From: Labilibaculum euxinicum
GTDB lineage: Bacteria; Bacteroidota; Bacteroidia; Bacteroidales; Marinifilaceae
Length of the DNA: 64,000 bases
Direction: 5' to 3'
NCBI RefSeq assembly: GCF_009795715.1
Contig: NZ_WTCR01000007.1
Location: 62,001-126,000 of the forward strand
The notes beneath the pieces were generated by a model. It saw only the letters and a list, made by a program, of their open reading frames with translations. It was not told where the DNA came from and did no database searches. The position numbers and the translations under genes were made by a program. Positions 1-64,000 of this stretch are shown here, one piece after another; position 1 is the first letter of the stretch; each line of letters begins with the position of its first letter.

Positions 1-161
1 AAACGATGCACTACCAAAACAATATCGTTTGGTGTTAATTGGTCGATAGCCGCCTGATGCTTTTTGATTAATTCGGTACCCTTCGCTCCATTTATCAGAT
101 GAAAACAAAAGTCATACAACGAATTAACTCTTGCCTGATTGTTATTTATAAATTCGGACAT
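1..161 (-). CDS. DUF438-like protein, N-terminal fragment (cut by window edge)
   Basis: An open frame starts at the ATG at 161 and runs off the left edge, giving 53 residues beginning MSEFINNNQARVNSLYDF. The pattern (short helical start, LINGAKG, a Lys-rich helix, then LTPNDIVLVVHR) resembles the DUF438 helical domain found at the N-terminus of PAS or hemerythrin-type sensor proteins. Only this piece is visible, so any downstream PAS or hemerythrin domain cannot be confirmed. The 123 bases between this start and the next gene show no strong promoter word. The family call is a resemblance judged by eye; the reading frame itself is more secure than the name. Confidence 0.5.
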   Translation of the reverse strand, partial: MSEFINNNQARVNSLYDFCFHLINGAKGTELIKKHQAAIDQLTPNDIVLVVHR

Positions 162-284
162 ATGGTAATTTTTATCGTTCCTATATTCAGGGAAAATACA
201 ATAAAAAGCCCATGAAACCAACATATATGAAAGTTCCGTTCTATCAGTTAAACAGAATTTAAATGCATAATATGCACAGAAAAC

Positions 285-1283
285 CTAAATCTTTACTGTG
301 AAATTATTTATAAGATCCTTGATCACATTTCGTGCGTTATCGGGGTAATTTATGTGAACTGACTTTTCCTTTTGTTTTAACCAATGCCCGATTAGCTCAA
401 TGCTGTATTCTTCCAAATCATAAAAAACGGGAACACCTAATTCTTCCAATGCATGAGCATTACAAACCTGCTCGAATTGATTCTTCATCGGAATTACCGC
501 CAACTTCTTACCCAAATGCATGGTTTCGGCTGGTGTTTCGAAACCGGCACCACAAAGAACACCTTCACAATCTTTTAGCCCTTCGATAAATTCTTCGGAA
601 TTTACAGGCCGAATGCTGACATTATTTTTCTGATATGCCTGCTTGCTGTGTTTTGAGAAAACCAACCACTTTGTAGATGAAAACTGCGACAGCACTGAGG
701 TTATTTTTTCATCGGAATAAGCCGGCAAATACACCACATAAAAGCCCTTGTTCTGCACCTCCAATTTGCGGATTTCCCTTCGTATTATCGGTGTAAACAT
801 GTTGTGCCCGTATTCTTTAAAATGAAAACTTAAATTTTGTGAGCATGGAGCATAGTATTTTAATATTTTAAATCCGAATGCATCTATGTTTCCGGGCAAA
901 GGGGTTCTGCTGTTCAGCATTGCTGACTGATGGCTCAGTCCTAAACAAAACACCTTTTTCAGTTTGCAGGCCCATGCTGTAACCGGTTCAAAATCGCTGA
1001 TTACCAAATCGTACTCTTCAACCGGAAGTGATTTTATGTCCCGGATAAAACGGTAAACATTAAATTTTCGAATGGTTTTCCAAATATCAACACCTCCGCT
1101 TTTACCAAAAAAGAAGCCCAGGCCCTGCTTTTTATATTTAATTGGATGTTTAAATTCCAAATCGTGATGCAGACCGGAAATTAAAATATCGACTTCGGCC
1201 TCTTCCTTTAAATGAGGTATTAATTCAATTGCCCGGCTTAAATGACCATTGCCGGTACCTTGAATTCCGTATAGTATTTTCAT
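285..1283 (-). CDS. MurG-like GT-B family glycosyltransferase
   Basis: The 332-residue product starts MKILYGIQGTGNGHLSRA, the glycine-rich N-terminal loop of GT-B enzymes of the MurG/undecaprenyl-linked type, and has the C-terminal nucleotide-sugar motif GAGFETPAETMHLGKKL followed by a conserved EQVCNA segment. It probably transfers a sugar from a UDP or similar donor to a lipid or envelope acceptor at the cytoplasmic face of the membrane; the substrate cannot be told. The frame is open further upstream to a TTG at 1322, but the ATG at 1283 begins directly at the conserved motif and is preferred. It lies 57 bases downstream of the LpxH-like gene on the same strand, so co-transcription and an envelope role are likely. 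Confidence 0.82.
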   Translation of the reverse strand: MKILYGIQGTGNGHLSRAIELIPHLKEEAEVDILISGLHHDLEFKHPIKYKKQGLGFFFGKSGGVDIWKTIRKFNVYRFIRDIKSLPVEEYDLVISDFEPVTAWACKLKKVFCLGLSHQSAMLNSRTPLPGNIDAFGFKILKYYAPCSQNLSFHFKEYGHNMFTPIIRREIRKLEVQNKGFYVVYLPAYSDEKITSVLSQFSSTKWLVFSKHSKQAYQKNNVSIRPVNSEEFIEGLKDCEGVLCGAGFETPAETMHLGKKLAVIPMKNQFEQVCNAHALEELGVPVFYDLEEYSIELIGHWLKQKEKSVHINYPDNARNVIKDLINNFTVKI

Positions 1284-1340
1284 TGATTCAGTATTATATG
1301 GAAAGGAGAAAGCTTGTAACAACTCGATTTTAGCTTTGCA

Positions 1341-2204
1341 CTAGGATGCAATAAGCTTATTATTGGATGTAAATTCAGTAAGCATCTCCTTGAATATTTT
1401 ATCGTAATCATCCAGCTTGTAACTCTCCAAATCGGGAACTATATCTCTGGCATTTTCATCTTCATTATACTCATAAATACTCCATTTTCCCTGGTGATAT
1501 TCCAAAGCACTCAAACTCTCAATCCAATCTCCTGAATTAAGATACATTGTTGCCCCCTCTTTATTACTTATTTCCTTCATTTCAGGGTGATGAATGTGCC
1601 CGCAAACTACATAATCGTAGCCTTTTGTTATGGCAATATCTCCGGCAATTTCCTCGAAATTATTAATGTATTTCACTGCCGACTTCACACTGTTCTTGAT
1701 CTTCTTAGATAGAGACACCTTCTCCTTGCCCAACATTTTAGCAAAAAAATTAACAGCCGAATTAATCAGAATCAGCAGATCATAACCAATAGATCCTAAC
1801 TTGGTCAGCCATTTGGCATACTGCATGGTAACATCGAAAACATCGCCATGAAATATCCACGCCTTTTTTCCATCGAGATTCAAAACGATTTTATTCACGA
1901 TACTTAAACCTCCCAAGGTAAAGCCTTCAAATTTCCGAAGCAATTCATCATGATTTCCGGTAACGTAATAAACAGGAATCCCTTTCGATAAAAAAGAGGT
2001 GAAATGCTTGATGATGCGCATGTGTGATTTTGGCCAGAATCGTTTGCTAAACTGCCAGATATCAACAATGTCTCCATTCAAAATTACTTTCTTAGGCTGA
2101 ATCGAACTTAGGTACTTCAACAGTTCTTCGGCCCTACATCCCATGGTTCCTAAATGAATATCAGAAAGAACCAGAACATCTACTTCGCGTTTGCTTTTAG
2201 GCAT
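1341..2204 (-). CDS. LpxH-like metallophosphoesterase (UDP-2,3-diacylglucosamine hydrolase family)
   Basis: This 287-residue protein carries the complete calcineurin-like metal site: DIHLG (D15, H17), GDIVD (D45), GNHDE (N84, H85) and GHIHHP near residue 200. The overall pattern fits the UDP-2,3-diacylglucosamine diphosphatase branch that makes lipid X in lipid A synthesis. Bacteroidota often carry more than one member of this branch, so the exact substrate is not certain. A hydrophobic stretch around residues 143-157 could be a membrane-associating cap helix. It precedes the glycosyltransferase gene in the direction of transcription, which supports an envelope role. The gene follows a repeat-bearing spacer at 2205-2583. 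Confidence 0.82.
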   Translation of the reverse strand: MPKSKREVDVLVLSDIHLGTMGCRAEELLKYLSSIQPKKVILNGDIVDIWQFSKRFWPKSHMRIIKHFTSFLSKGIPVYYVTGNHDELLRKFEGFTLGGLSIVNKIVLNLDGKKAWIFHGDVFDVTMQYAKWLTKLGSIGYDLLILINSAVNFFAKMLGKEKVSLSKKIKNSVKSAVKYINNFEEIAGDIAITKGYDYVVCGHIHHPEMKEISNKEGATMYLNSGDWIESLSALEYHQGKWSIYEYNEDENARDIVPDLESYKLDDYDKIFKEMLTEFTSNNKLIAS

Positions 2205-2385
2205 AAATAACAGATTAATTTATACAATAAATATATACTGCGCCTGTTAACTTACGGCCTAACCTATTTTATGAAATAATAAAAAAATACAGCTTTATTG
2301 TTAAGAAATTGTTACAAGCCCAAAACAGAAATGAATGATCGGGAAAAGGAGAATGGTGAAAAAATAAGTGTGGCGAAAGATTTCC

Positions 2386-2528
2386 GAATCGGGCGAAGAC
2401 TGCCCTACTTCGGGCGGGCACTCCACAAATCGGGCGAAGACTGCCCCGCTTCGGGCGGGCACTCCGCAAATCGGGCGAAGACTGCCCCATTTCGGGCGGG
2501 CACTCCGCAAATCGGGCGGACAGTCCCG
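2386..2528. repeat. GC-rich 41-bp tandem repeat array (3.4 copies)
   Basis: The word CGGGCGAAGACTGCCC begins at 2390, 2431 and 2472, and a fourth partial unit begins at 2513, so the period is exactly 41 bases. Copies differ at only a few positions. Each unit contains a second GC-rich word, TTCGGGCGGGCACTCC, and can fold as an imperfect hairpin (TGCCC paired with GGGCA). Forty-one is not a multiple of three, so the long frames crossing it on both strands are artefacts. The block is far richer in GC than its surroundings and is the main content of the spacer 2205-2583. No transposase or inverted termini flank it. Confidence 0.9.
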
Positions 2529-2583
2529 AAAAAATTGTAAAGGCATTCCGGTCTGTTTTCTCCTCCACCCGTTTTATTTCCTG

Positions 2584-3288
2584 TTATTTCATAAGTTGCT
2601 TAAAAAAACCAGGAGTATTTGTTTCAAATGTCATCTCTTTTTTAGTAAAAGGATGTTGTATGGTAAGTGATGCCGAATGCAGAGCCAAGCGCTTCACTCC
2701 CTTTCCTTTTATTCCATACACTTTGTCGCCGGCCACCGGATTTCCATGTTCGGAGAAATGAACACGAATCTGATTTTTACGACCGGTAAACAGATTTATT
2801 TCGAGCATACTAAAGTATTTCGATTCCCTGATGACCTTGTAGCCAGTCTTTGCATACTTCCCTTTGTTCGGATTTCGCACAGAAAAAACCCTGTGAATGC
2901 TGTTCTCGGTCAGGTACGATTCTATAATGCCCTCCTTTTCGGCCAGCTTTCCTTCTACAACGGCAATGTATGTTTTACTGAAACTTTGCCACTCGGTTTG
3001 CAGGAAGATTTTCGCTGCTTCTGTTTTGGCAAATACCAATACACCTGATGTATCCTTATCCAGACGATGCACAATAAAAATTCTGTTTTTCGATCGCGGA
3101 TTTCCTTTTTTCACGTAATGCGTTACGTGCTGATAAGCTGTTTTTGTGCGCTCACGATCGCTTCCCATGGTTAGCAAACCACTCACTTTTTCAACAACAA
3201 TTATATCCTGATCTTCGTAAAGAACAGCACACCCTCTGGGTTGAAATCTTGGTTTTACTTTATGCTGTGGTTTCTGATTCTCTTCCAT
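2584..3288 (-). CDS. RluA family pseudouridine synthase
   Basis: The protein (234 residues) has the RluA catalytic signature HRLDKDTSG at residues 74-82, in which D77 is the nucleophilic aspartate, and the family's later ALHS segment. It isomerises uridine to pseudouridine in ribosomal or transfer RNA; the target site cannot be assigned. There is no N-terminal S4 domain, and the length matches the short single-domain members. It starts at an ATG and sits 81 bases downstream of the U32 gene on the same strand. Both neighbours act on, or are related to enzymes acting on, ribosomal RNA, so joint expression is plausible. Confidence 0.88.
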   Translation of the reverse strand: MEENQKPQHKVKPRFQPRGCAVLYEDQDIIVVEKVSGLLTMGSDRERTKTAYQHVTHYVKKGNPRSKNRIFIVHRLDKDTSGVLVFAKTEAAKIFLQTEWQSFSKTYIAVVEGKLAEKEGIIESYLTENSIHRVFSVRNPNKGKYAKTGYKVIRESKYFSMLEINLFTGRKNQIRVHFSEHGNPVAGDKVYGIKGKGVKRLALHSASLTIQHPFTKKEMTFETNTPGFFKQLMK

Positions 3289-3369
3289 TATTTCTATCTG
3301 CGGATATCGGATTAAGGCTATGTTTTTTTTTGATTGTGCAAAGATTGCTCTTTCCTTTTAAGGATACAA

Positions 3370-5616
3370 CTAAATTCCCTTTTTGTATTGTCGGCTGGTA
3401 GTATATTGAATGACTTCTTTCACTTTCGTTTCAGAATCTGCTTTCCCGTCAAGCAAATTTTCAAAAAGCTGAATGACTTCTGATTTCGACACCAATAGCT
3501 TGCTTTCGGTTTTTACATCCCGTAAATCAATCATAAAAGAAGAAAAAACATATGGCAAATCATTTAAAATGTCTGTATTCAGGAAATTGTTCTGATTGTA
3601 GATGGTATGATAGTTTCCTTTTGATTTTTCAATTAAAAACGAATTGTTTTTCAGGTTGGTGATGGATGATGATTTCTCGCATTGCTGAATGCATGTATCA
3701 TCCACCCGGTTTTTCTCACAAGCAGTTACCTGATGAAACAAACATTGTCTGCTGGTCATCAGCACAATGGGATGATAAATGCTGTAGTGAAGTTCACAAT
3801 CATCTGGTGCTTTAACAGCTTGAATCTGATTCTTCGTCAGCTCGTTAGAGATGAATGCCCCCGAGCAATTAAAATTCTCTTTTAAAGACACTAGACTGTA
3901 CGAATTCACAATATTAATTTGCGGACCTGCAATCCAATTTATTCCCAACCGATAAGCTTCGTAAGCTATGCCGGTGTTATTGGTGACAATCAATTTTGGT
4001 TTTAACTGTTTCAGAAATTCGACCGCAGCAGTATAATCTTCCCCAATAATCACCGAAGGAAAGTAGGGAATCAAGCTTTTGTTCTTTGCAAAGAAATCTA
4101 CAAAGTGAGAACGTTTGTTCTTAAAACTATTGGGCAGCTGAAAATAGATATCGGCCTTAGTTTTCTCAGCAAGAAACAACTCTTTTTCCGAAGAAATCAA
4201 TACCGAAAGTCTCGGTTTATCAATCTCCTTTTCAGGATTATTTATAGCAGGAAGCGTAACCGGGGCAACAGTTTCTTTCGATCCATTTAAAATGAACAGG
4301 ATTTTTTTCTTAAGTGAAGTAAGCTCTTTAAAAGAAATATAAACCGCAGTCTTTATGCCTTCCAAATTCAACTCCTCTATAAAATATTCGGTGTCGTTAA
4401 AAGCTTTGAATCGCTTTAAAACCATAGCCTCAGTCAACACCTCTGTGCCCTTGTTGAACAGATTGCTTTCCGAAAATATATCAAAGCCTGCATCCGGTGT
4501 TTTTACAGAAACTTTTAGCGGAGAACCACATTCTCCGGAAAGATGAATTTGCAAAGGCGCTTTTTTCGCACTTACCTGATTGATCTTAACCTCAACCAAA
4601 GCTTTAATATCTTCCTTTTCCTGATATAATTTTAACTGCCCAGCCTCTACCTCATCAGCGGAAGCATACGAATTAATTTCTGAAAGATGTTTGATGGAAT
4701 GATCGCGGGGATTATCGATAAACATGCTTTTGCTGATCTCTCCTTTCAGTAAAGTATTGGAGAAACCGCGGTTAAATACCTTGTGCAAAAGGCTGTCATC
4801 CGTACCAATTTTGCCCTGTGAATAAAAAGTATCGAGTTGCTTTCTCCAGACATCCACCACCGTGTACACATAATCGTACTTCTTAATTCTTCCTTCAATT
4901 TTTAGGGAATCAACACCGGCATCATACAATTCCTTCAGATCGAAAAAGGCCGAATTGTCTTTTAAATTCAGCGGGTATTCTTTGCCTGCAGCAGTAGTCT
5001 TGTACTGATCACGGCAAGGTTGACTGCAGCGACCGCGGTTGCCCGAATTCCCACTTAAAACAGAACTAATATAGCAGAGTCCCGAAAAGGAGATGCAATT
5101 GGAACCATGCACAAAAGCCTCCGTTAAAATGTTATTATCGTGTGCAATTGAAGTCAAATTCTCTATTTCACAGATGTTTAACTCCCGTGACAAATTCACC
5201 CGGGCAACAGAAAGTTTGCTTAAGAATTTTATCTGACCTTCATTGTGGGTAGTCAACTGAGTAGAAGCGTGAATATTTAGGCTTTTGAAATACTTTCGAA
5301 GCAAATAAAGCATTCCCAGGTCTTGTACAATTACACCATCGATACTGGTACTTACCAACTTGTTCAGCAAACCAATCAGAGCCGGAATTTCACGTTCTAT
5401 GATAATGATATTGAGCGTAAGAAAAACTTCACAATTGTGGCTGTGAGCCAAATGCAAAATGCCCTGCAGATCTTGAAAACTAATATTGACAGCTCTATTC
5501 CGGGCATTGAACTGATCCAGTCCGCAATACACTGCATTTGCACCGGCCAATATCGCTGCTTTTATGGAATCAACGTCTCCGCCCGGCGCTAATAATTCAA
5601 TCTTTCTTTTCGTCAC
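3370..5616 (-). CDS. Peptidase U32 family protein, RlhA/YdcP-like
   Basis: This 748-residue protein begins ELLAPGGD and AVYCGL, the usual opening of the U32 family, and carries the family's cysteine cluster at C174, C181, C197 and C201 within EAFVHGSNC...GNRGRCSQPC. The long form with a C-terminal extension matches the RlhA (YdcP) type, which in E. coli is needed for 5-hydroxylation of a cytidine in 23S rRNA; other relatives were named collagenases. I favour the RNA-modification role, supported by the pseudouridine synthase gene just downstream. The cysteines probably hold an iron-sulfur cluster, as known for relatives. The start codon is GTG at 5616, with no in-frame ATG nearby upstream. Confidence 0.88.
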   Translation of the reverse strand: MTKRKIELLAPGGDVDSIKAAILAGANAVYCGLDQFNARNRAVNISFQDLQGILHLAHSHNCEVFLTLNIIIIEREIPALIGLLNKLVSTSIDGVIVQDLGMLYLLRKYFKSLNIHASTQLTTHNEGQIKFLSKLSVARVNLSRELNICEIENLTSIAHDNNILTEAFVHGSNCISFSGLCYISSVLSGNSGNRGRCSQPCRDQYKTTAAGKEYPLNLKDNSAFFDLKELYDAGVDSLKIEGRIKKYDYVYTVVDVWRKQLDTFYSQGKIGTDDSLLHKVFNRGFSNTLLKGEISKSMFIDNPRDHSIKHLSEINSYASADEVEAGQLKLYQEKEDIKALVEVKINQVSAKKAPLQIHLSGECGSPLKVSVKTPDAGFDIFSESNLFNKGTEVLTEAMVLKRFKAFNDTEYFIEELNLEGIKTAVYISFKELTSLKKKILFILNGSKETVAPVTLPAINNPEKEIDKPRLSVLISSEKELFLAEKTKADIYFQLPNSFKNKRSHFVDFFAKNKSLIPYFPSVIIGEDYTAAVEFLKQLKPKLIVTNNTGIAYEAYRLGINWIAGPQINIVNSYSLVSLKENFNCSGAFISNELTKNQIQAVKAPDDCELHYSIYHPIVLMTSRQCLFHQVTACEKNRVDDTCIQQCEKSSSITNLKNNSFLIEKSKGNYHTIYNQNNFLNTDILNDLPYVFSSFMIDLRDVKTESKLLVSKSEVIQLFENLLDGKADSETKVKEVIQYTTSRQYKKGI

Positions 5617-5684
5617 AATCTCTTACTCTTTATGGGATGCCAAAAGTAAAGCTTTTTTAGTTGAATTCCTGAATCTGGTCAGGC

Positions 5685-6236
5685 TTAACGATAATGTTTT
5701 CTTAAGAAAGTTAGATTTGCTTCAATCTCTTTATTATCGTGAATATCAGCATTAATAATTACATCAATTGAATATTCTATGTTATATCTTGATAATATTT
5801 CATCCAATTTAGTTTTCTTCATTTGAGCAACTGATATTTTCTGATAATAAGACACCAACGATCCAATTGCTTTGGGCAACACTAAAAAACCAATGCCAAT
5901 TATAACCATTGGAACAGTTGACATTGCACCTTTCTTAAAAAGATAAACACCCAAAAAGTAACCAGTAAACATCAACGAAACACCAATCCCAAAATACAGA
6001 CTAAAATTAAGATAGCACAAAAATTTATCTCTTCGAATTGATTCAAACTCAATATTAACCTCCCTAATTTTATCTTGATATTTCTTATCAAATATTATAT
6101 CAGAACATTTTTCTTTAAAACATGGTCGCTCGTTGGTAATGCCACATCTGGTTCCCGTTTTAAAATCATATAACTGATTCTCGCAAATTTCACAGTGTTT
6201 AGACTTTTCCATATGTTTTATCATCTGATTATTCAT
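5685..6236 (-). CDS. Small membrane protein with N-terminal cysteine motif, function unknown
   Basis: I do not recognise a named family. The 183-residue product has a short N-terminal region with a CxxC pair (C15, C18) and further cysteines near 31, 39 and 44, which could form a zinc ribbon. Two hydrophobic segments at about 75-97 and 105-128 should span the membrane, followed by a charged helical tail. A second ATG at residue 9 is a possible start. It lies 17 bases downstream of hipA on the same strand, so it may be transcribed with the hipBA module, but nothing in the sequence ties it to toxin function. Confidence 0.65.
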   Translation of the reverse strand: MNNQMIKHMEKSKHCEICENQLYDFKTGTRCGITNERPCFKEKCSDIIFDKKYQDKIREVNIEFESIRRDKFLCYLNFSLYFGIGVSLMFTGYFLGVYLFKKGAMSTVPMVIIGIGFLVLPKAIGSLVSYYQKISVAQMKKTKLDEILSRYNIEYSIDVIINADIHDNKEIEANLTFLRKHYR

Positions 6237-6253
6237 GGGAGTATAATGGGATG

Positions 6254-7570
6254 CTAATTCTCAAAATTCAATAATGTTCCCATAATCGCATCCCGCAATT
6301 TTGGATCTACACTTACTTCAGTGGCATAATTATTCCAATTTTGCACTTTACTGTTTATTTCAGAGATAATTTTTTCTGCTTTTTTAATGTTCATTGCTTT
6401 TGCAAAGCTGACTAAATCTTCTCTTGTAATATCTTTCCTTTTGCCATTAATACTTAAAGCATGCTGACTCACCCACATACTGTCGGGTCGGTAGGCATGG
6501 CAAATATCGTATGCCGGTGCCAACTCCCAACTTTCTCCTTTTTTCAATCTAAAAGCAAAATTCTTGGTATGATCATCACAATTTCGTGCAATCACATTAA
6601 ATACCATTCTTCGGTACATCTGCTCTGCTTGAGGATATGGCAAACGCAGTATTCTCATGGTCTGAAACAACTGCTCGTAACTAAAACTTCCTACCTCATT
6701 AAAATCATAATGCTGCATTGCACAAAAGGTTTGAATGTGGTGTTTCTGAGAACCTTCCCCCCGATCGAACCGCTTGGTCATGAAATGTGCTCTGCCATTT
6801 TCCTGAAGCAAATCAGATTCCATCATCTCTATTCCACAGTCCCTTGTCATGTTGTAATAGGCCATTTCAACTCTTCCATAACCAATGGTTTTTCCAAATT
6901 GAGCATCACTTACACCATCCAGCTTTATTAACCAATGCTCAAAACCTTTGGGAGCATTCGTTTGTCCGGAGCGAACCTGTCCTGTTTTTTTGTTGTAGGC
7001 AATAATTGCTTTTGGTCTTGCTCCACCAGCTGATGTTCCAATTTTTAGGATTTCCATCATTGCCCGCTGTTCATCTTTGCTCAAATTGGCTTCAAAATCT
7101 TCCCGCTTTCCCAGCATTTTTTGTGCAATATCAACCAAGCTAGTTATTTCAACCTGAAAAGAGTTTTTATTAGAGTTGAGTTGTGTGGGTTCAAATTCCA
7201 GCGCTCCCATTCCTCTGGTTCCAATAAAACAGAGTTGTTCTATTGGGTTCATACTGTTAGCCGGGCGGCCATTTTGTGCCAACCAAACATTAATCAGCTG
7301 ATTTCCATATTTATCGGGTAACACATCTGCCAATAAACCAGGCAAACCTTTAAATGTATCGTATTCGCTGTTTTTTGAAGGCCTGAGTTCAGGAAATGAA
7401 AATATGCGCTGACTGGATTGAACCGGCATTTTGACTGGCGCTAAATCAATTCCTTTCGATTTAAATTTAGGTTCATATTCGAAACTGGCCAGGCCCTGAT
7501 TCTCATCCCAGGCTACAGCCCCAACAGTCTGTCCCCAAATTTTTACATATGCCGTTTTTATTTCTACCAT
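6254..7570 (-). CDS. hipA: HipA-type serine/threonine kinase toxin
   Basis: The 438-residue protein has the HipA layout: an N-terminal HipA_N region with GLPGLLADVLPDKYGN at about 75-90, the serine-bearing loop GTSAGGARPK at 178-187, the catalytic loop NCDDHTKN at 330-337 (D332 equivalent to the catalytic Asp of E. coli HipA) and the metal-binding APAYD at 351-355. All key residues are present, so an active kinase is expected. HipA phosphorylates glutamyl-tRNA synthetase in E. coli, causing growth arrest; the target here is unknown. Its start overlaps the stop of hipB by seven bases, ensuring translational coupling with the antitoxin. Confidence 0.92.
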   Translation of the reverse strand: MVEIKTAYVKIWGQTVGAVAWDENQGLASFEYEPKFKSKGIDLAPVKMPVQSSQRIFSFPELRPSKNSEYDTFKGLPGLLADVLPDKYGNQLINVWLAQNGRPANSMNPIEQLCFIGTRGMGALEFEPTQLNSNKNSFQVEITSLVDIAQKMLGKREDFEANLSKDEQRAMMEILKIGTSAGGARPKAIIAYNKKTGQVRSGQTNAPKGFEHWLIKLDGVSDAQFGKTIGYGRVEMAYYNMTRDCGIEMMESDLLQENGRAHFMTKRFDRGEGSQKHHIQTFCAMQHYDFNEVGSFSYEQLFQTMRILRLPYPQAEQMYRRMVFNVIARNCDDHTKNFAFRLKKGESWELAPAYDICHAYRPDSMWVSQHALSINGKRKDITREDLVSFAKAMNIKKAEKIISEINSKVQNWNNYATEVSVDPKLRDAIMGTLLNFEN

Positions 7571-7908
7571 TCGCTTTCATTTTGCTTGTTATCATCCTTG
7601 CCTCTGGCTCTTTGCCGTTTTTGCTTATCCAACTTAGCCAGTTCCAAGGGACTTAACTTAGTTTCAAGCTTAAAATTGTCGAGTACATGCAGTAAGTCAA
7701 GAGCCCGCAGAATTTGGAGTAATGAAATTAATGAAACAGCTTCCCCTTTCTCTAATTGACTCACGGTCCAGCGATTAACTCCAGCAGTTTCAGCGATTTT
7801 TGCCTGTGTTTTATTTTGAAGTAAACGTTGCTGTTTTACATACCTGCCAATTGTAGAAATAATTGCCTTATCACTCATCGAAACCCAATTATAGTTGGTA
7901 TTTTCCAT
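7564..7908 (-). CDS. hipB: HipB-type HTH antitoxin and repressor
   Basis: This is a Xre-type helix-turn-helix protein of about 114 residues. The HTH spans about 22-75, with QAKIAETAGVNRWTVSQLEKG as its core, and a charged C-terminal tail follows. It sits directly upstream of and overlaps hipA, the standard HipBA order, and should neutralise the kinase and repress the operon. The frame is open from a GTG at 7911; the ATG at 7908 is used, and a further ATG at residue 12 is possible. Repeated TTGGTAWW boxes lie over and upstream of the start and are the best candidates for its operator. Confidence 0.9.
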   Translation of the reverse strand: MENTNYNWVSMSDKAIISTIGRYVKQQRLLQNKTQAKIAETAGVNRWTVSQLEKGEAVSLISLLQILRALDLLHVLDNFKLETKLSPLELAKLDKQKRQRARGKDDNKQNESEW

Positions 7909-8068
7909 CACTAATATTTTTATATGTATTTAATGTTGGTATTCACAGGCATAAATATATAAAAAAATAATTCAGACACAAACATTTTATGTTGGTAAAT
8001 ACAATCACTATCACATAAAACATACATTTACGTTGGCTTTTCCTATCAATAAAATTTGTATTTACTAA
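7895..8068. promoter_or_regulatory. Candidate HipB operator boxes upstream of hipBA
   Basis: The word TTGGTATT occurs at 7895-7902 and 7936-7943, and TTGGTAAATACAA at 7992-8004. The last has a near-perfect inverted partner, TTGTATTTACTAA, at 8056-8068 (one mismatch in 13). Such repeated boxes around the antitoxin start are typical of autoregulated toxin-antitoxin operons. Assignment to HipB is inferred from position only. The rest of the 381-base gap to the sigma factor gene is AT-rich and holds no convincing gene. Confidence 0.4.
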
Positions 8069-8292
8069 TTTTAATATATCCTCATTTTTTAAACCAACTC
8101 TTTTGTCGGATACAGAAATGATCAATTGCTTCTGCTTATTCTCCACGCCAGATAGCTTATTTGCAATTTACACGGAAAAATTTTCATAAAAACATACAGC
8201 CAATATGACCTCATATGAAACTGAAATTATAATTTTTTTGATTTTTCAATTTCCCATATTTAACTTATATTGCGAAACTTTTATGATAATAT

Positions 8293-8889
8293 ATGAATAC
8301 GAACCTCTCCTCTGTCTACAAAATTAAGCAAGGCGATATTGCCACCTTCAAGAGCTTATATCTGGAGTATTATAAAAAACTATGTTTTCACTCTTTTAAA
8401 ATTACTAACCGTAATGATATTGCAGAAGAAATAGTACAGGACGTGTTTGTTAAAATTTGGGAAAAACGCGAAAAGCTTAACCTTTCTGATAATATTGGCA
8501 GCTACTTGTACCGTGCTGTACTAAACGAATCACTCAATTTTCTGAAAAAACAGAAGTATGATACTTACGACGAAAATAGTATACAAAACCTGAAAAACCT
8601 TAGCGACTGCCATGAGATGGAGGTCAACCAAAATGAGATAAGAAAAGAAATAAGGAAGGCCATAAAAAAACTACCCGACAAAACGCGACGTGTTTTCATT
8701 ATGAGCCGTAAACTAGAACTCTCTTACCAAGATATAGCAGACAGGCTCAACATAAGCATTAAAGGTGTTGAATATCATATATGCAAAGCCTTAAAATTAT
8801 TACGGGAAGATTTGAATTCAACTCTTTTTTTACTTTTTTTTATGCTTTTCACTATGGTATCAGCAGCTTGCATTGTTATAACTATATAA
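8293..8889 (+). CDS. ECF RNA polymerase sigma factor with hydrophobic C-terminal tail
   Basis: The 198-residue protein has region 2 at about 15-60 (YLEYYKKLCFHSFKI...IAEEIVQDVFVKIWEKRE) and region 4 at about 113-172, with the helix-turn-helix LSYQDIADRLNISIKGVEYHI. It belongs to the Bacteroidota ECF group that partners FecR-type anti-sigma factors; the FecR gene follows 13 bases later. The last 22 residues (LFLLFFMLFTMVSAACIVI) are strongly hydrophobic, long enough for a transmembrane helix, which is unusual for a sigma factor. It likely directs transcription of the downstream surface-protein genes. Confidence 0.92.
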   Translation: MNTNLSSVYKIKQGDIATFKSLYLEYYKKLCFHSFKITNRNDIAEEIVQDVFVKIWEKREKLNLSDNIGSYLYRAVLNESLNFLKKQKYDTYDENSIQNLKNLSDCHEMEVNQNEIRKEIRKAIKKLPDKTRRVFIMSRKLELSYQDIADRLNISIKGVEYHICKALKLLREDLNSTLFLLFFMLFTMVSAACIVITI

Positions 8890-8902
8890 ATCTCTTCTTA
8901 AA

Positions 8903-9898
8903 ATGTCAGGTAATACAAAACATACAGAAAACGAACTTCTTATTTCCCGCTTTTTAAGCAACCATGCTTCAGAAGCCGAGAAACAGAAGGTAATTAATCT
9001 GCTGCAAACCGACGATCAATTTAAAGAAGTATTTCTCGATATGCAGCAAACAGTAAAAACCGTTGATGCTCTTCTTTTTTACGAAAGCATTGATGAAGAA
9101 AAAGCGCTTAAACAAATTTATTCGAAAGCAAATATTAAAGAAGAAAATACAGTTAAACCAAAGCCTGCAATACAATTAAGAAGAGTTCTAAAAATTGCAG
9201 GGATAATTATACTTGGAGCTATTCTTACCTTTTTGATTCAGGATAAACCAAAACAGATATTACTTTCTTCAACAAACAGTATCCTTTCTGAAAAACTAAT
9301 GCCCGACAGCTCAATTGTAACTTTAAATAAAAATAGTTCTTTGAAGTACTCCAATAAATACGGCATCAAAAATCGCACTGTACAACTTAATGGTGAAGCA
9401 TTCTTTTCAGTTAAAAAAAATACCCGACTTCCGTTTATTGTAGATTGTAGCGGACTTTTCGTAGAAGTAACCGGAACTTCATTTAGCATCAGTAATTGCA
9501 TGAACAGCAAACAAATTAACGTTTATGTTACATCCGGGCAAGTGAAAGTTTATGATAAGAAAGGAAAATTGGAAATACTAAATCCCGGCGACATAATTGT
9601 CTACAACAAAACGAATAAAACACTAAATAAACCTCATGCCGAAAAGAATTCCAATATCAATTCCTGGTTAACCCAAACATTGGCTTTTGACGATTGCCCA
9701 TTACAACAAGTTATTAATGACATCAATAATCATTACAAGGTACATATTCAGCTTGATGTTAAAAACATCGAAAACTGCAGACTTAGTGCAAATTTCGAAA
9801 AATCAAGTCTGGAATCAGTTCTTAAAATAATTTGTTTATCATTTAATTTAGAGCTAATAAATGACGGTACCCTCACTTTAAAAGGAGACGGATGTTAA
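8903..9898 (+). CDS. FecR family anti-sigma factor / sigma regulator
   Basis: The 331-residue product has a cytoplasmic N-terminal region of about 90 residues, a single membrane helix at about 98-115 (AGIIILGAILTFLI), a periplasmic FecR domain (about 125-235, with GEAFFSVKK and VTGTSFSI) and a C-terminal DUF4974-type domain (LAFDDCPLQQVINDINNHY). This is the Bacteroidota FecR form, which binds its ECF sigma factor inside the cell and senses an outer-membrane partner through the periplasmic part. The STN-domain protein encoded next is the natural signalling partner. The three genes read as one operon. Confidence 0.93.
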   Translation: MSGNTKHTENELLISRFLSNHASEAEKQKVINLLQTDDQFKEVFLDMQQTVKTVDALLFYESIDEEKALKQIYSKANIKEENTVKPKPAIQLRRVLKIAGIIILGAILTFLIQDKPKQILLSSTNSILSEKLMPDSSIVTLNKNSSLKYSNKYGIKNRTVQLNGEAFFSVKKNTRLPFIVDCSGLFVEVTGTSFSISNCMNSKQINVYVTSGQVKVYDKKGKLEILNPGDIIVYNKTNKTLNKPHAEKNSNINSWLTQTLAFDDCPLQQVINDINNHYKVHIQLDVKNIENCRLSANFEKSSLESVLKIICLSFNLELINDGTLTLKGDGC

Positions 9899-9969
9899 TA
9901 CAACCCTGCAGGAATAATACCTCCACCAAATTATATTTAACCTGAAATCTCACATTAAAAATTTACAAT

Positions 9970-11328
9970 TTGCTAATTACCCGAAATTCATGCCTGGTGT
10001 TTTTCTTTTTTTTTCATTCCTTCTCTTTCGCCCAAACAACTTTAGAAAATAAAAACATCAGCCTGCAACTTAACGAAACCTCATTGATAGAAGTAATAAA
10101 AGCTATTGAAACACAAAGTGGTGTTTCTTTTGTCTACAACACTTCCATAATGAAAAACGCTCAGAAAGTGAGTATTGATGTTAAAGATGCTGACATCAAT
10201 ACTCTTTTACAAAAAATTTGTAAGGAGTCGGGCAACAACTATAAAGTAATTGATAATCAAGTGGTTTTTTTTAAAGTTACTGCCCCAGTTGCAAAATCCA
10301 TTAAAGTTTTAATAAAACCCGAAACAAGTCAGCTATCCACCAATATGCATGAAGCAATTTCGAAAAATATCATTCAATCAGAGAAAAATATTTGTGATCG
10401 TAATCCTCTTTTGGATACTGCGAACAAACCTACTCTTGATATCAACAAAAATATAATAACAGATCCTTTAAAAACAGCACCTCTTACAACCGAATCTATA
10501 GTAAACGAGGTGCACATTTTTCCAATTTCCACAAAATTAGCAATCAACCAAGATTGCTCTTCCGATAGCCTCAGGCTTTCATGTCTTAATATTACAGAAC
10601 AAAACACTTCGACAGATAAACTCTCAGCAAACAAATACTTTTATTCCATTCAGATAAAAAAAGAATTAGGCATTTCACCTGGTTTTAGCAAAGGTGATAC
10701 ACTCAGTACCGAAGAGGTTCAAATATTAAACAATAGTGTGGCCAGTTATGGGATTGGCGGCGGAATAAAACTTGGATATACCATCAAACGTTTTTCATTC
10801 AAAACCGGTCTGTTGTATACCCAATTCATTGAGAGATTTTCAATAAAGAAAACTCGTAAAATATTTTCCAGACAAACACATTGGGAAGGTATCACATGGC
10901 AGGAACAAAGTTCTGAGGGGATTATAATACACACCGACACTATTCCTATTACACAAACCATTGTAAGCGATTCTGCAACTGTATTTAGGCAAAAATATAA
11001 ATCCTCGTATCTTGAGATACCATTCGATATTGATTACTCAATTCCTATTAACGCAAAATGGAGTGTATTTGGCTCTTTGGGCATAACTTATGCTATCACT
11101 TTGAAAAAAAATTACACCTCACCGTTTTCCGCATACAATCCAAAAGCAGTCAATAAACTAGATCTATCAGTAGGAATAAGTACGGGGCTAAAGTTTTTTT
11201 CTAACCGTTTACACTACTATTTTATGGCGGGCGGGCGAACTCGTACTTCATTGAATGTCAACAACAAACTCATCAACAGGAATCCCATTTACCTAAACAT
11301 GACTGTTGGAGTTATAAATTATTTCTAA
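9970..11328 (+). CDS. STN domain protein with C-terminal outer-membrane beta-barrel
   Basis: After a signal peptide ending near SFAQ, residues of about 24-105 form a secretin/TonB short N-terminal (STN) domain (SLIEVIKAIETQSGVSFVYN). A low-complexity linker follows. From about 225 to the end, alternating aromatic strands (FSFKTGLLYTQF, KYKSSYLEIPFDI) look like a small OmpW/PorT-style barrel. In classical systems the STN domain is carried by a TonB-dependent receptor; here there is no plug domain and the barrel is far too short for one. The frame has no ATG at its start: TTG at 9970 or GTG at 9997 must be used. It follows fecR by 71 bases and probably signals to it. Confidence 0.78.
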   Translation: MLITRNSCLVFFFFFHSFSFAQTTLENKNISLQLNETSLIEVIKAIETQSGVSFVYNTSIMKNAQKVSIDVKDADINTLLQKICKESGNNYKVIDNQVVFFKVTAPVAKSIKVLIKPETSQLSTNMHEAISKNIIQSEKNICDRNPLLDTANKPTLDINKNIITDPLKTAPLTTESIVNEVHIFPISTKLAINQDCSSDSLRLSCLNITEQNTSTDKLSANKYFYSIQIKKELGISPGFSKGDTLSTEEVQILNNSVASYGIGGGIKLGYTIKRFSFKTGLLYTQFIERFSIKKTRKIFSRQTHWEGITWQEQSSEGIIIHTDTIPITQTIVSDSATVFRQKYKSSYLEIPFDIDYSIPINAKWSVFGSLGITYAITLKKNYTSPFSAYNPKAVNKLDLSVGISTGLKFFSNRLHYYFMAGGRTRTSLNVNNKLINRNPIYLNMTVGVINYF

Positions 11329-11391
11329 TATTTCACTAGGGAACAACAGGTATTGATTGTTATATGAGTGTAAATATTAAAAATTTAAATT

Positions 11392-12744
11392 ATGAATACG
11401 AAAAATTTTCTTACAGGTATCTTTTTAATACTAGTTGCATTTACAGCTTGCAATAAAGATAGTATCGAAGACAACAAAACTCTATGCCCGGTTGAATTTA
11501 AAATGACAGTTAGCGAAAACAGCACAAAGTCTGCAGTTGGGAACAAGCTAAAAACTACCGAAGTTACTAATGTAAAGTCTGCTTTAGTTTCTATTGCTGA
11601 TGACAATGGCAACTTAGTTTACGAACTGGAACAAATTGAGCTAATTAGTTTTAACGGCGGTTTTATTACAAATAAATTATTGCTGGAAGTTGGAAACTAC
11701 ACAGTAACAGAGTTTTTACTACTCGATATCAATGGCAATGTAGCGTATGCAACACCCAAAGACGGCTCTGATTTAGCCAATTTGGTTAATGACCCTCTTG
11801 CCATTAGCTTTTCGGTTAACTTAAACGAAACAACTACGGTTACTCCCGAAGTATTACGTATCGATAATTTTGAACCAGCTGACTTTGGTTATGTTGAGTT
11901 TGGATTCAGATACATTAAAACATTCGGTTTTGTAATGGGTATTTACACCCTCGATGACAACCAAACTGCAATTGCCAGTAATGCCAATATTACATTAACA
12001 GCGAATAACAAAGAATATCTCAATAAAGAAATAAACGGAGCATTAAATGTGTTAACAATAAATGATGGCCTGCAAAATTACAGCATAAAAGTAGAGAAAT
12101 CAGGCTATAAAACATTTAGTGAAACCTATACGGCGGAACAATTAAAACAATATGAAACAACGCCTCTGAATATCTATCTGGAAGAGATAAAGGAATTTAC
12201 TCTTGATTACAACAAAATAACTGATGCCACTCTTACAAGTTACTATCCCGACAATAACGAAAATGGAACTTTTATTCAGGCTTTTGCATGGACTTTTACT
12301 GGAGATCCGGTAAGCTGCAGGTTTCTTATGGGATTTGATTTGAGCGAGATTCCTGAAGGACAACAGATAAAAAGTGCTAAACTCTCATTATTTTATGCCG
12401 ATAATCATCCCGATCCTCTTCACGAAGGCTTTTTTGGTGGTCAAAATAATTTAAAAATTGAATTAGCAGACCAAGCCTGGGACGAAACTACAGTTACCTG
12501 GAACAACCAACCATCTACAATTTCGAACGGAGCAATAATTATACCTTCAGATGAAAACGGAAAAATTGACAAACCCGATATTGACATTACTCCATTAATT
12601 CAAGCCATGATAAATAACTCCGATGGTCGTTTTGGAATTAAAATATCGCAGGTTGACGAAACAATATACAGATCAAGCTTTTTTGCTTCAACAGAAAATG
12701 AGTTGGTTAATAAAAGACCAATACTTAAAATCGTTCTTAATTAA
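11392..12744 (+). CDS. Surface lipoprotein with C-terminal DNRLRE-type domain
   Basis: The N-terminus has a lipobox (VAFTAC, Cys at about 20), so the protein is a lipoprotein, probably facing the surface or periplasm. Residues of about 25-270 consist of beta-rich repeats that I cannot name. The last 175 residues (LMGFDLSEIPEGQQIKSAKL, WDETTVTWNNQP, RPILKIVL) match the DNRLRE domain, a carbohydrate-binding-like beta sandwich common in secreted proteins. It lies 63 bases after the STN-barrel gene and ends at a strong terminator, so it is the last gene of the sigma/FecR cassette and a likely output of it. Confidence 0.75.
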   Translation: MNTKNFLTGIFLILVAFTACNKDSIEDNKTLCPVEFKMTVSENSTKSAVGNKLKTTEVTNVKSALVSIADDNGNLVYELEQIELISFNGGFITNKLLLEVGNYTVTEFLLLDINGNVAYATPKDGSDLANLVNDPLAISFSVNLNETTTVTPEVLRIDNFEPADFGYVEFGFRYIKTFGFVMGIYTLDDNQTAIASNANITLTANNKEYLNKEINGALNVLTINDGLQNYSIKVEKSGYKTFSETYTAEQLKQYETTPLNIYLEEIKEFTLDYNKITDATLTSYYPDNNENGTFIQAFAWTFTGDPVSCRFLMGFDLSEIPEGQQIKSAKLSLFYADNHPDPLHEGFFGGQNNLKIELADQAWDETTVTWNNQPSTISNGAIIIPSDENGKIDKPDIDITPLIQAMINNSDGRFGIKISQVDETIYRSSFFASTENELVNKRPILKIVLN

Positions 12745-12803
12745 TAATTATCTCATCCTTACAATAAGCGTTACAGATTATTGTACCAAATTAATAACAT
12801 TCT

Positions 12804-12844
12804 CAGTAGTCCACAAAGGTGCCCTTGTGGGCTACTGCTTTTTT
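12804..12844 (+). terminator. Rho-independent terminator of the sigma/FecR cassette
   Basis: CAGTAG at 12804 pairs with CTACTG ending at 12837, and CCACAA with TTGTGG inside it, followed by six T residues. It lies 60 bases after the DNRLRE lipoprotein stop codon. The remainder of the 308-base gap (12745-13052) is otherwise plain except for the promoter at 13021. Confidence 0.85.
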
Positions 12845-13020
12845 GTAAGTTGTTATTCTATTTTGCAGATGCATCTGATCCGAAGTTAACCTGCAGCAGA
12901 AATAATGGTATGCTATTTGTTTAGCAAAACCTATTCGCGCAAACCAGTTGCTGTATGGGCTAAATAAAACCGAAAAAAAGGAACCTTATCAACTCACCGG
13001 CGTATTCTCAATTTTAAAAT

Positions 13021-13028
13021 TAAATTTG
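13021..13028 (+). promoter_or_regulatory. Bacteroidota-type -7 promoter element
   Basis: TAAATTTG fits the TAnnTTTG consensus for the primary sigma factor of Bacteroidota and lies 25 bases upstream of the lipoprotein ATG at 13053. A clear -33 TTTG element was not seen. Confidence 0.45.
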
Positions 13029-13052
13029 CATCAAAACTAACATCCTACATCT

Positions 13053-14201
13053 ATGAATAAAATGATACGCTTCTCACTTATTGCTCTTCTATTTATTTCT
13101 GCTGCCTGCAGTACCGGAAATAAAGCTCTTCAAAATGGAGATTACTATTCTGCTGTTATTAAATCGGTAGACCGGTTACGATCAAATCCGGATAAAGCAA
13201 AGGCTCAATTAACTTTAAGAGAAAGTTATCCTTTGGCAGTGAACTGGTATCAGCAGGAAATCAGCACCCTTTTATCTTCGAATGATCCGTTTAAGTATTC
13301 AAAAACAGTTGGACATTACCAGACTTTGAATAGAATGACTGATGAAATTAGAAGGTGCCCTGGTGCATTGCGCATTATTCCTTCTCCAAAGCAATACAAG
13401 ACAGAAGAATACATGGCCAGGCAAAATGCAGCGCCTGAATGTTATGAAGCAGGGGCAATGGAACTTGCTAAAGGAACCCGTCAAGATGCAGTGACAGCCT
13501 TTATGAATTTCGAAAAAGCCAATAGTTTTGTTCCCAACTACAAAGATGTTGCCGATAAAATGGCTGAAGCAGAGGAAATGGCAACCTTAAAAGTGATTAT
13601 TGATCATGTGCCTGTGAACTCCACAAAATATCAGTTGAGTGCTGAGTTTTTTCAAGATCAGGTAACACAATATATCTTTCACAATATCAAACGAAGATTT
13701 GTACGATTCTACACACCCAAACAAGCTGAACTGGAGAAACTGGAATATCCTGATCAGATTATTGGAATGCGTTTCGAAGATTTTGTAGTTGGCGAAACTC
13801 ACGATACCGATATCGAAAAGCAAGTTGTAAGTGCTGATAGTGTTGAAGTTGGGTCGACCAAACTAAAAAATGGCGAAACAATTAAAGTATACAATATTGT
13901 GAAAGCCAAATTGCATATTCACAAACGTGAGGTGATTTCTAAAGGAATACTTTCTCTTCATATTATTGAATTCGAAAACCAAAAGGAAGTAAATAACAAA
14001 CAATTTGGTGGTCAATTTAACTGGTTTTACCAATGGGGAAATTACAATGGTGACGAAAGAGCTTTAACAAAAGAAGAATTGAATATTTGCCATAGCGAGC
14101 CAATTCTCCCTCCTGCTCATCAGGATTTATTTGTAGAGTTTACAAAACCTATTTTCACTGATCTTACTGCAGAGTTAAGACGATTCTATAATCGATACTA
14201 A
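13053..14201 (+). CDS. Lipoprotein of unknown function
   Basis: The 382-residue protein has a lipoprotein signal with the lipobox SAAC (Cys at about 19). Following residues (ALQNGDYYSAVIKSVDRLRSNP, and FMNFEKANSFVPNYKDVADK at about 150-170) look like TPR-style helical hairpins. The C-terminal half is beta-rich and unassigned. I recognise it only as a conserved-looking Bacteroidota lipoprotein. It is a single gene between two terminators and has its own promoter. Confidence 0.7.
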   Translation: MNKMIRFSLIALLFISAACSTGNKALQNGDYYSAVIKSVDRLRSNPDKAKAQLTLRESYPLAVNWYQQEISTLLSSNDPFKYSKTVGHYQTLNRMTDEIRRCPGALRIIPSPKQYKTEEYMARQNAAPECYEAGAMELAKGTRQDAVTAFMNFEKANSFVPNYKDVADKMAEAEEMATLKVIIDHVPVNSTKYQLSAEFFQDQVTQYIFHNIKRRFVRFYTPKQAELEKLEYPDQIIGMRFEDFVVGETHDTDIEKQVVSADSVEVGSTKLKNGETIKVYNIVKAKLHIHKREVISKGILSLHIIEFENQKEVNNKQFGGQFNWFYQWGNYNGDERALTKEELNICHSEPILPPAHQDLFVEFTKPIFTDLTAELRRFYNRY

Positions 14202-14282
14202 TTAATAAACTTCTTTTTGACAAAAGAATATCTGACGTCAACGGTTTATCCTCTATAGTAATCTGAAAAAACTAAGAAATAC

Positions 14283-14319
14283 ACAAAGAGGCAGAAAAAT
14301 TAAATTTCTGCCTCTTTGT
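14283..14319. terminator. Bidirectional terminator between convergent genes
   Basis: A perfect 15-bp stem (ACAAAGAGGCAGAAA at 14283-14297 and its complement at 14305-14319) closes a 7-base loop. It lies between the convergent lipoprotein and RDD genes and can serve both. Confidence 0.8.
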
Positions 14320-14334
14320 ATATTTTAAAACTCC

Positions 14335-15051
14335 TTATCGATTGCGGTGGATTAAATTGTAGTCAACAATTAGTGTTTTAAAAAACTCGAGAGGTTGCAT
14401 TTCTGTTTTGATTCCCAATTTTTCCATCACATTTTTTCGTGCCCGCAACCCAAATTGCAGCTTTTCAACCGGGTCTTCCATGCTTTCAATCTGAGCAATC
14501 ACCTTTTTAAACAGAGGCAGGTCTTTTTCATTAATTTTTCGGGACTCAGGGAAAACAAGCTCATAATTTTGGGGGATATCAACCAGAATCGTATTTTCAA
14601 TCGACACTTTTCGCTTTGTTCTTATTACCGTTGTTTTAGCTAGAATATCGCCCAGGCGTTGTCCTTTTTCTCCTATTACAATGCACAAAATACCACAAAT
14701 ACCATAGGTCAACGAAATATCAACCAATCGAAACATCCATCGAATCAAATAATTTAGAAAAGTGGGTGCTGATCCGTCGACAGTACTTACCTTAATTTTC
14801 ATGATTTTTTTTCCCGGAGTTTGACCATTCATAAAAACCTCAAATATCAAGGAGTAAAACATTAACGGCACTAGTAAAAACAATATCCAAACTGCATCTT
14901 TTCCTATTAAGCCAATTACAAGTAAAAGAATCATATAAATGACAAAGAAGAACAGAAGATCAAGCAAGGTCGCTGATATTCTTTCTCCAATACTTGCCAA
15001 CTGAAAATTAATGCGAACATTTTGAGTTGTTTCTATTCCTATATCTGCCAT
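14335..15051 (-). CDS. RDD family membrane protein
   Basis: The 238-residue protein contains the RDD signature: an early R-x-x-A-x-L-x-D equivalent (ERISATLLDLLFFF), a central GQTPGKKIMKIKV motif and the closing GEKGQRLGDILAKT. Two to three hydrophobic segments span about 28-130, and a soluble tail follows. RDD proteins are membrane proteins of uncertain role, some linked to ion exchange. It is divergent from the SpoIIM-DUF58 operon; RDD genes commonly sit beside these clusters, which suggests a shared but undefined envelope function. Confidence 0.88.
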   Translation of the reverse strand: MADIGIETTQNVRINFQLASIGERISATLLDLLFFFVIYMILLLVIGLIGKDAVWILFLLVPLMFYSLIFEVFMNGQTPGKKIMKIKVSTVDGSAPTFLNYLIRWMFRLVDISLTYGICGILCIVIGEKGQRLGDILAKTTVIRTKRKVSIENTILVDIPQNYELVFPESRKINEKDLPLFKKVIAQIESMEDPVEKLQFGLRARKNVMEKLGIKTEMQPLEFFKTLIVDYNLIHRNR

Positions 15052-15251
15052 TTACTATTAAATTTTGTGAACCCGAAGATACCTATCATAAGAAAACAAA
15101 AGAAATAATCGAATAATTATTTTCATCATTTAAAATCATTCTACTGACATATTGCTAGTTAGTAAACTCATCAACCATTTAACCTTAATCAAACATTTGT
15201 AATTTTCCTTAATTACAATAACTTTAGCATTGTTTTACAGAAATCCCTTAA

Positions 15252-16214
15252 ATGAAAGAAGTAGTTTTTCTGGATCGCAACAGCAAAAAATGGATAGAAT
15301 TTGAAAATCTTCTTGCTGATGAATCCCATAACGATCCTGATTCCATTGCCGATTTATACATCCAATTAACGGATGATCTTTCCTATGCACAAACCTTTTA
15401 CCCAAATTCATCTACTACTGAATATCTCAATCAATTAAGTGTGAGTGTTCATCAACAAATTTATAAAAACCAAAAAGCACAAAAGGGAAAATTCAAGCAG
15501 TTTTGGACTACAGATTTGCCTTTAATTCTTTTCCAAACACGAAAACAATTACTTTATTCTTTACTAATATTTCTTACCGCTGCTCTTTTGGGTGTAGTAT
15601 CGACAATTAATGATCAGTCTTTTGTACGTACTATTCTTGGAGATAACTACGTAAATATGACCATTGACAACATCAAAAAAGGAGATCCAATGGCCGTTTA
15701 CAAACAGGAAGGGCAAACAGAAATGTTTCTAGGAATTACCATCAATAACATTAAAGTTTCCTTTATGGCTTTTGTTTTTGGGATACTTACTGCTTTCGGA
15801 AGCGGATACATCCTTTTTAATAATGGAATTATGCTGGGAAGCTTCACTTATTTCTTTGTTGAAAATGGTTTGTTCTGGGAAAGCACCCGGGTAATATGGA
15901 TACATGGAACGCTTGAAATTTCTGCCATTATTATCTCTGGAGCGGCAGGAATTGTAATGGGAAACAGTATTGTTTTCCCTGGCACCCTGCCTCGCAAAAC
16001 ATCCATGCAAATTGGAGTTCGCAAAGGCATTAAAATTGTAATTGGAATTATACCTATGTTTATTGTTGCCGGCTTTTTAGAAGGCTATGTAACCCGACAT
16101 ACCGAAATGTCAATATGGCTAAGCTGGATCATTATTATCTGTTCCCTGCTGTTCGTTATTTGGTATTTTATAATTAACCCAAAACGAGTCTATCAAAAAC
16201 TAAACAATTTATAA
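15252..16214 (+). CDS. SpoIIM/DUF95 family stage II sporulation protein M-like membrane protein
   Basis: A soluble N-terminal segment of about 95 residues is followed by several hydrophobic helices (about 100-120, 170-195, 220-245, 265-285, 295-310). Recognisable SpoIIM motifs include FMAFVFGILTAFGSGYILFNNGIMLG and WIHGTLEISAIIISGAAG. In Bacteroidota this protein does not signify sporulation; it accompanies the MoxR/DUF58 cluster. It opens the six-gene operon that ends with the DUF58 gene. Confidence 0.87.
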   Translation: MKEVVFLDRNSKKWIEFENLLADESHNDPDSIADLYIQLTDDLSYAQTFYPNSSTTEYLNQLSVSVHQQIYKNQKAQKGKFKQFWTTDLPLILFQTRKQLLYSLLIFLTAALLGVVSTINDQSFVRTILGDNYVNMTIDNIKKGDPMAVYKQEGQTEMFLGITINNIKVSFMAFVFGILTAFGSGYILFNNGIMLGSFTYFFVENGLFWESTRVIWIHGTLEISAIIISGAAGIVMGNSIVFPGTLPRKTSMQIGVRKGIKIVIGIIPMFIVAGFLEGYVTRHTEMSIWLSWIIIICSLLFVIWYFIINPKRVYQKLNNL

Positions 16215-16232
16215 AATTCTAATCTTAAAAAA

Positions 16233-17090
16233 ATGACTGATAATTTTAAATTCGAAAAAAACCGTGATTTCGGGGAACTATTCAACGACACATTTCTTTT
16301 TATTAAGTACAATTTTAAAAATTTACTAATGGGAATGATCTATTTCGTTATCCCTTTTGCATTATTACAAGGAATAGCACTAGGTGTGTATCAATATGAA
16401 GCACTTTCAACTCTTTCATCAGGGCCTTCATCAAATCCGTTTGCTGCAATGCAAGGAGCAATGAGTTCAATGCTAATCACCTATCTGTTTACCATGATTA
16501 CTTATACGTTTTCTATGGCATTTGTATTTCAATACATCAAATTATACAAAGCATCGGAAAATAATGAAGTGGAATTAAAACAAGTTTGGAAATCAATGCT
16601 TGGTGTTGCTCCTAAAATTTTCCTTTCTATGTTTGTTATTGGATTTCTTTCAGGTCTTGGTTTTATATTCTTACTAATTCCGGGTATTTATTTAATGATT
16701 TGTTTTAGTCTGGTTATTCCAATTATTATTTTTCAAGGTGATTCACTTAGCGAAGCTCTAAGTTCTTGTTTTTCATTAATTAAAAATAACTGGTGGCAAA
16801 CATTTGGGTTTTTACTAATCCTAGGTTTGATAGCTGGAGCATTACAATTTATATTTCAAATACCTACCACTATTTATCAAGGAATGGCAGGTTTTCATAT
16901 GGTGCAAAATGGAGCTTCATCAGCAAGTCAAAGTTTAAGCATTCTATTTTCTATTATCCAAGCAATGGGAGCATGCTTTATGCAAGTAATTCCATTTACA
17001 GGAATTGGAATTCTTTATTTTAGTCTGGTTGAGCAAAAACAAAATCCCGCATTGCTAAAAGAGTTGGAAAGCGTTGGAGCTAATGAATAA
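16233..17090 (+). CDS. Multi-pass membrane protein of the MoxR/DUF58 cluster
   Basis: The 285-residue protein has a short charged start, then about six hydrophobic segments, including LLIPGIYLMICFSLVIPIII, a pattern seen in glycerophosphoryl diester phosphodiesterase membrane-domain-type proteins. No catalytic domain is attached. It begins 18 bases after the SpoIIM gene and its last eight bases overlap the next gene's ATG, which supports coupled translation. Function unknown; probably a membrane component of the cluster. Confidence 0.75.
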   Translation: MTDNFKFEKNRDFGELFNDTFLFIKYNFKNLLMGMIYFVIPFALLQGIALGVYQYEALSTLSSGPSSNPFAAMQGAMSSMLITYLFTMITYTFSMAFVFQYIKLYKASENNEVELKQVWKSMLGVAPKIFLSMFVIGFLSGLGFIFLLIPGIYLMICFSLVIPIIIFQGDSLSEALSSCFSLIKNNWWQTFGFLLILGLIAGALQFIFQIPTTIYQGMAGFHMVQNGASSASQSLSILFSIIQAMGACFMQVIPFTGIGILYFSLVEQKQNPALLKELESVGANE

Positions 17091-17829
17091 AAAAATACTT
17101 ACAATACTATTTATTGGCTGGTTTCAACTATTTATTGGAACCAGCCAAATTTTAGCACAGGAAACTTTCCGCCCGGATACCATCGTTGCTGATACCGGAC
17201 AAGTTCAATTGTGGGAAAAATCCATTCCGAAAGAACGCATTGAAAATTATCGCAAACAGAGCGATTTCAATTACGATTTTACCGATGTAAAACAAGAAAG
17301 TTTGTGGGATCGTTTCACTCAGTGGATCAGAAATTGGTTAAATTTCATGATCAAAGGACTGGGAATCATCTGGTTCCTGAGATATATCATTCTTGCTGTG
17401 CTTATTATCATTCTTATTGCGCTGATTTACAAAAGCAAATTTACCGGCTTGTTCCGTTCCCAACAGGAAATTACATCTCTGGAATTTAGTGAAACTGCGA
17501 ACCCAACAAAAATAAATTGGGAGCAAAAAATTAATGAAGCATTTCTTCAAAAAGAGTATCGTTTGGCTTTGCGTTATCACTTTTTATCCCTGTTAAAAAG
17601 TTTAAGTCAGCACAATTTAATAAGCTGGAAATCGGAAAAAACCAATTACGATTACATCCGGGAAATAAAACAGGATAAAATAAAGGCTGATTTTATTGAA
17701 TTAAGCGAATTGTATGAAGCCGTTTGGTATGGCGACTTCCCAATAAACAAACAAGATTACGACCAAATTAATAAAGAATTCGGCCGATTGAATCTCCTTC
17801 TCCCGCAAGTAAAAGAATTCGCATCATGA
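17083..17829 (+). CDS. DUF4129 domain protein
   Basis: The product (about 248 residues) has a signal peptide ending near ILAQ, a periplasmic stretch, a transmembrane helix at about 98-120 (IILAVLIIILIALIY) and a cytoplasmic C-terminal DUF4129 domain (EKTNYDYIREIK, YEAVWYGDFPINKQDYDQIN). The frame is open from a TTG at 17074; the ATG at 17083 is preferred. It overlaps the previous gene by eight bases and the next by four (ATGA). DUF4129 proteins are regular partners of MoxR ATPases and DUF58 proteins; their biochemical role is not established. Confidence 0.85.
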   Translation: MNKKILTILFIGWFQLFIGTSQILAQETFRPDTIVADTGQVQLWEKSIPKERIENYRKQSDFNYDFTDVKQESLWDRFTQWIRNWLNFMIKGLGIIWFLRYIILAVLIIILIALIYKSKFTGLFRSQQEITSLEFSETANPTKINWEQKINEAFLQKEYRLALRYHFLSLLKSLSQHNLISWKSEKTNYDYIREIKQDKIKADFIELSELYEAVWYGDFPINKQDYDQINKEFGRLNLLLPQVKEFAS

Positions 17830-19016
17830 GACTAAATATCCCTAAAAATGCACTTCCCGTAATTGGAATTCTAATCATTCTTATATTGATGGAACTTTTT
17901 GCGCCTCAGCCAATCGACTGGACAAAAAGTTTTAATGAGGATGACAAACGACCGTTTGGTTGTTTTCTGCTAAAGGAATTAATACAGAACGATTTATTTC
18001 CTGATCAGGAATTTAAAATCAGCAGTAATGCCATTTTCAACTATCCGGAGACTGATAGTCTCTCAACAAAAAAGAATTACATTTTTGTTACCAATGATTT
18101 TTCTCCTCAGGAATGGGAAATCAATACAGTAATGGATTTGGCTAAAAATGGAAATCAAATATTCATTGCAAGTTCAAGTTTAGGAAAAGCCTTTTCAGAT
18201 TCTTTGCATGTACACATCGAAAGCGATATTCTGTTTTCAGAATTAGCAGCAACAAAAGGAAAATCTCAAAATTTCGAAAATCCTGATTTACAAGAGAAAT
18301 CGAAATATGAATACCCAAAAGCATTCGACAATTCAACAATAGCCAAATTTAACAAGGACAGTGCAATTGTTCTGGGACGAGATCATCAAAGGAAAATTCA
18401 GTTGGTGAAAATTCCCTGTGGAAAAGGCAACTTCTTTATTAGCTGTCAGCCGTTAGCCTTTACCAATTACAATGTTGTACAAAACGAGAATGCAAATTAT
18501 ATTGCAGGATCATTTAGCTATTTACCTCCCAATCCGATAGTTTGGGATGAATATTACAAACCTCTTAGAGCTTTACGCTCCACAAGCCCAATCATTTTTC
18601 TGCTTTCGAGTCCTCCATTAAAAATGGCGTACTATCTTTTGATTACCTGCCTTCTGCTTGTTCTTATTTTTCAAGGTAAGCGTCAGCAAAAAATGATTCC
18701 TGTTCTAAAACCATTGCCCAATACCTCTCTTGAGTTTATTAGAACAATGGGGCGATTGTATTACAACCGCAAAAATCACAAAGACATTGCTTTAAAGAAA
18801 ATTAAATACCTGAAGGAATTTTGTAAGAGCCGCTATCATATCGATTTAACCATTGATACTTTAAATGAAGTAAGTAAACGCTCAGGAATCTCCTTAAAAA
18901 CTCTTGAAATTCTTTTTAATCAAGTAGATAAAATTTCTAATTCTCAGAATATATCACAGGAGACATTGGAAGACTTACACTCAAAAGTGGAATACATTTA
19001 TAAATCCGGCAAATAA
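17826..19016 (+). CDS. DUF4350 domain protein
   Basis: The 396-residue protein has an N-terminal membrane helix (VIGILIILILMELFA), an extracytoplasmic DUF4350-like region of about 250 residues with the typical opening DKRPFGCFLLKELI, a second membrane helix near residue 275 (AYYLLITCLLLVLIF) and a cytoplasmic helical tail. It starts within the stop codon of the DUF4129 gene. Its topology suggests a sensor or scaffold of the MoxR/DUF58 complex; this is inferred. Confidence 0.83.
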   Translation: MRLNIPKNALPVIGILIILILMELFAPQPIDWTKSFNEDDKRPFGCFLLKELIQNDLFPDQEFKISSNAIFNYPETDSLSTKKNYIFVTNDFSPQEWEINTVMDLAKNGNQIFIASSSLGKAFSDSLHVHIESDILFSELAATKGKSQNFENPDLQEKSKYEYPKAFDNSTIAKFNKDSAIVLGRDHQRKIQLVKIPCGKGNFFISCQPLAFTNYNVVQNENANYIAGSFSYLPPNPIVWDEYYKPLRALRSTSPIIFLLSSPPLKMAYYLLITCLLLVLIFQGKRQQKMIPVLKPLPNTSLEFIRTMGRLYYNRKNHKDIALKKIKYLKEFCKSRYHIDLTIDTLNEVSKRSGISLKTLEILFNQVDKISNSQNISQETLEDLHSKVEYIYKSGK

Positions 19017-19029
19017 AATAAACCCTACA

Positions 19030-20010
19030 ATGGAAAATAAACTGCAATTTAAAAACCGTATAGATTTGCAAGAGCTCAATCATTTGATTGGCCAAATTAA
19101 ATATGAAATTAAAAAAGTAATCATCGGTCAGGAAAAGAATATCGACCTGCTATTGGTAGGATTATTTGCTAAAGGCCATGTTTTAATTGAAGGTGTTCCC
19201 GGAATTGCAAAAACTCTTTCAGCCAAACTGCTTGCCAAATCAATTTCCTCCGGTTTTTCGCGCATTCAATTTACCCCGGATTTAATGCCCTCCGATGTTT
19301 TGGGAACTACCATATTCAATTTAAGTACGTCAAAATTTGAGTTTAACAAAGGTCCTATCTTCTCAAACATTATCTTGATTGATGAGATTAACCGTGCTCC
19401 TGCAAAAACCCAATCGGCACTTTTCGAGGTGATGGAAGAAGCTCAGATTAGTATCGATGGAACCACACATAAAATGGAACAGCCATTTTGGGTAATTGCA
19501 ACACAAAACCCTATTGAGCAAGAAGGAACTTACCGTTTGCCGGAAGCGCAGCTGGATCGTTTTCTCATGAAAATAGAATTCACTTATCCTGACGAACAGG
19601 AGGAACTTGAAATTTTGGCGACAAAAAATGAAAGAAAAGGTAAAAATGAAACATTTGAAATAACTGAAGTCTTGAATTCGGAGCAAATTAACATGTTGCG
19701 TCAGCAAGTTCAGGAGATACACATTGATGAGAACCTTCAGAAGTACATTGTTCAAATTGTTCAAAACACAAGAAATCACCCTGGAATTATTCTGGGCGCT
19801 TCGCCGAGAGCATCAGTTGCAGTAATGATGGCTGCAAAAGCTCTTTCAGCTATCAGAGGCAGAGATTTTGTTACTCCTGATGATATTAAAGAGGTGGCAA
19901 TTCCCGCTTTGCACCACAGACTAATACTAACTCCTGAAAAGGAAATGGAAGGCGTGCTTCCGAAGCAAATCATTGCGCAAATTATGGAAGGAATTGAAAT
20001 TCCACGATAG
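19030..20010 (+). CDS. MoxR family AAA+ ATPase
   Basis: The 326-residue protein has Walker A GVPGIAKT, Walker B IILIDEINRAPAKTQ, the sensor region ATQNPIEQEGTYRLPEAQLDRF, and a C-terminal lid with GASPRAS. This is the full MoxR set. MoxR ATPases act as chaperone-like remodellers that mature partner complexes, usually with DUF58 and von Willebrand-type proteins. It lies 13 bases after the DUF4350 gene and 62 bases before the DUF58 gene in the same operon. Confidence 0.95.
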   Translation: MENKLQFKNRIDLQELNHLIGQIKYEIKKVIIGQEKNIDLLLVGLFAKGHVLIEGVPGIAKTLSAKLLAKSISSGFSRIQFTPDLMPSDVLGTTIFNLSTSKFEFNKGPIFSNIILIDEINRAPAKTQSALFEVMEEAQISIDGTTHKMEQPFWVIATQNPIEQEGTYRLPEAQLDRFLMKIEFTYPDEQEELEILATKNERKGKNETFEITEVLNSEQINMLRQQVQEIHIDENLQKYIVQIVQNTRNHPGIILGASPRASVAVMMAAKALSAIRGRDFVTPDDIKEVAIPALHHRLILTPEKEMEGVLPKQIIAQIMEGIEIPR

Positions 20011-20072
20011 CAAATCCGAACGAATCGGTTCAGAAAAAAAACAATGTTCCCAATACTAATGAACTACAATTA

Positions 20073-21404
20073 ATGAAATTCATTAAATCAATATATCTAA
20101 AACCAAATTTTTACTGGATACTGGTAATTGTGGCTGTAATTTCGATTCTCGGGCATTTTATTCCATTCCTATTTCCGGTGGCCCGACTACTTTTACTTTT
20201 GTTTTTGGTATGTCTGGCTTTGGATATTTTCATTCTCTACCGAAATAAAAAAGGAATTACTGCATCACGAAAATGCCCGGAGAAACTATCAAACGGAGAT
20301 GAGAATAGTATTTCAATACTCGTAGAAAATAATTATTCGGTATCTACACAGATAGATATTATTGATGAATTGCCGGTTCAGTTTCAAAAAAGGGATTTTC
20401 TTTATTCTTTTCAACTAAAATCGGGCGAAGAAAAGCAAATAAATTACGAAGTAAGACCCACTGCAAGAGGTGAATATCATTTTGGTTTTTTGAATGTTTT
20501 TGTTGCCTCATTTTTTGGGCTCATCAAAAGAAGGTACAAAATAGAGGCCGAGCAGATGCTTCCCTGCTATCCGTCGTTCATGCAAATGCGTCAATACGAA
20601 TTATTAGCCATTTCGAACCGTTTGAACGATTATGGTGTGAAGCGAATACGACGAATCGGGCACCAAATGGAATTCGATCAAATTCGGGAGTATGTAAAAG
20701 GTGATGATTACAGAACCATTAACTGGAAAGCTACTGCCCGTAAATCGCAAATAATGGTGAATCAGTATCAGGATGAAAAATCACAACCTGTTTACTGTCT
20801 TATTGATACCGGCCGATCGATGAAAATGCCCTTTGATGGTTTAACTCTTCTTGATTATGCAATTAATACAAGTTTGGTAATTTCAAATACCGCGGTAATT
20901 AAGCATGACAAAGCCGGAGTAATTTGTTTTGGGAAAAATATCAACGCTCACGTTCCTGCTGATGGAAGAAGAACTCAGATAAGGAAAATAATGGAGGTTC
21001 TCTACAACCAGAAAACCAATTATCCCGAACCAAATTATGAATTATTACACAATTCTGCCCGTCGGTTACTTAGAAGCAGAAGCTTACTAATTCTCTTCGC
21101 CAACTTTGAAAGTCTTGATTCAATGAAACGTCAACTACCCTATTTACAGGGATTGGCAAAAGATCATTTGTTAATGCTTGTGTTTTTTACAAATACAGAA
21201 ATCAAGGAAATCACTAAAAAAACCGCAAAAAGCATAGAAGATATTTACATTAAAACCATAGGCGAAAAATTTATTTACGACAAAAAATTAATCGTAAAAG
21301 AATTGGAAAAATATGGAATTCATGCGATATTGAGCAATCCTAAAGACCTAACAATTAATACTCTCAACAAATATCTTGAATTTAAGTCCAGAGGACTGAT
21401 CTAA
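20073..21404 (+). CDS. DUF58 domain protein (MoxR partner)
   Basis: Two hydrophobic helices at about 14-55 anchor the 443-residue protein. The DUF58 signature QIREYVKGDDYRTINWKATA is followed by a von Willebrand-like fold with YCLIDTGRSMKMP, which retains a MIDAS-like DxGRS in place of DxSxS. DUF58 proteins are the usual clients or partners of MoxR ATPases. It closes the operon. No BatA/BatB/BatD-type genes follow, so this is the DUF4350 version of the cluster rather than the aerotolerance (Bat) version. Confidence 0.92.
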   Translation: MKFIKSIYLKPNFYWILVIVAVISILGHFIPFLFPVARLLLLLFLVCLALDIFILYRNKKGITASRKCPEKLSNGDENSISILVENNYSVSTQIDIIDELPVQFQKRDFLYSFQLKSGEEKQINYEVRPTARGEYHFGFLNVFVASFFGLIKRRYKIEAEQMLPCYPSFMQMRQYELLAISNRLNDYGVKRIRRIGHQMEFDQIREYVKGDDYRTINWKATARKSQIMVNQYQDEKSQPVYCLIDTGRSMKMPFDGLTLLDYAINTSLVISNTAVIKHDKAGVICFGKNINAHVPADGRRTQIRKIMEVLYNQKTNYPEPNYELLHNSARRLLRSRSLLILFANFESLDSMKRQLPYLQGLAKDHLLMLVFFTNTEIKEITKKTAKSIEDIYIKTIGEKFIYDKKLIVKELEKYGIHAILSNPKDLTINTLNKYLEFKSRGLI

Positions 21405-21430
21405 ACAGATTATTCAATTGAGATATTGAA

Positions 21431-22027
21431 ATGAGAAAAACGCGAATCATGAAACACATTTATCTTCTTCTTGTATCTGTTATAATACTTGCAGACTTTG
21501 CGAGCGCTCAAAATCCTAAAGTTGAAATTACGACGACACTAGGAACAATCAAATTGGAAATTTTCAAAGATAAAGCACCCATTACAGCCAATTACTTTTT
21601 GGAAAATGTGAACAACAATGTTTTTAAGGATGTTTGCTTTTACCGTGTGGTAAGAATGGATAACCAACCTAATAATGACATTAAAATTGAAGTCATTCAA
21701 GGCGGATTATTCTTCGATTCCATTGTAGATCAGAAGCCGACAATTGCACATGAAACAACAAAAGAAACCGGCATTTTACATACCGATGGTGTTATTTCCA
21801 TGGCAAGAAATCAGCCGGGATCGGCCTCAACAGAATTTTTTATTTGTATCGGCGATCAACCCAATTTAGATTTTGAAGGAATGCGTAATCCGGACGGACA
21901 AGGTTTTGCCGCATTTGGTAAAGTGATCAAAGGAATGGACGTTGTCAAATTAATTCAACAACAAAAAGATGATGAACAAATGCTGGTTGAACGAATCGAT
22001 ATTTTATCAATAACCAGAGTACAGTAG
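21431..22027 (+). CDS. Exported cyclophilin-type peptidyl-prolyl isomerase
   Basis: A signal peptide ends at FASAQ; the ATG at 21431 or the one at 21449 could begin it. The mature part is a cyclophilin: GTIKLEIFKDKAPITANYFL, FYRVVR, ISMARNQPGSASTEFFICIGD and GFAAFGKVIKGMDVV. It catalyses proline cis-trans isomerisation in the periplasm. It lies 26 bases after the DUF58 gene, perhaps on the same transcript. Its stop codon is only two bases from the convergent HAD gene's stop, with no terminator hairpin between them. Confidence 0.92.
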   Translation: MRKTRIMKHIYLLLVSVIILADFASAQNPKVEITTTLGTIKLEIFKDKAPITANYFLENVNNNVFKDVCFYRVVRMDNQPNNDIKIEVIQGGLFFDSIVDQKPTIAHETTKETGILHTDGVISMARNQPGSASTEFFICIGDQPNLDFEGMRNPDGQGFAAFGKVIKGMDVVKLIQQQKDDEQMLVERIDILSITRVQ

Positions 22028-22029
22028 AC

Positions 22030-22719
22030 TTATACTAGCTGAAGTAATTCCCGGATGTTTTGAATTCCGGTTATTCCAACTGTTTTTATTTCTTCGTCGC
22101 TCACCAATTCGTGCTCCCAGGTTGTGTGAAATGGAACATGAACAGCCTTGCCACCAAGGTTCAATACGGGAATTATATCTGATTTTAAAGAATTTCCTAC
22201 CATTAGAAACTCATTTACAGGAATATCAAGATGTTGAATCAACTTTTTATAGTCATCTTCCCTTTTATCACTCATCACCTCGATATGATGGAAATATTTT
22301 AGCAATCCTGATTTTTTCAATTTCCTTTCCTGATCGAGTAAATCGCCTTTGGTAGCAACAATCAACTTGTATTTTCCCTGCAGACTTTCCAGCACGTCAA
22401 CAACACCATCAATTAATTCAATCGACTTGTTCATCTGCCGTTTTCCCAATTCAATAATTGACTGAATTTTTTCGGAACTAATATTTCCTTTGGTTATTTT
22501 CAAACTTGTTTCTATCATGGATAGAATAAAAGCCTTTGTTCCATATCCATACAGAGGAATATTGCCAATCTCCGTTGCAAATAATTCTTCGGTAACCTCC
22601 TCAAGGCTCATTCCATTTTTCATCAGATTACAAAACTCCATTTCAGATTCTCTGAAATAGGGTTCATTCACCCAAAGGGTATCGTCTGCATCAAATGCAA
22701 TCACTTTTATTCCATTCAT
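22030..22719 (-). CDS. HAD family hydrolase
   Basis: The protein (about 229 residues from the ATG at 22719) begins with the HAD motif I, FDADDTLW, with nucleophile and acid-base aspartates, and carries later motifs (VATKGD; LMVGNSLKSDI). It is a phosphatase of the phosphoglycolate/YjjG-like group with a helical cap; the substrate is unknown. The frame continues upstream to 22803 with a hydrophobic stretch, but that segment precedes the catalytic core by an unusual distance and is likely untranslated. Confidence 0.88.
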   Translation of the reverse strand: MNGIKVIAFDADDTLWVNEPYFRESEMEFCNLMKNGMSLEEVTEELFATEIGNIPLYGYGTKAFILSMIETSLKITKGNISSEKIQSIIELGKRQMNKSIELIDGVVDVLESLQGKYKLIVATKGDLLDQERKLKKSGLLKYFHHIEVMSDKREDDYKKLIQHLDIPVNEFLMVGNSLKSDIIPVLNLGGKAVHVPFHTTWEHELVSDEEIKTVGITGIQNIRELLQLV

Positions 22720-22896
22720 ATTTATTTCTTTTGATAGAGCAAAGCTGCAAAAAGACTTTAAGAATACAAAAAAACTAAACTGCAAAAAACAGCTGCACAT
22801 CACAATACATGCAAGCCACTCATTAGCAATTAAATTTGATTCTATTTTAGTATTTCCGTAATTTAAAAATACATATTATCAAAAAGCGCATAACCT

Positions 22897-23274
22897 ATGG
22901 AAAAACGTACGTTATTTCAAGACCATCCATCGCAGTTCTATCTTATTGCAGCCAGAATTATCGGATTCCTGATTACAGGTATCTTCATGCTATTTATGGT
23001 GCCTGAATTTATTGCCTTATTAAGTAACGAAACAGCTGGCAATGAAGGATGGATATTACTCTTTTATCTACTTTCGATTGCCTACGGCTGTGGCTTTCTA
23101 ATCTCTTTCTGGAAAGTTGGACTGGGTGGTTTACTGCTCGTAATCAGCAGCATTTTAATCACTCTTTACGCATTTATTGATTCCAATAGTTGGGCGGTTT
23201 TACTCCTGTTTATTCCCCTTTCCTTCTCCGGAATTTTATTTCTGATTTACTGGAAGAAAAAACAAAACAAATAG
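22897..23274 (+). CDS. Small four-helix membrane protein, function unknown
   Basis: The 125-residue product has four hydrophobic stretches (about 15-38, 48-68, 72-92 and 96-116) with short loops and a basic C-terminus (YWKKKQNK). No catalytic motif is visible and I do not recognise a family by name. It ends 15 bases from the convergent phosphatase gene. Confidence 0.65.
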   Translation: MEKRTLFQDHPSQFYLIAARIIGFLITGIFMLFMVPEFIALLSNETAGNEGWILLFYLLSIAYGCGFLISFWKVGLGGLLLVISSILITLYAFIDSNSWAVLLLFIPLSFSGILFLIYWKKKQNK

Positions 23275-23289
23275 CGAGCAATATCCTGT

Positions 23290-24228
23290 CTACTTCACCA
23301 AAGACTTCTTAACTTTTTTTACCGAAATAATATTCTTCTGATTCAATGGAAGTGTATTGTCCCAACGATAGGCAACAAAAACGCCGTCATTAGCAATGCA
23401 GCCATCCACGCAGCATAAATTACTACGAACAACACCTGCTTTATCTCCCAAACAATAATGTCCAAAAAATACCGGATATTCATCTTCGGAGTAAAGTGGA
23501 ATATCAAAGTAGAGTTGAGATGGAATGGTGTATTGGGGCAAGCGAAATCTGTTTCCAAATGAAATCTCATCAAAACTTTTCCCATTCATTGGCTCCCACC
23601 ATTTAATCCGATAAGCTGAACGTTTAAAACCATAATCATCCTTCAGCACCAAATTATCAGGAAAAGCAAACTCTCTCCCTTTTAACAGAAGCATGGCAGC
23701 ATCAAATACTTTGCCTCTTTCAAAATTTATTTTTCGTAAAAACTCCTTACTCAAACAATTTTCCGGGTTTTCCTTTTTCAGAAGCTCTATCGCTTCCTGA
23801 TCCCAGCAAGCATGAACAACACGAAATCCGTCCAATTCTAAGTACAAAGGCAAAGACCGTAACCATTTCAGATAAAATTTTCGTTTCACCTTATCCAATT
23901 TAAACTCTTCGTAGGTCTTTTTAATTTGAGTTTTGTTTTTCAGATTATGCCCTTTTAAAAACAGACCATCATTATCTTTGGTATAATAAGTAAGTACATT
24001 CAGTTCGTGATTTCCCACTATAGCAAAAGCATTACCGGCAGTAACCATTTCCCGGATTATTCTGAGTGTCTCAAAAATATGGGGCCCCCGATCCACATAA
24101 TCTCCAACAAAAACAGCTTTTCTTTCAGGATGAAAATATCCTTCCTCCCCTTCAATATAACCCAGACTAAGCAACATATGCTGCAATGTTGCAGCCTCAC
24201 CATGAACATCTCCTATAATATCGTACAC
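23290..24228 (-). CDS. PrpE/PP1-like metallophosphoesterase
   Basis: The N-terminus gives the phosphoprotein phosphatase-type metal motifs IGDVHG, VGDYVDRGP and VGNHE, with a later GHYCLG supplying a histidine. Its 312 residues fit the bacterial PP1-like / diadenosine tetraphosphatase (PrpE, ApaH-like) group; whether it acts on phosphoproteins or dinucleotides cannot be said. The start is GTG at 24228, since the conserved motif follows at once. It lies downstream of the aminotransferase terminator and so should have its own promoter. Confidence 0.85.
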   Translation of the reverse strand: MYDIIGDVHGEAATLQHMLLSLGYIEGEEGYFHPERKAVFVGDYVDRGPHIFETLRIIREMVTAGNAFAIVGNHELNVLTYYTKDNDGLFLKGHNLKNKTQIKKTYEEFKLDKVKRKFYLKWLRSLPLYLELDGFRVVHACWDQEAIELLKKENPENCLSKEFLRKINFERGKVFDAAMLLLKGREFAFPDNLVLKDDYGFKRSAYRIKWWEPMNGKSFDEISFGNRFRLPQYTIPSQLYFDIPLYSEDEYPVFFGHYCLGDKAGVVRSNLCCVDGCIANDGVFVAYRWDNTLPLNQKNIISVKKVKKSLVK

Positions 24229-24261
24229 GCTTATCTTTATTTTTTATTCAAATCAAAAATA

Positions 24262-24293
24262 TAAAAAAATCCTGAAAAGAAATTCTCAGGATT
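24262..24293 (-). terminator. Terminator of the class V aminotransferase gene
   Basis: On the minus strand AATCCTGA pairs with TCAGGATT across a 10-base loop and is followed by a run of seven T residues. It lies about 33 bases after the aminotransferase stop codon. Confidence 0.8.
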
Positions 24294-24325
24294 AAAATCA
24301 TATCTATAAAGAAGAGACAAATTTA

Positions 24326-25798
24326 TTAGAATTTGAACAAATCATTAACAACAATCTTTTTCTTGACTTCTTGATTTCCACTATAGAAAAACTCATTTGT
24401 TTTGCGATTGTAGGAATAATCCTTTCTCCAGTCTTCGAAATTCTCCACAATTTTCTCCAAACTATCAATAAAATACAAAACCTCTTTATTTGTTGTTGTA
24501 GGATGCAGAGACCAACGTACCCATCCTGGTTTGTGAGTTAAATCGCCTGATGTAATTTCACTTGTGATCGCATCAGACTGCTCCTGACTTACCTCCAACA
24601 GATAATGACCATAGGTTCCTGCACAGGCGCAACCGCCGCGTACTTGAATTCCAAAACGGTCATTCAACAGTTTTACCAAAAGGTTGTAATGAATGTACTC
24701 TACATAAAAAGACAGTATTCCCAAACGTGACTTGATATTTTCGGCAAGTACATGTACGTCTTTTACTGCTTTTAAACGGTCGAATGCCAAATTGAGAAGC
24801 TCTTCTTCTCTTGCTGCAATATTTTTAGTACCCATCTGATTTTTCACTTCAATTGCCAAAGCAATTCGAATTGACTGCAGAAATCCAGGCGTTCCGCCAT
24901 CTTCACGGGCTTCAATACTATCAACATATTTGTATTTCCCCCATGGATTGGTCCAATCCACTGTTCCTCCGCCCGGATTATCGGGGACTTCGTTCTTGTA
25001 TAGTTTTGAATCAAAAATCATTACTCCGGAAGAACCCGGACCGCCTAAAAATTTATGGGGTGAAAAGAAAATTCCATCCAATTTCTCCAATTCATCTTCA
25101 GGATGCATGTTAATATCGACGTAGGGTGCTGAAGCTGCAAAATCAATAAAACAAATTCCACCAAATTCGTGCATTATTTTAGCCATTTGATGAAAAGGAG
25201 TCGCAATACCGGTTACATTGGAGCAAGCAGTAAAGGATCCGATTTTCATTTTACGTTCCTTGTATTTCTCCAACTGATTTCTCAACTCGTTCAGATCAAT
25301 AGTCAAATCATTTCCGGGAGGAATCACAACTACATCAACATTGGTTTCGTACCATGAAGTTTGATTGGAGTGATGCTCCATGTGAGTAATAAACACAACT
25401 GGTTTTTCTCTTTCTTTCTGACAAGCGTGTCGTCCTAAAATTCCACAACCTTTCAAACCTAAAATCCTCTGCAGCTTATTAATAACCGCAGTCATTCCGA
25501 AACCGGCATGAATAATTACATCATCAGAATCTGCATTTACATGCTTTTTAATCAACTCTTGAGCCCGACGATAGGATTGAGTCATTAAAGTGCCTGTTTC
25601 GTTCGTTTCAGTATGCGTGTTTGCTACATACGGACCAAATTCTTCCGCTATTTTCTTTTCTATAGGTGCATATAAGCGACCACTTGCAATCCAATCGCCG
25701 TAAATAATTCTTTGCTTTCCGAATGGGGAATAAAAACCGGCATCGTGACCAATCGTATTTTTACGAAACTTTTTAAAATATTTTTCCAGATTACTCAT
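24326..25798 (-). CDS. Class V aminotransferase, cysteine desulfurase-like
   Basis: The 490-residue protein is a fold-type I PLP enzyme: THMEHHSN near 138-145, the PLP-phosphate and Asp region IDFAAS (D219), the Schiff-base lysine in SPHKFLGG (K249), and RGGCACAG (C390, C392) in the place where SufS/CsdA cysteine desulfurases have their catalytic cysteine. The enzyme is longer than SufS (about 410) by an N-terminal segment and a C-terminal tail. A desulfurase or related lyase role is likely; no iron-sulfur assembly genes are adjacent. It stands alone with its own terminator. Confidence 0.88.
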   Translation of the reverse strand: MSNLEKYFKKFRKNTIGHDAGFYSPFGKQRIIYGDWIASGRLYAPIEKKIAEEFGPYVANTHTETNETGTLMTQSYRRAQELIKKHVNADSDDVIIHAGFGMTAVINKLQRILGLKGCGILGRHACQKEREKPVVFITHMEHHSNQTSWYETNVDVVVIPPGNDLTIDLNELRNQLEKYKERKMKIGSFTACSNVTGIATPFHQMAKIMHEFGGICFIDFAASAPYVDINMHPEDELEKLDGIFFSPHKFLGGPGSSGVMIFDSKLYKNEVPDNPGGGTVDWTNPWGKYKYVDSIEAREDGGTPGFLQSIRIALAIEVKNQMGTKNIAAREEELLNLAFDRLKAVKDVHVLAENIKSRLGILSFYVEYIHYNLLVKLLNDRFGIQVRGGCACAGTYGHYLLEVSQEQSDAITSEITSGDLTHKPGWVRWSLHPTTTNKEVLYFIDSLEKIVENFEDWRKDYSYNRKTNEFFYSGNQEVKKKIVVNDLFKF

Positions 25799-26123
25799 TT
25801 AGTTTAGGCTTATGTATGTTGTTGTTGTTTGTGTCGTAATTTATTAATTATCCTTTCTTTAAAGACAACTAAAACCCACTTTTGGGTGAAAAAGATTCAG
25901 AAAAAACATTTATTAATTTCATTCAATAAAACGAGTGGGAAATTAGATATTCTTCACACGAAAATCAAGGAGTTTTTGCAGGTTTTTAGCTATTTACATA
26001 TTAAAGTAGCTGCACTAAAATACATTCACAATTTTTTAATACATACAGCTTGTTTAAAACGGGCTAATCAGCTATTTTTGAAACTCGTTAAAAATCAAGA
26101 GCATTCTTACAATATAGAAGTAA
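25799..26123. other. Divergent intergenic region without a supported gene
   Basis: The 325 bases separate the divergent aminotransferase and acyl-CoA ligase genes, so both promoters must lie here. A GTT/AAC microsatellite (about 25817-25830) sits just upstream of the aminotransferase start. An open frame across the region starts at TTG, is rich in Lys and Leu, resembles no protein and overlaps the ligase start; I do not accept it. Confidence 0.6.
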
Positions 26124-28025
26124 ATGAAAACTATCATACAACTCTTTGAGAACAGCGTTGATCTGTTTGGTGAAAATCCTTTTTTGTGGGAGAAAACCAA
26201 TTCAGACTATCAATCTGTTAGTTACCAATCACTATACGACGAGGTGCAGCTGTTTGCCGCCGGCTTGTTTTCTTTAGGGATTCAAAAAGCAGATCGAATC
26301 GGGCTTCTTTCCGAAGGGAGAAATGCATGGGTGCTGTCGGAGCTTGGGATTTTATTTTCCGGTGCAGTAAATGTTCCTTTATCGGTAAAGTTAGATGCTC
26401 AAAACGAACTTAAATTTCGCCTAAATCATTCGGAAGCCCGTATTGTGGTTGTTTCAAACAATCATCTCGAAAAAATCAGATCAATTAAAGACCAATTGGA
26501 AAATATTGAAACTATAATTGTTCTTGATAAAAATATTGAGCTTCAGGAGAAGGAAATTTCACTTTCTCAACTACTGAAAATGGGTGAAGAGTTATCTGAA
26601 AATGATAAATCCAAACTTAAAGAGATTCAAAAAAACATTGTGGCAGATGATGATGCAAACATCTCCTACACTTCCGGAACCACTGCCGATCCGAAAGGAA
26701 TAATTCTTACACACAACAACTACGCGAGTAATGTGTATCAGGCATCGAATTTGATGGAAATTCCTGCCAGCTTTAAAACCTTGTTAATACTCCCTTGGGA
26801 TCATTCATTTGCACACACGGCGGGAATTTACAGCTTCATGCTAAAAGGTGCTTCGATTGCTGCTGTTCAGCAAGGTAAATCGCCTATGGAGGCCTTAAAG
26901 AATATCCCCAATAATATCAAAGAAATTAAGCCCGACATTATTTTGAGTGTTCCTGCTCTGGCTAAAAATTTCAAAAAAAATATCGAAAAAGGAATTAAAG
27001 CCAAAGGCCCTAAGGCCGAGAAACTTTTTAATAAGGCTCTTGAAGTAGCCTACAAATACAATGATGCCGGCTGGAATAAAGGAAAAGGAACACGTATGTT
27101 TCTAAAGCCATTATACATGTTCTATGACAAAATACTTTTTTCGAAAGTGAGAGAAAATTTTGGAGGCAACTTAAAATTCTTTGTTGGCGGAGGTGCTCTA
27201 TTAGACATTGAACTGCAGCGCTTCTTTTACGCAATTGGAATTCCTATGTATCAAGGTTATGGATTATCTGAAGCTTCGCCGATTATTTCTTCCAATGCCC
27301 ACCACAATCATAAATTAGGATCATCGGGATTCATTGTTCCCAATATGGATTTAAAAATCTGCGACGACAATGGGAATACAGTTCCTGTTGGCGAAAAAGG
27401 CGAAATTGTGATCAAAGGCGGTAATGTAATGAAAGGCTACTGGAAAAACGATAAAGCCTCTGCTGAAACTCTTCGTGACGGCTGGTTGCATACCGGCGAT
27501 ATGGGCTATGTAGATCAGGATGGTTTTCTTTACGTTCTGGGTCGCTTCAAATCTCTTTTGATTGCCAATGATGGTGAAAAATTTAGCCCCGAAGGGATTG
27601 AAGAAGCATTTGTGGATCAATCTCCATTACTTGATCAGTGTTTACTTTATAACAACCAAAATCCTTATACCATTGCACTGGTGGTTCCCAATAAAGGAGC
27701 TGTTCTGGCTCGATTAAAACCACTCCATCTTACTTTAGAGTCGGAGGAAGGACAAACAGCAGCTTTGGAATTAATACAAAATGAGCTAAATGAGTATCGT
27801 CCGGGAGGAAATCACGAAGACATGTTTCCTCACAGATGGCTGCCAACAGCAATTGGAATTTTACCCGAAGCTTTTACCGAAGAAAATAAGTTGCTAAACT
27901 CTACCATGAAAGTGGTTCGCAGCAAAGTTATTGACTTTTTTAAAGAACAAATTGATTTTCTTTATACGCCGGAAGGGAAAGACTTATTTAATTCCAGAAA
28001 CAAAGAAAACCTCAGGGATTTTTAA
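26124..28025 (+). CDS. Long-chain acyl-CoA ligase (AMP-binding)
   Basis: The 633-residue protein has the AMP-binding P-loop YTSGTTADPKGI, the adenine motif YQGYGLSEASP, and the HTGDMGYVDQDGFLYVLGR hinge motif. Together these define an adenylate-forming ligase; the length and sequence style fit the long-chain fatty acid group. It activates fatty acids to acyl-AMP and then acyl-CoA at the membrane. The C-terminal domain lacks an obvious PxTxxGKxxR-type lysine motif but has ENKLLNSTMKVVR in that place, common in this subgroup. It is monocistronic as far as can be seen. Confidence 0.92.
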   Translation: MKTIIQLFENSVDLFGENPFLWEKTNSDYQSVSYQSLYDEVQLFAAGLFSLGIQKADRIGLLSEGRNAWVLSELGILFSGAVNVPLSVKLDAQNELKFRLNHSEARIVVVSNNHLEKIRSIKDQLENIETIIVLDKNIELQEKEISLSQLLKMGEELSENDKSKLKEIQKNIVADDDANISYTSGTTADPKGIILTHNNYASNVYQASNLMEIPASFKTLLILPWDHSFAHTAGIYSFMLKGASIAAVQQGKSPMEALKNIPNNIKEIKPDIILSVPALAKNFKKNIEKGIKAKGPKAEKLFNKALEVAYKYNDAGWNKGKGTRMFLKPLYMFYDKILFSKVRENFGGNLKFFVGGGALLDIELQRFFYAIGIPMYQGYGLSEASPIISSNAHHNHKLGSSGFIVPNMDLKICDDNGNTVPVGEKGEIVIKGGNVMKGYWKNDKASAETLRDGWLHTGDMGYVDQDGFLYVLGRFKSLLIANDGEKFSPEGIEEAFVDQSPLLDQCLLYNNQNPYTIALVVPNKGAVLARLKPLHLTLESEEGQTAALELIQNELNEYRPGGNHEDMFPHRWLPTAIGILPEAFTEENKLLNSTMKVVRSKVIDFFKEQIDFLYTPEGKDLFNSRNKENLRDF

Positions 28026-28092
28026 AAACAACACGACTATAAATTAATATCAAATTAACTATTTAAACTCATTACGAATAATATTTAATTAG

Positions 28093-28100
28093 TAGATTTG
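28093..28100 (+). promoter_or_regulatory. Bacteroidota-type -7 promoter element
   Basis: TAGATTTG matches TAnnTTTG and lies 21 bases upstream of the alkaline phosphatase ATG at 28122. No clear pho box was recognised nearby. Confidence 0.4.
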
Positions 28101-28121
28101 GTAAAATTTAAACAAAATAAA

Positions 28122-29651
28122 ATGTTACAAACCAAGATCAACTTGAAACAAATTTTTGCCATTGCATTGCTGCTGATTTCCTTTAACAGCATTGCTCAAC
28201 CCAGCAAAAGAGATTCTTACAAAAGTAAAGCGCCCAAGTATATTTTCTATTTTATAGGCGATGGTATGGGCTTATCGCAAACCAATGCGGCGGAAGCCTA
28301 TTTGGGATCTTTGGAAAACGGCAACGGCATTAAAAAATTACAGTTGAGTACTCTTCCTAATCAAGGATTTTATACCACCTACGCACTCAACCGATTCATT
28401 ACAGGTTCTGCAGCAGCAGGTACTGCACTGGCTACCGGACATAAAACTACAATTAACACCATTTCGATGGATGCACAAAGATTGCAGCCTTTAAAAACCA
28501 TTGCTGAAATGGCAAAAGAAAAAGGCTATAAAGTAGGTATTGTATCTTCGGTTTCCATCGATCATGCTACGCCTGCCACCTTCTATGCTCATCAGCCTAC
28601 CCGAAACATGTATTATAAAATCAGCCTTGATTTAAGTAAAAGTGATTTCAACTATTTTGCCGGCGGTGGATTTAAGCACCCCGAAGGTGATGGTAAAACA
28701 GACGAGAAATATTCCCTGTCGAATTTTGGGATGGGAGCAACTGAAGATATTGAAAATAAAGAACCTAACTCTATAAAAGTTGCTGAATCGAGAGGATATA
28801 CTTTTGTAAATACGGTTCATGATTTTAAAAAGCTAAAAAAAGGAGATGATAAAATTATTGCTGTCGCCCCCAAATTAGCCGCAGGCTCTGCTCTTCCCTA
28901 TTCAATAGATCAGAAAAACGGAGCGGATATTTCGTTGGCCGATTTTACCGAAAAAGGCATTCAGCTTTTAGATAACAGCAATGGCTTTTTCATGATGGTT
29001 GAAGGAGGAAAAATTGACTGGGCAAGTCATGCCAACGATGCTGCTTCGGTAATAAAAGAAGTATTACAATTTGATAAAGCTGTGGCAACAGCTATGGAAT
29101 TCTACAATAAACATCCTGAAGAAACATTAATTCTTGTTTGCGGCGATCACGAAACAGGAGGTTTGGCATTGGGATTTGCCGGCAGTCATTACGACTCGTC
29201 TTTTAATTTACTTCAATACCAAAACTTATCTTACGAGGCTTTTTCAGATAAATTAGCTTTGTACAAACAAGAACATGCAGATAACTACAGCGTTGCTGAT
29301 GGTCTGGACATGGTAAAAGAACATTTTGGTCTGGGTGATGCATCAAAAGGCCTTCAATTATCACCATTTGAAATGCAGCAATTGAAAGATGCCTTTGATA
29401 AAAGTATGACTTATGCTGATGAAATGACAAAGAATGATCAGTTCTATCTACTATACGGAAGTTACGATCCATTTACCGTAACTGCTTGCCATATTCTATC
29501 GCACAAAGCAGGTATCGGCTGGACATCTTATTCGCACACGGCTTCACCAATACCTATTCGCTCAATTGGTACCGGAGCAAGTTTATTTACTGGTTTTTTT
29601 GACAATACCGACATTCCTAAAAACCTGATGAAACTGATTGAAAACAAATAA
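28122..29651 (+). CDS. Alkaline phosphatase
   Basis: A signal peptide ends at SIAQ. The mature enzyme shows FIGDGMG (metal-binding Asp), TGSAAAGTALATGHK with the nucleophilic serine, STPA-like DHATPATFYAH, EGGKIDWASHAND, VCGDHETGG and a late SHTASP histidine, i.e. all metal ligands of the PhoA family. It should hydrolyse phosphomonoesters in the periplasm. The frame extends to a TTG at 28098, but the ATG at 28122 fits both promoter and signal peptide. The gene ends at a strong terminator. Confidence 0.94.
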   Translation: MLQTKINLKQIFAIALLLISFNSIAQPSKRDSYKSKAPKYIFYFIGDGMGLSQTNAAEAYLGSLENGNGIKKLQLSTLPNQGFYTTYALNRFITGSAAAGTALATGHKTTINTISMDAQRLQPLKTIAEMAKEKGYKVGIVSSVSIDHATPATFYAHQPTRNMYYKISLDLSKSDFNYFAGGGFKHPEGDGKTDEKYSLSNFGMGATEDIENKEPNSIKVAESRGYTFVNTVHDFKKLKKGDDKIIAVAPKLAAGSALPYSIDQKNGADISLADFTEKGIQLLDNSNGFFMMVEGGKIDWASHANDAASVIKEVLQFDKAVATAMEFYNKHPEETLILVCGDHETGGLALGFAGSHYDSSFNLLQYQNLSYEAFSDKLALYKQEHADNYSVADGLDMVKEHFGLGDASKGLQLSPFEMQQLKDAFDKSMTYADEMTKNDQFYLLYGSYDPFTVTACHILSHKAGIGWTSYSHTASPIPIRSIGTGASLFTGFFDNTDIPKNLMKLIENK

Positions 29652-29671
29652 AATCTGAAATATATATGAAA

Positions 29672-29701
29672 CGCCCTGCAGCTTAGCAGGGCGTTTTTTT
29701 A
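29672..29701 (+). terminator. Rho-independent terminator after alkaline phosphatase
   Basis: ACGCCCTGC (29672-29680) pairs perfectly with GCAGGGCGT (29687-29695) across a six-base loop, followed by seven T residues. Confidence 0.93.
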
Positions 29702-29785
29702 TCAAGCCTAAAAGTCCTTGGTTATTTCACCTTTCAACCATTCAAGACTCCTCAAGACTTTCAACTTTTTAATACCTTTACAACT

Positions 29786-30940
29786 ATGTTCAAATTCCAG
29801 CTTCCTCAAAAATCAGATCTTATATTGGTTGGTTTGCTTCTCATTTTAAGTACCGTTATACTATATCTTCCCACTGGATTTTCTGAAAATAATTATGAAA
29901 ATTCAGAACGTGTAAAAGCCTTGGTTTTAGCAACAGATAATTCTCTTGTTGTGGAAACCGGAATTCTAAAAACAGGATCGCAAACAGTTCAGATAAAAAT
30001 ATTAAACGGGAAATTCAAAGGAAAAGAACTGACTGCCTTTAATCAGTTGATTGGAAGAATGGAATTCGATAAATATTTTTTTCCCGGTGATAAAACACTC
30101 ACGGTTCTTAATTTTAATCAGGATAAATCTGAAATAATCAGCGCCAATGTAATCGATCACTACAGAATTAATCTGGAAGCTTTCTTACTTGGATTATTTG
30201 TTCTATTCCTGATTTCTTTTGCAGGATGGACCGGTGTAAAGGCAATGCTTTCGTTTCTTTTTGCCGGAATCACTATTTGGAAATTACTATTGCCCGGATT
30301 ACTTAAAGGTTATGCCCCAATCCCTCTCTCGCTGGGTATCGTTGCTTTGCTTACCTCTGTAATCATCTTTTTGGTAGCCGGAACCAATAGAAAAGGGCTT
30401 GTGGCCTTTTTCGGTGCCATGAGTGGTATCGCTGTCACCTGCATCATGGCCATACTTTTTGGAAAACTATTCAATATTCATGGTGCCATTAAACCGTTTT
30501 CCGAAACCTTGCTCTATTCGGGCTATTCATACCTAAACTTAACGGAAATTTTTCTGGCCGGGATTTTCATCTCTTCATCAGGAGCCGTAATGGATATTTC
30601 TATGGACATTGCTGCTTCGCAGGCTGAGGTGTACCAACAAAACAACAACATTACAGCCAAACAGTTGCGAAAATCAGGTTTCTCGGTAGGAAAAGCCGTT
30701 GTAGGAACAATGACAACAACTCTGCTTCTTGCCTATTCAGGCGGATTTTCAGCTTTATTAATGGTATTTATTGCACAAGGAACCCCAATGATCAATATCC
30801 TGAACCTAAATTACGTTTCAGGTGAAATACTGCACACATTGGTCGGTAGTTTTGGATTGGTGCTTGTTGCTCCTTTTACCGCAATTATTGGTGCTTGGGT
30901 ATTTACAAGAAAAAAACAAGAGACCATTTCTCTCAAATAA
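29786..30940 (+). CDS. YibE/F family membrane protein
   Basis: The 384-residue protein has an N-terminal helix, a periplasmic beta domain (about 40-125) and then about seven membrane helices with the YibE/F landmarks SFAGWTGVKAMLSF, ISSSGAVMDISMDIA and GEILHTLVGSFGLVLVAPFTA. The family is widespread but has no proven function; a transport role is assumed. The last ~145 bases of this gene occur again at 31587-31749 with 97% identity, flanking a small peptide gene. Confidence 0.9.
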   Translation: MFKFQLPQKSDLILVGLLLILSTVILYLPTGFSENNYENSERVKALVLATDNSLVVETGILKTGSQTVQIKILNGKFKGKELTAFNQLIGRMEFDKYFFPGDKTLTVLNFNQDKSEIISANVIDHYRINLEAFLLGLFVLFLISFAGWTGVKAMLSFLFAGITIWKLLLPGLLKGYAPIPLSLGIVALLTSVIIFLVAGTNRKGLVAFFGAMSGIAVTCIMAILFGKLFNIHGAIKPFSETLLYSGYSYLNLTEIFLAGIFISSSGAVMDISMDIAASQAEVYQQNNNITAKQLRKSGFSVGKAVVGTMTTTLLLAYSGGFSALLMVFIAQGTPMINILNLNYVSGEILHTLVGSFGLVLVAPFTAIIGAWVFTRKKQETISLK

Positions 30941-31112
30941 AAAACAGTCTCTTAACGAATCAATTTCTATTACACTGCTTTGTATAACTCATTAAATTCA
31001 AAGGTTGGAGAAAACTTTTATTACTTTGAAATACTTATGGATTCTATATTGAAGCGAAGTACTTCAATTTAAATGCATAATTACTAGTTTAGCAGGATTT
31101 TGATGTTAATTT

Positions 31113-31307
31113 CTACATCGGATCGCATGCAGGAATAGTTCCATTTACAGGAGTATCATCAATACAGGCTCCACCTCGGCAACAAAAACCGGAAGGGCAT
31201 TCTCCCGCAGGTCCACACGATTTTAAAACTGGCTGTCCACCACTAATTTTTCTTTGTTCCACTCTACTTAAAATCTTAACGCCATGAATATTTACTAAAT
31301 TTTGCAT
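31113..31307 (-). CDS. Cysteine-rich double-glycine leader peptide (knottin-like)
   Basis: The 64-residue product splits into a 24-residue leader ending ISGG and a 40-residue core. The leader (MQNLVNIHGVKILSRVEQRK) has the look of the Bacteroidota bacteriocin-like double-glycine family, cleaved and exported by peptidase-containing ABC transporters. The core has six cysteines at 31, 37, 42, 43, 48 and 61, spaced C-x5-C-x4-CC-x4-C-x12-C. That is the C-C-CC-C-C framework of inhibitor cystine knots. No dedicated exporter or immunity gene is adjacent. The gene lies between two copies of the yibF 3' end, which suggests it was acquired. Function unknown; antimicrobial or signalling peptide is inferred. 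Confidence 0.72.
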   Translation of the reverse strand: MQNLVNIHGVKILSRVEQRKISGGQPVLKSCGPAGECPSGFCCRGGACIDDTPVNGTIPACDPM

Positions 31308-31586
31308 ATGTAATTTATCTTTTAATTATGCCTTGGCACTTTAAAGACACCCAAGACTCTAGTCTCGATTATCTATATTTAATTATATTCTAAAAATTCA
31401 TAATGTTTTTTTATTCGCCTCTAAATTACTTTAATCCTATTTTTTTGACGTTTCATCATAATTACTTACCAATTTACAACAATATTAGAATATACCAAAA
31501 ATATAATTGTCATCATTATACGATATTCACCAATAGCCAAATTGAAGACTTACACATCCAAATTATGTTTCCTGCAAAAATATTAG

Positions 31587-31749
31587 TATTGCACAAGGAA
31601 CCCCGATGATCAATATCCTGAACCTAAATTACGTTTCAGGTGAAATACTGCACACATTGGTCGGTTGTTTTGGATTGGTGCTTGTTGCTCCTTTTACCGC
31701 AATTATTGGTGCCTGGGTATTTACACGAAAACAAAGAACAACCCATTAG
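31587..31749 (+). pseudogene. Duplicate 3' fragment of the YibE/F gene
   Basis: From 31587 the sequence repeats 30769 onward at a constant offset of 818 bases for about 145 bases with four substitutions. The same reading frame stays open to a TAG at 31747-31749 and would encode the last 53 residues of a YibE/F protein with a different tail (RKQRTTH in place of RKKQETISLK). Three of the four changes are silent. It has no start and no upstream part, so it cannot make a working protein. The remaining 31308-31586 and 31750-31911 are AT-rich with no supported gene. Confidence 0.9.
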
Positions 31750-31911
31750 CTTTAAAACCCGGCCTGATCTTAAGCATAAACATTCTAAATTCAATTTCCC
31801 TTTAATTTCACGAGCAGGTATTAGTCATTAATCCTTACTTTTAGCCTTCCACAAATTTATTCGGGAAAGGAGTATCATTGATGATGCTGAATTCGCCTAA
31901 ACATATTTTTT

Positions 31912-33048
31912 ATGAGTATCCAAATCCTAGAAGTTCAAAATCAAAATCAACGCAAAGCATTCGTTAACTTTCCCTTTAAATTGTATAAAAATAATGAATT
32001 TTGGGTACCTCCTTTTAAAGCAGGCGAACTGGAACTCTTACTGCCCGAAAAGAATCCTGCTTTTGATTTTTGCAAGGCTAAATTTTGGCTGGCTTACAAA
32101 AATGGAAAAATCGCAGGCCGAATTGGTGCCATTGTAAACCACTTGTGTATCGAAAAACAAGGTGAGAAAATTGGACGAATTACCCGAATGGAATTTGTTG
32201 ACAGCCATGAAGTCTCAGAAAAACTTTTTGCAGTGGCTGAAGAATGGCTAAAAAGTGAAGGCATGATTGGCGTGAGCGGACCGCTGGGGTTTTCAAACTT
32301 AGATCATGCCGGTTTGTTGATTGAAGGACATGAATGGCTTCCTTCCATGGCTTCCGATTATCATTTTGCTTACTATCAAAACCATTTTGAAAGATTGACC
32401 TATGAGAAGGAAATTGACTGGTTGGAATTCAGAATCAGTCTGCCGGAAGAAACGCCGGAAAAAGCAAGCCGGGTTGCCGAACTAATCAAAAAAAGATATG
32501 GTTTGCAAACCGTAAACTTCACAACAAAAAAAGAGCTGGAACCCTACAAAGAAAAAATATTTAAGGTTTTTAATGATGCCTTCTCCGATTTGTTTGGCTC
32601 TATTAAACTCCCCGAAAAGTTAATCCGTTTCTACATTTCAAAATACTTTCCCATTCTGAATCCCCGATACGTTAAAATCATTTTAAACAAAGAAGATAAA
32701 TTGGTTGGATTCATTATTGCTTTGCCTTCCTTATCGAAAGCCCTGCAAAAAGCCAAGGGCAAATTATTACCATTCGGATGGTGGCATCTTAAAAAGGCAC
32801 TCGAACACCCTACCGAAATGGATTTGATGCTGACTGGTGTAGATCACGACTGCCAAAAACTGGGATTCGTATCCATATTGATGAATGAATTGCTAAAAAC
32901 ATCAAATAGTGACGGACTAAAATTTGCTGAAACAACTGGAATGCTTGAGAACAATCATGTAGCTATTCAACTTTGGAAATCATTCGATCACATTCAGCAC
33001 AAACGCAAACGCTGCTACCGCAAAATGTTTTCTTATAAAAAACAATAA
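31912..33048 (+). CDS. GNAT-fold acetyltransferase-like protein
   Basis: The 378-residue protein is of a type common in Bacteroidota, annotated as GNAT-like: an N-terminal half with ELELLLPEKNPAFDFCKAKFWLAYKNGKIAGRIGAIVN and SGPLGFSNLDHAGLLIEG, and a C-terminal half with GFIIALPSLSKALQKAKG and DHDCQKLGFVSILMNELL, which resembles an acetyl-CoA-binding region. The substrate is unknown. The gene ends four bases before the next small gene, with which it is probably co-translated. Confidence 0.75.
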   Translation: MSIQILEVQNQNQRKAFVNFPFKLYKNNEFWVPPFKAGELELLLPEKNPAFDFCKAKFWLAYKNGKIAGRIGAIVNHLCIEKQGEKIGRITRMEFVDSHEVSEKLFAVAEEWLKSEGMIGVSGPLGFSNLDHAGLLIEGHEWLPSMASDYHFAYYQNHFERLTYEKEIDWLEFRISLPEETPEKASRVAELIKKRYGLQTVNFTTKKELEPYKEKIFKVFNDAFSDLFGSIKLPEKLIRFYISKYFPILNPRYVKIILNKEDKLVGFIIALPSLSKALQKAKGKLLPFGWWHLKKALEHPTEMDLMLTGVDHDCQKLGFVSILMNELLKTSNSDGLKFAETTGMLENNHVAIQLWKSFDHIQHKRKRCYRKMFSYKKQ

Positions 33049-33051
33049 ATT

Positions 33052-33297
33052 ATGAATAATTTATCCGTACTAAACAAGCAATCTACCAGACAAGAAGTTT
33101 TGGATGAGCTTGTAAAATTATTTACTCCTTATGCCCGAAATCTTTTGGGCTCAGGAGCCGATTTTAGTTATATGAACATGTATGCCGATAATTTCCGCGA
33201 TCAGTTACTAAATCAGACCAGCCTTTCAGAATATGACATCTATACGATTTTAAACGAAGCTTGTGATCTTAGCTGGAGAAATCAAGTGAATCAGTAA
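33052..33297 (+). CDS. Small conserved-looking protein, function unknown
   Basis: The 81-residue soluble product (LNKQSTRQEVLDELVKLFTP; LSEYDIYTILNEACDLSWRNQ) is acidic and probably helical. It starts three bases after the acetyltransferase-like gene's stop, a strong sign that it is real and coupled to it. No motif identifies its function. Confidence 0.65.
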   Translation: MNNLSVLNKQSTRQEVLDELVKLFTPYARNLLGSGADFSYMNMYADNFRDQLLNQTSLSEYDIYTILNEACDLSWRNQVNQ

Positions 33298-33331
33298 AAA
33301 AGCAAAACTGTGAGCTTCGCTTGCCAATTTA

Positions 33332-33691
33332 CTAATCGTTTATTTTTGATTGTTTCACAAAAAAATCAAGCTTCTTTGTTTTCACCTCATCAAGGCATTT
33401 GATTTTTACATGGCGGCGATATTTACCATTTCCTTCCAGCAGCTTTTCAGGATCCTGAAATAAGAATCCATTACCAAACTCAAAAGAAACATGATTCTTA
33501 TATACGAACACACCTCCAAAATCGTCGTTAAGAGAAAACAGGATGCCACCATACATCATTCGTTCCTTAACATCCGGAAAATTCTCAAAAACAATCTTAC
33601 GCAACTCAAGTAAAATCTGATGTTTTATAGGATCACTTGCTCCTGTTTTGTCTATAAATTCCTGAACTCCTTTATCTACTGACTTTTCCAT
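33332..33691 (-). CDS. DUF1801 domain protein
   Basis: The 119-residue protein has the DUF1801/YdhG-like pattern: a helical start, ERMMYGGILFSLNDDFGGVFVYKNHVSFEF and a C-terminal HVKIK. Members are small alpha-beta proteins of unknown role. It is convergent with the preceding gene and 27 bases downstream of the small membrane protein gene. Confidence 0.8.
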   Translation of the reverse strand: MEKSVDKGVQEFIDKTGASDPIKHQILLELRKIVFENFPDVKERMMYGGILFSLNDDFGGVFVYKNHVSFEFGNGFLFQDPEKLLEGNGKYRRHVKIKCLDEVKTKKLDFFVKQSKIND

Positions 33692-33718
33692 TTGCGCATT
33701 GTTATTTTCATTTACTTC

Positions 33719-33928
33719 TTACTGCTCAGAACCTGATACAAGCTGTTTTTTATCCTTCCTAAAAATACTGACAAGCAGGATACTTACTCCTATACCACTT
33801 AAAAAACCCGAAAGAAAATCAGTAATTTCTTCGTCGATAATAACAATCTTGCCTTGGAAATAAAAATGATAAGTTACTCCTGCCACAAGGCAGAGAAATG
33901 CGATTGTAATTTTGATTTTATTTGTCAT
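33719..33928 (-). CDS. Small two-helix membrane protein
   Basis: The 69-residue product has two hydrophobic segments (about 5-23, ITIAFLCLVAGVTYHFYF, and 42-58, LSGFLSGIGVSILLVSIF) separated by an acidic turn, and a basic tail. Such small proteins are common in Bacteroidota and of unknown function. It lies upstream of the DUF1801 gene on the same strand. Confidence 0.55.
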   Translation of the reverse strand: MTNKIKITIAFLCLVAGVTYHFYFQGKIVIIDEEITDFLSGFLSGIGVSILLVSIFRKDKKQLVSGSEQ

Positions 33929-34011
33929 GATTAAGTTTGTTGGAATAAGGTTAATTTGTTTTATAAGCTATAATCTACTTGCTTATATTCTTACGTATAA
34001 TTGGTTGGATC

Positions 34012-34965
34012 TTAAAACCATTTCTTTCTTTTAAAATAGACTAATGGAATAATAAAACTCAGAATTAACCCCAGAACAGTAAATGGATATCCGAAATCCC
34101 ATTCCAACTCCGGCATGTATTTAAAATTCATTCCATATACACCTGCAATTAAAGTAGGCAGTGATATGCATACAGTAATGATGGTAAGAATTTTAAAAAT
34201 CTTATTTTGTTCCAATTCTATCTTCGAATTTATATTCCCATGCAAATCATCCAATCTATTAAAATTGTATTGCAAATAATCTGCTATTACTCTAAGATCG
34301 CTTAATTCTTCACTAATTTTAATGGATGTGTGGTTCTTATTTTTATAGCTCTTTTTTAAAAGAAGAAGAATCCTTTGGAACTCGGAAAGGGATTCCCGAA
34401 TAAGAAGATTATTGAACCTTAATTCGGCAATGTAATCCAAGTCATTTTCCTTGAATTGTTTCGATTTGAGCGTATTTTGGAAAAGGTCTCTGATTTTTTT
34501 TGAAATCAGCTCGACAATATCAGCATAGTAATCGGAGATTACCCCTATTTGAAAAATGAAAAGTTGATGATAGGTGTCAACTTTTGTGTTCTCAAAATTA
34601 TAAATAGATTGTGTTAATTGATTCAAGCTATCTTCTATATCGGGTGAAAGAAATGTAAATACAATTTCGTTTTTAATCAGAATGGAAATGTCTTTTTCCT
34701 CAAAAAAATCACTGGAAGAATAGCTTGGAATCGTAAAGTTTAAAGACAACTGGTCAGGAGAATCGATATAATGGGAACTTATTTCGATATCCTCTTTTTT
34801 ACTGAAAGAAGTTAAATCGAGATCAAACTTTTCAGAAATCAGTTCCAAATCTGAATTCCTAAAATCAATAAACCGGATACTGAATATATTGTCTGGTAAA
34901 TAATCAATTTCATCAATCAATTTATATTTCTGTATCTCATTATTCTTATAATAGATCTCAATCAT
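34012..34965 (-). CDS. CorA family divalent cation transporter
   Basis: The 317-residue protein has the CorA design: a large soluble N-terminal domain, a long stalk helix, then two C-terminal membrane helices with the signature YGMN between them (AGVYGMNF) and a basic end (YFKRKKWF). It forms pentameric channels that import Mg2+ (sometimes Co2+ or Ni2+). No magnesium riboswitch was recognised in front of it. It stands alone. Confidence 0.93.
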   Translation of the reverse strand: MIEIYYKNNEIQKYKLIDEIDYLPDNIFSIRFIDFRNSDLELISEKFDLDLTSFSKKEDIEISSHYIDSPDQLSLNFTIPSYSSSDFFEEKDISILIKNEIVFTFLSPDIEDSLNQLTQSIYNFENTKVDTYHQLFIFQIGVISDYYADIVELISKKIRDLFQNTLKSKQFKENDLDYIAELRFNNLLIRESLSEFQRILLLLKKSYKNKNHTSIKISEELSDLRVIADYLQYNFNRLDDLHGNINSKIELEQNKIFKILTIITVCISLPTLIAGVYGMNFKYMPELEWDFGYPFTVLGLILSFIIPLVYFKRKKWF

Positions 34966-35248
34966 ATTCTCTTATTTATAGTACAGCTAACAGTAATTTG
35001 TCTAAAACCCTAAATCAATTGCAATCAAGTTTTTTTTTTTGAGTCTGATTGTCTTGCTGAAATTTATTGGGGTCCCGATACCTAAGGTAGAATATAGAGC
35101 AACAACACCCATTCCCGTTTCACAAACCCAAATCTAGCAAATTATAATCAATAGTTCGACGCTGTTCATAAAGTTTAGAACAGCAACAAGGTATTGAATG
35201 GAAAATTGAAGAGATCACTCTTCTTGATTCAAGCGTAAATAGATTCAT

Positions 35249-35576
35249 GCAAGTAATTCTTCTTCGGAACTGCGCTTATTAGGACGAACGCGAGTAACTC
35301 TTCTTCGGCATTGTGCATTTCAACCAATGCAAGTGATTCCTCTTCGGAATTGAGCAACTAAAGGACAATTTGGCAGATTTCTGATTGGATTTGAACGCGT
35401 TGCTGCAAAATTGAACGATTTCTGATATGAAAAGATCTATTTCACGGCAAATGTGGGTGTTTCTGATGTGAAATGGGCAATTTGAAGGCAAATGTGGTCT
35501 ATTTCTCATCGGCGACATTCAATTCGGCACCAAATCGGCTGTTAACTGATAAGAGAAGGCCTAATTGAATGCAATT
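35249..35576. repeat. Degenerate ~41-bp tandem repeat array (about eight units)
   Basis: Units begin near 35249, 35290, 35329, 35370, 35411, 35452, 35493 and 35535, a period of 39-42 bases with 41 dominant. The first three share GCRAGTRAYTCYTCTTCGG; the next four share ATTTCTGAT (35377, 35418 and, with changes, later) and end in GCAAA-type words. Divergence between units is high, so the array is old. Because 41 is not a multiple of three, the frame crossing it is not accepted as a gene. It fills the middle of a gene-free stretch, 34966-35910, whose remainder shows only a long T tract at about 35030-35041 and the small repeat at 35774. Confidence 0.7.
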
Positions 35577-35773
35577 TTGACCGCTTTTTGGCCTTTTCCA
35601 TCCAGTAAAAACATTGAGAAATGAGAAAATCAATCGTTCCCATTGAGATGGCGTGTAATTCAGCACAAAAACCGACTTTGCATGTGAGTCAGGACCGAAA
35701 TAAGAGACACCGTCTATTATTTTGGTGAGTTACGCCATACAATGCAACAGCTACTGTTTGACTTTTCAATTAT

Positions 35774-35810
35774 CAAGACACCCCTCTCCCTGTCGGGATC
35801 TCCCTTCAAG
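35774..35810 (-). repeat. Intergenic repeat element, copy 1
   Basis: On the minus strand the element contains GAAGGGAGATCCCGACAGGG and then AGAGGGGTG. A related copy lies at 40385-40424 on the plus strand; they share the CCGACAGG core and the closing GGGGTG. It looks like a short palindromic intergenic repeat of the kind found in many copies in Bacteroidota; copy number cannot be judged from this window. Confidence 0.6.
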
Positions 35811-35910
35811 ATGTGAGAACCAGTAAATTGGCTTATTCTTGACTGTTGGACTTTCCAGACAACGTAAGGGATAAAAACCACTGACGGGCTTTTGCCTTTC
35901 TCCTTGGAAC

Positions 35911-36561
35911 TTACTTCCCTTCCCACTCCTGATAAAACTGATTAAGATACTCCTGCATAAAAGCATGGCGTTTTTCGGCCATCGCTTTACCTGCATTTGT
36001 GTTCATTCTATCTTTTAACAAAAGCAATTTTTCGTAGAAGTGATTGATGGTTGGAGCATCACTATTCTTATATTCCTCTTTGCTCATATTTAGGTTGGGA
36101 GAAATGCCTGGGTTGTATATTTCGCGGTTTTTGTGTCCGCCATAGTTAAAGGTTCGGGCAATGCCTATGGCGCCAATGGCATCCATTCGGTCGGCATCCT
36201 GCACCACATCCAACTCCAGAGATTTGAATTTTTGTGCTTCCTTGCCCCCTTTAAACGAGATGTTGTTAATGATGTTCTCTACATGAAGAATGGTTTGCTC
36301 ATCCACCGAAAGGGAAGAAAGAAATTCTCTGGCTAAACGCGGGCCAATTTCCTCATCTCCCCCATTAAATTTCGAATCAGCAATGTCGTGAAGCAAAGCA
36401 CCCAGCTCTACCACAAACAAATCTACCTTTTCTGTCTTAGCCAACTCTTTTGCCGATTTCCAAACCCGATAGATGTGCCACCAATCGTGCCCGCCTTCAG
36501 CATCGGCAAGTGTTTGTTTTACAAATTCAACGGTTCTGCCTATAATGTGTTCCTTATTCAT
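35911..36561 (-). CDS. HD domain phosphohydrolase
   Basis: From the ATG at 36561 the protein has about 216 residues with the HD metal motif: EGGHDWWHIYRVW (His), LGALLHDIADSKF (HD pair) and DVVQDADRMDAIGAIGIAR (late Asp). This is the YpgQ-type HD family, metal-dependent nucleotide phosphohydrolases. The substrate is not known. The frame opens at a TTG at 36579 but the ATG directly precedes the conserved helix. It lies 25 bases downstream of the cytochrome b-type gene. Confidence 0.9.
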   Translation of the reverse strand: MNKEHIIGRTVEFVKQTLADAEGGHDWWHIYRVWKSAKELAKTEKVDLFVVELGALLHDIADSKFNGGDEEIGPRLAREFLSSLSVDEQTILHVENIINNISFKGGKEAQKFKSLELDVVQDADRMDAIGAIGIARTFNYGGHKNREIYNPGISPNLNMSKEEYKNSDAPTINHFYEKLLLLKDRMNTNAGKAMAEKRHAFMQEYLNQFYQEWEGK

Positions 36562-36586
36562 CTTTGTCAATTTTACCAATACGGTT

Positions 36587-37159
36587 CTAAGCTTTCAATC
36601 CTCCTATTATTCTCGAAACGATTCCTTTTTTACTCGTAACTTCCTCAATTAAAACCCCAGCCAAATGAATTGCGATAAAAGGAATCAAGTAATAATTAGA
36701 AAGTACATGTATTCCTTCCATTGATTTTTTCAAACTTTTCGGTCCCCATTCTATAAAAACCCCGGTAACTAATGAAATCAAGACACATACATAAAAAATG
36801 ATATACGTCCATTTTTGAATTTTCTCTTTTACTGATAAATTTTTATCCTGTGGATTTTGAATTTTCATTTGTCCAAAGAATGGAATCGTGAAACGAACCG
36901 CAAATAATCCAACCAATACATAACCAATGTACAAATGCCAATTCCACATTGGCTGTCGTATTTGTTTTGCTAAACGAATGAGCTGGTCATGCGATAAAGA
37001 CAGATCAATACTCACCAAATAATTTTGTATAATATCTGCCACATTATTTTTATTCAACCAAGTTGATCTCAAAAATATAGTGGCTAACAACAGCAAAAAA
37101 GAAACTGCTATTGCCCAATGAATAATTCGGTAAATTTTAGAATATTCTTTATTTTCCAT
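36587..37159 (-). CDS. Cytochrome b561-type membrane protein
   Basis: Four hydrophobic segments (about 12-32, 75-97, 115-138, 152-172) carry histidines in heme-ligand positions: RIIHWAIA (H14), WHLYIGY (H75), EGIHVL (H149) and AIHLAG (H164). The 190-residue protein matches the di-heme cytochrome b561 / Ni,Fe-hydrogenase b-type subunit fold and should carry electrons across the membrane. No partner dehydrogenase is adjacent, so its electron donor is unknown. Confidence 0.85.
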   Translation of the reverse strand: MENKEYSKIYRIIHWAIAVSFLLLLATIFLRSTWLNKNNVADIIQNYLVSIDLSLSHDQLIRLAKQIRQPMWNWHLYIGYVLVGLFAVRFTIPFFGQMKIQNPQDKNLSVKEKIQKWTYIIFYVCVLISLVTGVFIEWGPKSLKKSMEGIHVLSNYYLIPFIAIHLAGVLIEEVTSKKGIVSRIIGGLKA

Positions 37160-37202
37160 GGTATTTTTTTTATGATATTCGTATTACAGCCCTACTTTTT
37201 AA

Positions 37203-37754
37203 TCAATTTATTAACTGGTTTTGGGCTTCAACTTGTTCTTCAATTATCTTTCGACAAAGATTTTTCGCAAATTCCTCATCCTGATACAATTCATGTTCCT
37301 GATCCGGAATCAAATTAAGATCCAATTCCAAATCCCTAAACCACTCCACGTCAGGCTTGTATCGATCGTTGGCTCCGAAATAAAGGACACACTTACAGTC
37401 CGGCTTTTCCTTTTCATATCTCAACCGAGTTGATGAGATGGCATAAAGGGTGGAGATATTAAGACTTTTCAACCCGGCTTTCCAGGCAATTACCCCTCCT
37501 ACACTAAAGGCAAGAACAATAATGGTCTCTTTCTCCTGCAGACCAAGTTTGTACACTCCACGATCAATTCCTCCGTTTACAAACCGGGCATGAATCAGTC
37601 CTTCCGAATTATCCGACAAATCAAGATCAACCAACATACGGGAATCGAAGTATTCTATTTCGAAGTGTGGATTCAATATCTTTTGATAAGAATGCATCCA
37701 TACCGCCTCTTCAAATCCCCACAAATCCGATAATATGATAAGCCGTTTCTTCAT
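37203..37754 (-). CDS. Alpha/beta hydrolase-like protein
   Basis: The 183-residue protein has a nucleophile-elbow-like motif AFSVGGVIAW with serine, an aspartate region FGANDRYKPD and a late histidine in DQEHELY, the order expected of a Ser-Asp-His triad. It is shorter than most alpha/beta hydrolases, suggesting a minimal fold. Substrate unknown. It is transcribed in the same direction as the cytochrome gene, 43 bases upstream of it. Confidence 0.68.
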   Translation of the reverse strand: MKKRLIILSDLWGFEEAVWMHSYQKILNPHFEIEYFDSRMLVDLDLSDNSEGLIHARFVNGGIDRGVYKLGLQEKETIIVLAFSVGGVIAWKAGLKSLNISTLYAISSTRLRYEKEKPDCKCVLYFGANDRYKPDVEWFRDLELDLNLIPDQEHELYQDEEFAKNLCRKIIEEQVEAQNQLIN

Positions 37755-38026
37755 GTTGAAGTTTATTTTTCAAAGGCTGAAAGATAGGGAAAAATGTATT
37801 GTGGAAGAATAAGAAAAAGTTAAAAATAATGCTCGTTTTGATGATGTATTTGCAGAACAAAACACCTCAGCCCTCACCCCTTTTTCTAAAAGTGAAGGAG
37901 AGTTTTTAATTTGCGATGATTTGGAGATGTGTTCTCTTCTCATTCATAAGAAAGACAGGTTGAGGTATCCCGAAGATGCGATTTTCAATAAAAATTCCTC
38001 AACTTTGCTTTTCTTAAACCAGCCTT

Positions 38027-38755
38027 ATGCTCGATAAAAAACTGCAAATTTCAAACAAGCCAGCACTTGATCAATTGTTTCTAAAAGAACAAATTGAGGC
38101 TTTACGGAAAGAATTGGAATTCATCGAGCAAAAAACAATTGCTTTTGAAACCCTGCTACGCACCAGTTTGGCTGATGAATTAATTGAGGAGCAAGAATTG
38201 AGGATTATTTACAAAAAATTAAAACAAGCCAAAAAGGAAAAAAGGCTGGAACAAAAAAAGCACGGTAAGAATTACAAAGAACCAATCGGAATTAAGCCTA
38301 TCAGCACGGCTGCAGTAAACAAAACTTCAAACAAGGAGGAACAAAAGGAAATTAAGCGCCTGTATCGGGAAGCTATGCTTCATGTTCATCCCGATAAATT
38401 TTCGATGAACGAAGAAAAAATTGATCTCGCTACAGAAGTAACCAGTAAACTAATCGATATTTACAGAGCTGGCAACCTGCATGAACTTCAACAATACCAT
38501 GCGCATATTTTTAGTGGCAATGCTCTCAATCAGGAAATTGAAGTTCTTTCTAAGGGAACAAAAATAATCGTTCAGAATTCTTATCTGAAAAAAGAAAAAG
38601 AGCACTTGGAAGACTTGTTGTTTGCCGCCAAAAACAGACACACCTACAAAGTACTGACTGAATATCCTGATCCACTCCTTTTTGTTGAAGAATTAAGGGT
38701 TTATTATGCCGATAAAATTATCAAATTGCGAAAACGAACAAGAAAGGCTGTCTGA
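38027..38755 (+). CDS. Protein with a C-terminal-half J-domain-like HPDK motif
   Basis: The 242-residue protein begins with a long charged coiled-coil region (about 15-105, rich in Lys and Glu), followed by KRLYREAMLHVHPDKFS, whose HPDK (121-124) is the signature of DnaJ-type J domains. The J domain is thus internal rather than N-terminal, and its following helix is present. No G/F or zinc-finger region exists. It may recruit DnaK to a client bound by the coiled coil (inferred). Upstream, 37755-38026 holds no gene. Confidence 0.7.
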   Translation: MLDKKLQISNKPALDQLFLKEQIEALRKELEFIEQKTIAFETLLRTSLADELIEEQELRIIYKKLKQAKKEKRLEQKKHGKNYKEPIGIKPISTAAVNKTSNKEEQKEIKRLYREAMLHVHPDKFSMNEEKIDLATEVTSKLIDIYRAGNLHELQQYHAHIFSGNALNQEIEVLSKGTKIIVQNSYLKKEKEHLEDLLFAAKNRHTYKVLTEYPDPLLFVEELRVYYADKIIKLRKRTRKAV

Positions 38756-38761
38756 AAATGA

Positions 38762-38797
38762 AAAATCCCAACAGAACAATTGCTCTATTGGGATTTT
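38762..38797. terminator. Terminator between convergent genes
   Basis: AAAATCCCAA (38762-38771) pairs with TTGGGATTTT (38788-38797), with an inner AGA/TCT extension. It lies between the convergent J-domain gene and the zinc-ribbon gene and may serve both. Confidence 0.75.
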
Positions 38798-38852
38798 CCT
38801 TCCAATCTTATTCCATATAGACACGCCATGGCATGTCCCTACAGTTAAAAAA

Positions 38853-39095
38853 TTAATATCCGATACCTGCCGCCATAATGTTGTTAGGATCGAAAGCATG
38901 GCAAGGCGTTACACCGTGTACCATATCACATTTCGGACAATGTCCTTCGAATTCTTCCATTGTGAAGGTTTCTCTACAGCCATGGCATTCTATATCCAAT
39001 GGCATTGGCATTAATTGCTGAGCAAACCCCATCATTCTTACTTTATCAACTACTTGTTGTCCGTTCTCGAAACTTCCTGCGCATCCGTCATGCAT
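38853..39095 (-). CDS. Small zinc-ribbon protein of the DUF1858/GTPase cluster
   Basis: The 80-residue protein has two CxxC pairs, CHGC (37-40) and CPKC (53-56), as in the zinc ribbon of HypA-type metallochaperones, plus an N-terminal HDGC (H2, C5) and a C-terminal TPCH. The N-terminal His-Asp is reminiscent of HypA's nickel-binding MHE start, but the protein is shorter than HypA (about 115). It lies 160 bases downstream of the ABC ATPase on the same strand and is probably the fourth gene of that cluster. A role as metal or cofactor carrier is inferred. Confidence 0.65.
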   Translation of the reverse strand: MHDGCAGSFENGQQVVDKVRMMGFAQQLMPMPLDIECHGCRETFTMEEFEGHCPKCDMVHGVTPCHAFDPNNIMAAGIGY

Positions 39096-39255
39096 AATTT
39101 TATCCTCCTGTTTTTACAGATATGAAATTGGAGAAACGAATTCCCCAGTTTCAATATCCTATTTTATATTTTGATTCTTATTTCAAGAATTATCAGTAAA
39201 CGAAATGAATATTGTAAATCATCTCAAATCTAATCTCTAACTTCTCAAATCTCTT

Positions 39256-40284
39256 TTAAAATCCTATATCTTCTTTTTTAATGATTTCGCCGTTACGAAG
39301 TCGGGTTCTCATGTTTTGAACTACAGCATCCATACGCTCTAAATCAACCAATAGATTTCTCTCATCATCGCTGGTCTCAACCACTTTGTGAATTCCACCA
39401 TTCTTTATCACGATTCGCTTATCGCCCATTAAAGCCAACATCGGATCGTGAGTTGCCATCAGTACAATCTTTTCTTCGCCAATCAGCAAATCGAGTGCTT
39501 TTTTGCGGTCGATACCGGCATTCTCAATTTCATCAATCAAAATAATCGGCGACTTACTCAGAATGGCAGTATCAGCAATCATCAATGCTCTCGATTGTCC
39601 GCCACTCAAACTTGTAATAGGAGTGGTTAACTCAAACTTTTCTCCGGCAAGCTTATTTGCTTCTTCAATTATCTTGGCAATAAGACCTTCAACATCCTCA
39701 ACCAATCTACTTTGTGCATGTAATTCTAAAAACTCATAAACAGATAGATCCATTACAAAGTTCATATTCTGCGAAAGCTGTGCAACCAATTTATTTCCTG
39801 AACTTACCCGCCATTTTTTGTCTCCCATTTCTTCATTCACCAAAATGGTTCGTGAAGTCGGAGTATCATTTTGTGCTACCCATTCAATATCAGCAAGCAA
39901 TCTACTTTTACCCGATCCGGTTGGTCCAACAATACAAACAATCTCGCTTTTGCTGATCTTTAATTCTCCAAACTGCTCTGCTTCACCAGATTTATTGGTT
40001 CCGGGAAGAATGGTAATGCTATGAACTCCGTCATCTACATCTTCACCCAAAAACTCCAACATTTGAGAAATATAAATAGTCATCGAATTCAAAAGCTGAT
40101 CTCTATCAATGGCTCTGTTTTCAGCTTCTTCCTCATCATCTAAAAACTTCAGATAATCGATTAACTTTTCGTTGATCTGTCCATTAACCTGCAATGTATT
40201 TTCTTCGAAAAACCCCGGGAGAAATGGATATTGCTCGAATAAATCGGCAATTGTTTTTTGTTGTATATCTTGAACTGTGATCAT
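39256..40284 (-). CDS. Soluble ABC-type ATPase with N-terminal DUF1858-like domain
   Basis: Residues of about 1-50 (TIADLFEQYPFLPGFFEENT) resemble DUF1858. The ATPase part has Walker A GPTGSGKS (120-127), signature LSGGQ (226-230), Walker B IILIDEIE (247-254) and an H-loop histidine (H279). All nucleotide-hydrolysis elements are present, but there is no membrane domain and no permease gene nearby. The shared DUF1858-like start with the solute-binding-like protein of the same cluster suggests that the two bind each other or the same partner. A classical transporter is therefore unlikely; an energy-driven maturation or remodelling step is inferred. Confidence 0.82.
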   Translation of the reverse strand: MITVQDIQQKTIADLFEQYPFLPGFFEENTLQVNGQINEKLIDYLKFLDDEEEAENRAIDRDQLLNSMTIYISQMLEFLGEDVDDGVHSITILPGTNKSGEAEQFGELKISKSEIVCIVGPTGSGKSRLLADIEWVAQNDTPTSRTILVNEEMGDKKWRVSSGNKLVAQLSQNMNFVMDLSVYEFLELHAQSRLVEDVEGLIAKIIEEANKLAGEKFELTTPITSLSGGQSRALMIADTAILSKSPIILIDEIENAGIDRKKALDLLIGEEKIVLMATHDPMLALMGDKRIVIKNGGIHKVVETSDDERNLLVDLERMDAVVQNMRTRLRNGEIIKKEDIGF

Positions 40285-40384
40285 GTTTCTGCTTTTGTAA
40301 TTGTTATATCGCTTTCAACAAGCCTCTTCCCTTAAAAAGGGAGCAAGTCCTTATTTTGCTTTCGCATCTTCGAATCGATATCTT

Positions 40385-40424
40385 CCCTTTCAGGGGAAGT
40401 GCCGACAGGCGAAGGGGTGGACTC
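40385..40424 (+). repeat. Intergenic repeat element, copy 2
   Basis: CCCTTTCAGGGGAAGTGCC, then GACAGGCGAAGGGGTGG, resembles the element at 35774-35810 on the other strand. A short hairpin TCCCTTAAAAAGGGA at about 40329 precedes it. It separates the ATPase and GTPase genes. Confidence 0.6.
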
Positions 40425-40451
40425 AACTTGGCGCTTTCAGCTATTACTACT

Positions 40452-41159
40452 TTACTTTTCGCCCTTCTTGTCGCTCATATCAATCTTTCTCACATTACCC
40501 ATTTGGTAACTTTCTCCAATTCTGGTTTCGCCCAAACAGTATGAACAAAGTGCTGATGGCATTGAGAATCGTAATTTTTCGCCCACCAATGTCTTTATTT
40601 CAACTTTTTCATCATAAAGCAAAGTGCTTAATTCATAAGCTCCCTGACCCGTTAATCCATTTATGTGCATAATGCTTGCTCCAGGATTCACCTGATTTAC
40701 TCTCGATGCAAACACTTCTCTTTCAGCCTGTGATACAATATCTCCTTTTGTAATAATCACAATATCGGAACTCTTTAACATCGGACCAATTTTCTTTGGG
40801 GTGTTAATTCCACTTAAGTTATCGATAACACAAACAGCCGTAATACTTTTTACATAGGGCGAACAACGATTACACAATCCTGCACTTTCCGTGATCAGTA
40901 AATCGAGTCCTTCCTTAATTCCCCACTGAGTTACCTCTTCAATATTACTTACAAAATAATGATCCGGACAAAGTGAACCTGACAATCCCTTTTTCACCTT
41001 CACGCCAGCCTTTTCGTACAAAATATCATCATCTGTATATAGACAGTCAAATTTTACCACACCAACTTCTAATCCTCTCTTCTTTAACGAATCAATGGTC
41101 TTTAAAATCACCGCTGTTTTTCCTGATGAAGGAGGTCCTGAAACTGTAACTAAGTTCAT
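40452..41159 (-). CDS. HypB/UreG-like P-loop GTPase
   Basis: The 235-residue protein has Walker A GPPSSGKT (8-15), a Walker B-like LLITESAGLCNRC (88-99) that parallels HypB's ENVGNLVCP, and TKGD (137-140) in the guanine-specificity position. Cysteines at 64, 96, 99, 205 and 208 make two CxxC pairs (CNRC, CSYC) suited to binding a metal. This places it with the SIMIBI metal-insertion GTPases (HypB, UreG, CooC). No hydrogenase, urease or CO dehydrogenase gene lies in the window, so its target enzyme is unknown. Confidence 0.82.
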   Translation of the reverse strand: MNLVTVSGPPSSGKTAVILKTIDSLKKRGLEVGVVKFDCLYTDDDILYEKAGVKVKKGLSGSLCPDHYFVSNIEEVTQWGIKEGLDLLITESAGLCNRCSPYVKSITAVCVIDNLSGINTPKKIGPMLKSSDIVIITKGDIVSQAEREVFASRVNQVNPGASIMHINGLTGQGAYELSTLLYDEKVEIKTLVGEKLRFSMPSALCSYCLGETRIGESYQMGNVRKIDMSDKKGEK

Positions 41160-41194
41160 ATCTGATTATTTTAAAATCTGCAATTTTAGTAATA

Positions 41195-42481
41195 CTACTT
41201 CTGAGGCATATAATTCAACGGTCCCAAATTAGCAAACGATTCATCCTGAATGGACTTATTAAAAATGCGCTCACATTTCTTTATTAAAGCACCAATATCG
41301 TTACTGTTAATGTAATCCCAACCCAACCACATAAATTTATTCTCTGCAGGTAATCGGTTATCCACTTCAGGATTAATACTTGGAAACAAACCTTGATGTG
41401 AAAGAATCTCTCCTACCGCTTTCGAGGCAAAGAAATCAATAACAGGCTGCGTTTTCTCCAATTTATCTTTCTTGGTCAACATGAAAATAGGACTGATAAT
41501 AGCTCCGTCTTCAGGCCAAACAGCAACCATTGGACCGCCAACTTTCACCATTTTGGTAAAGAAGTAAGGCATAATTGTAATAGCTGGTCGTACGTTCTTT
41601 TTGGTATGAGACTTCACCATTTGTGCAGGATGCATACTCTCCAATAAACAAGCTCCTAAGCCTCTTACTCCTTCTTCGCCGTATGTCTTGTAAATGTGTA
41701 GCAACATCGAATTGAATAAATCAAAATCGCTGATTGGCAAACTTACACTGCGCTTAAATTCCGGCTTAAAAATATCAGCCCATGTGCGTGGAATCGGACG
41801 ATCTCCTAATTCTGCGGTATTTACCAAAAAAACAGCAGGTACTACACCAATCATTGAATAATGTCCTTCCGGATCTTGCAAACAAATCTCATCATTGTCA
41901 AAATCCTTGTTCAAACGCTTAAAACCAGTACTGTCTTTAAAAACACCCTGCTTCTTAAATTTCCCCATCAATTTATCATCGAAGAATAAATCAAAACCTG
42001 CTGAAATAAAAATATCTGCTAAATTATCTGTGTTCTCCTGATTGATTACATCATCGATTAACCAATCCAATCCCATCGAAGCAGCTTTCAAGTCATAAAT
42101 AATCTCATTTTCATGATTCTTTTCATATTCATCAATAAAAGCATCAATACCTTCAACCAAAGGAATACGAACCGGACAAGGCAACAACCCTTGCACATGA
42201 ATAGAATCTGATTTTTGTACTTTGCTATTTTGATTCAAATCACCATCCACCGAATTTCTATTTCCATCAATTCCTTCTATTAATAAGGTAGAAAAAGTAT
42301 CCACATTTAATTTTTTCATCTTCAAAGCCAATTCCAAAGAAAGAGATTTACCAAAGACCGCTCTCTTCGCCTCATCCTCCAATTGCTTGAATCCATTTGA
42401 AACAAAAATTTTAATTGTTTCAGGGTACTTAGTACAAATATCAAGCAAACTATCCGTGGTCTTAAAATATTGATTCTTCAT
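41195..42481 (-). CDS. Cytoplasmic solute-binding-like protein with N-terminal DUF1858-like domain
   Basis: From the ATG at 42481 the protein has about 428 residues. The first ~65 (SLLDICTKYPETIKIFVSNGF) resemble DUF1858; the remainder (IPLVEGIDAFIDEYEK, IPRTWADIFKPEFKRSVSLP, GGPMVAVWPEDGAIISPIF) is a type 2 periplasmic-binding fold of the iron/thiamine group. It has no signal peptide or lipobox, so it should stay in the cytoplasm, which is odd for this fold. A TTG-free upstream extension to 42532 (MDRLYICIKKSFKFCFE) is short, basic and not a convincing signal. It is the first gene of the cluster; the 216-base gap to the divergent T9SS gene carries both promoters. Confidence 0.78.
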   Translation of the reverse strand: MKNQYFKTTDSLLDICTKYPETIKIFVSNGFKQLEDEAKRAVFGKSLSLELALKMKKLNVDTFSTLLIEGIDGNRNSVDGDLNQNSKVQKSDSIHVQGLLPCPVRIPLVEGIDAFIDEYEKNHENEIIYDLKAASMGLDWLIDDVINQENTDNLADIFISAGFDLFFDDKLMGKFKKQGVFKDSTGFKRLNKDFDNDEICLQDPEGHYSMIGVVPAVFLVNTAELGDRPIPRTWADIFKPEFKRSVSLPISDFDLFNSMLLHIYKTYGEEGVRGLGACLLESMHPAQMVKSHTKKNVRPAITIMPYFFTKMVKVGGPMVAVWPEDGAIISPIFMLTKKDKLEKTQPVIDFFASKAVGEILSHQGLFPSINPEVDNRLPAENKFMWLGWDYINSNDIGALIKKCERIFNKSIQDESFANLGPLNYMPQK

Positions 42482-42748
42482 TTCGAAACAGAATTTAAAT
42501 GATTTCTTGATACAAATGTATAACCGATCCATTCAGAAAACTGTAACCGATGTTACACATCTAAAAAATAGATGCCGAAAAACAGAACAAAAAATGACAT
42601 CTAAACGTAAAATACGTGACGAAACGATTTGTAAAAATGACTAACGGCTTATTTTTACTGACTAAAATTAGCCTCTTGACTATTTTAGACTATATTTACA
42701 TCAGTCAAAATTGATTCTTTTAAGTTCTAATCCCATAAAAAAAAGAAG

Positions 42749-45040
42749 ATGATGAGCAGATACAAAGCCAAACTAACGCATCTATCCATAAAAACCAGTT
42801 TCGTTTTACTATTGTTGTGCTCAGCTGTTTCCGGGTTTTCTCAAAACGATACAGTTCGTATCAATTCCGATTATCAGATCATGTATTGCTCGGCAACCAA
42901 TGGTACTGTGCTGCCGATGCAGGAAATACAACTTCTTTTAAAAGGACCAAAAGATAAAAAATGGTTTGTAAGCTTTTCTGTTAACAACAGTCCTGCCATG
43001 ATTCTTAATGGTAATGAAGGCATCGATTTTTCAGAGTACAACATGTCTCTCTTTTTTAAGAACACTTCGGGGCACATAAAAAACTATACCATCGAATTAA
43101 AGAAAGCTTGGCTTGAAGATTTGTCTCCAGTTTTTATTCCTGAAGAATCTAAATCAGCAACCATTCAAGTTATGCCATTGGCAACTCCTGAAATTGAGGA
43201 TTATCACCCAAAAGTAAAAATCAATACTTCGCAAAAATATGCCGCTAAAATTGGGAAAAACTCAAGCTATTCTGTTTGGGTACCCGAGGGCGCTGCAATA
43301 CTAAAAAATGAAAGTAAAATTGAGGATCATAAACAAGAAATTGAATTAAATATTAAGTGGCCGGATCACGAAGCATCAAATTATTTTAAATTGATAGAAA
43401 CAGATGCATTTGGCTGTAACAGCGATACAATTTTTGCAGGCCTTGAAGTAGTAAAAAGCTTTCAGGTTACTTTCGGTGATAACAACAATCTATGCGAAGG
43501 TCAAAGCCTCGTACTCACACCAATTATTGATTTACCTTCTGATTATTCCTATCTGTGGAGCACCGGTGAAAACACAAAAGAAATTAGCGTTGATAAAGAA
43601 GGAACCTATAACCTTACTGTTACTGATTTAAATGACAATCAAGTTGTAAAATCCAGAATAGAAGTTTCAACGCAAAAATCACCTGGTGTAAACATTGAAG
43701 ATCATGTGGTAATAGATGATGAAAATCCTATTCTTGATATTTTCGAAAAAGGATCCACTTATTTATGGTCAGATGGCTCGACAGATTCAGAACTTAACAT
43801 TTCGGAATCAGGCAAATATTCTGTTACAGTTACATCCGGAAATGGTTGTTCTTCTACAAAATCATTTTCGGCTAAAATGAAATCAGAACTTTTTGAAATA
43901 AATCTGCCGGAAGAGATTCAGTTATGCGGCAATCAAAAAATGAATTTGGAACCAAGTTTATCAATTGATCAGAAGTACAGATATCTTTGGAAAAATGGCT
44001 CATCAAATCCTTCAATTGATATCGATAAAGCCGGAGACTATTGGGTGAAAATTACCGATCCGGATGGTTTTCAGCAAACAGCAAACACAAAAGTGATCTA
44101 TCATCCAAACCCAATAATAGATTTGGGTACAGATATTACTTTGTGGGATGGAGAAAGTGCTGTTTTAGATGCCGGCAATGAGGGCTCTGAATTTATTTGG
44201 AATACAGGCGAAAACACTCAATGCATAAATGTAAATAGTGGTGGTGTTTTTGTTGTTGAAGTAAAAGATCTTAACGGTTGTTTAAATAAGGACACTTTAT
44301 ACATACACCACAGAAAAGGTGAGAAATTCGGTGTGTTTTTGGGTGAAGATCATTCAATTTGTTCGGGCGATTCAATATTAATCAATCCTGTAATTGAAGG
44401 AAGTCCGGTTTATCCATTGCAATACAATTGGCTCGGACTCGCAAACAAAACCCCTGAAATCTATTTAAAAGAAAATGGTCATTATTGTCTGGAAGTAACA
44501 GACGCTAACGGCAATACGGAATCGGATTGTTTGGAAATAAATTTATTGCCTACTCCGAAAATTGATTTAGGACAGGATCTGAAGAGTTATGCAGATAAAA
44601 AAATTGTTTTGGATGCAGGTACTCCAAACTGCTTTTACAAATGGGTAACCGGAGATATTACCCGAAAAATTACCGTTCAAACCGAAGGAAAATACTGGGT
44701 GGAAGTTACCACCGACTCAAATTGTACTGCCAGCGATACAATAGATGTAGGCTTTCTCGAGAACTATCCATATGTTGGTTTACCAAAAGCATTCTCTCCG
44801 AATGGAGACGGTCACAACGACAAACTATTTGTCAGAGGTGAGGATGTGAAAGAAGTAACTCTGATAATTTACAACCGATTGGGACAAAAACTTTTCGAAA
44901 CCACAAATATCAATAGCGGATGGGATGGATTCTTCAAAGGACAGATGCAGGATATTGATGTTTATGTTTATGTTCTGGAAGTGACTTTTTTGGATGGCAA
45001 AACAGTCATGAAAAAAGGAAATGTAGCCTTACTCCGCTAA
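42749..45040 (+). CDS. T9SS-exported protein with six Ig-like repeats and type B sorting domain
   Basis: After a signal peptide (FVLLLLCSAVSGFSQ) and about 230 residues of beta-rich sequence, six similar modules follow, each with a YxW and xGxYxVxVTD pattern; their tryptophans lie at 270, 340, 414, 484, 561 and 632, a period of about 70-77 residues. The end (677-763: LPKAFSPNGDGHNDKLFV, YNRLGQKLFE, WDGFFKGQ, GNVALLR) is the gliding-motility-associated C-terminal domain, a type B signal for the type IX system. It is exported to the cell surface and probably acts as an adhesin. No porin or PorP/SprF-like gene adjoins it. Confidence 0.9.
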   Translation: MMSRYKAKLTHLSIKTSFVLLLLCSAVSGFSQNDTVRINSDYQIMYCSATNGTVLPMQEIQLLLKGPKDKKWFVSFSVNNSPAMILNGNEGIDFSEYNMSLFFKNTSGHIKNYTIELKKAWLEDLSPVFIPEESKSATIQVMPLATPEIEDYHPKVKINTSQKYAAKIGKNSSYSVWVPEGAAILKNESKIEDHKQEIELNIKWPDHEASNYFKLIETDAFGCNSDTIFAGLEVVKSFQVTFGDNNNLCEGQSLVLTPIIDLPSDYSYLWSTGENTKEISVDKEGTYNLTVTDLNDNQVVKSRIEVSTQKSPGVNIEDHVVIDDENPILDIFEKGSTYLWSDGSTDSELNISESGKYSVTVTSGNGCSSTKSFSAKMKSELFEINLPEEIQLCGNQKMNLEPSLSIDQKYRYLWKNGSSNPSIDIDKAGDYWVKITDPDGFQQTANTKVIYHPNPIIDLGTDITLWDGESAVLDAGNEGSEFIWNTGENTQCINVNSGGVFVVEVKDLNGCLNKDTLYIHHRKGEKFGVFLGEDHSICSGDSILINPVIEGSPVYPLQYNWLGLANKTPEIYLKENGHYCLEVTDANGNTESDCLEINLLPTPKIDLGQDLKSYADKKIVLDAGTPNCFYKWVTGDITRKITVQTEGKYWVEVTTDSNCTASDTIDVGFLENYPYVGLPKAFSPNGDGHNDKLFVRGEDVKEVTLIIYNRLGQKLFETTNINSGWDGFFKGQMQDIDVYVYVLEVTFLDGKTVMKKGNVALLR

Positions 45041-45119
45041 CCAACAGCAAAATCGCCTTCTGTTTGTCATATAAATTGTGTAAATTTAGAGTTGTCACAA
45101 ACTAAAAACAACTCTACCC

Positions 45120-46046
45120 ATGCTTATTGCTAAAAACCTAAGTAAATCCTTCAAAGAAGTTAATGCATTAAACAATATTTCCCTTGCTGTTCAGGAAGGT
45201 GAATTATACGGCCTGCTCGGGCCAAACGGAGCCGGAAAAACAACAACAATCAGCATTTTAAGTTCACTGCTAAAGCCTGATAGCGGCGAAATCCTTTATC
45301 AGGGAAAATCACTTTACCAGAACCTGACTAAATCTAAAAAAATGATTGGTGTTGTTCCTCAGGAAATAGCTCTTTACGAAGATTTGACAGCCTTAGAGAA
45401 TTTGAAATTCTGGGGAACTTTATATGGCATAAAAGGCAAAGAACTGCAATCAAAAACAGAGGAATTATTAGATTTTCTGGGCTTATCGGATCGGAAAAAC
45501 CACAAAATAAAAACCTATTCGGGTGGAATGAAAAGAAGAATTAATATTGCAGCAGCTCTTCTTCACGATCCAAAGATCGTTTTTATGGATGAACCAACGG
45601 TCGGGATTGATCCGCAAAGCAGAAATCTTATTTTTGAAGTCATTCAAGAACTCCATTCCCGTGGTCTCACAATGATTTACACTACACATTATATGGAAGA
45701 AGCCGAACGTCTATGCGACAGAATCGGCATTATTGATGAAGGGAAAATTATTGCTGAAGGTAGTCTCGAAGAGCTTAAAAAATCATCTAAAATCAATGAG
45801 GAAATTCATGTAAGGTTTACAAATGTTCAAAAAACTGACCTCTCAAATATCAATAATCATTTTAATGGCCAACTTCTAATTCATGAGAATCAGATGGTAC
45901 TGTCAACTTCACTGGCCAATACCGATTTGCCCATTCTAATTCAAATGTGTACGAAGGCAAATCTGCACTTGGAAAATCTTCAGGTAAAAAGTTTAAGTCT
46001 GGAGAGTATCTTCCTTGAATTAACAGGAAAATCCTTACGCGATTAA
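45120..46046 (+). CDS. ABC transporter ATP-binding protein (ABC-2 type)
   Basis: The 308-residue protein has Walker A GPNGAGKTT, Q-loop VVPQE, signature YSGGMKRR, Walker B VFMDEPTVGIDP and the H-loop TTHYMEEAE. The C-terminal ~80 residues are the extra domain common in drug- and polysaccharide-export ATPases. The permease gene follows 58 bases later. The substrate is unknown. Confidence 0.94.
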   Translation: MLIAKNLSKSFKEVNALNNISLAVQEGELYGLLGPNGAGKTTTISILSSLLKPDSGEILYQGKSLYQNLTKSKKMIGVVPQEIALYEDLTALENLKFWGTLYGIKGKELQSKTEELLDFLGLSDRKNHKIKTYSGGMKRRINIAAALLHDPKIVFMDEPTVGIDPQSRNLIFEVIQELHSRGLTMIYTTHYMEEAERLCDRIGIIDEGKIIAEGSLEELKKSSKINEEIHVRFTNVQKTDLSNINNHFNGQLLIHENQMVLSTSLANTDLPILIQMCTKANLHLENLQVKSLSLESIFLELTGKSLRD

Positions 46047-46104
46047 ATAGTGCATATCCATTACTAATTTAATGATCTTCCATTCGATTTAAACTGAAAA
46101 AATC

Positions 46105-47340
46105 ATGTTCACAATAGCATTTAAAGGCATTCGACAATATTTTAAAGACCGTACAGCAGTTTTGCTATCACTATTACTGCCAATCGTATTAATTACACTT
46201 TTTGCATTGATGTATGGAGGAATAGGGAAAAAAGAAAAATCACATCCGATTTCTCTTCTTTTTACAGATCAGGACAATACTGAACTTTCAAAAGAAGTAT
46301 TTAATACTTTGAACGATAAGGATGGAATGCAGCTATTTCCCAAAAGCTACGAGGAAGCTTCCGATCTAATCAAAAAAGGTAAAAACACTGCAGTATTGGT
46401 TCTGTATAAAGGATTTCAGGATTCTGTGGAAGCAGGAAACAAAGCCCCAATGGAATTATTTTACGATGAAGCCAAGGAAATTGAAATGGGTTTATTGCAA
46501 CAGGCATTGTGGTCTAATTTATTTGGTATCACAATGAAAAAAGGAATCAAAGGAAAAGTCAACACTTGGATCAAAGAAAAAAATCCGGATCTGGCAGATG
46601 CAGAACTTCTGGATATTCAGGCACAGGTTGAAGAGCAGTTTACTGATTTCGATAATTCGGATGATTCAAAAGAATTGGAAGAAAAGTCGAACCTGCCAAT
46701 GACTGCAATTGTTAGTGAAGAAAAAAATGGCAATCTGGGATTGGTGCAGGCCATTGCAGGCACAGCAATTATGATGTTGCTTTTTAGCGTATCGGGAAGT
46801 GGTGCTTCCTTATTAAAAGAAAAAGAAGACGGAACCTTTCGCCGGTTATTGGTATCTCCTATTTCTCCATCCAGTATCCTTTACGGCAAAATGCTGTCGA
46901 CACTTTTTATGGCCGTATTACAACTAACAGTTATGTTCTTGTATTCATGGCTTGCCTTAGGATTGGACATATTTATTAATCTGCCAGCCTTACTCCTTAT
47001 GATTTTATCGGCAGCAATTGCCTGTACCAGTTTTGGAATTTTCATGGCTACTATCTGCAAAAGCAGAAAGCAGGTGGAAAGCTTATCGACCTTGATAATA
47101 CTGGTTATATCAGCACTGGGAGGAAGTATGATGCCACTTGTTTTCATGCCCGAAATCATGCACAAACTAGCTGTTGTTTCTGTAAACTATTGGGCAATAG
47201 AAGGCTTTTTCGATGTTTTCTGGAGACAACTTCCTTTATCAGAAATCTATCCAAAAATGTTAGTCTTGCTGGGTATTGGTATCGTTCTCACCTCTATTTC
47301 AGTTATTAGTTTTAAACGAAATCTTCTGAAATTAGTATAG
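46105..47340 (+). CDS. ABC-2 type transporter permease
   Basis: The 411-residue protein has one N-terminal helix, a large extracytoplasmic domain (about 45-215) and then five to six helices with the ABC-2 signature region EKEDGTFRRLLVSPISPSSILYGKML. This matches the YhhJ/DrrB-like single-permease exporters. It forms a transporter with the preceding ATPase. The exported substrate cannot be inferred; the Crp/Fnr gene follows after 126 bases. Confidence 0.93.
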   Translation: MFTIAFKGIRQYFKDRTAVLLSLLLPIVLITLFALMYGGIGKKEKSHPISLLFTDQDNTELSKEVFNTLNDKDGMQLFPKSYEEASDLIKKGKNTAVLVLYKGFQDSVEAGNKAPMELFYDEAKEIEMGLLQQALWSNLFGITMKKGIKGKVNTWIKEKNPDLADAELLDIQAQVEEQFTDFDNSDDSKELEEKSNLPMTAIVSEEKNGNLGLVQAIAGTAIMMLLFSVSGSGASLLKEKEDGTFRRLLVSPISPSSILYGKMLSTLFMAVLQLTVMFLYSWLALGLDIFINLPALLLMILSAAIACTSFGIFMATICKSRKQVESLSTLIILVISALGGSMMPLVFMPEIMHKLAVVSVNYWAIEGFFDVFWRQLPLSEIYPKMLVLLGIGIVLTSISVISFKRNLLKLV

Positions 47341-47466
47341 AAACTCTGCTAAAATAAGTATTTAATGAATACAGTGCATGGAATTTAAGACCAATTCATC
47401 CCTTATTCTTTGCAAACTGCAAAGAAAGACCTAATATTGAGAGTAATTTAAAACCTCATAAAAAAA

Positions 47467-48138
47467 ATGCTATTTCAACAACTATCACAATCTCCCGTTT
47501 TCAGAGGAATTTCTCCTGACGAGATGGAAAATTTGCTGATCGACTCACAGTATCAGATTAAGAAATTTTCGAAAGGTGACATGCTTGCCTTTCGGGAAGA
47601 TAAATGTGAAAATCTGATGATTGTTTTAAAAGGCAGTGTGAAAGGCGAAATGCTCGATCCATCAGGAAAAAGCATTAAGATTGAGGATATTATGGCTCCC
47701 TATCCTATTGCATCCGCATTTTTATTCGGACAGAGAAATCAGTTCCCGGTAAACGTAACAGCAAATGAAGAAGTGGAAGTTTTCTACCTGTCCAAAAACT
47801 CAGTAATTGAAATGTTTCAAAAAAATAAGGTATTTCTGACCAATTACTTAAATTCTATATCGAATAGAAGTCAGTTTTTAGCCAACAAACTGATGTTTTT
47901 AAATTTTAAAACGATAAAAGGAAAGTTAGCAAACTACCTTTTAAAACTGGCAGCCCCCGATAAAACTGAAATTACTTTACCAAAATCTCAAGCAGAAATG
48001 GCTCAGTTTTTTGGCGTTACACGTCCTTCTTTTGCCAGAAGTTTAAAAGAAATGGAACAGGAAGGCTTAATTGAAACCAACAGAAGAGAAATAAAAATCC
48101 TAAATAAGCAACAACTCATCAGACTTTTACAGCAATAG
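47467..48138 (+). CDS. Crp/Fnr family transcriptional regulator
   Basis: The 223-residue protein has an N-terminal cyclic nucleotide-binding-like fold (FSKGDMLAFREDKCENLMIVLKGSVKGE) and a C-terminal winged helix (KSQAEMAQFFGVTRPSFARSLKEMEQEGLI). It lacks the cysteine cluster that binds iron-sulfur in FNR; only one cysteine (about 53) is present. The next gene, 198 bases on, encodes a flavodiiron protein whose leader has an inverted repeat; regulation of that gene in response to oxygen or nitric oxide stress is plausible but inferred. Confidence 0.93.
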   Translation: MLFQQLSQSPVFRGISPDEMENLLIDSQYQIKKFSKGDMLAFREDKCENLMIVLKGSVKGEMLDPSGKSIKIEDIMAPYPIASAFLFGQRNQFPVNVTANEEVEVFYLSKNSVIEMFQKNKVFLTNYLNSISNRSQFLANKLMFLNFKTIKGKLANYLLKLAAPDKTEITLPKSQAEMAQFFGVTRPSFARSLKEMEQEGLIETNRREIKILNKQQLIRLLQQ

Positions 48139-48192
48139 GTAAGAAAATTAAAAGAAGATGTTGTAGAAGCATTTCGAAAATAAAAATATTCT

Positions 48193-48246
48193 TAATTTTG
48201 TGGGCTGTAAACAAAGTGTTCCGATTTCTTGTTATAAATCAGAACA
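48193..48246 (+). promoter_or_regulatory. Promoter element and inverted repeat upstream of the flavodiiron gene
   Basis: TAATTTTG at 48193-48200 fits TAnnTTTG. Seventeen bases on, TGTTCCGATTT (48217-48227) and AAATCAGAACA (48236-48246) form an 11-bp inverted repeat with one mismatch and an 8-base spacer. It lies in the transcribed leader or overlaps the start of transcription, so it could be a repressor site or an RNA hairpin. Confidence 0.45.
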
Positions 48247-48336
48247 AATAAGATCTCAAACTCCTTTTGTCGCGACAGTAGTTGCTTCAATGAGATAGAA
48301 AGGTCTGAATATGCAAAATCGACAAAATCATAAAGA

Positions 48337-49536
48337 ATGCACAATAGAAACAACATTACTGACAAAATTTTCTGGGTAGGAACAAATGACCGACGCACTC
48401 ATTTATTTGAAAACTACTGGCCGTTGCCAAAAGGTGTAGCTTACAACTCGTATGTTATTGTTGATGAAAAAACAGCCATTGTAGATACTGTTGAAAAAGG
48501 TACTATGGATGAATATTTGGACAACATTACTGAGGTATTGGATGGTCGAAAAGCAGATTATTTAATCATTAACCATATGGAACCTGATCATTCAGGCTCT
48601 ATCCGTTCTTTGGTTGAACGTTATCCTGAAATGAAAATAGTAGGAAACAAAAAGACATTTCCGATGTTGGAGCGTTTCTATGGAATCAAAGAAAATATTT
48701 TTGAAGTTCAGGAAGGTGATCAAATTGACTTGGGAGAACACAAATTAAACTTCTATATGGTTCCGATGCTGCATTGGCCGGAAACCATGGTTACTTTTGA
48801 AACCACACAAGGAATTTTATTTTCGGGAGATGCTTTTGGTGCTTTCGGAACTTTGGATGGTGGTATTTTCGATGATGAATTGGATTTGGATTATTTGGAT
48901 GAAGAAATCAGCCGTTACTATTCCAATATTGTTGGAAAGTATGGTCGTCCAACTCAAAATGCATTGAAGAAATTAGATGGATTGGAGATCAAAATGATTT
49001 GTGCAACCCACGGACCAATTTGGAGAAGTCATGTAGCTGATATTATTGCCAAATACGACAAGTGGAGTCAGTATAAAACCGATGCAGGTTGCGTTATTGT
49101 ATATTCTTCGATGTACGGAAATACAGAGAAAATGGCTGATAATATTGCCCGCCAATTGGTTAAAAAAGGAATTAAGAAAGTTCGTATTCACGATTCTTCA
49201 AAAACACATCCATCTTATATTATCAACGATATTTTTAAATACCGTGGTGTAATTTTAGGTTCTTGTGCTTATAATGGTGATGTTTTCCCAACCATGGAAA
49301 CCCTGATTAATGAATTGGAGCACATGGCTATTAAAGATCACGTTTTAGGCGTATTCGGTTCCAAATCCTGGGGCGGTGGCGGCTTAAAACGCTTGAACAA
49401 ATTTGCCGAAGAAATTAAGTGGGAAACTATTGAAGCAACACCTGAAGCTCTTTGCGCTCCTAACAGCGAAGATTTCGATTTGTGCGAAGCTTTGGCTGAA
49501 GGAATGGCAAGCCGTTTAAAAGAACTTTACAAATAG
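48337..49536 (+). CDS. Flavodiiron protein (FprA, A-type flavoprotein)
   Basis: The 399-residue protein has a complete di-iron site: H80, E82, D84, H85 (HMEPDH), H146, D165 and H225, in a metallo-beta-lactamase fold. A flavodoxin domain follows from about 253 (SSMYGNTEKMA). This two-domain form reduces oxygen to water or nitric oxide to nitrous oxide with electrons from rubredoxin or a similar carrier, protecting anaerobes. It is preceded by a Crp/Fnr gene and ends at a strong terminator. Confidence 0.96.
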   Translation: MHNRNNITDKIFWVGTNDRRTHLFENYWPLPKGVAYNSYVIVDEKTAIVDTVEKGTMDEYLDNITEVLDGRKADYLIINHMEPDHSGSIRSLVERYPEMKIVGNKKTFPMLERFYGIKENIFEVQEGDQIDLGEHKLNFYMVPMLHWPETMVTFETTQGILFSGDAFGAFGTLDGGIFDDELDLDYLDEEISRYYSNIVGKYGRPTQNALKKLDGLEIKMICATHGPIWRSHVADIIAKYDKWSQYKTDAGCVIVYSSMYGNTEKMADNIARQLVKKGIKKVRIHDSSKTHPSYIINDIFKYRGVILGSCAYNGDVFPTMETLINELEHMAIKDHVLGVFGSKSWGGGGLKRLNKFAEEIKWETIEATPEALCAPNSEDFDLCEALAEGMASRLKELYK

Positions 49537-49558
49537 AAAATTAGTACTCAATATAATG

Positions 49559-49587
49559 AACTCCTCCGCATTCGGGGGAGTTTTTTT
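49559..49587 (+). terminator. Terminator of the flavodiiron gene
   Basis: A 10-bp stem (AACTCCTCCG and CGGGGGAGTT, one G-T wobble) closes a four-base loop and is followed by seven T residues. Confidence 0.93.
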
Positions 49588-49834
49588 GTGTCATTTAATT
49601 AAAATATATATTCCATAAAGTATCGTCTGATTATATGTGGAGTTCGAAATTGAGTCCGGAGATCGGGACCCGTATAGTGAAGAATGCGTTAATAACAAAA
49701 AGTTGTCTGAGCACAGCGAGTTCTTTTTATTCATATATAAATTTCATAAATAGGAGTTCATGATCTCACAAGTTCGGTAGTTTAGTATTCGAAATAGTAA
49801 CGGGTGGTTGAGGACGTTTTCGTTGATTTTTTGT

Positions 49835-49861
49835 CTACTTTTTCATCCAAGGAAAAAGTAG
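49835..49861. repeat. Intergenic palindrome in a gene-free stretch
   Basis: CTACTTTTTC (49835-49844) and GAAAAAGTAG (49852-49861) form a perfect 10-bp stem with a 7-base loop. The surrounding gap 49588-49951 (364 bases) has no credible gene; it reads like remnants of intergenic repeats, with the motif TCTGAGCACAGCGAGTTC near 49710. No clear T-run makes it a terminator for either flanking gene. Confidence 0.55.
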
Positions 49862-49951
49862 AAGCCCATCTGGCTTTAAGACAATATTTCAAACAAAAAA
49901 CTCCCTTAATAATTAAGGCGTTTCTCAATATCATAGAGAATTACGATTTAA

Positions 49952-50566
49952 TTAGAATACAATCCCCAGCTGAAGACGAATAAAATCATAATTGCGGGAT
50001 AAGTTTGCGCTAAAACCAATATTGCCACTGACATTTGGCCCCATTTCCCATCTAATCCCAAATGAAGGAACAAGCCACGCATTATAATTCCGATCATCCT
50101 CTTCGTAACAATTGGAATAATAGCAATCATCCTCATCTTCCGGATCAATAATTTCCAATGCTATTGTAATTAAATCGGTTCCCAATCCAATATAAGGTTT
50201 CACTTTCCCTTCACCCAGAAATAATTTTGCATTCACCAACCATAAAAAATTGGTCTCTTTAAAATTTATTTCATCAGCATAACCTGTATCATAGTAATCT
50301 CGCCAAGAGGTAAGAGTAAATTCAGTTCCAAAATAAAAATTTCCTGAATTCACACCTAAATCCAAACTAAAAGCACTTCCTGATTTTGCAAACTCTTTTG
50401 CATCTCCTGATGTCCATGCCGGACCATAATGAAAACCAACTTCAAATTTTGAAATGTGATCGATATCAGGAGAATATTTCTCTACTGGTTTTTCGTAGGT
50501 ATACTGAGCGAAAGAGTAATTCGCCAACAGAATAATGACAGATAATAAAAAGAGTTTAGTTTTCAT
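49952..50566 (-). CDS. Small outer-membrane beta-barrel protein
   Basis: From the ATG at 50566 the protein has a signal peptide (LLSVIILLANYSFAQ) and about 185 mature residues with alternating strands (FEVGFHYGPAW, NFYFGTEFTLT, VKPYIGLGTDLITI), ending in aromatic-rich IRLQLGIVF, the typical C-terminal strand of an outer-membrane barrel. An acidic loop DPEDEDD is present. It resembles generic porin-like OMP_b-brl proteins; function unknown. An upstream extension to 50611 lacks signal-peptide logic. Confidence 0.75.
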   Translation of the reverse strand: MKTKLFLLSVIILLANYSFAQYTYEKPVEKYSPDIDHISKFEVGFHYGPAWTSGDAKEFAKSGSAFSLDLGVNSGNFYFGTEFTLTSWRDYYDTGYADEINFKETNFLWLVNAKLFLGEGKVKPYIGLGTDLITIALEIIDPEDEDDCYYSNCYEEDDRNYNAWLVPSFGIRWEMGPNVSGNIGFSANLSRNYDFIRLQLGIVF

Positions 50567-50650
50567 GATGTCCTTTTTAGAATTGATCCTTTTCATTAAT
50601 AAGACAAACAACTACACCTCCTCACTTACTCTAAATATAAAATTATCCAG

Positions 50651-50687
50651 CAAAAAATGGCCATCTCATTTGCATGAGACAGCCATT
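50651..50687 (-). terminator. Terminator of the aspartate aminotransferase gene
   Basis: On the minus strand AATGG pairs with CCATT and TCTCAT with ATGAGA in an interrupted stem, followed by six T residues, 20 bases after the stop codon. Confidence 0.75.
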
Positions 50688-50707
50688 CAATTATATAATT
50701 CGATTGA

Positions 50708-51901
50708 TTATTTCAGTTTCTCAACCGATGCTTTTATTCGACTGATAGCTTCTGCCATTTGCTCTTCGCTGGTGGCATAAGACAATCGCAAACATTCAGG
50801 AGATCCGAATGCCTCACCGGTTACAGTTGCTACATTCGCATCTTCCAACAAGAACAAACTTAAATCTGTAGAATTGTTAATGGTGTAACTTCCATTTGCC
50901 TTCCCAAATAATTGAGAAACTTTAGGAAACAGATAAAATGCACCATTTGGCTCACGGGTTTCGAAACCAGGTACTTCTCGAATTTGTTCCAAAGCTAAAT
51001 CTCTTCTTTTGTGAAATGCTTCTCTCATGGCAACAGTTGTTGACTGATCACCATCTAAAGCCGCAACAGAAGCAATTTGAGCAATCGAAGATGCACCTGA
51101 TGTCATCTGTCCTTGTAACTTGTTACAAGCTTTTGCAATCCACAACGGAGCCGCAATGTAGCCAATCCTCCATCCTGTCATGGCATAACCTTTAGAAACA
51201 CCATTAATCACCACTACGCGGTCAAAAATATCTGCAAACTGGGCAATACTTTCGTGAGCACCAACGTAATTGATGTGCTCATATATTTCATCAGAAAGAA
51301 TCGTAATATCCGGATATTTCACAAAAACGTCAGCCAATGCTCTTAGCTCATCTTTAGAATACAAACTTCCGGTTGGATTGCTTGGTGAACTGAATAAAAA
51401 GGCTTTCGTTTTTGGAGTAATCGCCGCTTCCAATTGCTCAGGAGTAATTTTAAAATCCTGCTCGATTGGTGCATATACAAAAACATTAACTCCTTCAGCT
51501 AACTTTACAATTTCGCTGTAACTTACCCAATAAGGCGAAGGAATAATTACTTCATCTCCTTTATTGATGATACTCAAAATAACGTTGGTAATTGATTGTT
51601 TCGCTCCATTTGAAACAACAATTTGATCAACGGTGTATTCCAAATCATTTTCCCGTTTCAGCTTACCTACCACTGCCTTACGTAATTCAACATAACCAGG
51701 AACCGGCGAATAATGAGAATAATTATCATCAATAGCCTTTTGTGCTGCCTTTTTAATGTGGTCAGGAGTATCAAAATCTGGTTCACCTACGCTCAGATTG
51801 ATAACATCAATTCCGAGAGCTTTCATTTCTCTGCTTTTTTGAGACATCGCAAGAGTTGGAGACACTTCCATTCCTGCAATTCGATCCGAAACTTTCAACA
51901 T
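50708..51901 (-). CDS. PLP-dependent aspartate-type aminotransferase (class I/II)
   Basis: The 397-residue protein has the class I landmarks: NLSVGEPDFDTPDHIKKAA near the start, SNGAKQS, SSPSNPTGSLYS, LSDEIYEHI, and the Schiff-base lysine in INGVSKGYAMTGWRIGY. A late arginine (ECLRLSYATS) binds the substrate carboxylate. It most likely transfers amino groups between aspartate or another amino acid and 2-oxoglutarate. It is a single gene with its own terminator, and its leader carries an (AAC)n tract. Confidence 0.94.
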   Translation of the reverse strand: MLKVSDRIAGMEVSPTLAMSQKSREMKALGIDVINLSVGEPDFDTPDHIKKAAQKAIDDNYSHYSPVPGYVELRKAVVGKLKRENDLEYTVDQIVVSNGAKQSITNVILSIINKGDEVIIPSPYWVSYSEIVKLAEGVNVFVYAPIEQDFKITPEQLEAAITPKTKAFLFSSPSNPTGSLYSKDELRALADVFVKYPDITILSDEIYEHINYVGAHESIAQFADIFDRVVVINGVSKGYAMTGWRIGYIAAPLWIAKACNKLQGQMTSGASSIAQIASVAALDGDQSTTVAMREAFHKRRDLALEQIREVPGFETREPNGAFYLFPKVSQLFGKANGSYTINNSTDLSLFLLEDANVATVTGEAFGSPECLRLSYATSEEQMAEAISRIKASVEKLK

Positions 51902-52091
51902 TCTAAATTAATTTAGGGATTTAGTAAATTGCTTAATACTTTTGTGTTTGTTGTTGTTGTTTTCCCCCTTGATAATTAAAATAAACGGTGCGATTAGTTT
52001 ATCTTCGAATTATCATTTCAGTGGATAAAGATACAGTTTTTAAATACATAGGGAATCCATAACTATCGAAAAATATAAAGAAACTATTAAA

Positions 52092-52616
52092 ATGAAAGAC
52101 ATTCTTGAAATTAGTAAGTATATCCTGCCATCATTGGTTGTTTTTGCTACTGCTTATCTGCTGATAAAGCAGTTTTTAAAGCATGAAGAGCGCAAAATTA
52201 AGCATCAGCTTTTACTGAAGAATCAAAAACAAACCACTCCAATAAGACTTCAGGCCTGCGAACGGTTAATTATTTTTCTGGAACGTATTCATCCCGAATC
52301 GTTAATTGTTAGAGAAAATACAAGCGGGTTAACAAATTTACAATTGCAGCAAAAATTGATTCTTGCCATTCGTACTGAATACGAACACAATCTTGCACAG
52401 CAACTTTATGTTACCGATGAATCGTGGATGCTGTTAAAAAATGCAAAAGACAGTACAATTCGATTAATTAATACTGAAGCCACGCAAACGGCACCTGAAG
52501 ATTCTTCAATTGTTTTGTGCAAAGCGATTATTGAAACACATATGCAGCAACAAAAACCGGCTATTGTAACTGCAATTTCGGCATTGAAAAATGAGATTCA
52601 ACAAATATGGAGCTGA
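52092..52616 (+). CDS. Membrane-anchored protein of unknown function
   Basis: The 174-residue protein has one N-terminal membrane helix (ILPSLVVFATAYLLIKQF) followed by a charged helical cytoplasmic part with conserved-looking segments (RLQACERLIIFLERIHPESLI; LVLAIRTEYEHNLAQQLYV-like). I recognise the pattern as a Bacteroidota protein of unknown role but cannot name a function. It precedes the helicase gene by 98 bases. Confidence 0.72.
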   Translation: MKDILEISKYILPSLVVFATAYLLIKQFLKHEERKIKHQLLLKNQKQTTPIRLQACERLIIFLERIHPESLIVRENTSGLTNLQLQQKLILAIRTEYEHNLAQQLYVTDESWMLLKNAKDSTIRLINTEATQTAPEDSSIVLCKAIIETHMQQQKPAIVTAISALKNEIQQIWS

Positions 52617-52688
52617 TTTAAAGCATTGAACAGCTATACAAATAAGAACGATAAACAATGAAAGATCGCTAATGTCGGTTTATTTGCC

Positions 52689-52696
52689 TATTTTTG
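52689..52696 (+). promoter_or_regulatory. Bacteroidota-type -7 promoter element
   Basis: TATTTTTG fits TAnnTTTG and lies 18 bases upstream of the helicase ATG at 52715. Confidence 0.4.
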
Positions 52697-52714
52697 CACA
52701 AATTTTCAAATACC

Positions 52715-54049
52715 ATGGTAATGATTTCATTTGACGACATCAAAATAAGCAAACAGATTAGAATGGCGCTTGACGAGGCGGGATTCGAGAAACCAACAGA
52801 AATACAAGAGAAGGTATTTTCCCCTATTCGTGCAGGCAAAGATGTAATTGGGATTGCCCAAACAGGAACAGGTAAAACCCTGGCCTATTTGATGCCAATT
52901 TTAATGAAATTAAACTACGCACAGGGATTTGATCCAAGAGCATTAATCGTTGTTCCTACCCGTGAATTGGTTTTGCAGGTTGTTGAAACAATTGAATTAC
53001 TGTCTCCCTATATCAACCTGCGCGCCGTTGGGGTGTATGGCGGGGTGAACATCAATACTCAAAAGGAAAAATTGTATGCAGGCATTGATATCATTGTGGC
53101 GACTCCTGGTCGTTTAATGGATATCTACATGACCCGAATTCTGAAATTCACCCTGATTAAAACTCTTGTGGTTGATGAGGCTGATAAATTAATGGATCTG
53201 GGGTTTATGCCTCAGTTAAAGGCGATTTTCGAAATCATTCCTGAAGTTCATCAGAACCTACTGTTCTCGGCAACTTTCTCGGATACGGTTGCTCAATTAG
53301 CTGATGATTTTCTTATAAATCCTGAGCGAATAGAAATTGCGCCACAGGCTTCTACCGTTGAAAACATTCATCAAATTCAATATCAGGCTCCTAATATTCT
53401 TAGTAAAATAGCTCTGCTTAAACACCTTTTAAAAGACAAAGAGGTATTTAACAAGGTGATGATATTTACCGAGACCAAGAAGAATGCGGATCGGATTGTG
53501 GATCGTTTGGAAGAATTTTTGGGCGAAGACCTAAGTGTAATTCACTCGAACAAAGCACAAAACACAAGGATTAAAGCACTTAACGACTTTAAAGAAGGTA
53601 GATCAAGAGTATTGATTGCTTCTGATGTTGCTGCCCGTGGTATCGATATTGAAAACATCAGCCACGTAATCAACTTCGACATTCCGAGCAACTACGTTGA
53701 GTATGTTCACCGTGTAGGTCGTACCGGACGTGCCGAAAAAGATGGTACTGCCATTAGCTTTGTAAATAAAGGCGAAGAGGAGTTGATGGAACAGGTAGAA
53801 GCTTTAATTAAAAAGCCTATTGAAATAGGAGCGGTTCCTGTCGAAGTTGTATTTACAAGCCAATTGCTTGAAGATGAAAAAATACAAACCCGAAATATTA
53901 AAATTAAAAACACCATCCGTTTGGATTTATCCAGTGGTGCCTTTCATAAGAAATCAGCTAAAAATTCAAAGACTCCATCGGGTTCAAAAGGCCGCCAAAA
54001 GGCAATTGAAAATAAGAAACGAAACCGAAAGAAGAAATCTAAAAAATAA
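52715..54049 (+). CDS. DEAD-box ATP-dependent RNA helicase
   Basis: The protein (about 444 residues) has all DEAD-box motifs: Q motif (FEKPTEIQ), I AQTGTGKT, Ia PTRELV, Ib TPGR, II VDEADKL, III SAT, V ARGIDI and VI HRVGRTGR. The C-terminus is a basic, Lys- and Arg-rich tail (about 400-444) that should bind RNA. It resembles RhlE-type helicases acting in ribosome assembly or RNA turnover. The frame extends to a TTG at 52694, but that lies inside the predicted promoter; the ATG at 52715 or 52721 is preferred. Confidence 0.93.
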   Translation: MVMISFDDIKISKQIRMALDEAGFEKPTEIQEKVFSPIRAGKDVIGIAQTGTGKTLAYLMPILMKLNYAQGFDPRALIVVPTRELVLQVVETIELLSPYINLRAVGVYGGVNINTQKEKLYAGIDIIVATPGRLMDIYMTRILKFTLIKTLVVDEADKLMDLGFMPQLKAIFEIIPEVHQNLLFSATFSDTVAQLADDFLINPERIEIAPQASTVENIHQIQYQAPNILSKIALLKHLLKDKEVFNKVMIFTETKKNADRIVDRLEEFLGEDLSVIHSNKAQNTRIKALNDFKEGRSRVLIASDVAARGIDIENISHVINFDIPSNYVEYVHRVGRTGRAEKDGTAISFVNKGEEELMEQVEALIKKPIEIGAVPVEVVFTSQLLEDEKIQTRNIKIKNTIRLDLSSGAFHKKSAKNSKTPSGSKGRQKAIENKKRNRKKKSKK

Positions 54050-54060
54050 ACAAAACAATG

Positions 54061-54084
54061 AAAAGCCCGAAAGGGCTTTTTTTT
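54061..54084 (+). terminator. Terminator of the helicase gene
   Basis: AAAAGCCC and GGGCTTTT form an 8-bp stem around the stable tetraloop GAAA, followed by further T residues. Confidence 0.92.
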
Positions 54085-54185
54085 GTGCATCAAAAAGCCT
54101 TAACAAATAAGGGGTGCCTGCATTTAAAAGCTTATAAATTCAGGAAGGCTTTGGTTTTTATATTTTCCGGGAAAAACATATCAAC

Positions 54186-54217
54186 AAAAAAACGGCCGGA
54201 CTGTAATAGTCCGGCCG
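54186..54217 (-). terminator. Terminator of htpG
   Basis: On the minus strand CGGCCGGACT (ending at 54208) pairs perfectly with AGTCCGGCCG across a five-base loop and is followed by seven T residues, 23 bases after the htpG stop codon. Confidence 0.93.
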
Positions 54218-54239
54218 CCATATATCTGTGAATTATCAA

Positions 54240-56291
54240 TTACTTGATCATATCAACACTTCGTTTTACAAATTTTGCTAACTCTGCTCCTTTCAACATA
54301 TTGTTGGCAAGCAATGCAAGGTCGATTAATTGTTTTACCAACTGATTGTCCTTACCATATCCTTTCAGCAATTCTTCTTTTTCAGCATTCACAGCAGAAA
54401 TTTGCTTCTGAACCTCAGCCATTTTATCTTTTTCCTCCTGAGGAACTTCGTCTTCTTTCTTGTCCTTTTTCAAAGCATCCAATTGCTCTCTTTCCTCGAA
54501 TAATGGAGTCAGTTTAGCTGAAACCTCAGCAAGCTTTTTGCCCATCTTAGCATCCTTATCGTTCAGAATGTTTTCAATTAAAGCATGATCCGAATTAACA
54601 ACCAAATTAAAAGAATCAGGCATTTCACCATAGAATCCCATTCCAGCATTCATGGCAGCCATGTCTTTCATACGACGCATAAATTCCGATTGAGTAATCA
54701 GCAATGGCTGCGCTTCCTCTCCTAACGATTCGAAAGCTACAATATAGTTTACTTTCCCCGATGGCAAATGAGAATTGAAAACAGGAATCAAGTCATTTCT
54801 TTGTTCTTCAGTAAGCTTAGATACTTTCACTTCATCTTTCTGAATCAATTTTTCAATGATATCAGAATCAACACGAACATATTTTGTAGTTGGTGTTTTT
54901 TGCTCCAAATGATTAATCAGGTGATTGTCCAACTGACTGTCCATTACCAAAACATCATATCCTTTTGCTTTTGCAGCCTCAATGTAAGTATACTGAGCAT
55001 CTACATCAGTAGCATATAAAGTAATGATGTTGCTGTCTTTATCTGTCTGATTTTCCTTGATAATTGCCTCATATTCTTCCATTGTAAAATACTTTCCTTC
55101 AGTATTTTTGAACAACATGAATTTTTTGGAACGATCGAAAAATTTATCTTCAGTCAACATTCCATACTGAATGAATATGCGTAAATCATCCCATTTCTTT
55201 TCGAAATCTGCACGGTCATTCTTGAAAATATCATTCAAGCTGTCGGCAACTTTCTTTGAGATATGACTGGCAATTTTCTTCACATTACCATCACTTTGCA
55301 GGTAAGAACGGGATACGTTCAATGGAATATCCGGAGAATCAATCACACCATGAAGCATGGTTAAAAATTCAGGAACAATTCCTTCAACCGAATCGGTAAC
55401 AAATACCTGATTGCAGTACAATTGAATTTTGTTCTTTTGAATTTCAACACTGTTCTTAATTTTTGGGAAATACAGTATACCGGTCAGGTTAAAAGGATAG
55501 TCAACATTCAAGTGAATGTGAAACAAAGGATCCTCTCCCATTGGATACAACTGACGGTAAAAATCGCTGTAATCTTCCTCCTTCAAATCAGCAGGCTTCT
55601 TTGTCCATGCAGGATTTGTATCGTTAATAATATTGTCTTCGTCGGTATCAACATTCTTACCGTCTTTCCATTCCTTTTTCTTTCCAAAAGCAATTTCTAT
55701 AGGTAAAAATTTACAATATTTGTTCAACAATTCCTGAATACGGCTCTCTTCCAAAAAGGCTTCTTCCTCTTCCGAAATGTGCATTACAATATCGGTTCCC
55801 CGATCAGCTTTCTCTACTTTCTCTAAAGTATATTCAGGATTTCCTTCACAACTCCATTTTACTGCTTCAGCACCTTCTTTGTGCGAAAGAGTCACAATAT
55901 CTACCTTATCGGATACCATAAACGAAGAGTAAAAACCCAATCCAAAATGACCAATAATGGCATTCGCCTGATCTTTGTATTTATCCATGAACTCTTCAGC
56001 TCCCGAAAATGCAATCTGATTGATGTATTTTTCAATCTCTTCCTGAGTCATACCAATACCGTTATCGGAAATAGTAATCGTCTTTGCTTCTTTATCAATA
56101 CTAACAGAAACTCTTAATTCTCCTACTTCCCCCTTAAATTCTCCTGAAGAAGCTAAAGTTTTCAATTTTTGAGTTGCATCAACTGCATTAGAAACAATTT
56201 CACGCAAAAAGATATCGTGATCTGAGTACAAAAACTTCTTAATAATTGGAAACAGATCGTTACTGGTAACACCAATTTTTCCTGTTGACAT
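54240..56291 (-). CDS. htpG: Molecular chaperone HtpG (Hsp90)
   Basis: The 683-residue protein has the GHKL ATP-binding motifs of Hsp90: FLREIVSNAVDATQKLK, ISDNGIGMT and IGHFGLGFYSSFMV, then the middle domain (LNVSRSYLQSDGNVKKI) and a C-terminal dimerisation domain. It lacks the MEEVD tail of eukaryotic Hsp90, as expected. A charged Lys/Glu insertion lies at about 605-640, typical of Bacteroidota. It is a cytosolic chaperone and stands alone with its own terminator; no CIRCE-type element was seen upstream. Confidence 0.97.
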   Translation of the reverse strand: MSTGKIGVTSNDLFPIIKKFLYSDHDIFLREIVSNAVDATQKLKTLASSGEFKGEVGELRVSVSIDKEAKTITISDNGIGMTQEEIEKYINQIAFSGAEEFMDKYKDQANAIIGHFGLGFYSSFMVSDKVDIVTLSHKEGAEAVKWSCEGNPEYTLEKVEKADRGTDIVMHISEEEEAFLEESRIQELLNKYCKFLPIEIAFGKKKEWKDGKNVDTDEDNIINDTNPAWTKKPADLKEEDYSDFYRQLYPMGEDPLFHIHLNVDYPFNLTGILYFPKIKNSVEIQKNKIQLYCNQVFVTDSVEGIVPEFLTMLHGVIDSPDIPLNVSRSYLQSDGNVKKIASHISKKVADSLNDIFKNDRADFEKKWDDLRIFIQYGMLTEDKFFDRSKKFMLFKNTEGKYFTMEEYEAIIKENQTDKDSNIITLYATDVDAQYTYIEAAKAKGYDVLVMDSQLDNHLINHLEQKTPTTKYVRVDSDIIEKLIQKDEVKVSKLTEEQRNDLIPVFNSHLPSGKVNYIVAFESLGEEAQPLLITQSEFMRRMKDMAAMNAGMGFYGEMPDSFNLVVNSDHALIENILNDKDAKMGKKLAEVSAKLTPLFEEREQLDALKKDKKEDEVPQEEKDKMAEVQKQISAVNAEKEELLKGYGKDNQLVKQLIDLALLANNMLKGAELAKFVKRSVDMIK

Positions 56292-56696
56292 AGTTATATC
56301 GTTTTAAAATTTTGAATTACAATTTTTCGAATGTGGAATAGTCAAAGCCTATGCCAAGAGAAATTTTCTGTCAATAAGACAGGAAACAAGAAAAAATTTC
56401 AGAATGCTGTCAGTACTTCTCAAATTAAACGACAAACAAAGTACATAATTGTTAGCTGGCACGCAGACCTCAGCCATCATATTACTGATAATTGTTTACT
56501 GACACTTTACAAAACATGTTAAATACTATTCCATTTTATTAAAAAATCATAAAAAGCAACTGCTGTTTAACCTTATATTGTATTTTCCTGATAAATTTAC
56601 AATTCTCAAAAGGAAGCAATATCAGCCAATTAAAATTACATTGTATCCTTTTCAAACGTTCAATCGTCTTAGTCTTACTAATAACAAAAACAAAGT
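56292..56696. other. Divergent intergenic region without a supported gene
   Basis: These 405 bases separate htpG from the DUF5686 gene and must contain both promoters. A short hairpin CTGTC-AATAA-GACAG lies at about 56369. The 63-residue frame inside has no codon bias or motif to support it. No TAnnTTTG element with good spacing was found. Confidence 0.6.
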
Positions 56697-59330
56697 ATGA
56701 TCAAATTCACAATTAGCTCCCTACTACTCTTATGCTCCTTACTGAGCAATGCACAACAAATTACAGGTACAATATCCGATACAGATGGCAATGCCATTCC
56801 ATTTGCTAATATCTACATAAAAACGCTGGCTACCGGAACAACCTCAAATATCGACGGACAGTATCAATTAGACCTCCCCAACGGCGAATGGGAGCTCGAA
56901 TACCGGTATTTGGGTTTTAAAACCAAAAATGTAAAGGTGAGGATCAACAACAAAGATGTTGAAATGAATGTTGCTTTGGCTCCTCAAACCTATCAGTTAA
57001 AGGAAGTAAAAGTATTGGCCAGCGGTGAGGATCCGGCCTACTATGTAATGAGGAAAGCCATTGCAATGGGCGATTATTATACCAAGCAAGTCAGCGAATA
57101 CAACAATACGGTTTACTTAAAAGGATCGGGAAAAATCACCAGTGTACCACGGCTTTTTAAAAAGAAACTGGCTGAAGAAGGCATTACTGAAAACAAGACT
57201 TTTGTGACGGAAAACATATCTAAAATTCACTTCGAACTTCCCGATAAAATTGAAGAGGAAGTGATATCTGTTCGTTCATCGGGTTTAGGCGAGCAGACCA
57301 ACCCAATGCAGTTTATTACGGCCAACTTATATGACACCAAGGACGATGGATTCATATCACCCTTAGATAAAACAGCATTTTCTGTCTACAAATTTCAGTT
57401 GAAATCGGTTTTTGAAGATCAGGGAAGAATGATCAACAGAATTAAAGTAACGCCCAAACGAAAAGGAAAAGATCTCTTTCGTGGATTTCTGAATATTGCC
57501 GAAAATTTCTGGAACATTCATTCCGCCGATTTACAACTCAATCTTCCAATGACAGATGTACACATGCATCAATTGTATGCTCCTGTTAACGAAAGCGTAT
57601 GGATGCCGGTAAGTTTCGATTTTGATGTGAATTTTAAAGGAATGGGATTTGGCATGAATATGATTTATGTTGCTTCCATTAAAGACTATCAGATAACACT
57701 AAACCCTGATTTGGATCATGATTACCTAAAACAACAGGAACTGGCTTTAAAGCAGGAAGCTGAAAGCATCAGGGAAGTAACCAACCAGCAAGATTCGAAA
57801 GTTCTGTCTGTTAAAGAAAAAAAGCGGAAAAATGAAATCCAAAATCTTTTGGAAAAGGACGATATGAATAATTCGGAAATGCGAAAGTTGTACCGATTGA
57901 TGGAAAAAGAAAATCAGGAAAAGCGTGCAGAGAAGGTAAAAGAACCTCTGGAAATTAAAATCGAAAAGCTGAAAATTGCTAAAGATGCCAAAGATAAAGA
58001 TTCCTTATACTGGACTCAGATGAGACCCATTCCTCTATCGGAAGATGAAAAGATTAGTTTCACAAAAAAAGATTCGATCGAAATTGTTCGTAACACCCCG
58101 GAATACAAAGATTCTGTTCGCCAGGAAAATCGGAAATTTAAATTCAAACATGTTTTGTTTGGTAAAACATATCAATACAAAGAAGAAAATTCTTCACTCA
58201 CAGTTCCAGGCCTTTTTGCTTTCGATAAAATTTCCTACAACACGGTTCAGGGTTTTACATTTAATGCGCCTTTCAGATATACTAAAAAGGATACCATTGG
58301 TCATTATTTCGATTTATCACCTGATTTCACCTATGCCTTCTCCCGAAAGCATCTCGATTATTCATTAAGCAGCAGATATCGTTACAACGGTATGAAACGG
58401 GCTTGGATCGGGTTTAAAGGAGGAAGCAAAGCGGTTGATTTTAATGAAGAATCCGGTATAAATCCGATGCTGAATATGATGACTTCTCTTTACTATAAAG
58501 ACAATCATTTAAAACTGTATGATAAAAACTATGTGAATATCTGGCATGAAACCGATCTGGCAAATGGCTTAAATCTTCATACGGAATTAGAGTATGCCAA
58601 CAGGAAACAACTTTACAACACCAATAAATTCTATTTCACTGGTCCGAAAGACAACGCCTATACTCCCAACATCCCAACAGGCGTAAATCCCGAATTGATT
58701 CGAGACAACAAAGCATTAACTTTTATTGCCCAATTAGAATACACTCCTCGTAATCGATACACCATTAAAAAAGGTGTTAAAAGCATGGTCAACTATCATT
58801 CGCAACCAACATTTTCAATACTTTATAAACAGGGAATTAGCGATGTAATCGATTCGGAAACCGACTATTCCATGTTGGAAGTATCGGTAAAACAAGCATT
58901 TGACATTGGCTTTAACGATCGTTTAAAATATAGCACCCGAGCCGGAAGTTTCCTTACCAACAAGCAGACTTTCTTTGCTGATTACCGCCATTTCAACACC
59001 AGCAAACCAGTACTTATGTTTGCGAACAAATGGGATACTTTCCGATTACTTGATTACTATCAACACTCAACAACAGAAGATTATCTAGAAGCACACCTGC
59101 AATACACATCCGATCGGTTTCTGCTAAAGCGGTTGCCAATACTGAATAATTCAATGGTAATTCAGGAAAGATTATTTGCCAATTACCTGACTCATGCTGA
59201 TAAAAAGAATTACTGGGAGGTTGGATACGGTTTATCGCAAATATTCCTTCTCTTAGATGTAGAGGTTGTCTGGAGTTTTGATGGCAAACATCACCAGGAC
59301 ACAGGAATTAAATTGAAACTTAATTTCTAA
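56697..59330 (+). CDS. DUF5686 outer-membrane protein with carboxypeptidase-like regulatory domain
   Basis: The 877-residue protein has a signal peptide (LLLCSLLSNAQ), an N-terminal CarboxypepD_reg-like beta domain at about 20-105 (GTISDTDGNAIPFANIYIK; GTTSNIDGQYQLDL), a DUF5686 region, a very charged helical stretch at about 345-450 (Lys/Glu rich, likely coiled coil) and a C-terminal half of beta-barrel strands ending LKLNF, an outer-membrane insertion-type terminus. It is thus an outer-membrane protein without TonB-receptor plug features. Its cargo or role is unknown. A terminator follows. Confidence 0.88.
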   Translation: MIKFTISSLLLLCSLLSNAQQITGTISDTDGNAIPFANIYIKTLATGTTSNIDGQYQLDLPNGEWELEYRYLGFKTKNVKVRINNKDVEMNVALAPQTYQLKEVKVLASGEDPAYYVMRKAIAMGDYYTKQVSEYNNTVYLKGSGKITSVPRLFKKKLAEEGITENKTFVTENISKIHFELPDKIEEEVISVRSSGLGEQTNPMQFITANLYDTKDDGFISPLDKTAFSVYKFQLKSVFEDQGRMINRIKVTPKRKGKDLFRGFLNIAENFWNIHSADLQLNLPMTDVHMHQLYAPVNESVWMPVSFDFDVNFKGMGFGMNMIYVASIKDYQITLNPDLDHDYLKQQELALKQEAESIREVTNQQDSKVLSVKEKKRKNEIQNLLEKDDMNNSEMRKLYRLMEKENQEKRAEKVKEPLEIKIEKLKIAKDAKDKDSLYWTQMRPIPLSEDEKISFTKKDSIEIVRNTPEYKDSVRQENRKFKFKHVLFGKTYQYKEENSSLTVPGLFAFDKISYNTVQGFTFNAPFRYTKKDTIGHYFDLSPDFTYAFSRKHLDYSLSSRYRYNGMKRAWIGFKGGSKAVDFNEESGINPMLNMMTSLYYKDNHLKLYDKNYVNIWHETDLANGLNLHTELEYANRKQLYNTNKFYFTGPKDNAYTPNIPTGVNPELIRDNKALTFIAQLEYTPRNRYTIKKGVKSMVNYHSQPTFSILYKQGISDVIDSETDYSMLEVSVKQAFDIGFNDRLKYSTRAGSFLTNKQTFFADYRHFNTSKPVLMFANKWDTFRLLDYYQHSTTEDYLEAHLQYTSDRFLLKRLPILNNSMVIQERLFANYLTHADKKNYWEVGYGLSQIFLLLDVEVVWSFDGKHHQDTGIKLKLNF

Positions 59331-59344
59331 ATTGAACATATAAA

Positions 59345-59374
59345 AAGAGGCTGTCTCAATAGAAACAGCCTCTT
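59345..59374. terminator. Bidirectional terminator between convergent genes
   Basis: AAGAGGCTGT (59345-59354) and ACAGCCTCTT (59365-59374) form a perfect 10-bp stem with A- and T-rich flanks on both sides, serving the DUF5686 and M49 peptidase genes. Confidence 0.85.
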
Positions 59375-59378
59375 CATT

Positions 59379-61343
59379 TTAATTTATATTCGGTAGAAAG
59401 GAATACCTCTCTCCATACTCAAGCATCTGCTCCATAAAATCCATTGGATAAGAAATTCGAACATCAACAATTTTGCCTTCTTCGTAAACCGGGTGGTAAT
59501 CCGGATTAATAAAGCCGGCATAAGCAGCCAGATTCAGCTTTTCGAATCTTTCCTTCACTTCCTTATGTAACTCAACATCAACCTTCACGGCATAATCTTC
59601 AACCAGACGTTTACCTGCCTCAAAATCGCCTTCCGATTTTATTCGTTGTACTTCTTTCAATAAATCTCCAAATAGTGTTCTCAGTTTTAGATAATCATTC
59701 ACAACATAGTAAGTCTTCCCTTCTTCCTGCACCTTCACAATCACCTTATCCGATTCTCCTTTTTCAAAAACCCACTTGGCTATTAACTGACGATTTCTCA
59801 TGTGAGATTCTTCAATCTCTTTTCCCAAGTCAATTCTGGTCAGCTGAGTAATTAATCCATTGCGAATGTACCCGTCGTATTCAGCTTTGGCAACCTCCAA
59901 ACATGGCATCAATCCCAAGTCTACCATTTTAGTATCCATCATGTAATACAAGGCAAATAAATCAGCCCGGGCCTCTTCCAATGTTGAATGGTAATTTTTT
60001 AATGCATCCATCCCCACACCAGGCAACAACTGTCCCGAACCATGACCAAGACATTCGTGCAAGTCGGTATGCAGGTTTCCTCCCAAATATCCATGCTCTT
60101 TTGCCCGAGCAACTTCCTCTTTACTATAGGCGAATTCATCAATCATTCCACTTTTTAAAGACGACTGATGATAGGCATGCGTAATGTTATCTATCGTAAC
60201 TGATTTACTTCCATGTTCTTTACGAATCCATTCTGCATTTGGCAAATTAACCCCAATAGGCGTTGCCGGATGACAATCGCCCCCGAGCATGACTACCGTA
60301 ATTACCTTTGCACTCACCCCTTTCACCTTTTCCTTTTTGAATCGCTTATCAACAGGAGAGTGATCTTCGAACCACTGTGCATTATCGGAAATAATCACAG
60401 CTCTTTTGGTGGCTTCAATATCTTTAAAATTAACGATAGATTCCCAACTGCCTTTAATTGCCAAAGCATCACCATACACTTCAATAAAACCGTTCACTAC
60501 ATCCACATGAGTATCTAAATCTTTCACCCATAAAATTGAATATTCATCGAAGGCTTTTAAATCGCCGGTTTTATAAAACTCAACCAATTTCACCAAGGAT
60601 TCTCTTTGAAGTTCACTATCCGCAACAGGTATCGCCTTCTCCAGCCAAAACACAATTTTTTCAATGGCCTCGGAATACATTCCTCCCACTTTCCATGTTT
60701 TTTCAATCAGCTCACCATTTTCTTTCACCAACTTGGAATTCAAACCTGCAGAAATTGGCCGTTCCGGATCTCCCTTTTCCATTTTGGCATAAAAATCTTC
60801 CGCCTCCTTCTCACAAACTCCCTCATAGTAGTTATTTGCAGAATCCTTTATTAAATCCAGTTCAGGATTCAAAACCACACGTTTTGCATCCACATCTTCA
60901 TCGAACAAAACAGGAACCAATCTGGTCAGCAAACCAACAACATCTTCTCCCTCCAACAAAGGCAACAACTCGTAATTTGTATTGCTCAACAGTTCGCCAA
61001 AGTACTCTTCAGAGAATTCAGGCATGAACTTATCCATCGAATAATGATGATGAATTCCGTTTGAGAACCAAACTCTCTTGGCATAAACCAAAAAGCTTTT
61101 GAATTCATCCGATTCCCGATCGCCATCGTATGATCTAGCAATAGCCTCCAAAGTGCGGCGAATGCTAAGATTATTTTTATTGTTTTGATCGAACAGAATA
61201 TCGCGGCCGCAACGCGCAGCTTCCGCCAGATAATAAATCAATTCTTTCTGACTCAAACTTAGTTCCTCAAATCCGGGAACCTGGTATCTTAGTATCTTTA
61301 TATCAGCAAACTGCTCTGTTTGATATTGGAATATTTTACTCAT
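59379..61343 (-). CDS. Dipeptidyl peptidase III-like zinc peptidase (family M49)
   Basis: The 654-residue protein has the M49 signature HECLGHGSGQLLPG (the HExxxH-type motif) followed about 55 residues later by TLEEARADLFALYY, which supplies the third zinc ligand glutamate. It is a metallopeptidase that removes dipeptides from the N-termini of small peptides. It has no signal peptide and should be cytoplasmic, unlike some exported Bacteroides relatives. It overlaps the upstream gene by four bases, so the two are translationally coupled. Confidence 0.93.
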   Translation of the reverse strand: MSKIFQYQTEQFADIKILRYQVPGFEELSLSQKELIYYLAEAARCGRDILFDQNNKNNLSIRRTLEAIARSYDGDRESDEFKSFLVYAKRVWFSNGIHHHYSMDKFMPEFSEEYFGELLSNTNYELLPLLEGEDVVGLLTRLVPVLFDEDVDAKRVVLNPELDLIKDSANNYYEGVCEKEAEDFYAKMEKGDPERPISAGLNSKLVKENGELIEKTWKVGGMYSEAIEKIVFWLEKAIPVADSELQRESLVKLVEFYKTGDLKAFDEYSILWVKDLDTHVDVVNGFIEVYGDALAIKGSWESIVNFKDIEATKRAVIISDNAQWFEDHSPVDKRFKKEKVKGVSAKVITVVMLGGDCHPATPIGVNLPNAEWIRKEHGSKSVTIDNITHAYHQSSLKSGMIDEFAYSKEEVARAKEHGYLGGNLHTDLHECLGHGSGQLLPGVGMDALKNYHSTLEEARADLFALYYMMDTKMVDLGLMPCLEVAKAEYDGYIRNGLITQLTRIDLGKEIEESHMRNRQLIAKWVFEKGESDKVIVKVQEEGKTYYVVNDYLKLRTLFGDLLKEVQRIKSEGDFEAGKRLVEDYAVKVDVELHKEVKERFEKLNLAAYAGFINPDYHPVYEEGKIVDVRISYPMDFMEQMLEYGERYSFLPNIN

Positions 61344-62158
61344 TTCTCTTTCTTATTTCTTACATCAATATTTTCAACTAATACCCATTTCCCTTTTTGA
61401 TACTCAAGCGCATCGTAAGAAAAATCAGGTCCGTAATATTCAAATTGATTCTGATAAACTGGCAATGACGGCGCCAAATGATCAAATACAATTCTTTTAT
61501 CTTTTTTGTTGTATTGAATAGTCATTCTTGCCTGTTTGGCGTATTCGAAAACTATTCTGTCTAAAATTTTTCCTTTCCAGATAATCACCGGCATACCAAA
61601 AGTAACTTTTCCTTTCTCATCAAAACTAAGCACTTCAACAAGCTTCTTGTTGGTTCGGAAATCATTTCCATCCCATCCCAACAAGAAATAAGAATTACCA
61701 GATTTTGCCTTAAACGGAATAATTTGATAGTACAACGCACCCGGCCAATTTACTGCCGGGTATTGATGAAACATATCAGCTACAAGCTTCGCATCATGCA
61801 AAACCTCAACCCGAGTTGATTTCTTCAGTTTAATTTGCAGCAGCCCAAAATATCGGTAAGTTCCATCATCCAAAACACAATTCCAATTAAAAATCCGAAA
61901 TTTCTGATCGGGAGAAATCAACTTACCCATTTTTGATAATTCAGAAAACGGATAATCAAAACTCTGTTCTTCAACCAACAAATCCGAAAATATGTTTTCA
62001 ATTTCATTACAGATACTCAATTTTAAAGAATCAGTATCAGCCAGAACCAAACGATCAAACTTAGATTTGATTTGCTGTTCCTTCTCCAATAAATTAATCT
62101 GCGAAAAAAGACTCGAAGACCCGAGTAAGACAAAAAACACAAGTAATAATTTTCTCAT
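61340..62158 (-). CDS. Exported protein of unknown function, coupled to the M49 peptidase
   Basis: From the ATG at 62158 the 272-residue protein has a signal peptide (LLLVFFVLLGSSSLFSQ) and a beta-rich mature part (FRIFNWNCVLDDGTYRYFGLLQIK; YYQIIPFKAKSGNSYFLLGWDGND). The pattern recurs in Bacteroidota as a protein of unknown role. Its stop overlaps the ATG of the peptidase gene (ATGA), so they form one operon. The frame also opens at a TTG at 62161. Confidence 0.75.
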   Translation of the reverse strand: MRKLLLVFFVLLGSSSLFSQINLLEKEQQIKSKFDRLVLADTDSLKLSICNEIENIFSDLLVEEQSFDYPFSELSKMGKLISPDQKFRIFNWNCVLDDGTYRYFGLLQIKLKKSTRVEVLHDAKLVADMFHQYPAVNWPGALYYQIIPFKAKSGNSYFLLGWDGNDFRTNKKLVEVLSFDEKGKVTFGMPVIIWKGKILDRIVFEYAKQARMTIQYNKKDKRIVFDHLAPSLPVYQNQFEYYGPDFSYDALEYQKGKWVLVENIDVRNKKEK

Positions 62159-62208
62159 CAATCTATTTTTGAATATTCTTACAGGAACAGCATCAATTCT
62201 GTGAAATA

Positions 62209-63402
62209 TTATTTTTTCACCTTATTCATTGCCTCAATTAGTAAATCTGAGGCATGATGAATTTCCTCATCAGTAATATTTAAGGGAGGTGCAATTCGAA
62301 AAGCTCCGGCACAAAATAAGAAAGGATCCATAATAACACCCAACTCATATGCTTCTTTCATGATAGCAAGCATGATCTCCTGAGATTCTACAATTACAGC
62401 AATAAACAGTCCCAACTGTCGAAATCCTTTCACCATTGGATGATCTTTTAGCAAAGTCACAAAAAGCTCTCCTTTGCGCTGAACATCATCAACAATATTT
62501 TCCTCCAAAAGCACTTCCAGAGCAGCCTTAGCCGCAGCACAACACACAGGATGTCCTCCAAAAGTGGTAATGTGTCCCAACATTGGATTGCTCTTAAACG
62601 TGTCAAGTATCTTTTTATCCGATATAAAAGCTCCAATTGGCATCCCGCCTCCCATTGCCTTCGCCAGACAAAGAATATCGGGAACAACATCGAAATGCTC
62701 AAACGCAAAAAGTTTTCCTGTTCGTCCAAATCCCATTTGAACCTCATCGAAAATCAGTAAAGCACCTTTTTCGGTACACCTTGCCCTCAAAGTCTGAATG
62801 AAATCTTTGGTTGGAATAATCATTCCTCCTTCGGACTGGATGGGTTCCAAAATAACACAGGCTGTTTTATTGGTTATTTCCTCTAAATCCAAAATATTTC
62901 CGAATTCAATAATTCGAATGTCCGGCAATAATGGACGAAAGGCATTTTTCAATTCCTCGTCACCCAATACACTTAATGCTCCGTGAGTACTTCCGTGATA
63001 TGCATTTTTAAAAGTAATTATTTCAGATCTACCGGTAAATCTCTTAGCCAATTTTAAAGCTCCCTCATTGGCTTCACTCCCCGAATTCACAAAGTAAACC
63101 GAATTTAAACTCTCAGGCAGATTATCAGATAAGAGCTTGGCCAATTGAACCTGAGGAGATTCAATGAACTCACCATACACCATTAAGTGCATATATTTAT
63201 CAACCTGATCTTTAATGGCCTGACGAACACGAGGATGCCCATGCCCAAGGTTACTAACAGAAACGCCCGATACGAGATCCAAATATGGCTTTCCGTCCGG
63301 GCTGTACATATATATACCTTCTGCCCTCTCTATTTCCAATGCAATAGGAAAATCAGAGGTTGTAGCTACATGCTGCAGAAATAATTGTCGATTTGTAATC
63401 AT
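62209..63402 (-). CDS. Class III aminotransferase, acetylornithine/4-aminobutyrate type
   Basis: The 397-residue protein has the class III features: LVSGVSVSNLGHGHPRV, VNSGSEANEGALKLAKR, FDEVQMGFGRTGKLFA and the Schiff-base lysine in CLAKAMGGGMPIGAF, with TFGGHPVCCAA near the end. It transfers an omega-amino group to 2-oxoglutarate; acetylornithine, ornithine or GABA are all possible donors. No arginine-biosynthesis gene adjoins it, so I do not assign a gene name. Confidence 0.92.
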   Translation of the reverse strand: MITNRQLFLQHVATTSDFPIALEIERAEGIYMYSPDGKPYLDLVSGVSVSNLGHGHPRVRQAIKDQVDKYMHLMVYGEFIESPQVQLAKLLSDNLPESLNSVYFVNSGSEANEGALKLAKRFTGRSEIITFKNAYHGSTHGALSVLGDEELKNAFRPLLPDIRIIEFGNILDLEEITNKTACVILEPIQSEGGMIIPTKDFIQTLRARCTEKGALLIFDEVQMGFGRTGKLFAFEHFDVVPDILCLAKAMGGGMPIGAFISDKKILDTFKSNPMLGHITTFGGHPVCCAAAKAALEVLLEENIVDDVQRKGELFVTLLKDHPMVKGFRQLGLFIAVIVESQEIMLAIMKEAYELGVIMDPFLFCAGAFRIAPPLNITDEEIHHASDLLIEAMNKVKK

Positions 63403-63456
63403 AAACAGAATTTTTATTTAAATACAAAATTCAATAAAAATCCTGCCATAAAAAAA

Positions 63457-64000
63457 CTATCGTGTCATTAAATTAATATCTCCTAATAATTTATCACGAT
63501 ATGATTTTCCTATAGGAATTGCTTTTGACCCACTTTCAGTTTCAATCACAACTGAATTATCTTCAATCACTCCAATTTTACTCAAATTAACGATATATGA
63601 ACGGTGGATTCTTGAAAAACGAGTAGAGGGCATCTTTTCTTCGATGGCCTTCATGGTAAAATGTATTGTGTATTTTTCATGATAAGAATTCACAACAACA
63701 TAATTTTCAAGAGCTTCAATCCATAAAATGTCATCGTAATTCAAACGAACCAATGCCGAATTACTTTTTATGAAAATCTCATTCTTATCCTGCATAAAAC
63801 CTTCGCTGTTTTTATAGCGACGGTTAGCCTTACTAACCGCTTTAAAAAACCTACTGTAACTAATAGGTTTTAATAAATAATCAGTAACATCGTACTCAAA
63901 AGCTTCCAGAGCATACTGTTCTTTTGAAGAGATAATAATAATTTGCGGTGTAGTACTTAAGCTATTTAAAAATTCCATGCCACTCATTTCCGGCATTTCA
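63457..64000 (-). CDS. LytTR family response regulator (5' end beyond the window)
   Basis: The visible 181 residues begin in the receiver domain (EMPEMSGMEFLNSL; TDYLLKPISYSRF, with the conserved Lys-Pro) and end in a LytTR DNA-binding domain (ILWIEALENYVVVNSY; TRFSRIHRSYIVNLSKI). The phosphorylated aspartate should lie just past the right edge, before EMPEMSG. The methionine at 63996 is internal, not the start. Its partner histidine kinase is probably encoded upstream, beyond the window. Confidence 0.92.
   Translation of the reverse strand, partial: EMPEMSGMEFLNSLSTTPQIIIISSKEQYALEAFEYDVTDYLLKPISYSRFFKAVSKANRRYKNSEGFMQDKNEIFIKSNSALVRLNYDDILWIEALENYVVVNSYHEKYTIHFTMKAIEEKMPSTRFSRIHRSYIVNLSKIGVIEDNSVVIETESGSKAIPIGKSYRDKLLGDINLMTR

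Follow-up and report, generated by a model that had tools for sequence, protein, structure and literature searches.

A four-gene cluster of Labilibaculum euxinicum carries the same predicted HcpR2 site as hcp, and we put at about 50% the probability that it encodes a membrane-less metal-delivery machine of the anaerobic nitric oxide (NO) response, controlled by HcpR2 and with Hcp as its main client. Hcp is a central NO defense of anaerobes. The computed basis of this reading is the site shared with hcp, linkage and co-occurrence with hcp, a conserved gene order, a solute-binding-fold protein without signal peptide, and related N-termini on two of the proteins. All four genes lie on the minus strand at 38853–42481 of the window (the whole 64,000-nt stretch analyzed, positions 62,001–126,000 of contig NZ_WTCR01000007.1), where the first-pass annotation had placed them. 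The features referred to below are:

41195..42481, minus strand: first gene, cytoplasmic solute-binding-fold protein (SBP), 428 aa, with DUF1858 and SBP_bac_6 by Pfam
40452..41159, minus strand: HypB/UreG-like SIMIBI GTPase, 235 aa, by Pfam and NCBIfam, with CNRC and CSYC
39256..40284, minus strand: soluble ABC ATPase, 342 aa, by Pfam, with an N-terminal DUF1858-like helical domain
38853..39095, minus strand: HypA-like zinc-ribbon protein, 80 residues, with two CxxC and a HypA zinc-ribbon match below cut-off
42542..42557, no strand: HcpR2-type palindrome TGTAAC-CGAT-GTTACA, exact, 60 bp upstream of the SBP start codon
47467..48138, plus strand: Crp/Fnr-family regulator by Pfam, candidate HcpR2, its recognition helix bearing an R-P pair
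48337..49536, plus strand: FprA-like flavodiiron protein (context only), with ODP beta-lactamase and flavodoxin domains

The order SBP-GTPase-ABC, whose conservation the first-pass annotation had proposed to check, recurs far beyond chance. Among the best 80 of 523 relatives, a choice that over-represents closer relatives, 79 loci keep these three genes in this order on one strand within 4 kb, and in the 80th (L046) the contig begins 224 bp before the GTPase gene. The loci were assigned to seven phyla. An ABC ATPase is present in 80/80 (identity at least 51%), as is the GTPase, whose family is itself the query used to collect the loci; tblastn finds the SBP in 79/80 and the zinc protein in 63/80, some contigs ending nearby. 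Zinc-protein counts are tblastn counts because neighbor family c11, now rejected, turned out to consist of antisense ORFs of that gene. Alignment rows were fitted only where an ORF covered the tblastn match, so the alignments hold fewer rows than loci; the paralogs L012, L101, and L112–L118 are included among the rows. A repeat sought between the GTPase and ABC genes is present in the window as a single copy only.

The palindrome before the cluster contains the published HcpR2 motif GTAACnnnnGTTAC, a prediction based on hcp promoters in anaerobes (PMC1274295). Exact TGTAAC-N4-GTTACA occurs twice in the 5.05-Mb genome, before this cluster and before hcp, and nine of the ten one-mismatch palindromes lie inside ORFs. 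Across the 80 loci (1.233 Mb), 20/20 exact palindromes and 12/16 one-mismatch sites stand just before the SBP, hcp, or the operon's first gene. In L125 an exact palindrome is present, but not before its SBP, and this locus was left out of the counts. Within the same family, the exact core lies upstream of hcp in all 11 further SBP-bearing genomes; for SBP-less relatives, hcp upstream regions were fetched from 7 of the 10 Hcp-bearing genomes. Six other genomes have the exact core site at the SBP (6/6), with hcp carrying its own in four and following the cluster in a fifth (G326). Scanning these six also placed 14/24 core sites elsewhere, with about as many reversed-pattern controls (5, 6, 10, 2, 1, and 15) as core sites. 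Outside Marinifilaceae, a core site with no more than one mismatch precedes the SBP in only 21/47 scorable upstream regions. Our Clostridia sample has it at hcp in 3/14 GTPase-bearing genomes fetched and at the SBP in 3/8, and also in 4/6 hcp regions from GTPase-less Clostridia. Predicted co-regulation of the cluster with hcp is strong in this genome and patchy in Clostridia.

The regulator at 47467–48138 is a candidate HcpR2 judging from its sequence. Its best solved relative is 1o5l of the Crp family, a T. maritima protein, with which it has the R-P pair in common; HcpR2 regulators are marked by a Pro where CRP has Glu181. The flavodiiron protein, which we take to belong to an NO/O2 reductase family, has relatives in 14/80 loci, 12 of them Marinifilaceae. 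Relative to the first-pass annotation, HcpR2 as the likely regulator type and Hcp as the likely target are new.

Linkage and co-occurrence also point to Hcp. The hcp gene lies in the fetched flanks of 24/80 loci, often directly downstream, and where it is missing this partly reflects contigs that stop shortly beyond the cluster. The label "hcp in flank" changes at least 11 times on a quick tree covering 79 loci. Crp, Rrf2, NrfHA-like, hemerythrin-PAS, and flavodiiron genes, some of them identified by eye, are further neighbors that favor a role in the NO response. Of 62 non-Marinifilaceae loci, 50 were taken for an Hcp search and 49 were searched; Hcp was found in 43/49 cluster genomes, including all 14 whose records are not titled MAG, while the remaining six, all titled MAG, yielded neither Hcp nor any Prismane protein. 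Among Clostridia, Hcp is present in 15/15 genomes with the GTPase family vs. 122/276 without (P = 8e-6, Fisher's exact test, kinship uncorrected), and in 11/11 after removal of the center genome and three with paralog-type GTPases only (P = 2e-4, likewise uncorrected for kinship). Among relatives, 12/13 with the SBP and 10/27 without it have Hcp. A sample of 247 genomes from class Bacteroidia is uninformative, with one GTPase genome (this organism's own) and five Hcp genomes. Among our controls, E. coli has Hcp but does not belong to the four genomes in which DUF1858 was found, so the cluster is not a universal requirement of Hcp.

The six genomes without Hcp would fit a broader role, in which the cluster supplies iron to many NO-damaged Fe-S and iron proteins, like RIC/ScdA, and has only its regulation in common with Hcp. 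Such general repair of iron centers is also suggested by hemerythrin-PAS, NrfHA-like, and Rrf2-like genes in some operons, by a match to the ScdA model in 1/41 SBPs (E = 0.0062), and by the ferric-binding-like fold of the SBP. However, the exact site in this genome marks the cluster and hcp only, hcp is the commonest non-core neighbor outside Marinifilaceae (24/62 loci; Crp follows with 11), and none of the four proteins has a hemerythrin domain, so we consider this explanation possible but unlikely.

The SBP itself begins with DUF1858 (PF08984, E = 1.5e-15, 57.5 bits against a 32.2-bit cut-off) and continues as SBP_bac_6 (E = 4.7e-85). Its start was taken as the ATG at 42481; the ORF is readable from 42532, and the upstream extension has stop codons inside the matched stretch in three relatives, one of which matches the SBP only from residue 12. 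By hydropathy of the first 60 residues, no signal peptide was found in 81 aligned SBPs, which extends the same observation on this protein in the first-pass annotation: three of the 81 pass 1.6, all via upstream ORF extensions, vs. 2.2–2.9 for five FecB-like controls. Ferric-binding proteins are the folds nearest to the SBP model (pLDDT 87.6). The tyrosine pair that we take to be the iron ligands of ferric-binding protein FbpA is not kept (TYY of 1y4t aligns with PyF), and C102, H284, and D325 are possible other metal ligands. The "hybrid cluster protein-associated" domain TIGR03980 is weakly matched by 4/41 SBPs (best E = 1.9e-4), less well than the 2-aminoethylphosphonate-binding model (31/41, best E = 3.4e-9); PotD is matched by 21/41 (best E = 1.7e-6).

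As first read, the ABC ATPase (Pfam E = 2.4e-15, model pLDDT 86.1) has every catalytic motif, the residues of Walker A, LSGGQ, Walker B, and the H-loop showing at least 97% conservation across 98 aligned rows. Its Foldseek hits include SmsC, a match that is not specific, and structure searches with the SBP and ABC models point to no specific client. The DUF1858-like start ascribed to both proteins is firm for the SBP. For the ABC protein of the window Pfam lists no DUF1858 over its cut-off, and 6/43 homologs match at E up to 1 (best E = 0.0053), but hhalign links the N-termini of the two proteins (93.4%, E = 2.5e-7). The predicted models also resemble each other in how the helices of this part are arranged, and a relationship between these domains is supported. 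Docking is a possible role for them; the cluster-binding role also suggested for them is not supported, since no cysteine is conserved at 97% in the first 90 residues of the aligned SBPs.

No membrane gene lies within the cluster, and no permease recurs in 77 scorable loci: 57 have no same-strand protein with at least four TM segments within 3–4 genes, and the other 20 have a mixture of such proteins. The first-pass annotation's lack of a membrane component thus stands for this cluster but not for paralogous GTPase-ABC modules, which adjoin FecCD-type permeases or FecBCD importers. NitT/TauT-transporter-like genes occur near some spirochaete clusters. Clade B CODH was dropped as a link because the ABC genes near it are NitT/TauT transporters (PMC6344411). 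The Fec-adjoining modules, together with SBP_bac_6 membership and the 2-aminoethylphosphonate and PotD matches, would suit an SBP that captures a polyamine, phosphonate, nitrosyl-iron, or heme-like molecule for a permease encoded elsewhere. We find such a role improbable given the missing signal peptide, the lack of a recurrent permease beside the Hcp-type cluster, the extra N-terminal domain that the ABC protein has in common with the SBP, and the separate FecE-like ATPase seen by eye in the Fec-linked loci looked at.

The remaining two proteins suggest metal handling. The GTPase, whose P-loop and CNRC and CSYC motifs had been read correctly, matches the CobW/HypB/UreG family (E = 9e-14; PF02492, 51.9 bits against a cut-off of 20.7) and misses the HypB cut-off (TIGR00073, 47.5 against 121.2 bits); C39, C64, H67, C96, C99, C110, C205, and C208 show at least 97% conservation over 97 rows. 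Both CxxC pairs of the 80-residue protein are likewise confirmed, with H2, C5, C37, C40, C53, C56, and C65 conserved. Its HypA zinc-ribbon match (E = 0.0014) is below cut-off, and it misses TIGR00100 (17.9 against 88.1 bits) and PF01155 (19.1 against 28.9 bits), both matching in the zinc-ribbon part only. These Pfam and NCBIfam matches, those to HypB and HypA below family cut-offs, support the HypB/HypA resemblance first proposed. A metal- or NO-sensing complex in which GTPase and ATPase act as switches to adjust the HcpR response would fit Crp-type regulators near 23/80 loci and Rrf2-type near 9/80. This is very improbable, since no output domain was found in the four proteins and since their resemblance to HypA/HypB and their conserved cysteines speak for metal handling.

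If the cluster is the HcpR2-controlled metal-delivery machine that we favor, NO or nitrite would act via HcpR2 to induce hcp and the cluster together. The cytosolic, ferric-binding-protein-like SBP would hold iron or a small iron species, DUF1858-like domains may dock the SBP, the ABC ATPase, and perhaps Hcp, and the HypB-like GTPase and HypA-like zinc protein would pass the metal on, with GTP and ATP hydrolysis powering either the loading of the Fe-S-O hybrid cluster or its repair. A parallel would be the C-cluster of CO dehydrogenases, relatives of Hcp, which is served by CooC and its partner proteins. The earlier reading as a metal- or cofactor-insertion machine that reuses transporter parts is partly supported, and for this cluster type none of the three findings that were to refute it turned up. 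More tentatively, the cytosolic SBP fold and soluble ABC ATPase might be linked through DUF1858-like docking domains and, aided by the HypB/HypA-like pair, form a new NTP-driven metallocofactor machine that assembles or repairs the hybrid cluster of Hcp. Sister GTPase-ABC modules, often with an SBP, would then serve further metal cofactors of anaerobes, among them NifHDK-like and Fec-linked ones. Literature searches returned no dedicated assembly factor for the hybrid cluster of Hcp and no description of this gene cluster, though one may have been published. The four-gene set with its hcp switch is a named candidate for such a factor, and would use a binding protein and an ABC ATPase without a membrane.

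Known systems share parts of this arrangement. RIC/ScdA has a hemerythrin-like diiron domain, unlike the four proteins here. Binding-protein ABC importers (FbpABC, PotABCD, 2-AEP) have the SBP and ABC ATPase folds in common with the cluster, which lacks an exported binding protein and a recurrent permease and has DUF1858-like N-termini on both parts. SufC/SmsC of Fe-S assembly is likewise a soluble ABC ATPase with a part in iron metabolism, but no SufB/D-like partner is among the four proteins. HypA begins Met-His, as does the zinc protein here. The nickel-insertion systems HypB/HypA and UreG resemble the cluster in a conserved-Cys/His SIMIBI GTPase of the CobW/HypB/UreG family and in its pairing with a small CxxC-CxxC zinc protein; this cluster lies far below the hypB and hypA cut-offs and differs in its linkage to Hcp and NO genes and in its added binding protein and ABC ATPase. 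CooC/CooJ/CooT of [NiFe]-CO dehydrogenase offer a likeness in NTP-driven maturation, here only proposed; Hcp and CODH are related (PMC13056359), and the GTPase has the classical GPPSSGKT rather than the deviant Walker A of CooC with a signature lysine in second place (PMC9164220). In the HcpR/HcpR2 regulon (PMC1274295), HcpR2 regulons consist of hcp only in most Bacteroides, P. gingivalis, Fusobacterium, Treponema, and Thermotogales (Rodionov 2005), and we found no mention of this cluster in the passages that describe the regulon. With its exact GTAACnnnnGTTAC site, and hcp bearing the same one, the cluster would extend the HcpR2 regulon beyond hcp.

In this lineage the four-gene cluster very probably (roughly 0.9) shares a regulatory switch with hcp, the gene for hybrid cluster protein (Hcp), and belongs to the anaerobic NO response. 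The genes and the palindrome concerned are as follows.

41195-42481, minus strand, solute-binding-fold protein (SBP)
40452-41159, minus strand, HypB/UreG-like GTPase
39256-40284, minus strand, ABC ATPase
38853-39095, minus strand, zinc-ribbon protein
42542-42557, palindrome TGTAACCGATGTTACA, before the SBP gene

The exact core site TGTAACN4GTTACA occurs twice in the whole genome, once before the SBP gene and once, on another contig, ~135 bp before hcp; ten further places match with one mismatch, nine of them inside ORFs. At ≤1 mismatch the reversed pattern gave 34 matches versus 12 for the motif, so palindromes of such composition are not rare in themselves, and the weight of the evidence is that both exact copies fall on the SBP and hcp promoters. 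The core contains the HcpR2 motif GTAACnnnnGTTAC, which Rodionov 2005 deduced from the regions preceding hcp in anaerobes; that study linked the motif to a Pro where CRP has Glu181, and gave hcp as the sole regulon member at the time for most Bacteroides, P. gingivalis, Fusobacterium, Treponema and Thermotogales (PMC1274295). The Crp gene of the window (47467-48138) encodes an R-P pair in the recognition helix, as in 1o5l, and the Pro probably sits at the Glu181 position.

A profile search of genome contigs with the GTPase alignment gave 523 relatives, and the best 80 loci, with GTPase identity of at least 79%, were kept. The seven best named records, five titled Labilibaculum, are 96–100% identical to the window GTPase. 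By record title the best 80 loci span Bacteroidota, Spirochaetota, Bacillota, Fusobacteriota, Acidobacteriota, Thermodesulfobacteriota and Campylobacterota, with a further one from an Aminicenantes MAG; the sole Campylobacterota contig, itself from a MAG, clusters with a Fusobacteriaceae MAG and may be misbinned. Among these 80, tblastn recovered GTPase and ABC at every locus, SBP at 79 and the zinc protein at 63; at 79/80 the genes are arranged SBP, GTPase, ABC on the same strand. The 167-bp GTPase–ABC spacer (40285-40451), which carries inverted CTTCCC/GGGAAG pieces, looks like an insertion, some relatives having 29–40 bp or overlapping genes here; a search of the window for further copies found just the one.

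Across 1.233 Mb of scanned loci, 32/36 sites (≤1 mismatch) directly precede the SBP gene, hcp or the leading gene of the operon. Upstream of hcp the exact core is present in 11/11 other genomes from the same family that have the SBP and in 1/8 regions (seven genomes) of SBP-less relatives. Six other genomes have it before SBP (6/6) and hcp (4/6); there 14/24 core sites fall at other places and the reversed pattern is about as frequent, so in these six the two genes are not distinguished by the motif alone. Nor is the shared site universal, since only 21/47 scorable non-Marinifilaceae SBP upstream regions carry it (≤1 mismatch; shuffle null 1.1% in 420 bp), several spirochaetes have an Rrf2-type gene directly upstream in its place, and most Clostridia hcp regions fetched lack it in GTPase genomes (present at ≤1 mismatch in 3/14, and in 4/6 without the GTPase).

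Hcp also accompanies the cluster. It was found in 43/49 cluster genomes searched (14/14 not titled MAG, 29/35 MAGs), and the six others had no Prismane protein. Among 291 Clostridia genomes (GTPase called at E ≤ 1e-30, Hcp over its cut-off), Hcp occurs in 15/15 with the GTPase versus 122/276 others (P = 8e-6, kinship uncorrected); excluding three with paralogue-type GTPases only (G424, G446, G511) and the sample centre (G301) leaves 11/11 (P = 2e-4, kinship uncorrected). Among 40 relatives Hcp is present in 12/13 SBP genomes versus 10/27 others, the one exception being 63% complete.

Outside Marinifilaceae, hcp is the commonest non-core neighbor family (24/80 loci, all within the 62 non-Marinifilaceae), called from sequence with TIGR01703 matches on the same genes (e.g., G301, G326); in many Bacillota loci it comes next on the same strand. 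Mapped onto a quick tree of 79 loci, linkage to hcp, a label that is noisy where contigs end near the cluster, needs at least 11 changes, so it is not a single inherited accident. Crp-type regulators lie near 23/80 loci (12 Marinifilaceae), flavodiiron proteins near 14/80 (12 Marinifilaceae) and Rrf2-type regulators near 9/80 (no Marinifilaceae). In four Bacteroidales loci (L060, L077, L078, L091) hcp lies upstream of the cluster with cupin-like and patatin-like genes after it; three of these loci have hemerythrin-PAS (Pfam on one tested protein), PepSY-like and NrfHA-like genes after the zinc-protein region, all otherwise by eye. At L189:1501 (G311, contig C16) an exact core site also precedes a small cupin-like gene, at a distance of 47 bp; cupin-like genes lie beside hcp in those four loci too. 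Separately, NitT/TauT-type-looking ABC transporter genes were seen by eye near L037, L042, L050, L053 and L087; published work places this transporter family next to clade B CODH genes (PMC6344411).

We give about even odds to putative metal delivery to Hcp by the cluster. The SBP model (pLDDT 87.6) has ferric-binding proteins as its top Foldseek matches, with PLP-, sugar-phosphate- and polyamine-binding proteins also in the top 50; the SBP lacks, at the aligned positions, the tyrosine pair seen in ferric-binding proteins, and C102, H284, W322, D325 and W385, kept across aligned homologues, are candidate ligands. TIGR03980 (“hybrid cluster protein-associated”) matches 4/41 SBPs (best E 1.9e-4) and a 2-aminoethylphosphonate-binding model 31/41 (best E 3.4e-9). 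The first-pass description of a permease-less cluster with a cytoplasmic SBP extends to relatives: no signal peptide was seen on 81 aligned SBPs, and no permease recurs beside 77 scorable loci. The ABC protein keeps all ATPase motifs, and its N-terminal domain and the SBP's are related; eight Cys/His residues are conserved in the GTPase, and H2, C5, two CxxC and C65 in the zinc protein. E. coli has Hcp yet falls outside the control genomes that carry DUF1858, so the cluster may be important to just a subset of Hcp proteins, or only under NO damage.

Related modules occur with other partners. A paralogous set in the same genome (L101:8610-10923, contig C3) comprises an ABC ATPase without the DUF1858-like start, a GTPase 44% identical to the window's and a PF04060 Fe-S-motif protein. 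A congener set (L012:6804-16302) joins a TonB receptor, an SBP_bac_6 protein without a DUF1858 match, a periplasmic binding protein, FecCD and a FecE-like ATPase to SBP, GTPase, ABC and an HTH protein (by eye like the DNA-binding part of ModE; Pfam gives HTH_1 only, E 3e-4), a putative island for metal or oxyanion uptake and use. In Clostridia, GTPase–ABC pairs are accompanied by FecBCD-like, methyltransferase and DUF364 genes; one pair (L113:8612-11088) adjoins a DUF4213/DUF364 putative heavy-metal-chelation protein. In another (L118:8112-16553), GTPase, ABC and an SBP_bac_6 protein with no signal peptide obvious by eye precede NifH-like and two NifDK-like genes (Pfam) and, by eye, FecB/FecCD/FecE-like genes; this set may be a nitrogenase-like cofactor system with the same GTPase–ABC module. 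Given these varied sets, the GTPase–ABC pair, in many cases joined by an SBP, appears to be a general module for metal cofactors, of which the window cluster type would be the NO/Hcp branch.
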